This document shows, one piece after another, positions 1 to 36,368 of a stretch of DNA of 36,368 bases (positions are counted from its first letter, which is position 1; each line of letters opens with the position of its first letter). The stretch lies in contig JANXCW010000018.1 of NCBI GenBank assembly GCA_025059775.1, positions 1-36,368 of the forward strand, in the 5' to 3' direction. The stretch is from Armatimonadota bacterium (GTDB taxonomy: Bacteria; Sysuimicrobiota; Sysuimicrobiia; Sysuimicrobiales; Sysuimicrobiaceae). Under the pieces are notes generated by a model that saw only the letters and a list, made by a program, of their open reading frames with translations, was not told the DNA's origin and ran no database searches. Both the position numbers and the translations under genes were made by a program.

Positions 1-1
1 G

Positions 2-115
2 GAGGCCATCACCCTGGTGGTGGCGGGGGCTCGGAACGCGGGGGTGTCCACCGTCTGCCCCACCTTCGCCTGGCAGAGCGCCACGATCCCGATCCGGAGA
101 CCACCGCGAAACTGA
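2..115 (+). CDS. Partial CDS, C-terminal 37 residues of an unidentified protein
   Basis: An open frame runs in from the left edge and stops at TGA 113-115, 16 bases before the next start. It ends with the residues EAITLVVAGARNAGVSTVCP and then FAWQSATIPIRRPPRN. The spacing and strand fit the operon that follows, so this is probably the tail of its upstream member. I do not recognise the family from so short a piece, and no domain can be assigned. It could also be a chance open frame, because GC-rich DNA has few stops. Confidence 0.45.
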   Translation, partial: EAITLVVAGARNAGVSTVCPTFAWQSATIPIRRPPRN

Positions 116-131
116 CCGTGGAGGAGGGGGA

Positions 132-947
132 ATGGCACGGGAGGAGAGGTGGCTGGAGGGGATGGTGGCCCTGGTGACGGGCGCGGGCCGTGGGGAAGAC
201 GGCGGAGGCGGAGCCGGCATCTCCCGGTACCTGGCTCGCCAGGGTGCCCGGGTGGCGGTGAACGACCTCACGGAGGAATATGCGCAGGCCACCGTGGATC
301 AGATTCGCAGCAGGGGCGGAGAGGCGTGGGGCATTGTGGGGGATGTCTCGGACCCCGCGGAAGCCCAGCGGATGGTGGACGCCGTGGTGCGCCATTTCGG
401 CCGGCTGGACATCCTGGTGAACAACGCGGCCATCGGTGGCCTGATCCCCGCGGTGGAACGGCTCCCGGACGAGATCTGGCACCGTCAGGTGGCGGTGGAT
501 CTCTCGGGCCCCTTCTATATGAGCCGGGCTGCCCTACGGCACATGATCCCACAAGGATTTGGTCGCATCGTGAACATCGCTTCCCTCGCCGCGGTCCGCA
601 CGGGATTCGTGAGCGGCTCCACGTACACCACCGCGAAAACGGGGCTTTTGGGACTGACCCGGCAGATGGCCTTTGAGGTGGCGCAGTTTGGGATCACGGT
701 GAACGCGCTTATGCCCACCGGCATCCGGAACCCCCGGATCCTGCGGATGAGACCGGAATGGTTGCAGGCGGAGGGGAGACTGGGCCCCCTGGATCCCGAG
801 GAAGAGATCGGGAAACTCGTGGCCTTCCTCTCCCGGCGGGATGTGTCCTTCATTTCCGGAGCGGCTATCCCCCTGGACCGAGGGGTAGGGAGTGCCCTGG
901 GGAACTTCGAGGCCTACAAGCAGAGGACTGGGAAGGACGCGGGCTAG
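132..947 (+). CDS. Short-chain dehydrogenase/reductase (SDR), paralog 1 of 3
   Basis: NAD(P)-dependent oxidoreductase of the classical SDR family, 271 residues, cytoplasmic. The Rossmann start is TGAGRGEDGGGGAGI (residues 16-30). This glycine-rich loop is about four residues longer than the usual TGxxxGIG, a feature shared by all three paralogs here. Asp45 at the end of strand beta-2 (AVND) suggests NAD rather than NADP. NNAA (97-100), Ser151, Tyr165 and Lys169 give the NNAG-type motif and the catalytic triad; the active-site Asn of the tetrad is replaced by Asp123 (VDL for VNL). The start ATG at 132 has a strong ribosome site (GAGGAGGGGG) just before it. It is first of three tandem SDR genes and most like the third, including near-identical DNA around the EEYAQATVDQIR segment. 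The substrate is unknown; a secondary alcohol or ketone of the pathway encoded downstream is likely. Confidence 0.9.
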   Translation: MAREERWLEGMVALVTGAGRGEDGGGGAGISRYLARQGARVAVNDLTEEYAQATVDQIRSRGGEAWGIVGDVSDPAEAQRMVDAVVRHFGRLDILVNNAAIGGLIPAVERLPDEIWHRQVAVDLSGPFYMSRAALRHMIPQGFGRIVNIASLAAVRTGFVSGSTYTTAKTGLLGLTRQMAFEVAQFGITVNALMPTGIRNPRILRMRPEWLQAEGRLGPLDPEEEIGKLVAFLSRRDVSFISGAAIPLDRGVGSALGNFEAYKQRTGKDAG

Positions 948-960
948 AGAGGAGGGAGGG

Positions 961-1782
961 ATGCAGAGGGTACGGTTGTGCGACCTCAGCGGGATGGTGG
1001 CCCTGGTGACGGGCGCCGGGGGCGGCTCCAAGGGGGGAGTCGGGCCCGTGATCGCCCGGTCCCTAGCCCAGGCGGGTGCCCGGGTGGCGGTGAACGATCG
1101 GACTGCGGAGTGGGCGGAAGCCACGGTGCAGGAGCTGCGGGGGGAGGGGCTAGAGGCGGAGGCGTTCCCCGCGGACGTGGCGGATGTCCGGCAGGCGGAC
1201 CAGCTGGTGGAGCGGGTGGTGGAACGGTTCGGGCAGCTGGACGTCCTCGTGAACAAGGCGGAGTACCACGCGAGTGGCCAGCGGGCGGACGAGGTGTCGG
1301 ACGAGGAGTGGGAGAGAAGCCTCGCGGTGAACGTGCATGCTCCGTTTTACCTGAGCCGGGCCGCGGTGCGGCACATGCGAGCTCGGAGGTTCGGCCGGAT
1401 CATCAACGTCTCCAACATCTCCGCCATCCGCACGAGCCTGCTGCACGGGGTGCCGTACGTAGCTACAAAGGAGGCTCTGTACGGGCTCACCCGACACTTG
1501 GCCATCGAGGTGGCCCAGCACGGCATCACGGTGAACGCCATCCTGCCAGGGTTCATCCTCACACCGAAGCTCTTGGAGGACTGGCCGGAGGAGCGGCAGA
1601 GCGCGGTGGCGGCCACGATTCCCGCGCTCCGAGCTGGGACCCCCGAGGAGGTGGCGGCCCTGGTGGTGTTCCTGGCAAGTCGGGAGGCGGGCTACATCAC
1701 GGGGGCGGCTATCCCCATCGATGGAGCGGTATCCGTGGTGCCCGGAGGAGGCGGGGGGCGCCGGGAGACCGCGTTCGTGTAG
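961..1782 (+). CDS. SDR family protein, paralog 2 of 3, with altered active site
   Basis: A 273-residue SDR-fold protein. ATG 961 is chosen over upstream in-frame ATGs because GAGGAGGGAGGG sits directly before it and the preceding SDR ends at 947. The Rossmann motif TGAGGGSKGGVG (17-28) keeps the long glycine loop of its neighbours, and Asp46 again suggests NAD. Two conserved positions are changed. The NNAG-type motif reads NKAE (98-101). The position matching the catalytic Ser of the paralogs (14 residues before the Tyr) is Asn152, although Ser151 and Ser154 lie beside it. Tyr166, Lys170 and Asn124 are present. The protein may therefore be a weak or specialised enzyme, or a non-catalytic partner of one of the adjacent SDRs, since SDRs often form tetramers. 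The C-terminus is glycine/arginine-rich (GGGGRR) and differs from those of the two paralogs. Confidence 0.87.
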   Translation: MQRVRLCDLSGMVALVTGAGGGSKGGVGPVIARSLAQAGARVAVNDRTAEWAEATVQELRGEGLEAEAFPADVADVRQADQLVERVVERFGQLDVLVNKAEYHASGQRADEVSDEEWERSLAVNVHAPFYLSRAAVRHMRARRFGRIINVSNISAIRTSLLHGVPYVATKEALYGLTRHLAIEVAQHGITVNAILPGFILTPKLLEDWPEERQSAVAATIPALRAGTPEEVAALVVFLASREAGYITGAAIPIDGAVSVVPGGGGGRRETAFV

Positions 1783-1792
1783 AGGTCGTGGC

Positions 1793-2611
1793 ATGGGCCG
1801 GTTGGAAGGTATGGTGGCCCTGGTCACGGGTGCGGGTGGCGGAGCGCTGGGCGGCGGGGGAGCGGGCATCGCGCGGACCTTGGCGGAGGAAGGCGCCCGG
1901 GTGGCCGTGAACGATCTCCAGGAGGAATATGCGCAGGCCACGGTGGACCAGATCCGCGGCAGGGGCCGGGAAGCGTGGCCGGTGGTGGGGGATGTCTCGG
2001 ACCCCAGCCAGGCCCGCCGGATGGTGGAGTCCGTGGTGGATCGGTGGGGGCGGCTGGACATCCTGGTGAACAATGCGGCGCGCCTGGGGCGTTCCCCCGC
2101 GGTGGAGCGGATGCCGGACGAGGAGTGGTGGAGCTACTTGCGGGTGAACCTCTCGGGACCCTTCTACATGAGCCGGGCTGCCCTCCCCCACATGGTCCGA
2201 CAGGGGTTCGGCCGCATCGTCAACCTCTCCTCCCTGGCGGCCCTTCGGGCCAGCTTGAACGGGGGAGCCTGCTACACCTCCTCCAAGCGGGGTCTTCTTG
2301 GCCTCACACGGCAGCTCGCCGCGGAATTCTACCCGTACGGAATCACGGTGAACGCCGTTCTCCCCGCGGGGATCCTCACGGGCCGCATGCGCACCCAGAT
2401 GCGGAAAGAGGAGGTGGAGGCCCGGCTGGCAAGTCGACGGATTGCCCTCCCCGAGGACATCGGAGCGCTCGTGGCCTTCCTCGCGAGCCGGGAGGCAGGA
2501 CTGATCACCGCCAGCGTGATCGTGATCCCCGGAGTGGCCGTCTGCCCCCTGGGAGACTACGCCCAGTACCGGGCCGTGGCCCAGGCCATCGGGAAGGACA
2601 TCGGGGCGTGA
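1793..2611 (+). CDS. Short-chain dehydrogenase/reductase (SDR), paralog 3 of 3
   Basis: A 272-residue classical SDR with a complete catalytic set. The cofactor loop is TGAGGGALGGGGAGI (12-26), Asp41 suggests NAD, NNAA is at 93-96, and Asn119, Ser147, Tyr161 and Lys165 form the tetrad. ATG 1793 aligns with the start of paralog 1 and lies 10 bases after the previous stop, with only a weak ribosome site (AGAGGT). An earlier in-frame ATG at 1721 would overlap paralog 2 by 60 bases and is not supported by alignment. The C-terminus (LGDYAQYRAVAQAIGKDIGA) resembles that of paralog 1 (LGNFEAYKQRTGKDAG) but not paralog 2, so 1 and 3 are the closer pair. The substrate is not predictable. It precedes two solute-binding protein genes in the same run. 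Confidence 0.9.
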   Translation: MGRLEGMVALVTGAGGGALGGGGAGIARTLAEEGARVAVNDLQEEYAQATVDQIRGRGREAWPVVGDVSDPSQARRMVESVVDRWGRLDILVNNAARLGRSPAVERMPDEEWWSYLRVNLSGPFYMSRAALPHMVRQGFGRIVNLSSLAALRASLNGGACYTSSKRGLLGLTRQLAAEFYPYGITVNAVLPAGILTGRMRTQMRKEEVEARLASRRIALPEDIGALVAFLASREAGLITASVIVIPGVAVCPLGDYAQYRAVAQAIGKDIGA

Positions 2612-2637
2612 AATGCACAGGTAAGGTGGGGAGGCGG

Positions 2638-4161
2638 ATGCGCATGCGGATCGTAGGGTGGATACTGGTGGTGACGCTAGGATTCGGCCTAGCCGTGAGG
2701 CCACCCGTGGGCCTGCCCCTCGCGGAAGCTGCCCCGGGCCCTAAGCGCGGGGGAGTTCTGCGGGTGGTGGACGAACCTCCAGGTTCGCCCTTCGGCGTGC
2801 CATGGGAGATCGTGGGGGTCTCCGTGTGCGCGGCCATCCCCGCCTTCGAAAGCCTCCTGTGGGTAGACCGGCAGGGACGCGTCTATCCGCGGCTTGCGGA
2901 GCGGTGGGAGGTGGCTTCCGATCGCCGCTCCGTCACCATCACCGTGCGGCGGGGCGTCCGCTTCCACGATGGAACGCCCCTCACCGCACAGGCGGTGGTC
3001 TACAACCTCCAGCGTCAGGTAGAGGCCCGCCGGGTCCCCTTCCGATCCGTAGAGGCGTTGGATGACCGGCGGGTACGCATTCACCTCCACGAGTGGGACA
3101 ACCGGATCTGGCTGAACCTCATGGGTACCTCCGCCCTCCTGGCGTCCCCGTCCTTCATCGAGCGGCAAGGGGTGGATCGGGCCCGGTGGGAGCCGGTCGG
3201 CACCGGACCCTTCCGGTTCGTCCGTTACCAGCGGGACGCCGCGGTGATCTACCGGAGGTTCTCGAACTACTGGCAAACAGGCAAGCCCTATCTGGACGGG
3301 GTGGAGATCCGGTTCATCCGGGACCCTCAGACCCTGCGGGCCGCCTTCCTCGCGGGGCAGGTGGACGTGGCGGGGCTCGGTCCCTATCCGGTCGCCGCGG
3401 AGCTGGTCCGGGAGGGCTATCCCGCGGAATCCTTCTTCGGTGGGGTGGTGGTCCTGGTCCCGGACAGCGCGAACCCCGACTCCCCCCTGGCAGACCGGCG
3501 GGTGCGGGAGGCCATCGGGTATGCCATCGACCGGGAATCCCTCGCCCGGGCCACCCTCTTCGGTCTTTCCCAGGGATGGAGCCAACTCACGGTCCCGGAA
3601 TCCCGGGCGTACCTCCAGGACCACCCCGGCCCCACGTACAACCCGCAGCGAGCTCGGGAACTGCTGGCACAGGCAGGATACCCGAATGGGTTCGAGACCA
3701 CCCTGATCCCGGCTCCGTACCTGGACCGTAACATCGCGGTCGCGATCCAGCAGTACCTGAGCGCGGTGGGGATCCGCGCCCAGCTGGAGCTCCCCGAGAT
3801 CGGCCGCTACACGGAGTACCAGCGGCGGGGCTGGCGAGGGATGCTCATCCACGTGTTCGGGTACTTCCCGAACTTCAACGCGCACGTGAGCTTCTACTAC
3901 ACGCAGTCCCCGGAGGGATATGCCAGCATGCGGCGCCCATCCCAGCTGGAGGTCCTGTTCCGGGACTCCGTGCGGACCCTGCGGGAGGAGCGGCACAAGG
4001 TCCAGGCACTGCACCGCCTGCTCCTCAGCGACCTCACCGTGATCCCCCTCATGCGCTACGGGAGACTCTACGTGATGCAGAAATCTGTGCGTGACACCAA
4101 GCACCTCCGGTGGGCCACCTGGCCCTTCTGGGCACCTGAGGACGCGTGGCTGGATCGCTGA
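2638..4161 (+). CDS. ABC transporter solute-binding protein, family 5 (DppA-like), copy 1
   Basis: Extracytoplasmic binding protein of the peptide/nickel/opine class (SBP_bac_5), 507 residues. The N-terminus has positive residues (MRMRIVG), a hydrophobic core and a likely cleavage site near AEAAPG at about residue 30. There is no lipobox cysteine, so the mature protein should be free in a periplasm. Mature landmarks typical of the family are RGGVLRVVDE, FGVPWEIVG, LAERWEVASD, VRFHDGTPLTAQAVVYNLQR, VGTGPFRFVRY, ANPDSPLADRRVREAIGYAID and YNPQRARELLAQAGYPNGF. ATG 2638 follows GGTGGGGAGG at a good distance. It lies in tandem with a close paralog and upstream of a DppBC pair at 10912-12754 that is its likely permease. 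The ligand is unknown. Confidence 0.92.
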   Translation: MRMRIVGWILVVTLGFGLAVRPPVGLPLAEAAPGPKRGGVLRVVDEPPGSPFGVPWEIVGVSVCAAIPAFESLLWVDRQGRVYPRLAERWEVASDRRSVTITVRRGVRFHDGTPLTAQAVVYNLQRQVEARRVPFRSVEALDDRRVRIHLHEWDNRIWLNLMGTSALLASPSFIERQGVDRARWEPVGTGPFRFVRYQRDAAVIYRRFSNYWQTGKPYLDGVEIRFIRDPQTLRAAFLAGQVDVAGLGPYPVAAELVREGYPAESFFGGVVVLVPDSANPDSPLADRRVREAIGYAIDRESLARATLFGLSQGWSQLTVPESRAYLQDHPGPTYNPQRARELLAQAGYPNGFETTLIPAPYLDRNIAVAIQQYLSAVGIRAQLELPEIGRYTEYQRRGWRGMLIHVFGYFPNFNAHVSFYYTQSPEGYASMRRPSQLEVLFRDSVRTLREERHKVQALHRLLLSDLTVIPLMRYGRLYVMQKSVRDTKHLRWATWPFWAPEDAWLDR

Positions 4162-4183
4162 CATCAGGCGAGAGGGAGGGAAG

Positions 4184-5710
4184 ATGACGGAGAGGAAGAC
4201 GGCAAAGCTTCGATTCCAACGGGTTGGCGCGGGAGCGGCATTGCTGCTCGCCCTGCTCCTCGTGGGCGGCGCGGGGGCCGCGGCCCCTTCCCGGGGAGGC
4301 CTCCTTCGGGTCGTGGATGAAGCGCCGGGAGGGCCCTTCGGAGTTCCCTGGGAAATTGTGGGCATCTCCATCTGCGCGGCCGTACCGGCCCTGGAGCCCC
4401 TGTTGTGGATGGACCGCGGGGGCCGGGTCATGCCGAAGCTCGGGGAGCGATGGGAGATCAGCCCGGACCGACGGGTCATCACCCTGCACCTGCGCAAGGG
4501 GGTGAAGTTCCACGACGGAACCGATCTCACCGCCCAGGCGGTACAGTTCAACCTGCAGAAGCAGATGGAGCGGGGGCTGATCCCCTACTTCGAGGCGGTG
4601 GAGGCGGTGGATCGGGACACGGTGCGGATCCGGTTAAAAGGATGGGACAACCGGGTGCTGGTGACCTTGGCGGGGACTCCCGCAACCGTTATCTCGCCCG
4701 CGGCCCTGGAGCGGTTGGGGTTGGAACGGGCCCGGTGGCACCCGGTGGGAACGGGCCCCTTCCAACTGGAGCGGTATGAACGGGACGCCTACGTGCGCTA
4801 TCGGAGGTTCGGGCAGTACTGGGACCGGGGCAAGCCCTACCTGGATGGGGTGGAGATCCGGTTCATCCGAGACCCCCAAACCCTGAAGGCGGCTCTCCTG
4901 GCGGGACAGATCGACGTGACGGGGCTCCAGGATCTGGCGCTCATCGCGGAGCTGCGGGGGGCGGGGTTTGAGCTGATGGCTGCGGACAACGCCATCCTAA
5001 CCCTGATTCCCGATAGCGCCAACGCGGATTCCCCGTTTGCCGATCGCCGGGTCCGGGAGGCCCTGAGCTATGCCATCGACCGGGAAGCCATTGCCCGGGG
5101 GCTGGGGTTCGGGCTGCTGCAGCCCACAAACCAGCTGGCGTTCCCCGAGCAATCCGCGTACCTGCGGGATTACCGGGGTCCCACGTACAACCCGCAGCGG
5201 GCGCGGGAACTGCTGGCACAGGCAGGATACCCGAACGGGTTCAGCACCCGGCTTATCCCGGCGCCGTTCATCCCGCGGGACCACGTGCTGGCCATTCAAC
5301 GGTACCTGCGGGAGGTGGGGATCCACGCGGAGGTGGAGTTCCCGGAGGCCCCGAGATACCGGGAGTACTCCACGCGGGGCTGGCGGGGGATCCTGGTACA
5401 CTTCCTTGGATTCTTCGCGAACTACAACAGCTTCGTGGGCTTCTACTTCGTGAATCCTCCGGAGGTGTGGGCGAGCATGGCGCGGCCCGCGGCTCTACTT
5501 CAGGTGTTCGCGGAATCCGTCGCCACCCTGCGGCCGGAGGGGTACAAGACGCAGCAGCTGCATCGGATCCTCTTGCAGGAGCACCTGCACGTGACGGTGT
5601 GGCGCTCGCCGCGGGCATACGTGAAGCGCCCCCATGTCCAGAACACCAACCACATGAAGTGGGTCACCTGGCCGTGGTGGACACCCGGAGAGGCTTGGAT
5701 CCGGCGGTAA
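4184..5710 (+). CDS. ABC transporter solute-binding protein, family 5 (DppA-like), copy 2
   Basis: A 508-residue paralog of the preceding gene. The signal peptide has a basic n-region (KTAKLRFQR), the hydrophobic stretch ALLLALLLVGG and cleavage probably near AGAAA; no lipobox cysteine. ATG 4184 is preceded by GAGAGGGAGGG. The two copies share long blocks, such as YLDGVEIRFIRDPQTL and PTYNPQRARELLAQAGYPNG. At DNA level 5180-5242 matches 3631-3693 at 60 of 63 bases, including third positions, far closer than the rest of the two genes. That suggests a recent exchange (gene conversion) inside an older duplication. Two binding proteins may feed one permease with two related ligands. Confidence 0.92.
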   Translation: MTERKTAKLRFQRVGAGAALLLALLLVGGAGAAAPSRGGLLRVVDEAPGGPFGVPWEIVGISICAAVPALEPLLWMDRGGRVMPKLGERWEISPDRRVITLHLRKGVKFHDGTDLTAQAVQFNLQKQMERGLIPYFEAVEAVDRDTVRIRLKGWDNRVLVTLAGTPATVISPAALERLGLERARWHPVGTGPFQLERYERDAYVRYRRFGQYWDRGKPYLDGVEIRFIRDPQTLKAALLAGQIDVTGLQDLALIAELRGAGFELMAADNAILTLIPDSANADSPFADRRVREALSYAIDREAIARGLGFGLLQPTNQLAFPEQSAYLRDYRGPTYNPQRARELLAQAGYPNGFSTRLIPAPFIPRDHVLAIQRYLREVGIHAEVEFPEAPRYREYSTRGWRGILVHFLGFFANYNSFVGFYFVNPPEVWASMARPAALLQVFAESVATLRPEGYKTQQLHRILLQEHLHVTVWRSPRAYVKRPHVQNTNHMKWVTWPWWTPGEAWIRR

Positions 5711-5723
5711 GGAGGGAAGCAGG

Positions 5724-6314
5724 ATGCGGGACTGGCGGTTGGAGATCGTGGACCCCACGGGAGGGAGGTTGTGGCAAGAGGGAGAGGCGGCAACTGCCTC
5801 CCTTTCCCAGGTCCGGCTCGACCCAGAGCGGCTGCGGGGGCTGCGGTGCGGATTGCTGGACAACTCCAAGCCGGGCTCGGAGCGTTTGTTGCGGGAACTC
5901 GCCCGACGGCTGGCGGACCGGTACGGGGTCCGGATCGGGCCCTTCGTGGTCAAGGGATTCCCGTCCGTACCTGCCACAGAGGAGGAGCTGGGGCGGGTGG
6001 CGGATGGCGCGGACCTGGTCCTTACCGGGGTGGGGGACTGAGGGTCCTGCAGCGCGTGCAGTGTGCACGACGCCATCAACCTCATCGAGCGGGGGATCCC
6101 GGCGGTGGCCGTGATCACAGAGCCCTTCGTGCCTACGGTGCGGGCCATCCAGGCCACTCGGAAGGTGCAGGAGCCGCGGTTCGTGGTGATGCCGCATCCC
6201 CTGGCGAATCTCACCCCGGAGGAGGCCGCGGAACGCGCGGAGCAGCTCCTGGATCCCGTGGCGGAGCGCCTGCTGCGCGCGCTGGGACAGCTCCGGGTAG
6301 CGCAGAGCGGGTGA
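5724..6314 (+). CDS. UGSC-family selenoprotein (in-frame TGA = selenocysteine 106)
   Basis: A 196-residue protein read through TGA 6039-6041. The frame before the TGA (MRDWRLEIVDPTGG to DLVLTGVGD) and after it (GSCSACSVHDAINLIERGIP to LRVAQSG, stop TGA 6312-6314) is the same. The join reads GVGD-Sec-GSC, residues 102-109, which is the diagnostic motif of the UGSC (seleno)protein family. Sec106 and Cys109 form a redox-type UxxC pair, and Cys112 lies next to it. Family landmarks after the motif include VHDA, ERGIPAV, ITEPF and PHPLANLTPEE. A SECIS-like hairpin starts 10 bases after the TGA. TGA is an ordinary stop for many genes here, so the code is not reassigned. ATG 5724 has a GGAGGG ribosome site. 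The family's reaction is not established as far as I know; thiol/selenol redox or a reductase step is inferred from the motif. Split annotation as two small ORFs would be an error. Confidence 0.9.
6052..6073 (+). promoter_or_regulatory. Candidate bacterial SECIS hairpin
   Basis: The RNA GCG-CGUGC / loop AGUGU / GCACG-(bulged A)-CGC forms an 8-bp stem with a 5-nt loop inside the coding sequence. The loop begins 19 bases after the TGA and has G as its second base. Known bacterial SECIS elements lie just downstream of the Sec UGA and have a small apical loop about 16-37 bases away, with G near the loop start, so position and form fit. SelB would bind here. The fold was worked out by eye. A competing small stem (CTGCA 6047-6051 with TGCAG 6057-6061) exists. 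Confidence 0.65.
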
Positions 6315-6323
6315 GGGACACGG

Positions 6324-7391
6324 ATGCTGCCGGAGTACGCGGAGCTGGTGGAGTACCTCATGGAGCATGGGTGTACGGATGGGCTTCCCGTCCTCCCTCC
6401 CCTGCGGCCCCTTGTGGACCGTATGGTCGAGGCCTCGGGCCGTCGGGGAGAGGAAGTCCTGGGCGTTGTTCCACCCCGGAACACGCCGGCCACGGTAGAG
6501 CTCGTGGCGGCGAACGCGGTGATGGCGGGGTGCAAGCCGGAGTACATGCCCGTGGTGTTGGCGGCGGTAGAGGCCATCCTGGACCCCGCCTTTAACCTTC
6601 AGGCGGTGGCCTGCACCACGGCAGGGCCGGGCCTCCTGGTGATCGTGAACGGCCCTGTCCGGCACCGGATCGGAATCAACTGTCGGGAACGGCTGTTCGG
6701 TCCTGGAAACCGGGCCAACGCCACCATCGGACGGGTATTGCGGCTCCTGCTCATCAACCTGGGAGGATCCCTGGAGACGGACCGGTCCACCTTTGGGCAC
6801 CCCGGGCAGTACACGTACTGCATCGGAGAGGATGAGGAGGGCAGTCCCTGGGAGCCCTTCCACGTGGATCGGGGATATGCCGCCGAGGACAGCGTGGTCA
6901 CCGTGATGGCCTGCCGGGGCCCCAGTACCGTGGGATACTTCGACCCGGACGGAGGGGGAGAACGGCTCCTGCGGGCCATCGCGGACGCCATGTCTCCCAT
7001 TCCCGCCTTCGGCCCCGTAGGCTATACGGAGTACGTGCTCCTCATCGGTCCCGAGCACCGGGATCTGCTCAGCCGGGAGGGGTGGACAAAAGCGGGGATC
7101 CGCCAGTTCCTCCAGGCCCACGCCCGGCGCCGGGCTCAGGACTTCCGGGCCATCGGGGACAACCGCAAGGGCGGGTACGCGTGGGGGGAGCCCCGGCGGT
7201 GGGTGGAGGAGGTGGACCCGGACGACCGGTGGGTGCACCTCATCCGGGATCCCTCGGACGTACACATCCTCAGCGCGGGAGGAGCGGCTGGAGCCTTCTC
7301 CGTCCTGATCGGGGTCATGCCCCGGCGGCTCAGCACCTGGCAGAGCCGCCGGGTGCAGAAAGCAGGGATCGCGATCCCCACGGGCGAATAG
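6324..7391 (+). CDS. Conserved UGSC-associated protein of unknown function
   Basis: A 355-residue, apparently cytoplasmic protein with no signal or membrane segment, starting 9 bases after the UGSC selenoprotein gene. I recognise the family from memory as a frequent neighbour of UGSC genes; it usually starts with a WTDGLPVVPP-like motif and carries NAVMAGC, IVNGP, IGIN, FGPGNRANATIGR and SPWEPFHV blocks, all of which are visible here. In this copy the first motif is HGCTDGLPVLPP, with Cys17 where I remember Trp. Other cysteines are in MAGCKPEY, VACTTAGPG, GINCRERL, YTYCIGED and MACRGPS. Tight linkage to a selenol/thiol protein and the cysteine content suggest the two act as one enzyme, comparable in outline to the multi-subunit selenoenzyme reductases, but this is inference. 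The reaction is unknown. Confidence 0.8.
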   Translation: MLPEYAELVEYLMEHGCTDGLPVLPPLRPLVDRMVEASGRRGEEVLGVVPPRNTPATVELVAANAVMAGCKPEYMPVVLAAVEAILDPAFNLQAVACTTAGPGLLVIVNGPVRHRIGINCRERLFGPGNRANATIGRVLRLLLINLGGSLETDRSTFGHPGQYTYCIGEDEEGSPWEPFHVDRGYAAEDSVVTVMACRGPSTVGYFDPDGGGERLLRAIADAMSPIPAFGPVGYTEYVLLIGPEHRDLLSREGWTKAGIRQFLQAHARRRAQDFRAIGDNRKGGYAWGEPRRWVEEVDPDDRWVHLIRDPSDVHILSAGGAAGAFSVLIGVMPRRLSTWQSRRVQKAGIAIPTGE

Positions 7392-7421
7392 TGCCATGGA
7401 AACCACCACGGAGAAGGGAGC

Positions 7422-9755
7422 ATGACGGGAGAGTGGACGTGGCTCGGGCGCCAGGTACGCCGCATCGAGGATCCCAAGCTCCTGCAGGGAAAGGGAGCTT
7501 ATCTGGATGACCTGAACCCGGCTGGGGTCCTCCACGTGGCCCTGGTCCGCAGCCTCCATGCCCACGCGCGGATCGTGGAGGTGGACACCTCGGAGGCCCT
7601 GCGCCAGCCGGGGGTCGTGGCGGTTCTCCTCGCTTCGGATCTCGGGATCCAGGACGTCCCAGTGATGGGGCCGCCTGGAACCCAGCCCGTCCCGCATCCC
7701 GTCCTGGCCCGGGAGGTGGTCCGGTACGTGGGGCAGCCCGTGGCCGCGGTGCTCGCGGAGAGCCGGGCTGCGGCGGAGGACGGGGCCGCGGCGGTCCGGG
7801 TGGCCTACGAGCCCCTGGAGGCGGTGGTGGATCCCCTGGAGGCTCTGGAAGGACGTCGGTTGGTGCATCCGCGTCTGGGGGACAACGTAGGCCTCCGGCT
7901 GAACATCCGACAGGGGGAAGTAGAGGAGGCATTCCGGAACGCCGCCCGGGTGATCCGCCAGCGGATGTGGAACCAGCGGCTGGCGGCAGCCCCCATGGAG
8001 CCGCGCGGCGTGCTAGCGGAGTGGGACGGAGTCCGGGAGCAGCTCACCGTATGGGCCTCCACGCAGCTGCCCCACAGTCTGCGGGACACCCTGGCGCGGG
8101 CCCTGAAACTGGATGCAACTCAGGTCCGGGTGATCACGCCGGACGTAGGTGGCGGGTTCGGCCTCAAACTCAACGCCTGCCCCGAGGACGTTCTGGTGGC
8201 ACACCTCGCACAGCGGTTGGGACGGCCGGTGAAGTGGGTAGAGCGGCGCAGCGAGAGTATGGTGGCGAGCGCCCACGGCCGGAGCCAGCTGTGTGACCTG
8301 GAGCTCGCCTGTGACCCGCGGGCGCGGGTGACCGGACTGCGGGCCCGCATCGTGGGGGACCTAGGGGCCTATGCGGTCACCACCACCCTGGTCATCGCCG
8401 GGATGACGGCCCGGATGCTCACGGGACCCTATCGCATCCCCGCGGTGGACATCGAGGTGGTAGGGGTATACACGAACAAGACACCCTCCGGGGCGTACCG
8501 GGGCGCGGGTCGTCCGGAGGCCACGTATTACCTGGAGCGAGGGATGGATCTCGTGGCCCGGGAGTTCGGCCTGGACCCCGCGGAGGTCCGGCGCCGCAAC
8601 CTCCTCCCCAAGGGCGCCTTCCCCTATCGCACGCCCACGGGCCTGCGGTACGACAGCGGCGACTACCACCAAGCCCTGCGGGTGCTTCTGGAGAAGGCGG
8701 AATATCCAAAGCTGCGGGCGGAGCAGGAGCGGGCTCGCCAGGAGGGACGGTACCTGGGGATCGGCCTCTCCACGTACGTGGAGATCTGTGCCTTCGGCTG
8801 GGAGTGGGCGAAGGTCCGCTTGAACGCGGACGGCACCGCCGTGGTGTTCACAGGAACCTCTCCCCACGGCCAGGGGGACGCCACGGGATTTGCCCAGATC
8901 ACGGCCGAGCGGCTGGGGATCGATCCCTACAAGGTGCGGGTGGTCCACGGGGACACCCTGGCCATCCCTGTGGGAGGAGGCACGGGAGGAAGCCGGACCC
9001 TGGTGGTGGGAGGGTCCGCTGTCCTGAAGGCCGCGGAGAAGGTGCGGCGCAAGCTCCTCCGCATCGCCGCGCATCTCCTGGAGGCCTCTGTGGGGGATCT
9101 GGAGCTGCAGGGAGGACGGGTATTCGTGCGGGGCGTCCCCGACCGATCCCTTCCCATCGCGGAGGTGGCGGCCGCGGCGTATCAGCCCATGCGCCTCCCG
9201 AAGGGGATGGAGCCCGGCCTGGAGGAATCGGCTACCTTCTCCATTCCCTCCAACACCTTCCCGTTCGGAGCCCACCTGTGCGTGGTGGAGGTGGACCGGG
9301 AGACGGGGGAGGTGTCCGTCCGCCGGTACGTGGCGGTAGATGATGTGGGCGTGATGATCAATCCGCTGCTCGTGGCGGGCCAGATCCAGGGAGGGATCGT
9401 TCAGGCGCTCGGGCAGGCCCTGCTGGAGGAGGTGGCGTACGGGTCGGACGGACAGCCCCTCGTCTCGAGCCTAGCGGACTACTCCATGCCCCGGGCCACG
9501 CACGTCCCGCCTCTGGAGCTGTACCACACCGTCACCCCTTCGCCCACAAATCCCCTGGGTGCCAAGGGGGTGGGGGAGTCCGGGACCATCGGAGGGACCC
9601 CGGCCTTCGTGAACGCGGTGGTGGATGCCTTGGCCCCCTTTGGGGTGCGGCACCTGGACATGCCCCTCCGACCAGAGAAGCTGTGGCGCATCCTCCAGCA
9701 GGCCTCCGTGGAGGGCCGGATGCCCGCCGTGGTGGGGTCCCCGAAGGGAACATGA
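7422..9755 (+). CDS. CoxL/xanthine dehydrogenase-family molybdenum-binding subunit (form II)
   Basis: Large molybdenum-cofactor subunit of the xanthine oxidase family, 777 residues, the usual CoxL length. The N-terminal hammerhead domain (VRRIEDPKLLQGKGAYLDD) is followed by the two cofactor domains. Visible motifs are GGGFGLKLNACPED, the active-site loop AYRGAGR (residues 358-364) and GVGESGTIGGTPA with the catalytic Glu719. The AYRGAGR loop is that of form-II enzymes; true CO dehydrogenase has a Cys-containing AYxCSFR loop, so CO oxidation is unlikely. These enzymes normally hydroxylate aldehydes or aromatic/heterocyclic carbons as a complex with a FAD subunit (CoxM) and a 2Fe-2S subunit (CoxS). 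Neither is found in this window, so the partners must be elsewhere or the subunit uses another acceptor. ATG 7422 has a GGAGAAGGGAG ribosome site. Confidence 0.93.
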   Translation: MTGEWTWLGRQVRRIEDPKLLQGKGAYLDDLNPAGVLHVALVRSLHAHARIVEVDTSEALRQPGVVAVLLASDLGIQDVPVMGPPGTQPVPHPVLAREVVRYVGQPVAAVLAESRAAAEDGAAAVRVAYEPLEAVVDPLEALEGRRLVHPRLGDNVGLRLNIRQGEVEEAFRNAARVIRQRMWNQRLAAAPMEPRGVLAEWDGVREQLTVWASTQLPHSLRDTLARALKLDATQVRVITPDVGGGFGLKLNACPEDVLVAHLAQRLGRPVKWVERRSESMVASAHGRSQLCDLELACDPRARVTGLRARIVGDLGAYAVTTTLVIAGMTARMLTGPYRIPAVDIEVVGVYTNKTPSGAYRGAGRPEATYYLERGMDLVAREFGLDPAEVRRRNLLPKGAFPYRTPTGLRYDSGDYHQALRVLLEKAEYPKLRAEQERARQEGRYLGIGLSTYVEICAFGWEWAKVRLNADGTAVVFTGTSPHGQGDATGFAQITAERLGIDPYKVRVVHGDTLAIPVGGGTGGSRTLVVGGSAVLKAAEKVRRKLLRIAAHLLEASVGDLELQGGRVFVRGVPDRSLPIAEVAAAAYQPMRLPKGMEPGLEESATFSIPSNTFPFGAHLCVVEVDRETGEVSVRRYVAVDDVGVMINPLLVAGQIQGGIVQALGQALLEEVAYGSDGQPLVSSLADYSMPRATHVPPLELYHTVTPSPTNPLGAKGVGESGTIGGTPAFVNAVVDALAPFGVRHLDMPLRPEKLWRILQQASVEGRMPAVVGSPKGT

Positions 9756-9789
9756 GGGCGGCGCGAATCCAGACCAGGAGGGCAAAGCG

Positions 9790-10872
9790 ATGAAGGCGGC
9801 GGTGCTCCAGGAACCCAAAAAGCCCCTGATGATCCAGGATATCGAGGTGGACGCGCCCGGTCCGCGGGAGGTGGTGGTGCGCACCGTGGCCGCGGGGGTA
9901 TGCCACAGCGACCTACACATTGCGGACGGAGATCTGCCCGCGCCCCTTCCTATGGTCCTGGGGCACGAGGCGGCGGGGGTGGTGGAGAAGGTGGGGAGCC
10001 TCGTGACCCGGGTGAGGCCGGGAGACCATGTGGTGGTCTGCGTGACCGCCTTCTGCGGACAGTGTAAGGAGTGCCTGACAGGGCACCTGAATCTCTGCCG
10101 TAGCCCCTACACGAAGCGGGATCCATCGGAGCCCCCGCGCCTGCGGCGCGATGGACAGGCGGTGAACCAGTTCGCGAACATCGGGGCCTTCGCGGAGCAG
10201 ATGCTGATCCACGAGAACGCGGTGGTGAAGATTCCCGACGATGTGCCCTTCGAGGCAGCCGCGCTGCTGAGCTGTGGGGTTCTGACGGGGGTAGGAGCTG
10301 TGTTCAATACTGCCAAGGTACAGCCGGGCAGCACCGTGGCGGTGTTCGGGTTGGGGGGAGTGGGAATCTCGGTGGTACAGGGGGCGCACCTGGCGGGGGC
10401 CCGTCGGATCATCGCGGTGGACATCCTGCCGCAGAAGCTGGAGATCGCAAGACGGTTCGGGGCCACGGACGTGGTGAACGCCTCCGAGGTAGATCCGGTG
10501 GAGGCTATCCTGAAGCTGACCGGCGAGGGGGTGGACTACTCGTTCGCCGTCGTCGGCTCTCCGAAAGTGTATCGGCAGTGCGTGGACTGCCTGGCACCCC
10601 TGGGCACCGCCACCATCATCGGGGTGCCCTCCATGACGGACACCCTTGAGCTGGAGCCGAGGCAGATCCTGCGGGAACGGCGCCTGCAGGGATCCGTCAT
10701 GGGATCCAATCGGTTCCCTGTGGACATCCCGCGGTACCTGGAGCTGTATCGGCAGGGGCGACTGAAGCTGGACGAGATGGTGAGCCGGAAGGCGGGGCTG
10801 GAGTCCGTGAACGAGAGCTTCGAGTGGATGCGCAGGGGGGAGGTGATCCGCACCGTCCTTACCTTCTCGTGA
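9790..10872 (+). CDS. Zinc-dependent alcohol dehydrogenase (MDR family), 1 of 3
   Basis: Medium-chain dehydrogenase, 360 residues. The catalytic-zinc region has GVCHSDLH with Cys38 and GHEAAG with His/Glu. The structural zinc site is CGQCKECLTGHLNLC, the four-cysteine lobe. The cofactor domain has GLGGVG. The insertion after the structural site (YTKRDPSEPPRLRRDGQAVNQFANIGAFAEQ) matches class-III-like/NDMA-dependent or MSMEG-type long-chain Zn-ADHs. It should oxidise a primary or secondary alcohol of the pathway to an aldehyde or ketone with NAD. An in-frame ATG at 9625 lies inside the CoxL gene; ATG 9790 is chosen because it aligns with family starts (MKAAVL) and follows AGGAGGGC. The aldehyde product could be the substrate of the CoxL-type enzyme upstream. 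Confidence 0.92.
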   Translation: MKAAVLQEPKKPLMIQDIEVDAPGPREVVVRTVAAGVCHSDLHIADGDLPAPLPMVLGHEAAGVVEKVGSLVTRVRPGDHVVVCVTAFCGQCKECLTGHLNLCRSPYTKRDPSEPPRLRRDGQAVNQFANIGAFAEQMLIHENAVVKIPDDVPFEAAALLSCGVLTGVGAVFNTAKVQPGSTVAVFGLGGVGISVVQGAHLAGARRIIAVDILPQKLEIARRFGATDVVNASEVDPVEAILKLTGEGVDYSFAVVGSPKVYRQCVDCLAPLGTATIIGVPSMTDTLELEPRQILRERRLQGSVMGSNRFPVDIPRYLELYRQGRLKLDEMVSRKAGLESVNESFEWMRRGEVIRTVLTFS

Positions 10873-10911
10873 AGGCGATAGACCGAGGCGAGGGGTGGTG
10901 GGTAAGGTACC

Positions 10912-11871
10912 ATGAGCACCTATATTTTGCGGAGGTTCCTGCAGTCCCTCCTGGTAGTCTGGCTGCTGAGTGTGGTGGTGTTCCTGCTCATGCGGCTCCT
11001 CCCCGGGGACCCCGTGCTCATGCTGATCACCGCGGAGGAGTTTGAGGCGGCCTCGGAGGAACGGCTCGCCCTCCTCCGGAAGGAGTTCGGGCTGGATCAA
11101 CCCCTCCCCGTTCAGTACGTGCGGTGGCTGTGGGGTCTGGTGACCCGGGGAGACCTGGGGACGTCCATCATCCAGCGGGTGGACGTACGGTCGGAGATCG
11201 CCAAGAGGCTGCCTATCTCCCTCCACATCGGGGTCACCGCGCTCGCGGTAGGGGGCGTGGTGGGAGTATTCCTGGGGATCATCAGTGCCCTGCGCCGGGG
11301 AACGTGGCTGGATACCCTCGTCACCTTCATCGCGAACATCGGCATCACCGCTCCCAGTTTCTGGCTGGCGATCCTCTTCATCTACATCTTCGGTCTCCGG
11401 CTCCGGTGGCTTCCCATTTTCGGGTACACCTCGCCCTTTGAGGACTTCTGGATGAGCTTCCGCCAGAGCGTGATGCCCGTGGTGGTGCTGGCCACCCTGC
11501 CCATGGCAGCCCTGGCCCGCCAGGCCCGGAGCAGCATGCTGGAGGTCCTGCGCCAGGACTACATCCGTACCGCGCGGGCCAAGGGCGTGATCGAGCGGCA
11601 GGTGATCTCCCGACACGCCCTCAAGAACGCCCTCATCCCCGTGGTCACCATCGCGGGACTGCTGTTGAACTTCGTCATCGGCGGAACCGTGGTGATCGAA
11701 ACCGTGTTCAACATCCCGGGACTGGGCCGGCTGGCGGTGGACAGTGTGGTGGCCAAGGACTACCCCGTGGTTCAGGGCTTCGCCCTGCTCACGGGCATCT
11801 CCACGACCATGATCACGCTTATGGTAGATTTGATGTACGGATTCCTGGACCCGAGGATTCGATATGGCTAG
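10912..11871 (+). CDS. ABC transporter permease, DppB/OppB family
   Basis: Inner-membrane permease of a peptide/nickel/opine-type importer, 319 residues. The N-terminus MSTYILRRFLQSLLVVWLLS begins the first membrane helix and is followed by the family motif RLLPGDPV. About five further hydrophobic helices follow (for example HIGVTALAVGGVVGVFLGII and FWLAILFIYIFGL). The cytoplasmic loop for the ATPase includes QARSSMLEVLRQDYIRTARAKG, the family's EAA-like region. It overlaps the DppC gene by 8 bases, the classic arrangement. The two binding proteins at 2638-5710 are its probable partners. No ATPase gene (DppD/DppF) occurs in the window. Confidence 0.95.
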   Translation: MSTYILRRFLQSLLVVWLLSVVVFLLMRLLPGDPVLMLITAEEFEAASEERLALLRKEFGLDQPLPVQYVRWLWGLVTRGDLGTSIIQRVDVRSEIAKRLPISLHIGVTALAVGGVVGVFLGIISALRRGTWLDTLVTFIANIGITAPSFWLAILFIYIFGLRLRWLPIFGYTSPFEDFWMSFRQSVMPVVVLATLPMAALARQARSSMLEVLRQDYIRTARAKGVIERQVISRHALKNALIPVVTIAGLLLNFVIGGTVVIETVFNIPGLGRLAVDSVVAKDYPVVQGFALLTGISTTMITLMVDLMYGFLDPRIRYG

Positions 11872-12754
11872 AGTGGCGGAGTGGACGGCGGTCGCACGGC
11901 CGGCGCGGGGGGTGGTCAGTGCCAGGGTCCGGCGGGTCCTCTTCTCGCGTCCTCTGGTGGTGTTCGGGCTCGTGGTGGTGGGGATGTTCCTTGCCTCGGC
12001 CCTCTTCGCGCCCCTGCTGGCTCCCTACGATCCATACGCCCAGGACCTCCGCAACGTCCTCCAGCGGCCTAGTGCGGAGCACTGGCTGGGGACGGACGCC
12101 CTGGGGCGGGACGTCCTGAGCCGGCTCATCTACGGAGCCAGGACCTCCCTCATCGTCGCGGTGGGGGCGGTTCTCATGGGAGGGGCGGCGGGGGTGATCC
12201 TGGGGCTCATCGCCGGATTCGTAGGGGGGAGAATCGGGGTGTTCATCATGCGGTGTATGGACGCCCTCATGGCCATGCCGCCCCTCGTGTTCACCCTGGT
12301 CATCACCTCCCTCCTGGGTGCCGGGGTCCGGAACGTGATGGTGGCACTCGCGGTGGCCTTCATCCCGGGGTACACCCGGCTGACCTTCGGGCAGACCCTT
12401 TCCGTGAAGGAGAACGAGTACGTGCTCGCAGCCCGGGCCCTGGGGGCCAGCACAAGCCGCATCATGTTCCGCCACATCCTCCCCAACTGTCTTTCGCCCC
12501 TCATCGTGCAGGCGAGCCTGAGCCTCGGGGGGGCCATGCTCATCGAGGGGAGCCTGAGCTTCCTCGGGGTGGGGATCAAACCCCCTACCCCCGCGTGGGG
12601 ATCCATGGTGCTGGAGGGGTATCGGTTCCTCACCAGCTTCCCCATCCTCTCCCTCGCACCGGGTCTGGCGCTGATGATCGTGGTGTTCGCCTTCAATATG
12701 GTGGGGGACGGGATCCGGGACGCCCTGGATCCGAGACTCCGTGGGGTCGTGTGA
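11864..12754 (+). CDS. ABC transporter permease, DppC/OppC family
   Basis: Second inner-membrane permease, 296 residues, paired with the DppB-like protein. After an N-terminal cytoplasmic segment and first helix (VVFGLVVVGMFLASALFAPL), the family hallmarks LLAPYDPYAQDL and GTDALGRDVLSRLIYGARTS are present. The EAA-type loop is in the AARALGASTSRIMFRHILPN region, where the transporter ATPase docks. The C-terminus (GDGIRDALDPRLRG) is typical. ATG 11864 lies inside the end of the DppB gene (8-base overlap), so the two are translationally coupled. Energising ATPases must be encoded elsewhere or shared with another transporter. Confidence 0.95.
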   Translation: MARVAEWTAVARPARGVVSARVRRVLFSRPLVVFGLVVVGMFLASALFAPLLAPYDPYAQDLRNVLQRPSAEHWLGTDALGRDVLSRLIYGARTSLIVAVGAVLMGGAAGVILGLIAGFVGGRIGVFIMRCMDALMAMPPLVFTLVITSLLGAGVRNVMVALAVAFIPGYTRLTFGQTLSVKENEYVLAARALGASTSRIMFRHILPNCLSPLIVQASLSLGGAMLIEGSLSFLGVGIKPPTPAWGSMVLEGYRFLTSFPILSLAPGLALMIVVFAFNMVGDGIRDALDPRLRGVV

Positions 12755-12765
12755 GGAGGACGTAC

Positions 12766-13791
12766 ATGCGGGCGGTGGTGATCCGGGAGCACGGGGGGCC
12801 GGAGGTGCTGCGGCTGGAGGAAGTCCCGGTCCCCGAGGTACCTCCCGGCCACGTTCGGGTGCGAATCCGGGCCGCGGCCATGAACCATCTCGACCTGTGG
12901 GTGCGTCGCGGGCCCGCGGGGCGGTGGCCCCTTCCCCTCATCCTTGGCTCCGATGGTGCGGGCGTGGTGGACGCGGTGGGAGAAGGCGTGCGTGCGGTGC
13001 AGGTGGGAGATGAAGTGGCCCTGAGCCCTGGGGTTTCCTGCGGGCAGTGTCCCGCATGCATCCGGGGGACCGATAACCTCTGTCCCCACTACGGGCTACT
13101 GGGTGCCCGACGAGACGGGACGAATGCGGAGTTCGTGGTGGTCCCCGCGGTGAACGTGCTCCCAAAGCCCGCGAACCTCACCTTCGAGGAAGCGGCCGCC
13201 TTCCCCCTGGTGTTCCTCACCGCGTGGAACATGCTGGTGACCCAGGCCCGCGTGCGCCCCGGAGAGGAGGTGGTGATCTGGGGAGCCGGGAGCGGGGTCG
13301 GCAGCGCGGGCATCCAGATCGCCAAGGCCCACCATGCGCGGGTGATCGCCATCGCGGGGGACGACTGGAAGCTGGAGCGGGCCCGTGCGTTGGGGGCGGA
13401 TGAGGTCATCAACTACAAACGGGAGGACGTGGCGGAGCGGGTCCGGGAACTCACGGGCGGCAGGGGGGCGGATGTGGTTTTCGACCACGTGGGCGCGGCC
13501 ACGTGGGAGGTGAGCCTCCGCAGCCTCCGGCGCGGAGGACGCCTCGTGCTGTGCGGGGCCACCACGGGATCCGTGGTGCAGACGGACATCCGGTACATCT
13601 TCGGCAAGGCGGTGACCGTGTACGGGACGTACATGGGCGGGAAGGGGGAGCTGTGGGAGCTGTTGCCGCTCATCGAGCGAGGCGTCCTCAGACCCGTGGT
13701 GGACCGGGTGTTCCCGCTCTCCGAGGTGCGGGAGGCGCACGCGTTTCTGGAGTCCGGCCAGCAGTTCGGGAAGGTCGTCCTCGTGCCCTGA
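12766..13791 (+). CDS. Zinc-type alcohol dehydrogenase / quinone oxidoreductase-like (MDR), 2 of 3
   Basis: Medium-chain reductase, 341 residues. MRAVVIREHGGPEVLRLEEV is the typical start of quinone-oxidoreductase-like MDR enzymes. The catalytic-zinc cysteine is absent (NHLDLWVR where ADHs have GxCHSD), and GHE is replaced by GSDGAG. The structural-zinc lobe CGQCPACIRGTDNLC is kept. The cofactor domain has WGAGSGVGSAGIQIAK, close to the AxxGVG pattern of NADPH-using members. It may reduce an enone or quinone, or act on an alcohol without catalytic zinc. ATG 12766 is preceded by TGAGGAGGA, which overlaps the DppC stop region; an in-frame ATG at 12253 lies inside the permease gene and is rejected. 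Confidence 0.9.
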   Translation: MRAVVIREHGGPEVLRLEEVPVPEVPPGHVRVRIRAAAMNHLDLWVRRGPAGRWPLPLILGSDGAGVVDAVGEGVRAVQVGDEVALSPGVSCGQCPACIRGTDNLCPHYGLLGARRDGTNAEFVVVPAVNVLPKPANLTFEEAAAFPLVFLTAWNMLVTQARVRPGEEVVIWGAGSGVGSAGIQIAKAHHARVIAIAGDDWKLERARALGADEVINYKREDVAERVRELTGGRGADVVFDHVGAATWEVSLRSLRRGGRLVLCGATTGSVVQTDIRYIFGKAVTVYGTYMGGKGELWELLPLIERGVLRPVVDRVFPLSEVREAHAFLESGQQFGKVVLVP

Positions 13792-13821
13792 GGGGTTCAC
13801 GGCGGCAGAGGGAGGTGGGAA

Positions 13822-14886
13822 GTGCAGGCCGCGGTGATGGTGGGGTTCCGGGAGCCGCTGGTGGTTCAGCATCTCCCGGATCCTGAGCCGGGTCCCACGG
13901 ATGCGGTGGTGCGGGTGTACGCGTGCGGGATCTGCCGTACGGATTGGCATGTGTGGCAGGGGGACTGGGGGTGGCTGGGCAGGACCCCGAGTCTTCCCGT
14001 GGTGCCCGGGCACGAGCTGGCAGGCGTGGTGGAGGCGGTGGGGAAGGAAGTTGTGTCCTTCCGTCCGGGAGACCGGGTGACCGTACCCTTCCACATCTCC
14101 TGTGGCAGGTGCGAGTACTGCTCCGCCGGCCGTTCCAACCTGTGCCTGACGGGAGGCGGGCTCGGGGTACGTCGCAACGGCGGGTACGCGGAGAGGGTCC
14201 TGATCCCGGAGGCGGATGTGAATCTGTTGCGCCTTCCGGAGAACGTCGGCTTCGTGAGCGCGGCCGCGTTGGGCTGCCGGTACATGACCGCCTACCACGG
14301 GATTGTGGATCGGGCCCAGCTGCGGCCCGGGGAGTGGGTGGCGATCTTCGGCGTGGGCGGGGTGGGGCTCAGCGCGGTGCAGATCGCAAGCGCCCTCGGA
14401 GCGCGCCCCATCGCGGTGGACATCCGGGAGGACAAGCTGGAGAAGGCGCGAGCGGAGGGCGCGGTGGCCGCGGTGAACGCCGCGCGCGAGGACCCCGTGG
14501 AAGCGATCCGCCAGCTCACGGACGGCGGGGCGGACATCACCGTGGAGGCCCTGGGTGCCGCGGAGACCACGGTGCCCGCGGTCCTGGCCCTGCGGCGCGG
14601 GGGACGCCACGTGCAGATCGGCCTCACCAGCCAGAAGGAGCAGGGAAGGGTCTCCATTCCCGTGGACTACCTGGTGCGGTATGAGATCTCCTTCCTCGGG
14701 AGCTTCGGCTGTCCCGTGGCAAGCCATCGGGGTCTGTTGAACCTGGTGGCCATGGGAAGAGTGGATCCCGGTCGGCTCGTGACCCGGACCGTATCCCTTC
14801 AGGAATCCACCCAGGTCCTGCAGGCCATGAGTGAATTCGGGACCCTGGGGTTTCATGTGATCGTACCCGGAGGGGGAGAACCGTGA
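13822..14886 (+). CDS. Zinc-dependent alcohol dehydrogenase (MDR family), 3 of 3
   Basis: A 354-residue zinc alcohol dehydrogenase starting with GTG 13822 behind AGAGGGAGGTGGG. Catalytic-zinc residues are in GICRTDWHV and GHELAG; the structural zinc lobe is CGRCEYCSAGRSNLC. The nucleotide fold has FGVGGVGLSAVQIA, and Asp (IAVDIRED) at the end of beta-2 indicates NAD. It is of the AdhP / alcohol-dehydrogenase-catalytic-domain type, distinct from the two other MDR proteins in the operon. The final GTGA overlaps the start of the isochorismatase-fold gene, so the two are coupled. A third, different alcohol dehydrogenase in one operon suggests several alcohol/carbonyl steps, or substrates of several sizes. 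Confidence 0.92.
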   Translation: MQAAVMVGFREPLVVQHLPDPEPGPTDAVVRVYACGICRTDWHVWQGDWGWLGRTPSLPVVPGHELAGVVEAVGKEVVSFRPGDRVTVPFHISCGRCEYCSAGRSNLCLTGGGLGVRRNGGYAERVLIPEADVNLLRLPENVGFVSAAALGCRYMTAYHGIVDRAQLRPGEWVAIFGVGGVGLSAVQIASALGARPIAVDIREDKLEKARAEGAVAAVNAAREDPVEAIRQLTDGGADITVEALGAAETTVPAVLALRRGGRHVQIGLTSQKEQGRVSIPVDYLVRYEISFLGSFGCPVASHRGLLNLVAMGRVDPGRLVTRTVSLQESTQVLQAMSEFGTLGFHVIVPGGGEP

Positions 14887-15527
14887 CGCTGGCGGAGAAG
14901 GTCCGGCCCGGGCACACCGCGCTCGTGGTGATCGACATGCAGAACGACTTCTGCCACCCGGAAGGCGCCTGGGGGAAGCTGGGGATGTCCCTGGAGGCCA
15001 CGCACCGGATGCTCCCACGGCTGGAATCCCTCCTCAGGCATGCGCGGGCCGCGGGGGTACAGGTGGTGTTCGTGGGGACGCACTACCTCCCGGAGGTGCT
15101 CACCCCCGTGTGGACGGAGCGCCGCGAGCACCGACGTCGGGTTCCCATGCTGCGACCCGGGACGTGGGGCGCGGAGTTCGTCCTCCCGCCGGAGCCGCAG
15201 GACTTCGTGGTGTACAAGCACCGGTACAGCGCGTTTCACGGGACTTCCCTCGATCTCGTGCTGCGGGGTCGGGGGATCCAAACGGTGGTGCTCACGGGGA
15301 CCGTGACCAACGTGTGCGTGGAGACCACGGCGCGGGATGCCTGTCAGCGGGAGTACTACGTGGTGGTAGTGGAGGACTGCTGCTCAGCCCTCTCCGAGGA
15401 GGATCACCGGGTGGCCCTTCGGAATGTGGACCGCTACTTCGGGGAGGTGGTGTCCTCGGAGGCGCTCCGTCAGGCATGGGGTGCGGTGGCCCCCGTGGAC
15501 TCCTCCGTGGCCTTGCCCGGGGGGTGA
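14883..15527 (+). CDS. Isochorismatase-fold cysteine hydrolase
   Basis: A 214-residue hydrolase of the isochorismatase / N-carbamoylsarcosine amidohydrolase / nicotinamidase superfamily. The catalytic triad is visible: Asp18 (VVIDMQNDF), Lys112 (YKHRYSAF) and nucleophile Cys145 (TGTVTNVCVETTARDA). The cis-peptide region before the cysteine (GTVTN) is intact. Family members split amides, carbamates or ureido groups (RutB, biuret hydrolase, carbamoylsarcosine amidase). Its presence here suggests the degraded compound, or an intermediate, is an amide or carbamate. Start GTG 14883 overlaps the upstream stop by four bases. It is the last gene of the catabolic run. Confidence 0.92.
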   Translation: MTLAEKVRPGHTALVVIDMQNDFCHPEGAWGKLGMSLEATHRMLPRLESLLRHARAAGVQVVFVGTHYLPEVLTPVWTERREHRRRVPMLRPGTWGAEFVLPPEPQDFVVYKHRYSAFHGTSLDLVLRGRGIQTVVLTGTVTNVCVETTARDACQREYYVVVVEDCCSALSEEDHRVALRNVDRYFGEVVSSEALRQAWGAVAPVDSSVALPGG

Positions 15528-15546
15528 GCCCTCTTAGATCTCACCC
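15522..15546 (+). terminator. Hairpin at end of catabolic operon, possible terminator
   Basis: GGGTGAG (15522-15528) and CTCACCC (15540-15546) are a perfect 7-bp inverted repeat with an 11-base loop, overlapping the stop codon of the isochorismatase-fold gene. There is no T-run after it, so it is not a standard intrinsic terminator. It marks the change from catabolic to housekeeping genes and may slow or stop transcription, or protect the 3' end. Confidence 0.35.
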
Positions 15547-15569
15547 TGTGCTCGGTCCCGCAAATTTCC

Positions 15570-16304
15570 GTGGTCCGAGACGAAGTGGTGATCCGGATCC
15601 CGGGGTTCGAGGGGACGGTCTCTGAGGCCGTGCGCCGAGCCCAGGCGGGGGAGCTGGACCTCCGGGAGGTCTCGCTCGCGGAGGTCGTCCGCTCGACCCT
15701 GGAATCCCTACCGGACGCGGACCTGGAGGCCCGAACCGCCTTCCTCCAGCAGGCGGCGGTGCTGGTGGCCCTCAAGAGCCAACAGATCCTCCCCGCGCGG
15801 CCCCGGGCCGGGGAGGGCGCGGAGGAGTCCGTGGCAGAGCCGGAATCCCCGCTGGATCTGGAGACATACCGAGCGTTCCGGGATGTGGCGTCCGCCCTGG
15901 CGGCCCTCGAGGCCGTGCAGAGCCAGGTGTTCACCCGGCCTCCCGCGGAGGTGGATCCCTCGGAGCTGCCTCTAGTAGGGGTTTCCCTGGACGACCTGCT
16001 CGCGGCCTTCCGACGTGTGCTGGAGCGCAGCCGCGAGGTGGTGACGGAGATCCCCGCGGAGGGCGTGACCGTGGGAGAGCGAATGGCCTTCATCTTGCGG
16101 ACGCTGGAGGCCACCCCGGCGGGCGTGGTGTTCGAGGCCCTGTTCCGGCCGGAGGATCCGAAGCTCGTGGTGATCGTCACCTTCCTGGCGGTGCTGGAGC
16201 TCGTGCGGCAACGCCGGATCCGGGTCGAGCAGCCTCGGCCCTTCCTGCCCATTCGCCTCCACTTGGTGGAATCCCGCTCCGCTCCTCCGCCGGAGGCGGG
16301 ATGA
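15570..16304 (+). CDS. scpA: Segregation and condensation protein A
   Basis: Kleisin subunit of the SMC-ScpAB condensin, which compacts and segregates the chromosome; 244 residues, cytoplasmic. The N-terminal SMC-binding part (IRIPGFEGTVSEAVRRAQAGELDLREVSLAEVV) is diverged, but the layout, the helical segment LEARTAFLQQAAVLVALKSQ, the acidic linker near residue 90 and the C-terminal winged helix (VVIVTFLAVLELVRQRRIRVEQ) are those of ScpA. Start GTG 15570 is the best available; no strong ribosome site precedes it. The last four bases overlap the scpB start (ATGA), the conserved arrangement of the pair. Confidence 0.9.
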   Translation: MVRDEVVIRIPGFEGTVSEAVRRAQAGELDLREVSLAEVVRSTLESLPDADLEARTAFLQQAAVLVALKSQQILPARPRAGEGAEESVAEPESPLDLETYRAFRDVASALAALEAVQSQVFTRPPAEVDPSELPLVGVSLDDLLAAFRRVLERSREVVTEIPAEGVTVGERMAFILRTLEATPAGVVFEALFRPEDPKLVVIVTFLAVLELVRQRRIRVEQPRPFLPIRLHLVESRSAPPPEAG

Positions 16305-16849
16305 GGGAAGTAGATCGCCGGAACCTGCTCGGCGCTCTGGAATGTCTGCTCCTTGTAAGCGGCGGGCCGGTTCCTCCAGAGCGGTTGGCCGAGGTGGTGG
16401 GGTGCTCCGTGGAGGAGACGCGTCTCCTTTTGGAAGAACTTCAGCGGGCGTACGAAGGTCGAGGCCTCATGATCCAGGAGGTGGGGGGAGGGTATCAACT
16501 GTGCACGCGGCCGGAGTACGGGGAGTTCGTCCGGCGGTTTTTGGATCTGCAGCCAGAGCCCCTTTCCCGGGCCGCCCTGGAGACTCTGGCCATCGTGGCC
16601 TACCGGCAACCCGTAACCCGGGCGGAGATCGAGGCCATTCGGGGCGCCCGCAGCGATGTCCACCTGCGGCGTCTCCTCGACCGGGGGCTGATCCGGGAGG
16701 TGGGTCGGAGACCCACTCCCGGACACCCCGTGGAGTACGGCACCACGGAGCTGTTCCTCCGGCGCTTCGGACTGCGGGATCTCGCGGATCTCCCTCCCCT
16801 GGGAGAGCTCCGGGTGCAGGAGGCCCTCTGGGGGAGCAAGCGGCCGTGA
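16301..16849 (+). CDS. scpB: Segregation and condensation protein B
   Basis: Kite-type partner of ScpA in the SMC condensin complex, 182 residues. Two winged-helix domains are seen: LLGALECLLLVSGGPVPPERLAEVV near the N-terminus, and the family hallmark ALETLAIVAYRQPVTRAEIEAIRG in the second half. The C-terminal part PVEYGTTELFLRRFGLRDLADLPPL is typical. ScpB dimers bind the linker of ScpA. ATG 16301 overlaps the scpA stop; its own stop overlaps the GTG of the next gene. The length fits the family. Confidence 0.95.
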   Translation: MREVDRRNLLGALECLLLVSGGPVPPERLAEVVGCSVEETRLLLEELQRAYEGRGLMIQEVGGGYQLCTRPEYGEFVRRFLDLQPEPLSRAALETLAIVAYRQPVTRAEIEAIRGARSDVHLRRLLDRGLIREVGRRPTPGHPVEYGTTELFLRRFGLRDLADLPPLGELRVQEALWGSKRP

Positions 16850-17937
16850 GATCCCTGGTGCTCGGGTTGATCCTGGTTCTGGGGCTCGGGGCATCCCCAG
16901 CCCGTGGGGCCCCACCCCAGGTGGAGGCCACAGCCTTCGTACTCCTCGAGGAGCGCACGGGCCAGATCCTCCTGGCCCGCAATCCAAACCTTCCGCGCCC
17001 GCCTGCCAGCACCACGAAGATCCTTACGGCCCTCCTGGTCCTGGAGAACCTCCCCCTGGATCGCATGGTGACGATCTCGGAGAGGGCCGCGGCACAGCGG
17101 GAAGGGTCCTCCATCGGGCTTGAGGTAGGGGAGCGGCGGACGGTCCGGGAGCTCGTGTACGCGCTCCTCGTGAAGTCTGCAAACGACGCCGCGGTGGCCC
17201 TCGCGGAGGCGGTGGACGGGAGTGTGGAGCGGTTCGTCCAGCGGATGAACGCCCGGGCCCGGGCCCTGGGGGCCCGGAACACGCACTTCGTGAACCCGCA
17301 CGGCCTCCACCACCCTGATCACTACACCACCGCCTCCGATCTGGCGCACCTTGCCCGAGCCTCGCTCCAGAACCCCGTCTTCCGGGAGATCGTCCGCACC
17401 CGGGTGTACGAATTCCCAGGTCCGCAAGGCCCCCTGCGCTTCCTCAGCGGCAACCGGCTTCTGGGCCACTACCCGGGCGCGGATGGGGTAAAGACAGGAT
17501 GGACGGCTCAGTCCGGGCGATGCCTGGTGGCCTCCGCCACCCGGAACGGCCGCCGTCTGATCGCGGTGCTCCTGAATGCCCCACAGGTGTTCCGGGACGC
17601 GGCGCGGCTGCTGGATTATGGCTTTGAGGAGTTTGTGCTCCGGATCTTCGCGCGCCGGGGAACCGTGGTGGGAACGTTCCGGCTCCCGGAAGGGCTGACC
17701 GTACCAGCGGTGGCCGCCCGCGACCTTACGGTCTCCCTCCCCCGGGGGACCCGGGCCTCCCTCCGGATCTGGGCCCATCCGGATCTCCATCCCCCAATCG
17801 AGGCGGGCGAGACCGTGGGGGGAGCGGAAGTGATCGTGACGGGCCGCCCCATCGCCTCCACGCCGCTCGTAGCCGGGGAGGCGGTGCCGATGCCCTCCCG
17901 GTTCGGGGACCTCTGGCGCCGGCTGTTCCGAAGGTAA
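16846..17937 (+). CDS. Serine-type D-Ala-D-Ala carboxypeptidase (DacF/PBP5 class)
   Basis: Low-molecular-weight penicillin-binding protein (peptidase S11), 363 residues, that removes the terminal D-Ala from peptidoglycan pentapeptides outside the cytoplasmic membrane. A signal peptide (VLGLILVLGLGASPARG) precedes the enzyme. All three active-site motifs are present: Ser55-Thr-Thr-Lys58, Ser111-Ala-Asn113 and Lys216-Thr-Gly218. After the catalytic domain comes a PBP5-type C-terminal beta domain (FRLPEGLTVPAVAARDLTVSL). The C-terminus (RFGDLWRRLFRR) is amphipathic and basic, as in family members that lie on the membrane. GTG 16846 is chosen: it overlaps the scpB stop by four bases and gives the proper signal peptide. 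Confidence 0.93.
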   Translation: MRSLVLGLILVLGLGASPARGAPPQVEATAFVLLEERTGQILLARNPNLPRPPASTTKILTALLVLENLPLDRMVTISERAAAQREGSSIGLEVGERRTVRELVYALLVKSANDAAVALAEAVDGSVERFVQRMNARARALGARNTHFVNPHGLHHPDHYTTASDLAHLARASLQNPVFREIVRTRVYEFPGPQGPLRFLSGNRLLGHYPGADGVKTGWTAQSGRCLVASATRNGRRLIAVLLNAPQVFRDAARLLDYGFEEFVLRIFARRGTVVGTFRLPEGLTVPAVAARDLTVSLPRGTRASLRIWAHPDLHPPIEAGETVGGAEVIVTGRPIASTPLVAGEAVPMPSRFGDLWRRLFRR

Positions 17938-17946
17938 CCTTTGCCG

Positions 17947-17952
17947 TATACT
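17947..17952 (+). promoter_or_regulatory. Possible -10 box upstream of the BtuF-like gene
   Basis: TATACT matches five of six bases of the -10 consensus and lies in the 31-base gap before the binding-protein gene. No convincing -35 hexamer is found 16-18 bases upstream. If used, transcription would start only about ten bases before the coding sequence, giving a very short leader. Confidence 0.22.
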
Positions 17953-17968
17953 GCCATGGGTCCGCGTG

Positions 17969-18856
17969 ATGGGATGGTTTCGGGCACCTCTCTCCAAATG
18001 GCTGCTCGTCGCAGCTGTCCTCGCAGGGCTCCCATTGAAAGCCGCGGGGGGGACCCGGACCGTGCGGGTGGTGGATGCCCTCGGGCAGGGTCTCGTGTTG
18101 CCCGTCCCACCCCGCCGCATCGTCTCCCTGGCGCCCAGTGTGACGGAGATCCTCTATGCCATCGGTGCACAGGCGCTCGTGGTGGGGGTGTCCAGCGCGG
18201 ATGACTACCCCCCGGAGGTGCGGCACAAACCCACGGTGGGGGGAGTCCAACTGGATTACGAGCGGCTTGTGACCCTGCGGCCGGATCTCGTGGTAGGCGT
18301 TCTGAGCCTCCAGCGGGCGAACCTCGAGCGGTTGCGGACCCTCGGGTACCGGGTCCTGGTCCTGGATCCCCGCTCCGTGGTGGACACCTACCGAGCCATC
18401 CTCCTCCTGGGCCGGGTGACGGGGAGGGTCGAGGCTGCCCAACAGGTGGTGGACCGGATGCAGGGGCAGGTGGAGCGGGTCCGGGCCCGACTGCCCCGTT
18501 CCGCGCTCCGTCCCCGGGTCTTCGTGGAGGTTTGGGATCAGCCGTTTCTCACCGCGGGGCAGGGAACCTTCGTGCATGACCTCCTCGGGCTTGCGGGAGG
18601 TCGGAACGTGTTCGAGGATGTGGTCGGCTGGCCCCAGGTCTCCGAGGAGGAGATCCTCCGGCGGAATCCGGAGGTCATCCTGTTGCTGCACCCGGGGCGA
18701 GACCGGGTGCTGCAGCGCCCGGCCTGGCGAGTCCTGGACGCGGTGCGGGCAAGCCGGGTCCATGCGCTTAACCCCTCTTGGGTGACGCGGCCAGGTCCCA
18801 GGCTCGTCCTGGGCCTCGAGCAGATCGCGCACTTCCTTCATCGTAAGGGGCGGTAA
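17969..18856 (+). CDS. Cobalamin/iron-complex-type ABC solute-binding protein (BtuF-like)
   Basis: Extracytoplasmic binding protein of the helical-backbone class III (BtuF/FhuD/FepB), 295 residues. The N-terminus has a basic stretch, a hydrophobic core (WLLVAAVLAGLPL) and no lipobox cysteine. Family motifs are PPRRIVSLAPSVTEILYAIG, VVGVSSADDYPPEV, LVTLRPDLVVG and LTAGQGTFVHDLLGLAGGRNVF, with a final SWVTRPGPRLVLGLEQIA. The motifs favour a corrinoid or iron-chelate ligand. GTG 17966 directly before ATG 17969 is an equally possible start; neither has a good ribosome site. An ATPase gene follows at 18863 but no permease (BtuC) gene is present, so the importer encoded here is incomplete. Confidence 0.88.
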   Translation: MGWFRAPLSKWLLVAAVLAGLPLKAAGGTRTVRVVDALGQGLVLPVPPRRIVSLAPSVTEILYAIGAQALVVGVSSADDYPPEVRHKPTVGGVQLDYERLVTLRPDLVVGVLSLQRANLERLRTLGYRVLVLDPRSVVDTYRAILLLGRVTGRVEAAQQVVDRMQGQVERVRARLPRSALRPRVFVEVWDQPFLTAGQGTFVHDLLGLAGGRNVFEDVVGWPQVSEEEILRRNPEVILLLHPGRDRVLQRPAWRVLDAVRASRVHALNPSWVTRPGPRLVLGLEQIAHFLHRKGR

Positions 18857-18862
18857 AGCACG

Positions 18863-19657
18863 GTGCGGCTCGTGGCGCGCTCGGTTCAGGCGGGGTACGG
18901 AGGGACCCCGGTGCTCCGGGGGGTAACGGTGGAGGTGGATCCGGGCGAGGTGGTAGTGCTGTGCGGCCCCAATGGTGCCGGTAAGACTACCCTCCTGCGT
19001 TGCCTGGCCGGGCTGCTGCGGCCCACCGCGGGCGTGGTGCTCCTCGGGGACCGGCCGGTCTCTGAGATCCCCCCGCGGGAGCGGGCACGCTGGATCGCCT
19101 ACCTGCCCCAGGATCCCCTGTGTCCTCCGGGATTCACGTGCGAGGAGGTGGTGCGTATGGGACGCTACGCGCATGGCGCTTCGGATAATGAGGAGGAGGT
19201 GGTGCACGGAGCCATGGTTCGCACGAACACCCGTCACCTCGCCCATCGCCCCTTCGGAGCCACGAGTGGGGGGGAGCGGCAACGGGTGCTGCTGGCCCGG
19301 GCCCTAGCTCAGGAGGCCCGGGTACTGCTGCTGGACGAGCCCACCGCGCATCTGGATCTGGCGCGCCAACAGGAGGCCTTGGCTCTCATACGGGATTTAC
19401 GGAACTCCGGCGCTGCGGTGGTGTGCACCCTGCACGACCTGAACCTGGCCAGTTTGGTGTGCGACCGGATGGTACTGCTCCATGAGGGCCGGGTGTACGC
19501 CCAGGGTCTTCCGGAAACGGTGCTCACCGCGGAATCCCTCCGGGCCGTGTACGGGGTGGAGCCCCTGGTACTCCCGCACCCCCACTCGGCCCGGCCCGTG
19601 GTCCTGCCGCCGGGTTTGAGGGAAGCGTATGCGGCGACGTCCCGTCATCGCCATTGA
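18863..19657 (+). CDS. ABC transporter ATP-binding protein, BtuD/FhuC/FepC class
   Basis: Cytoplasmic ATPase, 264 residues, expected to power import of corrinoid or iron complexes with the adjacent binding protein. Visible motifs: Walker A GPNGAGKTT, Q-loop in YLPQDP, signature TSGGERQR (Thr where Leu is usual), Walker B VLLLDEPTAHLD and the H-loop CTLHDLN. The region between Q-loop and signature (MGRYAHGASDNEEEVVHGAM) is of the BtuD type. Start GTG 18863 lies six bases after the previous stop. The 3' end overlaps cmk by 29 bases. The missing permease is the odd point: it may be encoded elsewhere and shared, or it was lost. Confidence 0.9.
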   Translation: MRLVARSVQAGYGGTPVLRGVTVEVDPGEVVVLCGPNGAGKTTLLRCLAGLLRPTAGVVLLGDRPVSEIPPRERARWIAYLPQDPLCPPGFTCEEVVRMGRYAHGASDNEEEVVHGAMVRTNTRHLAHRPFGATSGGERQRVLLARALAQEARVLLLDEPTAHLDLARQQEALALIRDLRNSGAAVVCTLHDLNLASLVCDRMVLLHEGRVYAQGLPETVLTAESLRAVYGVEPLVLPHPHSARPVVLPPGLREAYAATSRHRH

Positions 19658-20309
19658 CGGGCCCATGGGCGCGGGAAAGGGGACGGTAGCGCGCCTGCTG
19701 GCGCGAAAGCTGGGCTACCGGTACGTGGATACGGGCGCCATGTACCGGGCGGTGGCCTGGCGGATCCTGCGGGAAAGGATTCCCCCTGAGGACGGGGGAC
19801 GGGTGGGAGAGCTGGCGCGTTCCCTGGATGTCCGGGTCCTCCCCTCGCCGGATGACTTCCGGGTGTGGTGCGACGAGGAGGACGTGACGGAGGCCATCCG
19901 GTCCTTGGAGGTGAATGAGGTGGTGGGCCGGGTGGCCGCGCACCCGGAGGTGCGGGCCTCCCTCACCGCCCGACAGCGGGCGCTCGCGGAGGAGGGCGGG
20001 GTGGTGATGGAGGGCCGGGACATCGGAACCGTGGTGGTCCCGGACGCGGAGCTGAAGATCTACCTGGACGCCTCCCTGGAGGAGCGGGCTCGCCGGAGGT
20101 GGGCGGAGTTCCGGACGGCTGGCCTGGAGGTTCCCTACGAGCGGGTGCTGGAGATCGTGCGACAGGACGACACGCTCGCCCGGAACCGGTCCGTATCTCC
20201 CCTGCGCCGGGATCCCGACGCCCGGGTGGTGGACACCACGGGCCGGAGTCCGGAAGAAGTGGTGGAGGAGATCGCGGCCCTGGCCCGGGCCCTGGAGGGG
20301 GAACGGTGA
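19629..20309 (+). CDS. cmk: Cytidylate (CMP/dCMP) kinase
   Basis: Phosphorylates CMP and dCMP with ATP in pyrimidine nucleotide metabolism; 226 residues, the usual length. The P-loop is IDGPMGAGKGTVA, followed by LGYRYVDTGAMYRAVA, a cmk hallmark. GRDIGTVVVPDAELKIYLDAS and the basic lid (RARRRWAEF, RRDPDARVVDTTG) complete the fold. ATG 19629 lies within the end of the ATPase gene (29-base overlap in another frame). Its stop overlaps the GTG of plsC. The cmk-plsC-ispH-der order is known from many bacteria; rpsA, often found between, is absent here. Confidence 0.96.
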   Translation: MRRRPVIAIDGPMGAGKGTVARLLARKLGYRYVDTGAMYRAVAWRILRERIPPEDGGRVGELARSLDVRVLPSPDDFRVWCDEEDVTEAIRSLEVNEVVGRVAAHPEVRASLTARQRALAEEGGVVMEGRDIGTVVVPDAELKIYLDASLEERARRRWAEFRTAGLEVPYERVLEIVRQDDTLARNRSVSPLRRDPDARVVDTTGRSPEEVVEEIAALARALEGER

Positions 20310-20959
20310 ACCGGTGGGTGTACAAGGTGAGCAAGTTCCTCCTCCGGGCGGTGTTGGGATCCCTGTTCCGGATGCGGGTTACCGGGCGGGAGCACGAGCC
20401 CCTAACCGGTCCCCTCCTCGTGGTCGCCAATCACTGGAGTGCCCTGGATCCTCCGGTTCTGGGGTGTGCGCTCCGCCGACCGGTGCACTTCATGGCGAAG
20501 GAGGAGCTGTTCCGCATCCCCTTGCTGCGTACGTGGATGGGGGCTGTAGGAACATTCCCCGTGCGTCGGGGGGAACCCGACCGGGCCGCTATCCGCACGG
20601 CCCTGGAGCTCATCCGGCGGGGAGAGGTGGTGGCGATCTTTCCGGAAGGGACCCGAAACCCGCGGGGATACCTGCTTCCCGCGGAGCCTGGGGCCGCCTT
20701 TCTGGCCCTGCGGGCGGGAGTCCCCCTCCTCCCCGTGGGGATCGTGGGGACCCTGGAGGCCATGCCCAAGGGCGCGTGGATCCCCCGACCCCGCAGGATC
20801 GAGGTCCGTATCGGACCTCCCTTCCGGCTGGACCATCTCCCCAACAACCGGGAGGGTCTGGAGGCAGCTAGCGAGCGGATCATGGGGGCCATCGCGGATC
20901 TCCTGGGTGTGGATCCCCCCGTCCGCCTCCAGGAAAGGTCTGCGCCGCGGGGCCCATGA
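20306..20959 (+). CDS. plsC: 1-acyl-glycerol-3-phosphate acyltransferase (PlsC-like)
   Basis: Membrane-associated acyltransferase, 217 residues, adding the second acyl chain to lysophosphatidic acid to make phosphatidic acid. Motif I is NHWSALDPP (the NHxxxxD charge relay), motif II FPVRRGEPDRAA, motif III FPEGTRNPRG and motif IV VPLLPVGIVG. A hydrophobic/basic N-terminus (VYKVSKFLLRAVLGSLF) would bind the membrane. GTG 20306 is chosen because it overlaps the cmk stop (GTGA) and gives the family length; an upstream in-frame start at 20099 lies within cmk. It sits with plsY (23218), so both steps from glycerol-3-phosphate to phosphatidate are in this cluster. Confidence 0.93.
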   Translation: MNRWVYKVSKFLLRAVLGSLFRMRVTGREHEPLTGPLLVVANHWSALDPPVLGCALRRPVHFMAKEELFRIPLLRTWMGAVGTFPVRRGEPDRAAIRTALELIRRGEVVAIFPEGTRNPRGYLLPAEPGAAFLALRAGVPLLPVGIVGTLEAMPKGAWIPRPRRIEVRIGPPFRLDHLPNNREGLEAASERIMGAIADLLGVDPPVRLQERSAPRGP

Positions 20960-20975
20960 GGGGGTCGCCTCATGG
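20954..20975 (+). promoter_or_regulatory. Inverted repeat and possible -10 box before ispH
   Basis: CCATGAGG (20954-20961) and CCTCATGG (20968-20975) form a perfect 8-bp inverted repeat with a six-base loop, covering the plsC stop codon. TATGCT (20976-20981), a fair -10 hexamer, follows directly. It could be an operator, a weak terminator for plsC or a 5' stem. There is no T-run, and no clear -35 is seen. Confidence 0.35.
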
Positions 20976-21003
20976 TATGCTGGCGGAGACAGGGGGCAGA
21001 GGG

Positions 21004-21855
21004 ATGCGGATCATCGTAGCTCGGCACATGGGATTCTGCGGGGGTGTACGGAGGGCGGTGGAGATTGCCCTGCGCACCGCGGAGAAGCACCACGCCACCT
21101 ACACCTGGGGGCCCCTCATCCACAATCCGCAGGAGGTAGCCCGCCTGGAAGAGGCGGGCGTGCGAGTGGCCCGACGGGTGGAGGAGCTGGATGGGGAAGC
21201 CTTCGTGGTCTCCGCGTACGGGGTGGAGGAGGCCGTGTTGGAAGAGGCCCGGCGGAGGGGGATGGAAATCGTAGATGCCACCTGCCCCGTGGTCACCCGG
21301 GCCCACCGCATCGCGGAGCAGCTCGCGGAGGAAGGGTACTTCGTGGTGGCCGTGGGCGATCACGGGCACCCCGAGATGGTCACCCTGAAGGAGAAGCTCG
21401 GGGACCGGGTGGCCGTGGTGCACACTCCAGAGGAGGCGGCTCGACTGCCGCTGCGGGGTAGGGTGGCCGTGGTCTCACAGACCACCCAGTCCATGGAGAA
21501 CTTCCGGCGCATCGTAGGGGACGTCGTGCTCCGGGTGCGGGAGACCAAGGTGATCAACACCCTGTGTCCCGCCATCACCATCCGGCAGGAGGAGGCGGAG
21601 CGCCTCGTGCGGGAGGTGGACGTCCTCCTCGTGCTGGGCGGCCACCACAGCGCGAACACCACGCGCCTGGCGGAAATCGGACGGCGGCACGGCCGCCCCA
21701 CCTACCACATCGAGACCGCGGAGGAGCTGGATCCTGCCTGGTTCTGGTCGGGCTGCACCGTGGGCGTGATGTCGGGCGCCAGCACGCCCGACTGGATCAT
21801 TCAGCGGGTGCTCGGCCGTCTCGAGGAGATCCGCGCTGCCCTCGGCCCAGAATAG
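21004..21855 (+). CDS. ispH: 4-hydroxy-3-methylbut-2-enyl diphosphate reductase
   Basis: Last enzyme of the MEP isoprenoid pathway, converting HMBPP to IPP and DMAPP; 283 residues, a cytoplasmic Fe-S protein. Cluster ligands are Cys12 (GFCGGV), Cys94 (DATCPVV) and Cys188 (TLCPAIT). Substrate-binding residues are His40 (HNP), His122 and Glu124 (GHPE), and the SGAS loop near the end. ATG 21004 follows GGCAGAGGG; the in-frame ATG at 20956 lies on the inverted repeat and would add 16 residues not found in the family. It shows the host makes isoprenoids by the MEP route. Confidence 0.97.
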   Translation: MRIIVARHMGFCGGVRRAVEIALRTAEKHHATYTWGPLIHNPQEVARLEEAGVRVARRVEELDGEAFVVSAYGVEEAVLEEARRRGMEIVDATCPVVTRAHRIAEQLAEEGYFVVAVGDHGHPEMVTLKEKLGDRVAVVHTPEEAARLPLRGRVAVVSQTTQSMENFRRIVGDVVLRVRETKVINTLCPAITIRQEEAERLVREVDVLLVLGGHHSANTTRLAEIGRRHGRPTYHIETAEELDPAWFWSGCTVGVMSGASTPDWIIQRVLGRLEEIRAALGPE

Positions 21856-21864
21856 GTTCCCGTC

Positions 21865-23184
21865 ATGCACCGGACCCCCGTGGTGGCCATCGTGGGCCGG
21901 CCCAATGTGGGAAAGTCCGCCCTCTTCAACCGCTTGGCAGGGAGGCGCATCGCCATCGTGGAGGACATCCCCGGGGTCACCCGGGATCGTCTGTCCGCCC
22001 CCGTGGAGTGGCAGGGCCGGCGGTTTGAGGTGGTGGACACCGGGGGGTGGATGAGCGCTCCGGAGGATCGACTTGCAGAGCGGGTGCGCGCGGCCGCGGA
22101 GGCCGCTGCCCGGGAGGCGGATGTGGTGCTGTTCGTGGTGGACGGACGGGCCGGGTTGGTTCCCGAGGACGCGGAGATCGCGCGAGCCCTCCGCCGGGTC
22201 CATCGTCCCGTGATCCTCGTGGTGAACAAGGTAGACCGTCCCGAGCGGGAGGACGCCCTCGCGGCGGAGTTCCACGCCCTGGGGTTCCCAGAGGTGGTGT
22301 GCGTCTCCGCCCTCCATGGGTACGGGATCGGGGAACTTCTGGACCAGCTCGTGGCGCGCCTGCCCGGGGGCGGGGAGGAGGTAGCGGAGGAAGGGGAGGA
22401 AATCCGCGTGGCCTTCGTGGGGCGTCCCAACGTCGGCAAATCCTCCCTGGTAAACGCCTTGGTGGGGATGGATCGGGTGCTGGTGGACGAGGCGCCGGGA
22501 ACCACCCGGGACGCGGTGGACGTGGTGCTGCGGACGGATCGCCGTACCTTTGTGCTCGTGGACACCGCGGGCCTGCGCCGTCGGGCTCGCATCCGGCATG
22601 CCCTGGAATTCTACAGCACCCTCCGCACCCGTGAGGCCCTGGAGCGGGCGCACGTGGCGGTGCTGGTGCTGGATGCCACGGAAGGTCCCGTGGATCAGGA
22701 CCAGCGGATCGCGCAGGAGGTGGTGGAGGCGGGGCGGGCCCTGGTGGTGGCGGTGAACAAGTGGGATCTCGTGTCCAGGGAGCACGCCACAGACCTCGCG
22801 CGACGGATCCACGAGGCCCTTCGGCACATGCGGTTCGCTCCGGTGGTGTTCACCTCCGCCCGGACGGGTCGGAACGTGCGCCGGATCCTGGATCTGGTGG
22901 CCCGGGCGGACGCCAGCCACGCCCTCCGCATTCCCACGGGTCCCCTCAACCGGGCCATCGAGAGGGCGGTGCGGGAGGCCCATCCGCCCGCGGACGCCTC
23001 CGGCCGCCCCCTCAAGATCTACTACGCCACCCAGGTGGTGACCCGGCCGCCCACCTTCGTCCTCTTCGTCAACGACCCAGGGATCTGCAACGAGTCCTAT
23101 CTCCGATACCTGGAAGGCCGCCTCCGGGCCTCCTTTGAGCTGGTGGGTACGCCCATCCGGTTCTTCCTGCGTCCCCGCAGGTAA
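21865..23184 (+). CDS. der: Ribosome-assembly GTPase Der (EngA)
   Basis: Double-domain GTPase needed for 50S subunit maturation, 439 residues. Two complete G domains are seen: P-loop GRPNVGKS at 11-18 and again at about 186-193, each with DTGG or DTAG switch II motifs and NKVD / NKWD guanine-specificity motifs. The C-terminal KH-like domain (PLKIYYATQVVTRPPTFVLFVNDP) is typical. ATG 21865 is nine bases after the ispH stop. The gene order is conserved with plsY just downstream. Confidence 0.97.
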   Translation: MHRTPVVAIVGRPNVGKSALFNRLAGRRIAIVEDIPGVTRDRLSAPVEWQGRRFEVVDTGGWMSAPEDRLAERVRAAAEAAAREADVVLFVVDGRAGLVPEDAEIARALRRVHRPVILVVNKVDRPEREDALAAEFHALGFPEVVCVSALHGYGIGELLDQLVARLPGGGEEVAEEGEEIRVAFVGRPNVGKSSLVNALVGMDRVLVDEAPGTTRDAVDVVLRTDRRTFVLVDTAGLRRRARIRHALEFYSTLRTREALERAHVAVLVLDATEGPVDQDQRIAQEVVEAGRALVVAVNKWDLVSREHATDLARRIHEALRHMRFAPVVFTSARTGRNVRRILDLVARADASHALRIPTGPLNRAIERAVREAHPPADASGRPLKIYYATQVVTRPPTFVLFVNDPGICNESYLRYLEGRLRASFELVGTPIRFFLRPRR

Positions 23185-23217
23185 GCGGAGGTCCTCCGAC
23201 GAATCCCCTCCACCGTC

Positions 23218-23814
23218 ATGGGGATCTTGCTGGTGGTGCTCAGCTACTTCCTCGGGGCGGTGCCCACAGGACTTGTTCTGGTGCGGTTGCTGGCTGGGGT
23301 GGACCTCCGGGAGTACGGGAGCGGACAACTCGGCCCCGCCAACGTGTACCGGGTGGCCGGGCCCTACGTGGGCGCGGTGGTCTTCCTCGTGGATCTCCTC
23401 AAGGGAGCCCTGCCGGTACTCGCCGCGCAGCGACTGGGGCTGGCTCCCGCCTGGGCGGTGGCGGGAGGGCTAGCTTCCATGGCGGGCCACAGCTGGTCGG
23501 TCTTCCTGCGGTTCGGAGGAGGTCGGGGGGTGGTCACGAGCTTCGGGGTGCTCGTGGCCCTCTCCCCGTGGGCCGCGGTGGTTGCCGGCATGGTCTGGGG
23601 AATCACGGTGGCGCTCACCCGGATGGTCACTCCTGCCTCCGTGCTCGCGCTCCTATCCATCCCCCTCACCATGCTGGTCCTGCGGGAGCCCTGGGAATAC
23701 GTGGCCTTCGGGGTGCTCGCGGCGACCCTGGGGGTGTACCGGCATCGCGGGAGCCTCCGACGCCTGGTGGAAGAAGACGGGTTTGGGACTGTGCATCGCT
23801 CCAAGGGGAGGTGA
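23218..23814 (+). CDS. plsY: Glycerol-3-phosphate acyltransferase PlsY
   Basis: Integral membrane acyltransferase that uses acyl-phosphate to acylate glycerol-3-phosphate; 198 residues with about five hydrophobic helices. Motif 1 is GSGQLGPANVYR (commonly GSGNIGATNVLR), so the Asn of SGN is Gln here. Motif 2 is GHSWSVFLRFGGGRGVVTSFG, and motif 3 includes the TRMVTPASV segment. The start ATG 23218 has no clear ribosome site. The 33-base gap before it contains CGGAGG-T-CCTCCG (23186-23198), a small perfect inverted repeat that could pair with itself. The motif 1 change means a divergent PlsY or PlsY-like paralog remains possible. Confidence 0.88.
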   Translation: MGILLVVLSYFLGAVPTGLVLVRLLAGVDLREYGSGQLGPANVYRVAGPYVGAVVFLVDLLKGALPVLAAQRLGLAPAWAVAGGLASMAGHSWSVFLRFGGGRGVVTSFGVLVALSPWAAVVAGMVWGITVALTRMVTPASVLALLSIPLTMLVLREPWEYVAFGVLAATLGVYRHRGSLRRLVEEDGFGTVHRSKGR

Positions 23815-23817
23815 CCT

Positions 23818-24222
23818 GTGGCCCGGACTAGAGTTCCCGCGAACCGGCCCTGGGAAACGGTAGTGGGCTACTCCCGAGCGGTTCGGGTGGGTTCCCTCAT
23901 TGAGGTGAGCGGGACCGCCCCCGCGGGCGAGCACGGCCACGTCCTGGGCGGCGAGGACTACTACGCCCAGACCAAGGCCGCCCTGGAGGTCATCGGGCGG
24001 GCGCTGCGGGAGCTGGGGGCCTCCTTCGAACACGTGGTGCGCACCCGCATCTACCTCCGGGATCCCTCCCGGTGGGAGGAGGCCGGCAGGGCCCACGGGG
24101 AAGTGTTCGGCCACATCCGCCCCGCCAGCACCATCGTGGGGGTGAGCGGATTCGTGGACCCCCGCATCCTGGTGGAGGTGGAGGTCACCGCAGTGGTGGA
24201 GGGAGACGCATCCCACGGTTGA
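23818..24222 (+). CDS. Rid-family (RidA/YjgF/UK114) protein
   Basis: Small trimeric-type protein of 134 residues. RidA proteins hydrolyse reactive enamine/imine intermediates from PLP enzymes. Family features are SGTAPAGEHGHVLGG, YYAQTKAALEVIGRALRELGASFEHVV, RIYLRD and RPASTIVGVSGFVDPRILVEVEVTAV. In the RPAST segment (101-105) the arginine that binds the carboxylate in archetypal RidA (PARS/T) is Ser104, so the imine deaminase activity on amino-acid imines may be absent and the true role may differ. GTG 23818 lies three bases after the plsY stop. The gene ends just before the ttuB promoter. Confidence 0.88.
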   Translation: MARTRVPANRPWETVVGYSRAVRVGSLIEVSGTAPAGEHGHVLGGEDYYAQTKAALEVIGRALRELGASFEHVVRTRIYLRDPSRWEEAGRAHGEVFGHIRPASTIVGVSGFVDPRILVEVEVTAVVEGDASHG

Positions 24223-24247
24223 GGGGACACACCACCTCCGGTAAGAT
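24219..24247 (+). promoter_or_regulatory. Promoter of ttuB-ttuA-trmI, leaderless
   Basis: TTGAGG (24219-24224), a 17-base spacer and TAAGAT (24242-24247) form a good sigma-70-type promoter. Transcription would start about seven bases after the -10 box, at 24254, which is the G of the ttuB GTG start. No ribosome site precedes ttuB, which agrees with a leaderless mRNA. The -35 overlaps the end of the Rid gene. Confidence 0.6.
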
Positions 24248-24253
24248 GGCCTC

Positions 24254-24469
24254 GTGAAGGTCCGGATCCGCCACCTGCGTCGGGAAGCGGAAGTCCACGG
24301 AGCGCGGCACGTCCGGGAGGTGCTGGACCAACTGGGGCTCAACCCGGAGACCGTACTCGTGATTCGAAACAGCGAGCTGCTCACCATGGACGCGCCCGTG
24401 AGCGAGGAGGACGAGCTGGAGATCCGGCCTGTGGTGTCCGGAGGAGACCATGCGGTGTGTCAAGTGTAA
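24254..24469 (+). CDS. ttuB: Ubiquitin-like sulfur carrier protein TtuB, with C-terminal tail
   Basis: Beta-grasp sulfur carrier, 71 residues. As a C-terminal thiocarboxylate it gives sulfur to TtuA for 2-thiolation of tRNA T54. The sequence GLNPETVLVIRNSELLT and SEEDELEIRPVVSGG agrees with Thermus-type TtuB and, more loosely, with ThiS/MoaD. The Gly63-Gly64 pair, normally the very C-terminus, is followed by DHAVCQV before stop TAA. That tail is forced by overlap with ttuA (20 bases), whose Shine-Dalgarno is the two GGA glycine codons. The tail would have to be removed before activation, as for some bacterial carriers processed by JAMM proteases. GTG 24254 has no upstream ribosome site but sits at the predicted transcript start. 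The gene context identifies it as TtuB rather than ThiS or MoaD. Confidence 0.9.
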   Translation: MKVRIRHLRREAEVHGARHVREVLDQLGLNPETVLVIRNSELLTMDAPVSEEDELEIRPVVSGGDHAVCQV

Positions 24470-25400
24470 GGCCACGGCTTCGGTGGAGGTGCGGCGGCAC
24501 AACGCGGCCTACTGCGGTCCGCACTTCCTGGAGTGGTTCGAGCACCAGGTGCAGCGGGCGGTGGACCGGGAGCGGATGTTCACCCGGTCGGACCGGATCC
24601 TGGTGGCCGTCTCGGGAGGCAAGGACAGCTTGGTACTGTGGGACGTGCTGCTGCGGCTGGGCTATCAGGCCACGGGCCTGCACCTGAACCTGGGGATCGG
24701 AGAGTACTCCCGGCTTTCCCAGGAGAAATGCGAGCGATTCGCCCGGGAGCGGGAGGCGGAGCTTCTCGTGGTGGATCTCTCCGCCACCTACGGGGCAGGG
24801 GTAGAAGAGCTGGCCCGGCGCACCGGGCGGGTGGCCTGCTCCGCCTGCGGCCTCAGCAAGCGGTATCTGTTTAACAAGGTGGCCCTGGAGCATGGGTTCG
24901 ACGTGGTGGCCACCGCCCACAACCTGGACGACGAGGCCGCGGTCCTTCTCAGCAACCTCATCTCCGGAAACGTGGAGGCCCTGGCGCGTCAGGCTCCGGT
25001 GCTGGAGCGCACGCACCCGGCCCTGGTGAAGAAGGTGAAGCCGCTCTACCGGATGGCGGAGCGGGAGACCGCGGCCTACGCGGTCCTGCGGGGCATCGAC
25101 TACATCCTGGACGAGTGCCCTCGGAGCGTGGGAGCCCGCACGCTCCTCCTCAAGGAGGCCCTCAACCTCCTGGAACGCGAGGCGCCTGGCACCAAGCAGA
25201 GCCTGTACTGGAACTTCCTGGAGAAGCTGCGGCCGCTCCTGCGATCCCACGAACCTCCCGTGGCGCTGCGCAGCTGCCTGCGCTGCGGGCAGCCTACCAC
25301 CACGGAGATCTGCGCCTTCTGCCGCATGACGGAGCGTGCCGCTGCAGAACTCCGGGTCCGTACCCTGCACGCCCCGCAGCCCGTGGCCTCGACCTCCTGA
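24450..25400 (+). CDS. ttuA: tRNA-5-methyluridine54 2-sulfurtransferase TtuA
   Basis: Makes 5-methyl-2-thiouridine at tRNA position 54, a heat-stabilising modification of the T loop; 316 residues. N-terminal zinc ligands are Cys3, Cys6, Cys22 and His25. The ATP PP-loop is SGGKDS (56-61). Cys131 and Cys134 (ACSACG) and Cys224 (DECP) match the [4Fe-4S] cluster ligands of the TtuA/NcsA family. The C-terminal zinc knuckle is Cys277, Cys280, Cys289 and Cys292 (CLRCGQPTTTEICAFC). ATG 24450 follows GGAGGAGACC, which is also coding sequence of ttuB. The end overlaps trmI by one base (TGATG). Confidence 0.95.
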   Translation: MRCVKCKATASVEVRRHNAAYCGPHFLEWFEHQVQRAVDRERMFTRSDRILVAVSGGKDSLVLWDVLLRLGYQATGLHLNLGIGEYSRLSQEKCERFAREREAELLVVDLSATYGAGVEELARRTGRVACSACGLSKRYLFNKVALEHGFDVVATAHNLDDEAAVLLSNLISGNVEALARQAPVLERTHPALVKKVKPLYRMAERETAAYAVLRGIDYILDECPRSVGARTLLLKEALNLLEREAPGTKQSLYWNFLEKLRPLLRSHEPPVALRSCLRCGQPTTTEICAFCRMTERAAAELRVRTLHAPQPVASTS

Positions 25401-26212
25401 TGCGCACGGGTCCGCTCGAGGCCGGGGAGATCGTCCTCCTCATCGACCGGCACGGCCGCCGCTACCTCACCGCCCTCCAGGCAGGCCGGGTCCAGGACCT
25501 GCGGGGCAAGATCGCGCACGACGAGCTCATCGGGCAGGAGGAAGGGGTGGTGGTGCGCAACAGTCGGGGGGAGGACTTCCTGGCCGTGCGTCCCACCCTC
25601 GCGGATTACGTGCTCCTCATGCCCCGGGTTACGACCCCCATCTACCCCAAGGACCTGGGCCAGATCCTCATCGTGGCGGACGTCTTCCCGGGTGCCCGGG
25701 TGGTGGAGGCGGGTACCGGCACGGGAGCCCTCACCATGGCCCTCCTGCGGGCCGTGGGGCCCACGGGTCAGGTCTACACCTACGAGGTGCGGGAGGAATT
25801 CCAGCATCACGCCCTCCGCCGCATCGAGGCCTACCTCGGGCCCCAGGACCACTTGGTGGCCCGGGTGCACGACATCTATGAAGGCATTCCGGACGCCCCC
25901 GTGGACCGGGTGGTGCTGGACCTCCCGGAGCCCTGGCGGGTGGTCCCGCACGCGGTCCGGGCCCTGCCTCCCGGAGGGATCTTCGTCTCGTACGTCCCCA
26001 CGATCCCGCAGGCCCACCAGACCGAGGAAGCCCTGCGGGCCTCCGGGGCCTTTGCGCTGATTGAGACCACGGAGACCCTGGTGCGGCCGTGGAACCTGAA
26101 GGGACCGAGCGTGCGTCCCGCCCACCGCATGGTGGCCCACACGGGATTCGTGACCGTGGCCCGCCGGGTGGGGGGCCCCGGAGCTCGGCGGATGCCGTTT
26201 CCCCCGGACTGA
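25400..26212 (+). CDS. trmI: tRNA (adenine58-N1)-methyltransferase TrmI
   Basis: SAM-dependent methyltransferase forming m1A58 in the T loop of tRNA; 270 residues. The N-terminal beta domain is followed by TTPIYPKDLGQIL and the SAM motif VVEAGTGTGALT (101-112); VDRVVLDLPEPWRV gives the catalytic DxP region. These are TrmI hallmarks. In thermophiles m1A58 and 2-thio-T54 form a stacked pair and the first promotes the second, so co-transcription with ttuBA makes a functional T-loop stabilisation operon. ATG 25400 shares its A with the ttuA stop; the longer in-frame start at 25115 lies inside ttuA. The stop at 26210-26212 faces the convergent pobA stop eight bases away, with CTGAG/CTCAG arms (26209-26224) between them. 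Confidence 0.95.
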   Translation: MRTGPLEAGEIVLLIDRHGRRYLTALQAGRVQDLRGKIAHDELIGQEEGVVVRNSRGEDFLAVRPTLADYVLLMPRVTTPIYPKDLGQILIVADVFPGARVVEAGTGTGALTMALLRAVGPTGQVYTYEVREEFQHHALRRIEAYLGPQDHLVARVHDIYEGIPDAPVDRVVLDLPEPWRVVPHAVRALPPGGIFVSYVPTIPQAHQTEEALRASGAFALIETTETLVRPWNLKGPSVRPAHRMVAHTGFVTVARRVGGPGARRMPFPPD

Positions 26213-26220
26213 GGGGAAGC

Positions 26221-27429
26221 TCAGGGAGCGGCTCCCGCCCCCGCGTACGCCACGTACCGTCCGCTGGTGTGGCGGCCCACGTAGTTCTCCGCCAGGAATC
26301 GGAGCAGATGCGGGGACTCCAGCACGTGGCGGAGGTAGGCCACCCGCAGCCGCTCCTCGAAGGGGTTTGAGGAGCGGTGGAGGAGGGTGGTCATCCAGTA
26401 GGAGAAGAACTCTCCCTGCCACACGTGCCGCAGGCACGTGTCCGTGTACCGCGCCAAGTCGGTTTCGTCCTTTTCCCGGTAGTACCGAACGAGCCCCTGA
26501 TAGAGCACCATCACGTCCGCCACGGCCAAGTTCATGCCCTTTGCTCCCGTGGGAGGGACCACGTGGGCCGCATCGCCCGCGAGGAACAGGCGGCCGTAAT
26601 GCATGGGCTCCACCACCAAGCTGCGGTGCGGGGTAAGGCTTTTCTCGAGCAGGCGCCCGGGTCTCAGAGGCCGTAGGCCATCCAGCCGGCGTTCCAACTC
26701 CGCCCAGATCCGATCCTCGGGCCACGCCGCGAGATCCTCGTCCGGTGGGACCTGGAGGTAGTTCCGGGACAGGGTAGGGCTGCGCATGCTGAAGAGGGCG
26801 AACCCCCGCGGGTGGCTGACATAGATCAACTCCTCCGCCGCAGGCTCGGTCTCGGCCAGGATTCCCAGCCATCCGAAGGGGTACACCTTCTCGTGAACCT
26901 GCGCTCCCCGGATGTACGCGCGGGCCATGCTGTGGGATCCATCCGCGCCCACCACGAACTCCGCGGAGAGCCGCCGAAGGCGTCCATCCGGGAGCCGATA
27001 CACCACCTCAGGCCTCTCCTCCACGTTCTCCAGACTCACCGCCTCGGCCTCGAAGAGGATCTGTCCCCCTGCCCGTAGGTGCGTGGCGATCATGTCCCGC
27101 ACCTCGTACTGCTGGCCGTACACCCAGATCCGCCAGCCCCCCGCGAGTTCCGGGAAATCCACCCGGTGTAGCCTTCCCTCGAAGGCAATGTAGATCCCGC
27201 GGTGCTCGAACCCTTCCCGAAGCAACCGCTCCCCCAAGCCCACCTGTACCAGGATTTCCTTCGTCCCCCACTCCAGCACCCCGGCCCGGATGCGGTGGGG
27301 GCTCGTCTCCAGATAGTCCCGACTCTTCGCCTCAAGCACCACCGTCTCGATCTCCGCCCTGTGGAGGAGGTGGGCGAGCAGTAGCCCCGCGGGACCCGCG
27401 CCGACGATGGCCACCTGAGTTCTCTCCAT
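26221..27429 (-). CDS. pobA: 4-hydroxybenzoate 3-monooxygenase-like flavoprotein (PobA)
   Basis: FAD- and NAD(P)H-dependent aromatic hydroxylase, 402 residues, expected to turn 4-hydroxybenzoate into protocatechuate. The FAD fold starts at once: VAIVGAGPAG (GxGxxG at 10-15), with Glu/Ala-Lys at VLEAKS. SPHRIRAGVLEWGT matches the PobA segment around the substrate pocket. The second FAD motif is VVGADGSHS and the third LFLAGDAAHVVPPTGAKGMNLAVADV, which is nearly diagnostic for PobA. ATG 27429 is chosen over 27450 because the - strand reads GGGGAGGTGAT before it. The gene stands alone on the - strand, divergent from an importer operon. Relatives with other phenolic substrates exist, so the exact substrate is open. 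Confidence 0.9.
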   Translation of the reverse strand: MERTQVAIVGAGPAGLLLAHLLHRAEIETVVLEAKSRDYLETSPHRIRAGVLEWGTKEILVQVGLGERLLREGFEHRGIYIAFEGRLHRVDFPELAGGWRIWVYGQQYEVRDMIATHLRAGGQILFEAEAVSLENVEERPEVVYRLPDGRLRRLSAEFVVGADGSHSMARAYIRGAQVHEKVYPFGWLGILAETEPAAEELIYVSHPRGFALFSMRSPTLSRNYLQVPPDEDLAAWPEDRIWAELERRLDGLRPLRPGRLLEKSLTPHRSLVVEPMHYGRLFLAGDAAHVVPPTGAKGMNLAVADVMVLYQGLVRYYREKDETDLARYTDTCLRHVWQGEFFSYWMTTLLHRSSNPFEERLRVAYLRHVLESPHLLRFLAENYVGRHTSGRYVAYAGAGAAP

Positions 27430-27462
27430 CCGGATCACCTCCCCGTCCACGCCGTCGGGCCC

Positions 27463-27491
27463 ATTGTACCGTAGACACCTTCCGGATCAGG
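27463..27491 (-). promoter_or_regulatory. Possible pobA promoter
   Basis: On the - strand TACAAT (complement of 27463-27468) is a good -10 box, about 33 bases upstream of the pobA ATG, leaving a short leader that contains the strong ribosome site. The -35 position (near 27486-27491, CCTGAT) is weak, which would fit a promoter needing an activator. Confidence 0.4.
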
Positions 27492-27497
27492 GGCGGT

Positions 27498-27521
27498 TTG
27501 GCGGGAAAATTGGCGGGAAAA
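27498..27521 (+). repeat. Perfect 12-bp tandem direct repeat
   Basis: TTGGCGGGAAAA occurs twice head to tail, followed by GCGGGG that begins a third partial unit. The AT-rich ends are unusual in this GC-rich DNA. The position between divergent promoters suggests binding sites for a regulator. Confidence 0.85.
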
Positions 27522-27628
27522 GCGGGGAGGAGCCCCCGGGAGGGGGATCGAAGCATCCCGTATACGGACGGGCAGTGCGGCGACTTGCTCCCCTGGTAGG
27601 CTTTTGGTACCAAGGAAGGCGGTGGAGG

Positions 27629-28468
27629 ATGCAGGAAACCCTGTGGCAGGCACCGGGGTGGGAGGAGGTCGAGCGGGCGCAGCTCCCTCCGAAGGTGGTG
27701 GTGCGGGATCTTGAGGTGACCTATCTGGCAGGGCACCGTCGGATCACCGCCCTCCAGAACTTCTCCCTGGAGGTCCAGGCGGGGGAGTTCTGCTGCGTCG
27801 TGGGTCCCAGCGGGTGCGGGAAATCCACCTTCCTGCGGGTCCTGGCCGGGCTTGTGCCCTACACCTCGGGGGAGGTGGAGATCCGGCGGGAGGACGCAAG
27901 CCGCCCCCTCACGGCCATGGTCTTCCAGGAGCACGCCCTGCTGCCGTGGCGCACGGTCCTTGACAACGTGGCCTTCGGCCCTGAAAACCGGGGCATTCCC
28001 CGGACGGAGCGATACCGACACGCACGGGAGATCCTGGCCAAGATGGGGCTCATCGGATTCGAGCACGCCTATCCCCACCAGCTCTCCGGGGGCATGAAGC
28101 AGCGGGTGGGGATCGCCCGGGCCCTGGCGAACGATCCCGAGGTCCTACTCATGGATGAACCCTTTGCGGCCCTGGACGCGCAGACCCGGAACCTCATGCA
28201 GGAGGAGCTGCTGCGGATCTGGGCCCAGTTCGGCAAGACCGTGATCTATGTGACCCATGCCATTGACGAAGCGGTCCTCCTGGGCGACCGGGTGGTGGTG
28301 ATGACGGCCCGACCGGGCCGGATCAAGGCGGTGGTCCCGGTGGACCTGGAGCGGCCGAGGACCCTGGAGCAGAAGGGCTCGGCCCGCTTCGCGGAGCTGT
28401 ACCACGAGATCTGGCACCTCCTGCGGGAAGAGGTGGATGCCGCCCTTCGGGAGGCTGCATATGGTTGA
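27629..28468 (+). CDS. ABC transporter ATPase, SsuB/TauB/NrtD class
   Basis: Cytoplasmic ATPase, 279 residues, for a nitrate/sulfonate/taurine/aromatic-acid-type importer. Walker A is GPSGCGKST, Q-loop VFQEHALLPWRTVLDNVAFG (a hallmark of this class), signature LSGGMKQR, Walker B VLLMDEPFAALD and switch VTHAIDEAVLLGDRVVVM. ATG 27629 follows AAGGAAGGCGGTGGAGG; an in-frame ATG at 27464 lies in the control region and is rejected. First gene of a four-gene importer set (ATPase, two permeases, binding protein) next to pobA, so an aromatic acid or related anion is a reasonable cargo. Its stop overlaps the next start by 8 bases. Confidence 0.93.
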   Translation: MQETLWQAPGWEEVERAQLPPKVVVRDLEVTYLAGHRRITALQNFSLEVQAGEFCCVVGPSGCGKSTFLRVLAGLVPYTSGEVEIRREDASRPLTAMVFQEHALLPWRTVLDNVAFGPENRGIPRTERYRHAREILAKMGLIGFEHAYPHQLSGGMKQRVGIARALANDPEVLLMDEPFAALDAQTRNLMQEELLRIWAQFGKTVIYVTHAIDEAVLLGDRVVVMTARPGRIKAVVPVDLERPRTLEQKGSARFAELYHEIWHLLREEVDAALREAAYG

Positions 28469-29255
28469 GCCGGGCGCGCATCGGAGGCGGCTGGAAGGGG
28501 GATTCCTGCTCTCCGTGGCCTCCGTGATGGCGCTCCTCAGCCTGTGGGAGATGGCGGCGGGGGCAGGATGGATCCATGAGGCGTTCTTTCCGAGACCCAC
28601 CGTGATCGGAACCCAGTTGACTGCCCTGGTCCGGGAGGGGATCCTGGGTTCGCACCTCTCCGTCACCCTGGGCCGGCTCCTCTGGAGCTTCCTGATAGCA
28701 GCCCTGCCGGGCGTGGCGCTGGGCCTGGTGCTGGGGGTGTGGCGGGCGGCCCGGGAGGTGGTGGATCCCCTGGTAGCCTTCCTGTATCCCATCCCCAGCG
28801 TGCTGTTCCTGCCGCTCGCGGCCATCGTGCTGGGACGGGGAGAGGCCGCACGGGTCGCCACGGCCGCGGTGACCTCCTTTCTGCTGGTGGTGATCAACAC
28901 CACCGCGGGGGTGCGGCAGCTGGATCGGGGTCTATTGGAAGCCGCGGTGCACTACGGTGCCGTGGGCTGGCGCCTGTTCACAAAGGTTCTCCTCCCGGGA
29001 TCCCTCCCGTGGATCTTCACGGGGCTCCGGCTCGCCCTGGGGCTCACCCTCATCGTGGTGATCGCGGTGGAGATGGTGGGGGCGGAGACGGGCCTGGGAG
29101 CCTGGTTGTGGCTCAGCTGGCAGACCCTCCGGGTGCGGGATATGTACGCGGGGTTGCTTGTGATCGCCCTCCTGGGGATGGCGGTGACCTACGGACTGGA
29201 GGCGGTCCGTCGAAGGTTGCTGCCCTGGGTGCAGGGGGTGGGGAGCAAGCTGTGA
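28461..29255 (+). CDS. ABC transporter permease, SsuC/TauC class, copy 1
   Basis: Inner-membrane permease, 264 residues with about six helices. FFPRPTVIGTQL near the N-terminus, LVAFLYPIPSVLFLPLAAIVLG in the middle and the EAA loop GAVGWRLFTKVLLPGSLPWIFTGLRL, followed by IVVIAVEMVGAETGLG, are characteristic of the SsuC/TauC/NrtB class. Start ATG 28461 overlaps the ATPase stop; ATG 28437 in the same frame is possible but would lengthen the overlap. Directly followed by a second, different permease, suggesting a heterodimeric channel. Confidence 0.93.
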   Translation: MVEPGAHRRRLEGGFLLSVASVMALLSLWEMAAGAGWIHEAFFPRPTVIGTQLTALVREGILGSHLSVTLGRLLWSFLIAALPGVALGLVLGVWRAAREVVDPLVAFLYPIPSVLFLPLAAIVLGRGEAARVATAAVTSFLLVVINTTAGVRQLDRGLLEAAVHYGAVGWRLFTKVLLPGSLPWIFTGLRLALGLTLIVVIAVEMVGAETGLGAWLWLSWQTLRVRDMYAGLLVIALLGMAVTYGLEAVRRRLLPWVQGVGSKL

Positions 29256-30049
29256 CCAGCCGGGTTTTCGGAAGGCGGGAGAGCCTCCTGCCCCAGGAGC
29301 TGCGGGCCGTAACCGGAGTGGTGGCTGCGGCGCTGGCGTGGGAGGCACTCTCCCGGGGAGGCGTGCTGAACCCCGCCTACTTTCCCCCCACTTCCCAGAT
29401 CTTGCAGGTCCTGTGGCGGGACTTCCTCGGCGGGGATCTCGCCCTACATACCCTTGCTACGCTGGGAAGACTGGGAGGCGCCTTTTTGCTGGCCTCGCTT
29501 CCGGGTCTGGGCATCGGGATCCTGATGGGTCTCAGCACCACCCTCCGCCGGGCCCTGGATCCCTACGTGGCGTTTCTCTATCCCCTCCCTAAGGTGGCCC
29601 TGCTGCCCCTCCTCCTCATCCTCCTGGGGGTGGGGAACCCCGCCTTCGTGGTGACGGGCTCGCTCACCGCCTTCTTCCAGATCGTGGTGAACACCATGGA
29701 TGCGGTGCGGCATGTGGATCCCCTCCTGGTGGAGGTGGGTCGGAACTACGGAGCCCGGGGCTTCCGCCTGTTCTGGAAGGTGCTCCTCCCCGCAGCCCTG
29801 CCGGGGATCCTCACGGGGTTGCGGCTGGGCCTGGGCCTGAGCTTGGTGACCCTCATCGCGGTGGAGTTCGCCATCGCGAAGTCCGGGCTTGGGCACCTGG
29901 TGTGGCGGAGTTGGCAGATGCTCGCTACCCCGCAGATGTTCGCGGCCTTGTTGGTGGTGGGCGGAATTGGAATCCTGCTTACCCGGGGACTCAAAGGGGT
30001 GCAGGATCGGCTGCTGCGCTGGCACCCCACGGTGGACGTATGGGCCTAA
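29252..30049 (+). CDS. ABC transporter permease, SsuC/TauC class, copy 2
   Basis: Second permease, 265 residues, GTG start 29252 overlapping the previous stop (GTGA). It has the same layout as copy 1: AYFPPTSQILQVL, YVAFLYPLPKVALLPLLLILLG, EAA loop GARGFRLFWKVLLPAALPGILTGLRLG and LITLIAVEFAIAKSGLG-type ending (VTLIAVEFAIAKSGLGHLV). The two are clearly homologous but well diverged, so the duplication is old. Most importers of this class have one permease gene making a homodimer; paired genes occur in a subset. Confidence 0.93.
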   Translation: MTSRVFGRRESLLPQELRAVTGVVAAALAWEALSRGGVLNPAYFPPTSQILQVLWRDFLGGDLALHTLATLGRLGGAFLLASLPGLGIGILMGLSTTLRRALDPYVAFLYPLPKVALLPLLLILLGVGNPAFVVTGSLTAFFQIVVNTMDAVRHVDPLLVEVGRNYGARGFRLFWKVLLPAALPGILTGLRLGLGLSLVTLIAVEFAIAKSGLGHLVWRSWQMLATPQMFAALLVVGGIGILLTRGLKGVQDRLLRWHPTVDVWA

Positions 30050-30069
30050 AAACGAAAGGGGGGAGAAGG

Positions 30070-31071
30070 ATGGCTCGTCGCGGGTGGATTCTGGGAAGTG
30101 CTGTGGTGATCCTGGCCCTCGCTGCAGGGTTGAGTGCGGGCCCGGCCCAGCGGGCACGGATCCGGGTCGGATACATTCCCACGGATTCCATGGCCGCGGT
30201 GTTCATCGCGGCGGAACGCTACCTCCCGCAGGAAGGATTTGAGGTGGAACTGGTACGGTTGCCGAGCGGGGCGGAGATCCTCTCCCAGGTGGCCCTGGGG
30301 CAGCTCCAGGTGGGTGGCGGAGCCCTCGGCGCGGCTGCCTTCAATGCCATCAACGAGGGCCTCCCGGTGAAGTTCGTGGCCTCCCTGCACAACGGCTTCC
30401 TGGAGGACTACTTCACCGTGCGCAGGGCCGTGTGGGGGAGCGAGATCAACCGGATCGCGCAGCTGCGCGGCAAACCCGTTGCCGTCAACGCCCGGGGTGT
30501 GGTCACGGAGTACCTGATGGACCGCGCGCTCCGGCTGGATGGGATTTCCATCGAGGACGTGGACCTGAAGACCATGCCCTTCCCGGACATGGTTCCGGCC
30601 CTGGAGACGGGCGCCATCTGGGCCGGGATCGTCTCGGAGCCCTTCCCCACCATCGCGGAGGAACGGGGCGTGGGCATCCGGCCGCTCCGCAAGCCCCCCG
30701 GTGCCAAACCCATCCCCTTCACCTTTATCTTCTGGAACACGGCCTGGGCGGAGCGGAACCCTCGACTCGCGCAGCGGTTCATGGTGGCGTATCTCCGGGC
30801 CGGTCGGGATCTCGCACTCGACAACGGCTGGAGGCGCGAGGACAACATGCAGCTGATGGCCAAGTACACCGGGGCCTCCCTGGAGATCATCCGGAAGGCC
30901 CGGCCGCACCACCTGGATCCCAACCTGGCCGTGGACGTGCGACAGCTGGAGGATCAGCAACGGTTCTACATGCGCCGGGGCCTGCTGCGGTACCGGGACC
31001 CCATCCCCATCGAGCGGGTGTTTGACTTCACCCACCTGCGGCAGGCCATCCGGGAGCTGGGGAGGAAGTAA
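30070..31071 (+). CDS. ABC transporter solute-binding protein, NMT1/SsuA-like
   Basis: Extracytoplasmic binding protein of the NMT1/THI5-like / SsuA class, 333 residues. The signal peptide (RRGWILGSAVVILALAAGLSAG) lacks a lipobox cysteine. The mature part begins IRVGYIPTDSMAAVFIAAERYL, with VGGGALGAAAFNAINEG and LRGKPVAVNARGVVTEYLMDRAL as landmarks. ATG 30070 follows GGGGGGAGAAGG. Last gene of the importer set; a 2-oxoacid oxidoreductase gene begins four bases after its stop, linking uptake to that enzyme. Ligand unknown; an aromatic acid or aryl-pyruvate would fit the surroundings. Confidence 0.92.
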   Translation: MARRGWILGSAVVILALAAGLSAGPAQRARIRVGYIPTDSMAAVFIAAERYLPQEGFEVELVRLPSGAEILSQVALGQLQVGGGALGAAAFNAINEGLPVKFVASLHNGFLEDYFTVRRAVWGSEINRIAQLRGKPVAVNARGVVTEYLMDRALRLDGISIEDVDLKTMPFPDMVPALETGAIWAGIVSEPFPTIAEERGVGIRPLRKPPGAKPIPFTFIFWNTAWAERNPRLAQRFMVAYLRAGRDLALDNGWRREDNMQLMAKYTGASLEIIRKARPHHLDPNLAVDVRQLEDQQRFYMRRGLLRYRDPIPIERVFDFTHLRQAIRELGRK

Positions 31072-31074
31072 CCC

Positions 31075-34000
31075 GTGCGCCGTTCCCTGGAGGAATTGCG
31101 CCTGGAAGATCGCTACACCCTCGAGGAAGGGGAGGTCTACCTCACGGGGATTCAGGCCCTGGTGCGCCTGCCCCTGGATCAGGTGCGGCGGGACCGACGG
31201 GCGGGGCTGCGCACAGGGGTGTTCATCAGCGGGTATCCCGGCTCCCCGCTCGGGGTCTATGACGTGGCCCTGCAACGGGTCAAACATCTCCTCGACGCCC
31301 ACCACGTGGTGCATCGGCCGGCTCCCAACGAGGAGTCCGCGGCCACGGCCCTCATGGGGACCCAGATGTTGGATCACTACCCGCATTCCCGCTTCGACGG
31401 GGTGGTGGGGATCTGGTATGGCAAGGGGCCTGGAGTGGACCGGAGCGGAGATGCCCTCAAGCACGGGAACTTCGCGGGTACGAGCCGCCATGGGGCCGTG
31501 GTGGTGTTGGCAGGCGAGGACCACGAGGGCAAGTCCAGCACCATGCCTTTCCAGGACGACTACGCCTTTTTGACCCACGGCATCCCCGTGGTCTACCCCA
31601 GCAGCGTGGCGGAGTTCCTGGAACTGGGCCTGCACGCCATCGCCCTTTCCCGGTTCAGCGGGTGCTGGGTGGCCATGAAGTTGGTGGCACCCCTGTGCGA
31701 TGGCGGCGAGGTGGTCTCGGTTCATCCCTCCCGGCCGGAGATCGTAATCCCCGAGCTGGAGGTGGACGGCCGCCCCTTCCGCAAGCGCACGGACTTTACC
31801 TTTTTCCCCGGCACCAACGTGGAGACGGAACGCCACCTCTATCGGGAGCGGCACGCGGCGGTGCGGGCCTATGCGGCCGTGAACGGACTCAACCGCATCG
31901 TGATCAACCCCTCCCGGGCGCGGGTGGGGATTGTCACCGCGGGGAAGAGCTATGCGGACGTGCGGCAGGCCCTCGCGGACCTGGGGCTGGATGAGGAGAC
32001 CCTGCACCGGGTGGGGATCCGCCTGTTGAAATTGGGCCTCATCTACCCCCTCGAACCGGGAATCCTCCGGGAGTTCGCCCAGGATCTGGAAGAGGTCATC
32101 GTGGTGGAGGAGAAGCGGGGATTCGTAGAGGCCCAGGTGAAGGAAGCGCTCCTGGAGCTCGGACGGCCGGTGCGGGTGGTGGGCAAGACAGATGAACGGG
32201 GGGCTCCCCTGTTCCCCATCCAAGGTGCGATGGATGCGGATCTCGTGGCGGAGATCCTGGGAGGACGCCTGCGGCCCTTCCTGGGAGAGCATCCCTCGGT
32301 GGATGCCCGGCTGCAGCGCGTCCAGACCATCCGGGAACGGAGGTACCCCGCGGCCCGGCTGCGGATGCCCAACTACTGCTCCGGTTGCCCCCACAACACC
32401 TCCACGGTGCTGCTGCCTGGTCAGGTGGCGTGGGGAAGCCCTGGGTGCCACTCCTTTGCCTCCATTATTGAGCAGCCGCACCGGCACATCGTGGCCATGA
32501 CCCAGTACGGCGGGGAAGGACTGCCATGGGTGGGACTGCAGCCCTTCGTGGACCACCCGCACATGGTACAGAACGTGGGCGATGGGTCGCTCTTCCACTC
32601 CAGCTACCCCAACATCCGGTTCAGCGCCAGCGTGGGGGCCAACATCACCTTCAAGATCCTCTACAACGGGTACATCGCGAACACAGGCGCCCAGCGGCCC
32701 GTGGGACAGCTCGGGATCCCGGAGCTCACCCGGATGTTGGAGACGGACGGGGTCCGGAGGATCGCCCTCGTGACGAAGGATCCAAGCCGTTACCGGAACG
32801 CGGGACTCGCCCGCAACGTCACGGTTTATCCCGTGCACGAACATGAGCGTGCTCTGCGGGACCTGCAGCGCGTTCAGGGCACCACGGTCTACATCTACGA
32901 CGAGATGTGCGCGAACGAGCGCCGCCGGCAGCAGAAGCGGGGGAAGCTTCCCCGGCCCGACCGGTACGTGATGATCCACGAGCGGGTGTGCGAGGGGTGT
33001 GGGGACTGCGGACAAGCCAGCAACTGCATGTCCCTGCAGCGGGTGGAGACGGAGTTCGGGCCAAAGACGCAGATCCACCTCTCCAGCTGCAACCAGGACT
33101 ACTCCTGCCTTCGGGGAGACTGCCCCTCCTTTGTGACCCTGGAGGCCCCGGACGGGTTCGCCCGTCCCCGTCCGCCGGCCCTGGGACCGGACGAGATCCC
33201 GGAGCCCGTAGGGAAGGTGCGCCTGGAGGGACCCTACCACATCTACATGCCCGGGGTGGGCGGAACCGGAGTGCTCACCGTGAGCGCCATCCTGAGCTTC
33301 GCCGCGTGGCGCGACGGGCTGCACGTGTTCAGCTACGACCAGACGGGAGCCGCGCAGAAGTGGGGAGCGGTGATCAGCAGCCTCATCCTCTCCCCCGGGG
33401 GCAAGGACCTCTGGTCCAACAAGGTGGGACTTGGCAAGGCGGATCTCTATCTGGTGCTGGACCTCATCGGGGGAGTGGCGCCCCAGAACTTGGACCGGTG
33501 CGTCCCGGATCGGACCGTGGCGGTGGTCAACACCACGGTGCTCCCCACCGGGGAGATGGTCCGGGATCCCTTCGCCGCCGTATCCCCCGAGGTGCTCGAG
33601 CGTACCATCGCCCAGTACACCCGGGCCTCGGAGAACGTGTACGTGGAGGGGCGGCGGGTGGCGGAGGCGTTGTTCGGCGATTACATGATGACGAACATCT
33701 TCCTGCTGGGCGTGGCCTACCAGGCGGGATGGATTCCCCTCCGGGCGGAGAGCATCGAGTGGGCCATCCGGCTCAATGGCGTACAGGTGGAGGACAACCT
33801 CCAGGCCTTCCGGTACGGCCGACTCCTCGTGCACGCCCCCGAGCTCGTGCGGGGGCTGGTGGAGCCCTTGGGTTCCACGGACGCGGAGGAACAAGCCCGG
33901 TGGGAGCGACGGTTGGGGCCCTTCGGGCGGAGGGCCTACCGGGCGCTCCTGGCGCGGTGTCGGGACCTCGATGCGGAGTCCCAGCGGCTGCTGGCCATCC

Positions 34001-34638
34001 GGGTGGGGGACCTTATGGACTATCAGAACGTCCGGTACGCCCGGCGGTTCGTGGACTTCGTGCTCTGGGTGGCCGGCCGGGAGCGGGAGGTCATGGGGCG
34101 CACAGGTCCCGTGACCCACGCGGTGATCCGGTACCTCCACAAGCTCATGGCCTACAAGGACGAGTACGAGGTGGCGCGCCTGTACCTCCGGGAGGAGTTC
34201 TGGGAGCAACTGCGTCGGACCTTCCCCAGCGCCCGGAGGATTCGGCTGCACCTGCACCCGCCTGTCCTCCGGGCGCTGGGCCTGAAGCACAAGCTCCAGG
34301 TGGGGACGTGGATCCTGCATGCCTTCCGACTCCTGCGGGTGCTGCGGCGCCTGAGGGGGACTCCCCTGGATCCCTTCGGCTATGCCCGGGTGCGGCGGGA
34401 GGAGCGGCGGCTGGTGGGGTGGTACCGGGATCTCGTCCAACGCGCCCTCCAGCACCTGCGGCCGGAGACGTACGCCCAGGTAGTGGAGCTCCTGCAGCTG
34501 CCGGATCGCATCCGGGGCTACGAGCATGTGAAGCTGCGGAATGCGGAAGCAGTGCGTGCTCAGGCCACGGAGCTCCTCCAACGGCTCATGCGACCGGAGG
34601 CGGAAAAGGCCGCCGCCCCCGCCCGGACGGAGGCGTAG
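31075..34638 (+). CDS. Single-chain indolepyruvate:ferredoxin oxidoreductase
   Basis: Thiamine-diphosphate-dependent 2-oxoacid oxidoreductase, 1187 residues, oxidising aryl-pyruvates to aryl-acetyl-CoA with reduction of ferredoxin. It joins alpha, beta and gamma parts in one chain. The N-terminal pyrimidine-binding part has GVFISGYPGSPLGVYD and GEDHEGKSSTMPFQDD. The TPP-binding part has NYCSGCPHNTST, YGGEGLPWVG and QNVGDGSLFHSS. A cysteine cluster region starts near residue 639 (CEGCGDCGQASNC, then CNQDYSCLRGDCPSF), supporting Fe-S clusters. The gamma part has MPGVGGTGVLTVSAILSFAAW. A long C-terminal part follows. Start GTG 31075 is four bases after the binding-protein stop. The fused form is known mostly from aerobic bacteria; archaea use separate IorA and IorB. 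It converges with the next gene, stops five bases apart (TAGGATTCCTA). Confidence 0.92.
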   Translation: MRRSLEELRLEDRYTLEEGEVYLTGIQALVRLPLDQVRRDRRAGLRTGVFISGYPGSPLGVYDVALQRVKHLLDAHHVVHRPAPNEESAATALMGTQMLDHYPHSRFDGVVGIWYGKGPGVDRSGDALKHGNFAGTSRHGAVVVLAGEDHEGKSSTMPFQDDYAFLTHGIPVVYPSSVAEFLELGLHAIALSRFSGCWVAMKLVAPLCDGGEVVSVHPSRPEIVIPELEVDGRPFRKRTDFTFFPGTNVETERHLYRERHAAVRAYAAVNGLNRIVINPSRARVGIVTAGKSYADVRQALADLGLDEETLHRVGIRLLKLGLIYPLEPGILREFAQDLEEVIVVEEKRGFVEAQVKEALLELGRPVRVVGKTDERGAPLFPIQGAMDADLVAEILGGRLRPFLGEHPSVDARLQRVQTIRERRYPAARLRMPNYCSGCPHNTSTVLLPGQVAWGSPGCHSFASIIEQPHRHIVAMTQYGGEGLPWVGLQPFVDHPHMVQNVGDGSLFHSSYPNIRFSASVGANITFKILYNGYIANTGAQRPVGQLGIPELTRMLETDGVRRIALVTKDPSRYRNAGLARNVTVYPVHEHERALRDLQRVQGTTVYIYDEMCANERRRQQKRGKLPRPDRYVMIHERVCEGCGDCGQASNCMSLQRVETEFGPKTQIHLSSCNQDYSCLRGDCPSFVTLEAPDGFARPRPPALGPDEIPEPVGKVRLEGPYHIYMPGVGGTGVLTVSAILSFAAWRDGLHVFSYDQTGAAQKWGAVISSLILSPGGKDLWSNKVGLGKADLYLVLDLIGGVAPQNLDRCVPDRTVAVVNTTVLPTGEMVRDPFAAVSPEVLERTIAQYTRASENVYVEGRRVAEALFGDYMMTNIFLLGVAYQAGWIPLRAESIEWAIRLNGVQVEDNLQAFRYGRLLVHAPELVRGLVEPLGSTDAEEQARWERRLGPFGRRAYRALLARCRDLDAESQRLLAIRVGDLMDYQNVRYARRFVDFVLWVAGREREVMGRTGPVTHAVIRYLHKLMAYKDEYEVARLYLREEFWEQLRRTFPSARRIRLHLHPPVLRALGLKHKLQVGTWILHAFRLLRVLRRLRGTPLDPFGYARVRREERRLVGWYRDLVQRALQHLRPETYAQVVELLQLPDRIRGYEHVKLRNAEAVRAQATELLQRLMRPEAEKAAAPARTEA

Positions 34639-34643
34639 GATTC

Positions 34644-36056
34644 CTAGCGGCGGGCAGCCGAGGGATGCTCGCGGGCTAGAGGACTGATGGGGGCGGGAGC
34701 CACCGTGGCCCGGATCCGGACCTGCCGGTGCGGCTCCAGCCAGGGCCGACTCTTTGCACCACCCTCGGGCTCCCCCCAGACCACGGTGACCCGCTTGCCA
34801 GGCTCGGCGAACTCCGGGGACACCACGGCCAGGGAGAGCAGGGCCCGCTCATTCCAGGAGTACGCCACGTACGTGGAGACCCCCACCACGGTCTCGCGCT
34901 CGTCGAGCACCGCGTCGTACTGCCAGACCGCGTACGTGGGAAGGGGGAGATCCAGGTACCGGGCGGGGAGCCCAGGGCGGAGGAAGCTGGTGAGGGTCTC
35001 CGCCACGTCCTCTGCATCCCACACCAGGGTGACCTTGCGGCGGTGGGGCTGCAGGATCGTGCGGGCCAAAGCCTCCCGGCCCACAAACTCGTGGTCCAAG
35101 TGGATAAGGTGCCCGTAGCCGAGTTCCCAAGGGGTGAGGTAATAGTCCTCGATGTTCGGGGAGTAGAAGCTCCCCCCCAGGGACCACGTGGCCTCCCCGC
35201 TGGAGGCTGGAAGCCACTCCCGGAACGGCCGCAGTTCCTCCCCCGTGTAGATGGCAGGCAGCACCCGGGGGATCCATCCGAGATCCACCCCGGTGGTGAA
35301 GTACGCGAGGGTCCCCACCTGCCGCAAACCAAAGGCCTTTCCCGCTTCCAGGATGGCCTCCCGGACGTTCGAGCCTTCCTCCCAGGGGCCGAAGAGCTCG
35401 AAGCCGGGGCCACCTGCCATGGTGTGACGCAGGGCCCAGACCGTGCATCCCGCAATGGGGAGGGGGGCGATCTGGAACGGCCGGAGCTCCGGCATCGGGC
35501 CGCGGTTCAGGCGCTCCAAGAGGGCGGGCGCCCTCGGCCCCTCCACCTGGTACCGGTAGACGGTGCGTCTGCCGGTGGGGTTCCGGGTGTAGCTCTCATC
35601 CCGCTCCACCGTGACCTTCCAACCCCCCATCTGGGCGTGGAACTCCACCCAGTTGTGGGGTGCCGCTCCTCCGACCAGGACCACCTCTTCCGGATGGAGG
35701 CAGTACAGCACTCCATCCCCGATGACGTACCCACGAGGGTTGCAGGCCACGAGGTGGCGGGCCTTGCCCGGGCCGAAGGTGGCAAAGCGGTTCACGCCCA
35801 GGTAGGAGAACAGGCGGATGGCGTCTGGGCCTCGCACGTACGTCATGGTCATGTGATAGGACTGGTCGTACAGAGCCACGGTCTCGCGCCAGGCCTGCTG
35901 CTCCTCTCTCCAGTCGGTGAACTCCGGAGGCACGAGATGCGGGGGATGGCGTCGCGCTAGCCACTGGCCCTTGGGATTGCCGTAGAGGTGGTCCACAAGG
36001 TTCGGAACGGAGTCCAACAGCTCCTGAAGGGTACGTGGTTCCCTCCGCTCCCCCAT
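34644..36056 (-). CDS. Tetrahydrofolate-dependent aryl methyl ether O-demethylase (LigM/DesA family)
   Basis: GcvT-fold protein, 470 residues, close to LigM. LigM and DesA transfer the O-methyl group of vanillate, 3-O-methylgallate or syringate to tetrahydrofolate. Segments agreeing with LigM as I remember it are PPEFTDWREEQQAWR, LYDQSYHM, GYVIGDGVLY, ILEAGKAFGLRQVG, GWIPRVLPAIYTGEEL, REWLPASS, GGSFYSPNIEDYYLTPWELGYG and VVWGEPEGG. This rules out an ordinary glycine-cleavage T protein. ATG 36056 is preceded on the - strand by GGGGAGG; the longer start at 36107 lies upstream of the likely -10 box. CCTCCCCGGGGAGG (36065-36078) is a 14-base palindrome covering that ribosome site. The product of demethylating vanillate, protocatechuate, is also the product of PobA, so both feed one pathway. 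Confidence 0.9.
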   Translation of the reverse strand: MGERREPRTLQELLDSVPNLVDHLYGNPKGQWLARRHPPHLVPPEFTDWREEQQAWRETVALYDQSYHMTMTYVRGPDAIRLFSYLGVNRFATFGPGKARHLVACNPRGYVIGDGVLYCLHPEEVVLVGGAAPHNWVEFHAQMGGWKVTVERDESYTRNPTGRRTVYRYQVEGPRAPALLERLNRGPMPELRPFQIAPLPIAGCTVWALRHTMAGGPGFELFGPWEEGSNVREAILEAGKAFGLRQVGTLAYFTTGVDLGWIPRVLPAIYTGEELRPFREWLPASSGEATWSLGGSFYSPNIEDYYLTPWELGYGHLIHLDHEFVGREALARTILQPHRRKVTLVWDAEDVAETLTSFLRPGLPARYLDLPLPTYAVWQYDAVLDERETVVGVSTYVAYSWNERALLSLAVVSPEFAEPGKRVTVVWGEPEGGAKSRPWLEPHRQVRIRATVAPAPISPLAREHPSAARR

Positions 36057-36090
36057 CGCGCGGGCCTCCCCGGGGAGGATTGCGGTTCCT

Positions 36091-36119
36091 AGCATAACAC
36101 GCAGCACAGGAAGGTACCA
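36091..36119 (-). promoter_or_regulatory. Possible promoter of the LigM-like gene
   Basis: On the - strand TATGCT (complement of 36091-36096) is a fair -10 box, with TGGTAC (complement of 36114-36119) 17 bases upstream as a weak -35. The leader to ATG 36056 would be about 28 bases and include the ribosome site. Confidence 0.3.
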
Positions 36120-36126
36120 GATCTGG

Positions 36127-36156
36127 TTGACGCAAATGTTACCGCCATGCTAGGGT
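36127..36156 (+). promoter_or_regulatory. Possible promoter of the amidohydrolase gene
   Basis: TTGACG (36127-36132) is a near-consensus -35. TAGGGT (36151-36156), 18 bases on, is a modest -10. The predicted leader is about 140 bases, long enough for regulation. TGTTACC and GGGTTACA flank the spacer and are imperfect inverted copies. The 245-base gap 36057-36301 holds nothing else I can identify. Confidence 0.4.
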
Positions 36157-36301
36157 TACAGGCGGGTGAGGATGGGGCAGGGATCCACCTCGGTCTTACG
36201 GCCACGGGTGCTGTCGCCTCTGCGACCGGGACTCTCGTATCTTTCGGACGTCGCCATCTGTCGTGGACATCTCCGGGAACACTCCGAGGATGGAGGAGGA
36301 C

Positions 36302-36368
36302 ATGCGACTGGGCCGCTTCATCGTTGACACCCACGTGCACGCGCAGCGGTTCGCCGCGGGCCCTCAAC
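36302..36368 (+). CDS. Amidohydrolase (TIM-barrel) N-terminus, cut by window end
   Basis: Only 22 codons are present: MRLGRFIVDTHVHAQRFAAG and then PQ. VDTHVHA contains the HxH metal-binding motif at the end of strand 1 of amidohydrolases (amidohydrolase_2 type). That family includes aromatic decarboxylases such as LigW and ACMSD. ATG 36302 has an excellent ribosome site GGAGGAGGA; an in-frame ATG at 36290 is too close to any such site. The neighbouring LigM-like gene supports a role in aromatic catabolism, but the fragment is too short to choose a reaction. Confidence 0.8.
   Translation, partial: MRLGRFIVDTHVHAQRFAAGPQ

What the first reader, a model, noticed from the sequence alone, without database searches (positions are those of the whole stretch)
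5724..6314. Hidden selenoprotein: UGSC family with in-frame TGA and SECIS-like hairpin
The two short ORFs at 5724-6041 and 6063-6314 are in one frame. Reading TGA 6039-6041 as selenocysteine gives GVGD-U-GSC, the diagnostic UGSC motif, and joins two halves that both look like that family. A hairpin with an 8-bp stem and 5-nt loop AGUGU lies 10-32 bases after the TGA, where bacterial SECIS elements sit. TGA is a normal stop elsewhere in the window, so recoding must be local. A selenoprotein in an apparently thermophilic lineage is notable.
Basis: partly seen in the sequence, partly recalled or inferred. Interest (0 to 1): 0.88.

Follow-up and report, generated by a model that had tools for sequence, protein, structure and literature searches.

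The report
UGSC selenoprotein with conserved partner gene
The gene does contain a UGA codon read as the rare amino acid selenocysteine, so two apparent small genes are one protein of a known but uncharacterised family, and it sits beside a conserved, unnamed partner gene that suggests a two-part, thioredoxin-fed reducing enzyme.

Summary
Observation confirmed, and the selenoprotein reading is right. Read through TGA 6039-6041, 5724-6314 is a full-length UGSC family protein (Pfam PF24696 161.7 bits, NCBIfam NF041046 126.7 against a cut-off of 125). Neither half scores like the whole. The genome has selA-selB-tRNA-Sec as a cluster and a selD that itself carries an in-frame TGA. It holds six UGSC genes, all with TGA at this codon; a genus mate has five, all TGA. 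Fifty-five homologues in other genomes, mostly Actinomycetota, have Cys there. The SECIS is supported by comparison: loop AGUGU in 12 of 15 Sec loci against 0 of 55 Cys loci, with two fully compensated base-pair changes.

The family itself is known (2008) and NCBI already names it, so this is a new member of a known kind. What I add: the next gene (6324-7391, no Pfam or NCBIfam family) is a conserved partner, adjacent or fused in 79 of 82 UGSC loci and on plasmids of unrelated bacteria and haloarchaea. UGSC aligns, Sec on Sec, with the C-terminal selenocysteine domain of glycine reductase GrdB. Thioredoxin/thioredoxin reductase genes flank several modules. I infer a two-subunit, thioredoxin-fed reductase of unknown substrate. 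Thermophily was not shown.

The parts
5709..5716 (+). Shine-Dalgarno AAGGAGGG of the UGSC gene
   Evidence: sequence
5724..6314 (+). UGSC family selenoprotein gene, 196 aa, ATG start, TGA stop
   Evidence: PF24696 161.7 bits and NF041046 126.7 bits for the read-through protein; dN/dS 0.27 before and 0.39 after the TGA against the genus-mate orthologue
6039..6041 (+). UGA codon read as selenocysteine (Sec106 in D-U-G-S-C)
   Evidence: TGA in all 15 UGSC genes found in this phylum, Cys in 55 homologues elsewhere
6052..6073 (+). bacterial SECIS hairpin: 5' arm 6052-6059, loop AGUGU 6060-6064, 3' arm 6065-6073 with bulged A 6070
   Evidence: fits the bSECIS model quoted in PMC13188914
6324..7391 (+). 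conserved partner protein, 355 aa, no Pfam or NCBIfam family; homologous to the C-terminal part of fused UGSC proteins
132..2611 (+). context: three short-chain dehydrogenases in tandem
   Evidence: PF00106/PF13561
2656..5710 (+). context: two family-5 solute-binding proteins of an oligopeptide-type ABC transporter
   Evidence: PF00496
7422..9755 (+). context: large subunit of a molybdenum hydroxylase (xanthine dehydrogenase / CO dehydrogenase type)
   Evidence: PF02738, PF20256, PF01315
10912..12754 (+). context: two permeases of the oligopeptide-type ABC transporter
   Evidence: PF00528

Best explanation
5724-6314 is one gene for a UGSC family selenoprotein. SelB, bound to Sec-tRNA, recognises the hairpin at 6052-6073 and inserts selenocysteine at UGA 6039-6041 (near certain by comparison, about 0.97; not shown by protein data). 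The protein is most likely the redox subunit of a two-subunit enzyme whose other subunit is encoded by 6324-7391. By homology of its Sec site to the C-terminal domain of GrdB, and from thioredoxin and thioredoxin reductase genes beside related modules, I infer that the Sec/Cys pair (U106, C109, here also C112) attacks a substrate held by the partner, is left oxidised, and is reset by thioredoxin: a reductive step in uptake and breakdown of a small organic compound brought in by the adjacent ABC transporter (inferred, about 0.5; substrate unknown).
For: Family: PF24696 and NF041046; NF041046 is over its cut-off only when read through. Machinery: selA (4.4e-144), tRNA-Sec (79.5 bits; ARAGORN anticodon tca) and selB in one cluster on C4; selD with an in-frame TGA. 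Conservation: six UGSC genes in this genome, five in the genus mate, four in another family, all TGA; Cys in 55 homologues; D-[U/C]-G-S-C invariant in 59 sequences. Selection on both sides of the TGA, and the 33 bases after it identical to the genus mate. SECIS: AGUGU at +18 to +22 in 12 of 15 Sec against 0 of 55 Cys loci; stem of 5 or more pairs in that register 12 of 15 against 7 of 55; two pairs changed on both sides, 100% paired, slid controls at most 55%. An independent Sec homologue on a Paracoccus plasmid has the same loop at the same spacing, a different stem, and selB annotated nearby. Partner in 79 of 82 loci. GrdB profile match, Sec on Sec, E 2.9e-6. trxB beside the module on three plasmids and in 5 of 80 genome loci. 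grd clusters carry trxA and trxB (PMC6778437).
Against: No protein-level evidence of Sec. The hairpin alone is unremarkable in this GC-rich DNA. No thioredoxin genes were seen near this copy. GrdB's N-terminal domain is not in this genome and the partner shows no similarity to GrdB or to any solved protein by sequence, so the chemistry is an analogy. The third Cys of UxxCxxC is present here but replaced in many homologues. Cys forms occur in Actinomycetota, most of which I would expect to be aerobic, unlike the anaerobes that use classical glycine reductase.
Confidence: 0.85

Rival explanations
1. It is a selenoprotein, but a general thiol/selenol oxidoreductase or antioxidant (as the 2008 paper assumed from a presumed thioredoxin fold), not a substrate-cleaving reductase with a partner subunit.
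For: Most UxxC selenoproteins are thiol oxidoreductases; PMC2398784 suggests a Trx-like fold.
Against: The AlphaFold2 model (pLDDT 88) alternates strand and helix five times in a Rossmann-like way with Sec at the start of a helix, not the thioredoxin topology. A nearly always present partner and catabolic/transport surroundings.
Confidence: 0.3
2. The TGA is a real stop; 5724-6041 is a truncated gene or a decaying pseudogene.
For: TGA is the usual stop in this genome.
Against: Same TGA kept in 15 genes of several genera, selection on both halves, sel genes present, no start signal for the second ORF.
Confidence: 0.01
3. Sequencing or assembly error turned TGC/TGT into TGA.
For: Fragmented assembly in 59 contigs.
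Against: Independent genome G036 and five paralogues have the same TGA.
Confidence: 0.005
4. TGA is decoded as another amino acid (code change or general readthrough).
For: None beyond the open frame.
Against: TGA ends 18 of 28 genes in the window; homologues have Cys at the column; full Sec machinery.
Confidence: 0.005

Closest known systems
UGSC-containing selenoprotein family (PF24696, NF041046; PMC2398784)
   Same: Whole length, UGSC motif, Sec/Cys exchange, fusion to an unknown domain already noted in 2008
   Different: Nothing that sets it apart; this copy is unfused, has UxxCxxC, and belongs to a genome with six copies
GrdB / GrdF selenoprotein B of glycine/sarcosine reductase (TIGR01917, NF040794, PF07355)
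   Same: Last ~95 residues align with Sec on Sec; UxxCxxC; trxA/trxB neighbourhood in some loci
   Different: GrdB's ~350-residue N-terminal domain is absent; a different partner protein with no detectable similarity to it is present instead
D-proline reductase PrdB
   Same: UxxC selenoprotein subunit said to be a GrdB homologue (PMC13188914)
   Different: Not compared directly here; no Prd genes examined

Membership tests
UGSC family (PF24696 / NF041046) | Curated score cut-off | tested here: met
   161.7 against 25 bits; 126.7 against 125 bits
UGSC family (PF24696 / NF041046) | [U/C]GSC motif after a conserved Asp | tested here: met
   DUGSC 105-109, invariant in 59 sequences
Bacterial selenoprotein | In-frame UGA with Sec/Cys homologue pairs | tested here: met
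Bacterial selenoprotein | SECIS: loop 3-9 nt with G in first two positions, 16-37 nt from UGA, MFE at most -7.5 | tested here: met
   AGUGU, 18 nt, -11.3 kcal/mol; model from PMC13188914
Bacterial selenoprotein | selA, selB, selC, selD in the genome | tested here: met
   selB identified from its sequence and place between selA and tRNA-Sec, not by a family search
Bacterial selenoprotein | Selenium in the protein | not testable with these tools
   needs mass spectrometry
GrdB (selenoprotein B) | PF07355 N-terminal domain | tested here: not met
   no match in this genome; UGSC aligns only to the C-terminal part
GrdB (selenoprotein B) | UxxCxxC motif | tested here: met
   U106-C109-C112 in this copy; third Cys not kept across the family
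GrdB (selenoprotein B) | Second subunit (GrdE/G/I) and GrdA | not tested
   partner is unrelated to GrdB; GrdE and GrdA were not searched

The most novel reading that the evidence does not exclude
UGSC plus its unnamed partner is a distinct two-subunit class of selenol/thiol reductase, spread across bacteria and haloarchaea and multiplied to six copies in this genome, each copy serving a different small-molecule substrate.
Probability: 0.45. Interest if true: 0.72.

Novelty: new member of a known kind. Interest (0 to 1): 0.45.

Why it matters
UGSC has been one of the commoner selenoprotein families in marine metagenomes since 2008 and I found no paper giving it a function. The nearly invariable partner, the GrdB-like Sec site and the thioredoxin neighbours turn 'unknown redox protein' into a testable two-subunit reductase. 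The covariation, in which the amino acids at 112 and 115 change together (Cys/His, Ala/Ala) to keep an RNA stem, is a clear case of a SECIS shaping a protein.

Tried and rejected
First genome-contig scan with the single protein found no relative; the alignment did. Rfam gave only chance hits at the hairpin. Overall folding energy after the codon does not separate Sec from Cys loci (-16.8 against -16.7 kcal/mol, p 0.70; the best-hairpin score differs modestly, p 0.005), so energy alone was dropped in favour of register, loop and covariation. PDB fold searches gave no trustworthy match: UGSC best TM about 0.4; partner hits to fumarase and cyclic-amide hydrolases at TM 0.2-0.3 were rejected. Partner against GrdB: none. 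The first neighbour clustering was spoiled by shadow ORFs in GC-rich DNA and redone with codon-position GC; a few shadow ORFs remain. The tree has long branches and an unsettled bootstrap; it asks for four Sec/Cys changes, which I do not rely on. Identity of the phylum was not determined: one order making up the whole phylum would suit Sysuimicrobiota (PMC11604079), a guess only.

Full report
Observation. The two ORFs, their common frame, TGA 6039-6041 and the hairpin are as described. ORF 1 has a Shine-Dalgarno; the 'start' of ORF 2 has none and lies in the hairpin loop. The read-through protein is full-length UGSC (PF24696 positions 1-170 of 172), while each half matches only its own part. 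The gene's own terminal stop is also TGA, so recoding is local.

Sec machinery. The assembly (2.35 Mb, 99.2% complete) has selA at C4:86949-88034, selB (669 aa, recognised from its sequence) and tRNA-Sec at C4:84896-84984 in one cluster, and selD at C8:32726-33649 with one in-frame TGA. In the order, SelA is common (36 of 43 genomes match) and UGSC rare (6 of 43); three genomes of a sister genus that are 94-95% complete lack both. One UGSC-bearing genome, G032 (68% complete), shows only weak SelA-like matches, probably for incompleteness.

Conservation. Six UGSC genes in this genome, five in the genus mate, four in another family of the order; all have TGA at this codon. The orthologue on G036:C12 is 77% identical, with dN/dS 0.27 before and 0.39 after the TGA and no change in the 33 bases after it. 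The Cys-motif scan of named genomes gave 80 loci, mostly Actinomycetota; 55 were read and have TGY at the codon. That scan used a Cys pattern, so it could not show Sec forms.

SECIS. With loop position counted after the TGA, AGUGU lies at +18 to +22 in 12 of 15 Sec loci and 0 of 55 Cys loci; a stem of at least 5 pairs in register is in 12 of 15 against 7 of 55. On 11 distinct sequences the five-pair stem is 100% paired with two pairs changed on both sides (U-A/G-C and G-C/C-G); sliding the arms gives at most 54.5% and no double changes. The compensating codons are TGC..CAC (Cys..His) and GCC..GCC (Ala..Ala), so the protein changes at 112 and 115 in step with the RNA. The counts include close relatives; the number of independent events is small. 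The three paralogues L015, L016 and L032 lack this stem but have a second 8-bp hairpin with a GUG loop at +33, which also fits the published model (PMC13188914). A Paracoccus ferrooxidans plasmid carries a UGSC gene annotated as two hypothetical proteins, split at TGA, with the AGUGU loop at the same spacing on a different stem, and selB about 4 kb away (PF24696 125.6 bits).

Partner. 6324-7391 begins ten bases after the UGSC stop. None of 50 members matches a Pfam or NCBIfam family convincingly outside the UGSC part of fused members, and there is no solved relative. Homologues occur in 79 of 82 loci that have a UGSC match, adjacent or, in L013, L015, L016 and L029, fused in one frame; the 2008 paper reported a fused 'Unknown_1' domain (PMC2398784), which may be the same. 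On plasmids the pair is found together in Natrinema, Halorientalis, Halalkalicoccus, Roseovarius, Acidovorax, Variovorax, Embleya and Arthrobacter. Twenty-one of its residues are invariant in 50 sequences and Cys70 is kept in 48. All six copies in this genome have a partner (one cut by a contig end).

Chemistry by analogy. NCBIfam GrdF/GrdB models hit the UGSC C-terminal half at E 1.5e-4 to 3.4e-4. GrdB genes in this order carry TGA in 'AT-U-GSCNRCGATISKEIERLGIPV', and profile comparison puts Sec on Sec at E 2.9e-6 over 87 columns, HH probability 88%. trxB lies in or beside the module on Variovorax SRS16, Roseovarius THAF8 and Arthrobacter (with trxA) plasmids. In the genome loci (898 kb in all), 5 carry a TrxB-like and 4 a thioredoxin gene; I did not compute a background rate, but one or two trxB per genome would predict well under one. 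grd operons also carry trxA and trxB (PMC6778437). Transporter, SDR, CoA-transferase and amidohydrolase neighbours point to breakdown of small organic molecules; the substrate is unknown.

Structure. The UGSC model is confident (pLDDT 88.4, pTM 0.81) with alternating strands and helices and Sec106 just before helix 107-122; Cys stood in for Sec. The partner model is fair (84.5). Neither has a trustworthy match in the PDB.

Verdict. The new content is the partner, the GrdB link, the thioredoxin link and the SECIS covariation. Shown: sequence, conservation, covariation, machinery, linkage. Inferred: Sec insertion in the cell, complex with the partner, thioredoxin as reductant, reductive reaction. 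Not established: substrate, thermophily, taxonomy.

Noticed in passing
G000:C8:32726-33649 (L042): selD matches its family across one in-frame TGA, so selenophosphate synthetase is probably itself a selenoprotein.
   Followed up: partly
L036 (G000:C3:16461-18667): Two fused UGSC-partner genes in tandem with identical bases after the TGA and a different, more distant SECIS-like hairpin (GUG loop at +33).
   Followed up: partly
L138-L142 (other genomes of the order): GrdB genes also carry an in-frame TGA in a UGSC/UGTC motif, so they are likely selenoproteins too.
   Followed up: partly
L147:7390-7959 (Paracoccus ferrooxidans pFER4): A Sec-form UGSC gene is annotated as two hypothetical proteins, with selB about 4 kb away and an IS element beyond it.
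   Followed up: yes
L037:2336-3259 and L145:1817-2713: DUF6282 genes lie near UGSC modules both in this genome and on a Halorientalis plasmid.
   Followed up: no
window 34644-36107: A protein that looks from its sequence like the glycine-cleavage T / aminomethyltransferase type clusters with proteins found near UGSC in L049, L054, L063 and L102, although 28 kb away here.
   Followed up: no
window 7422-9755: Molybdenum hydroxylase large subunit without evident medium and small subunits next to it.
   Followed up: no
window 132-2611: Three short-chain dehydrogenases in tandem with unusually glycine-rich cofactor loops.
   Followed up: no
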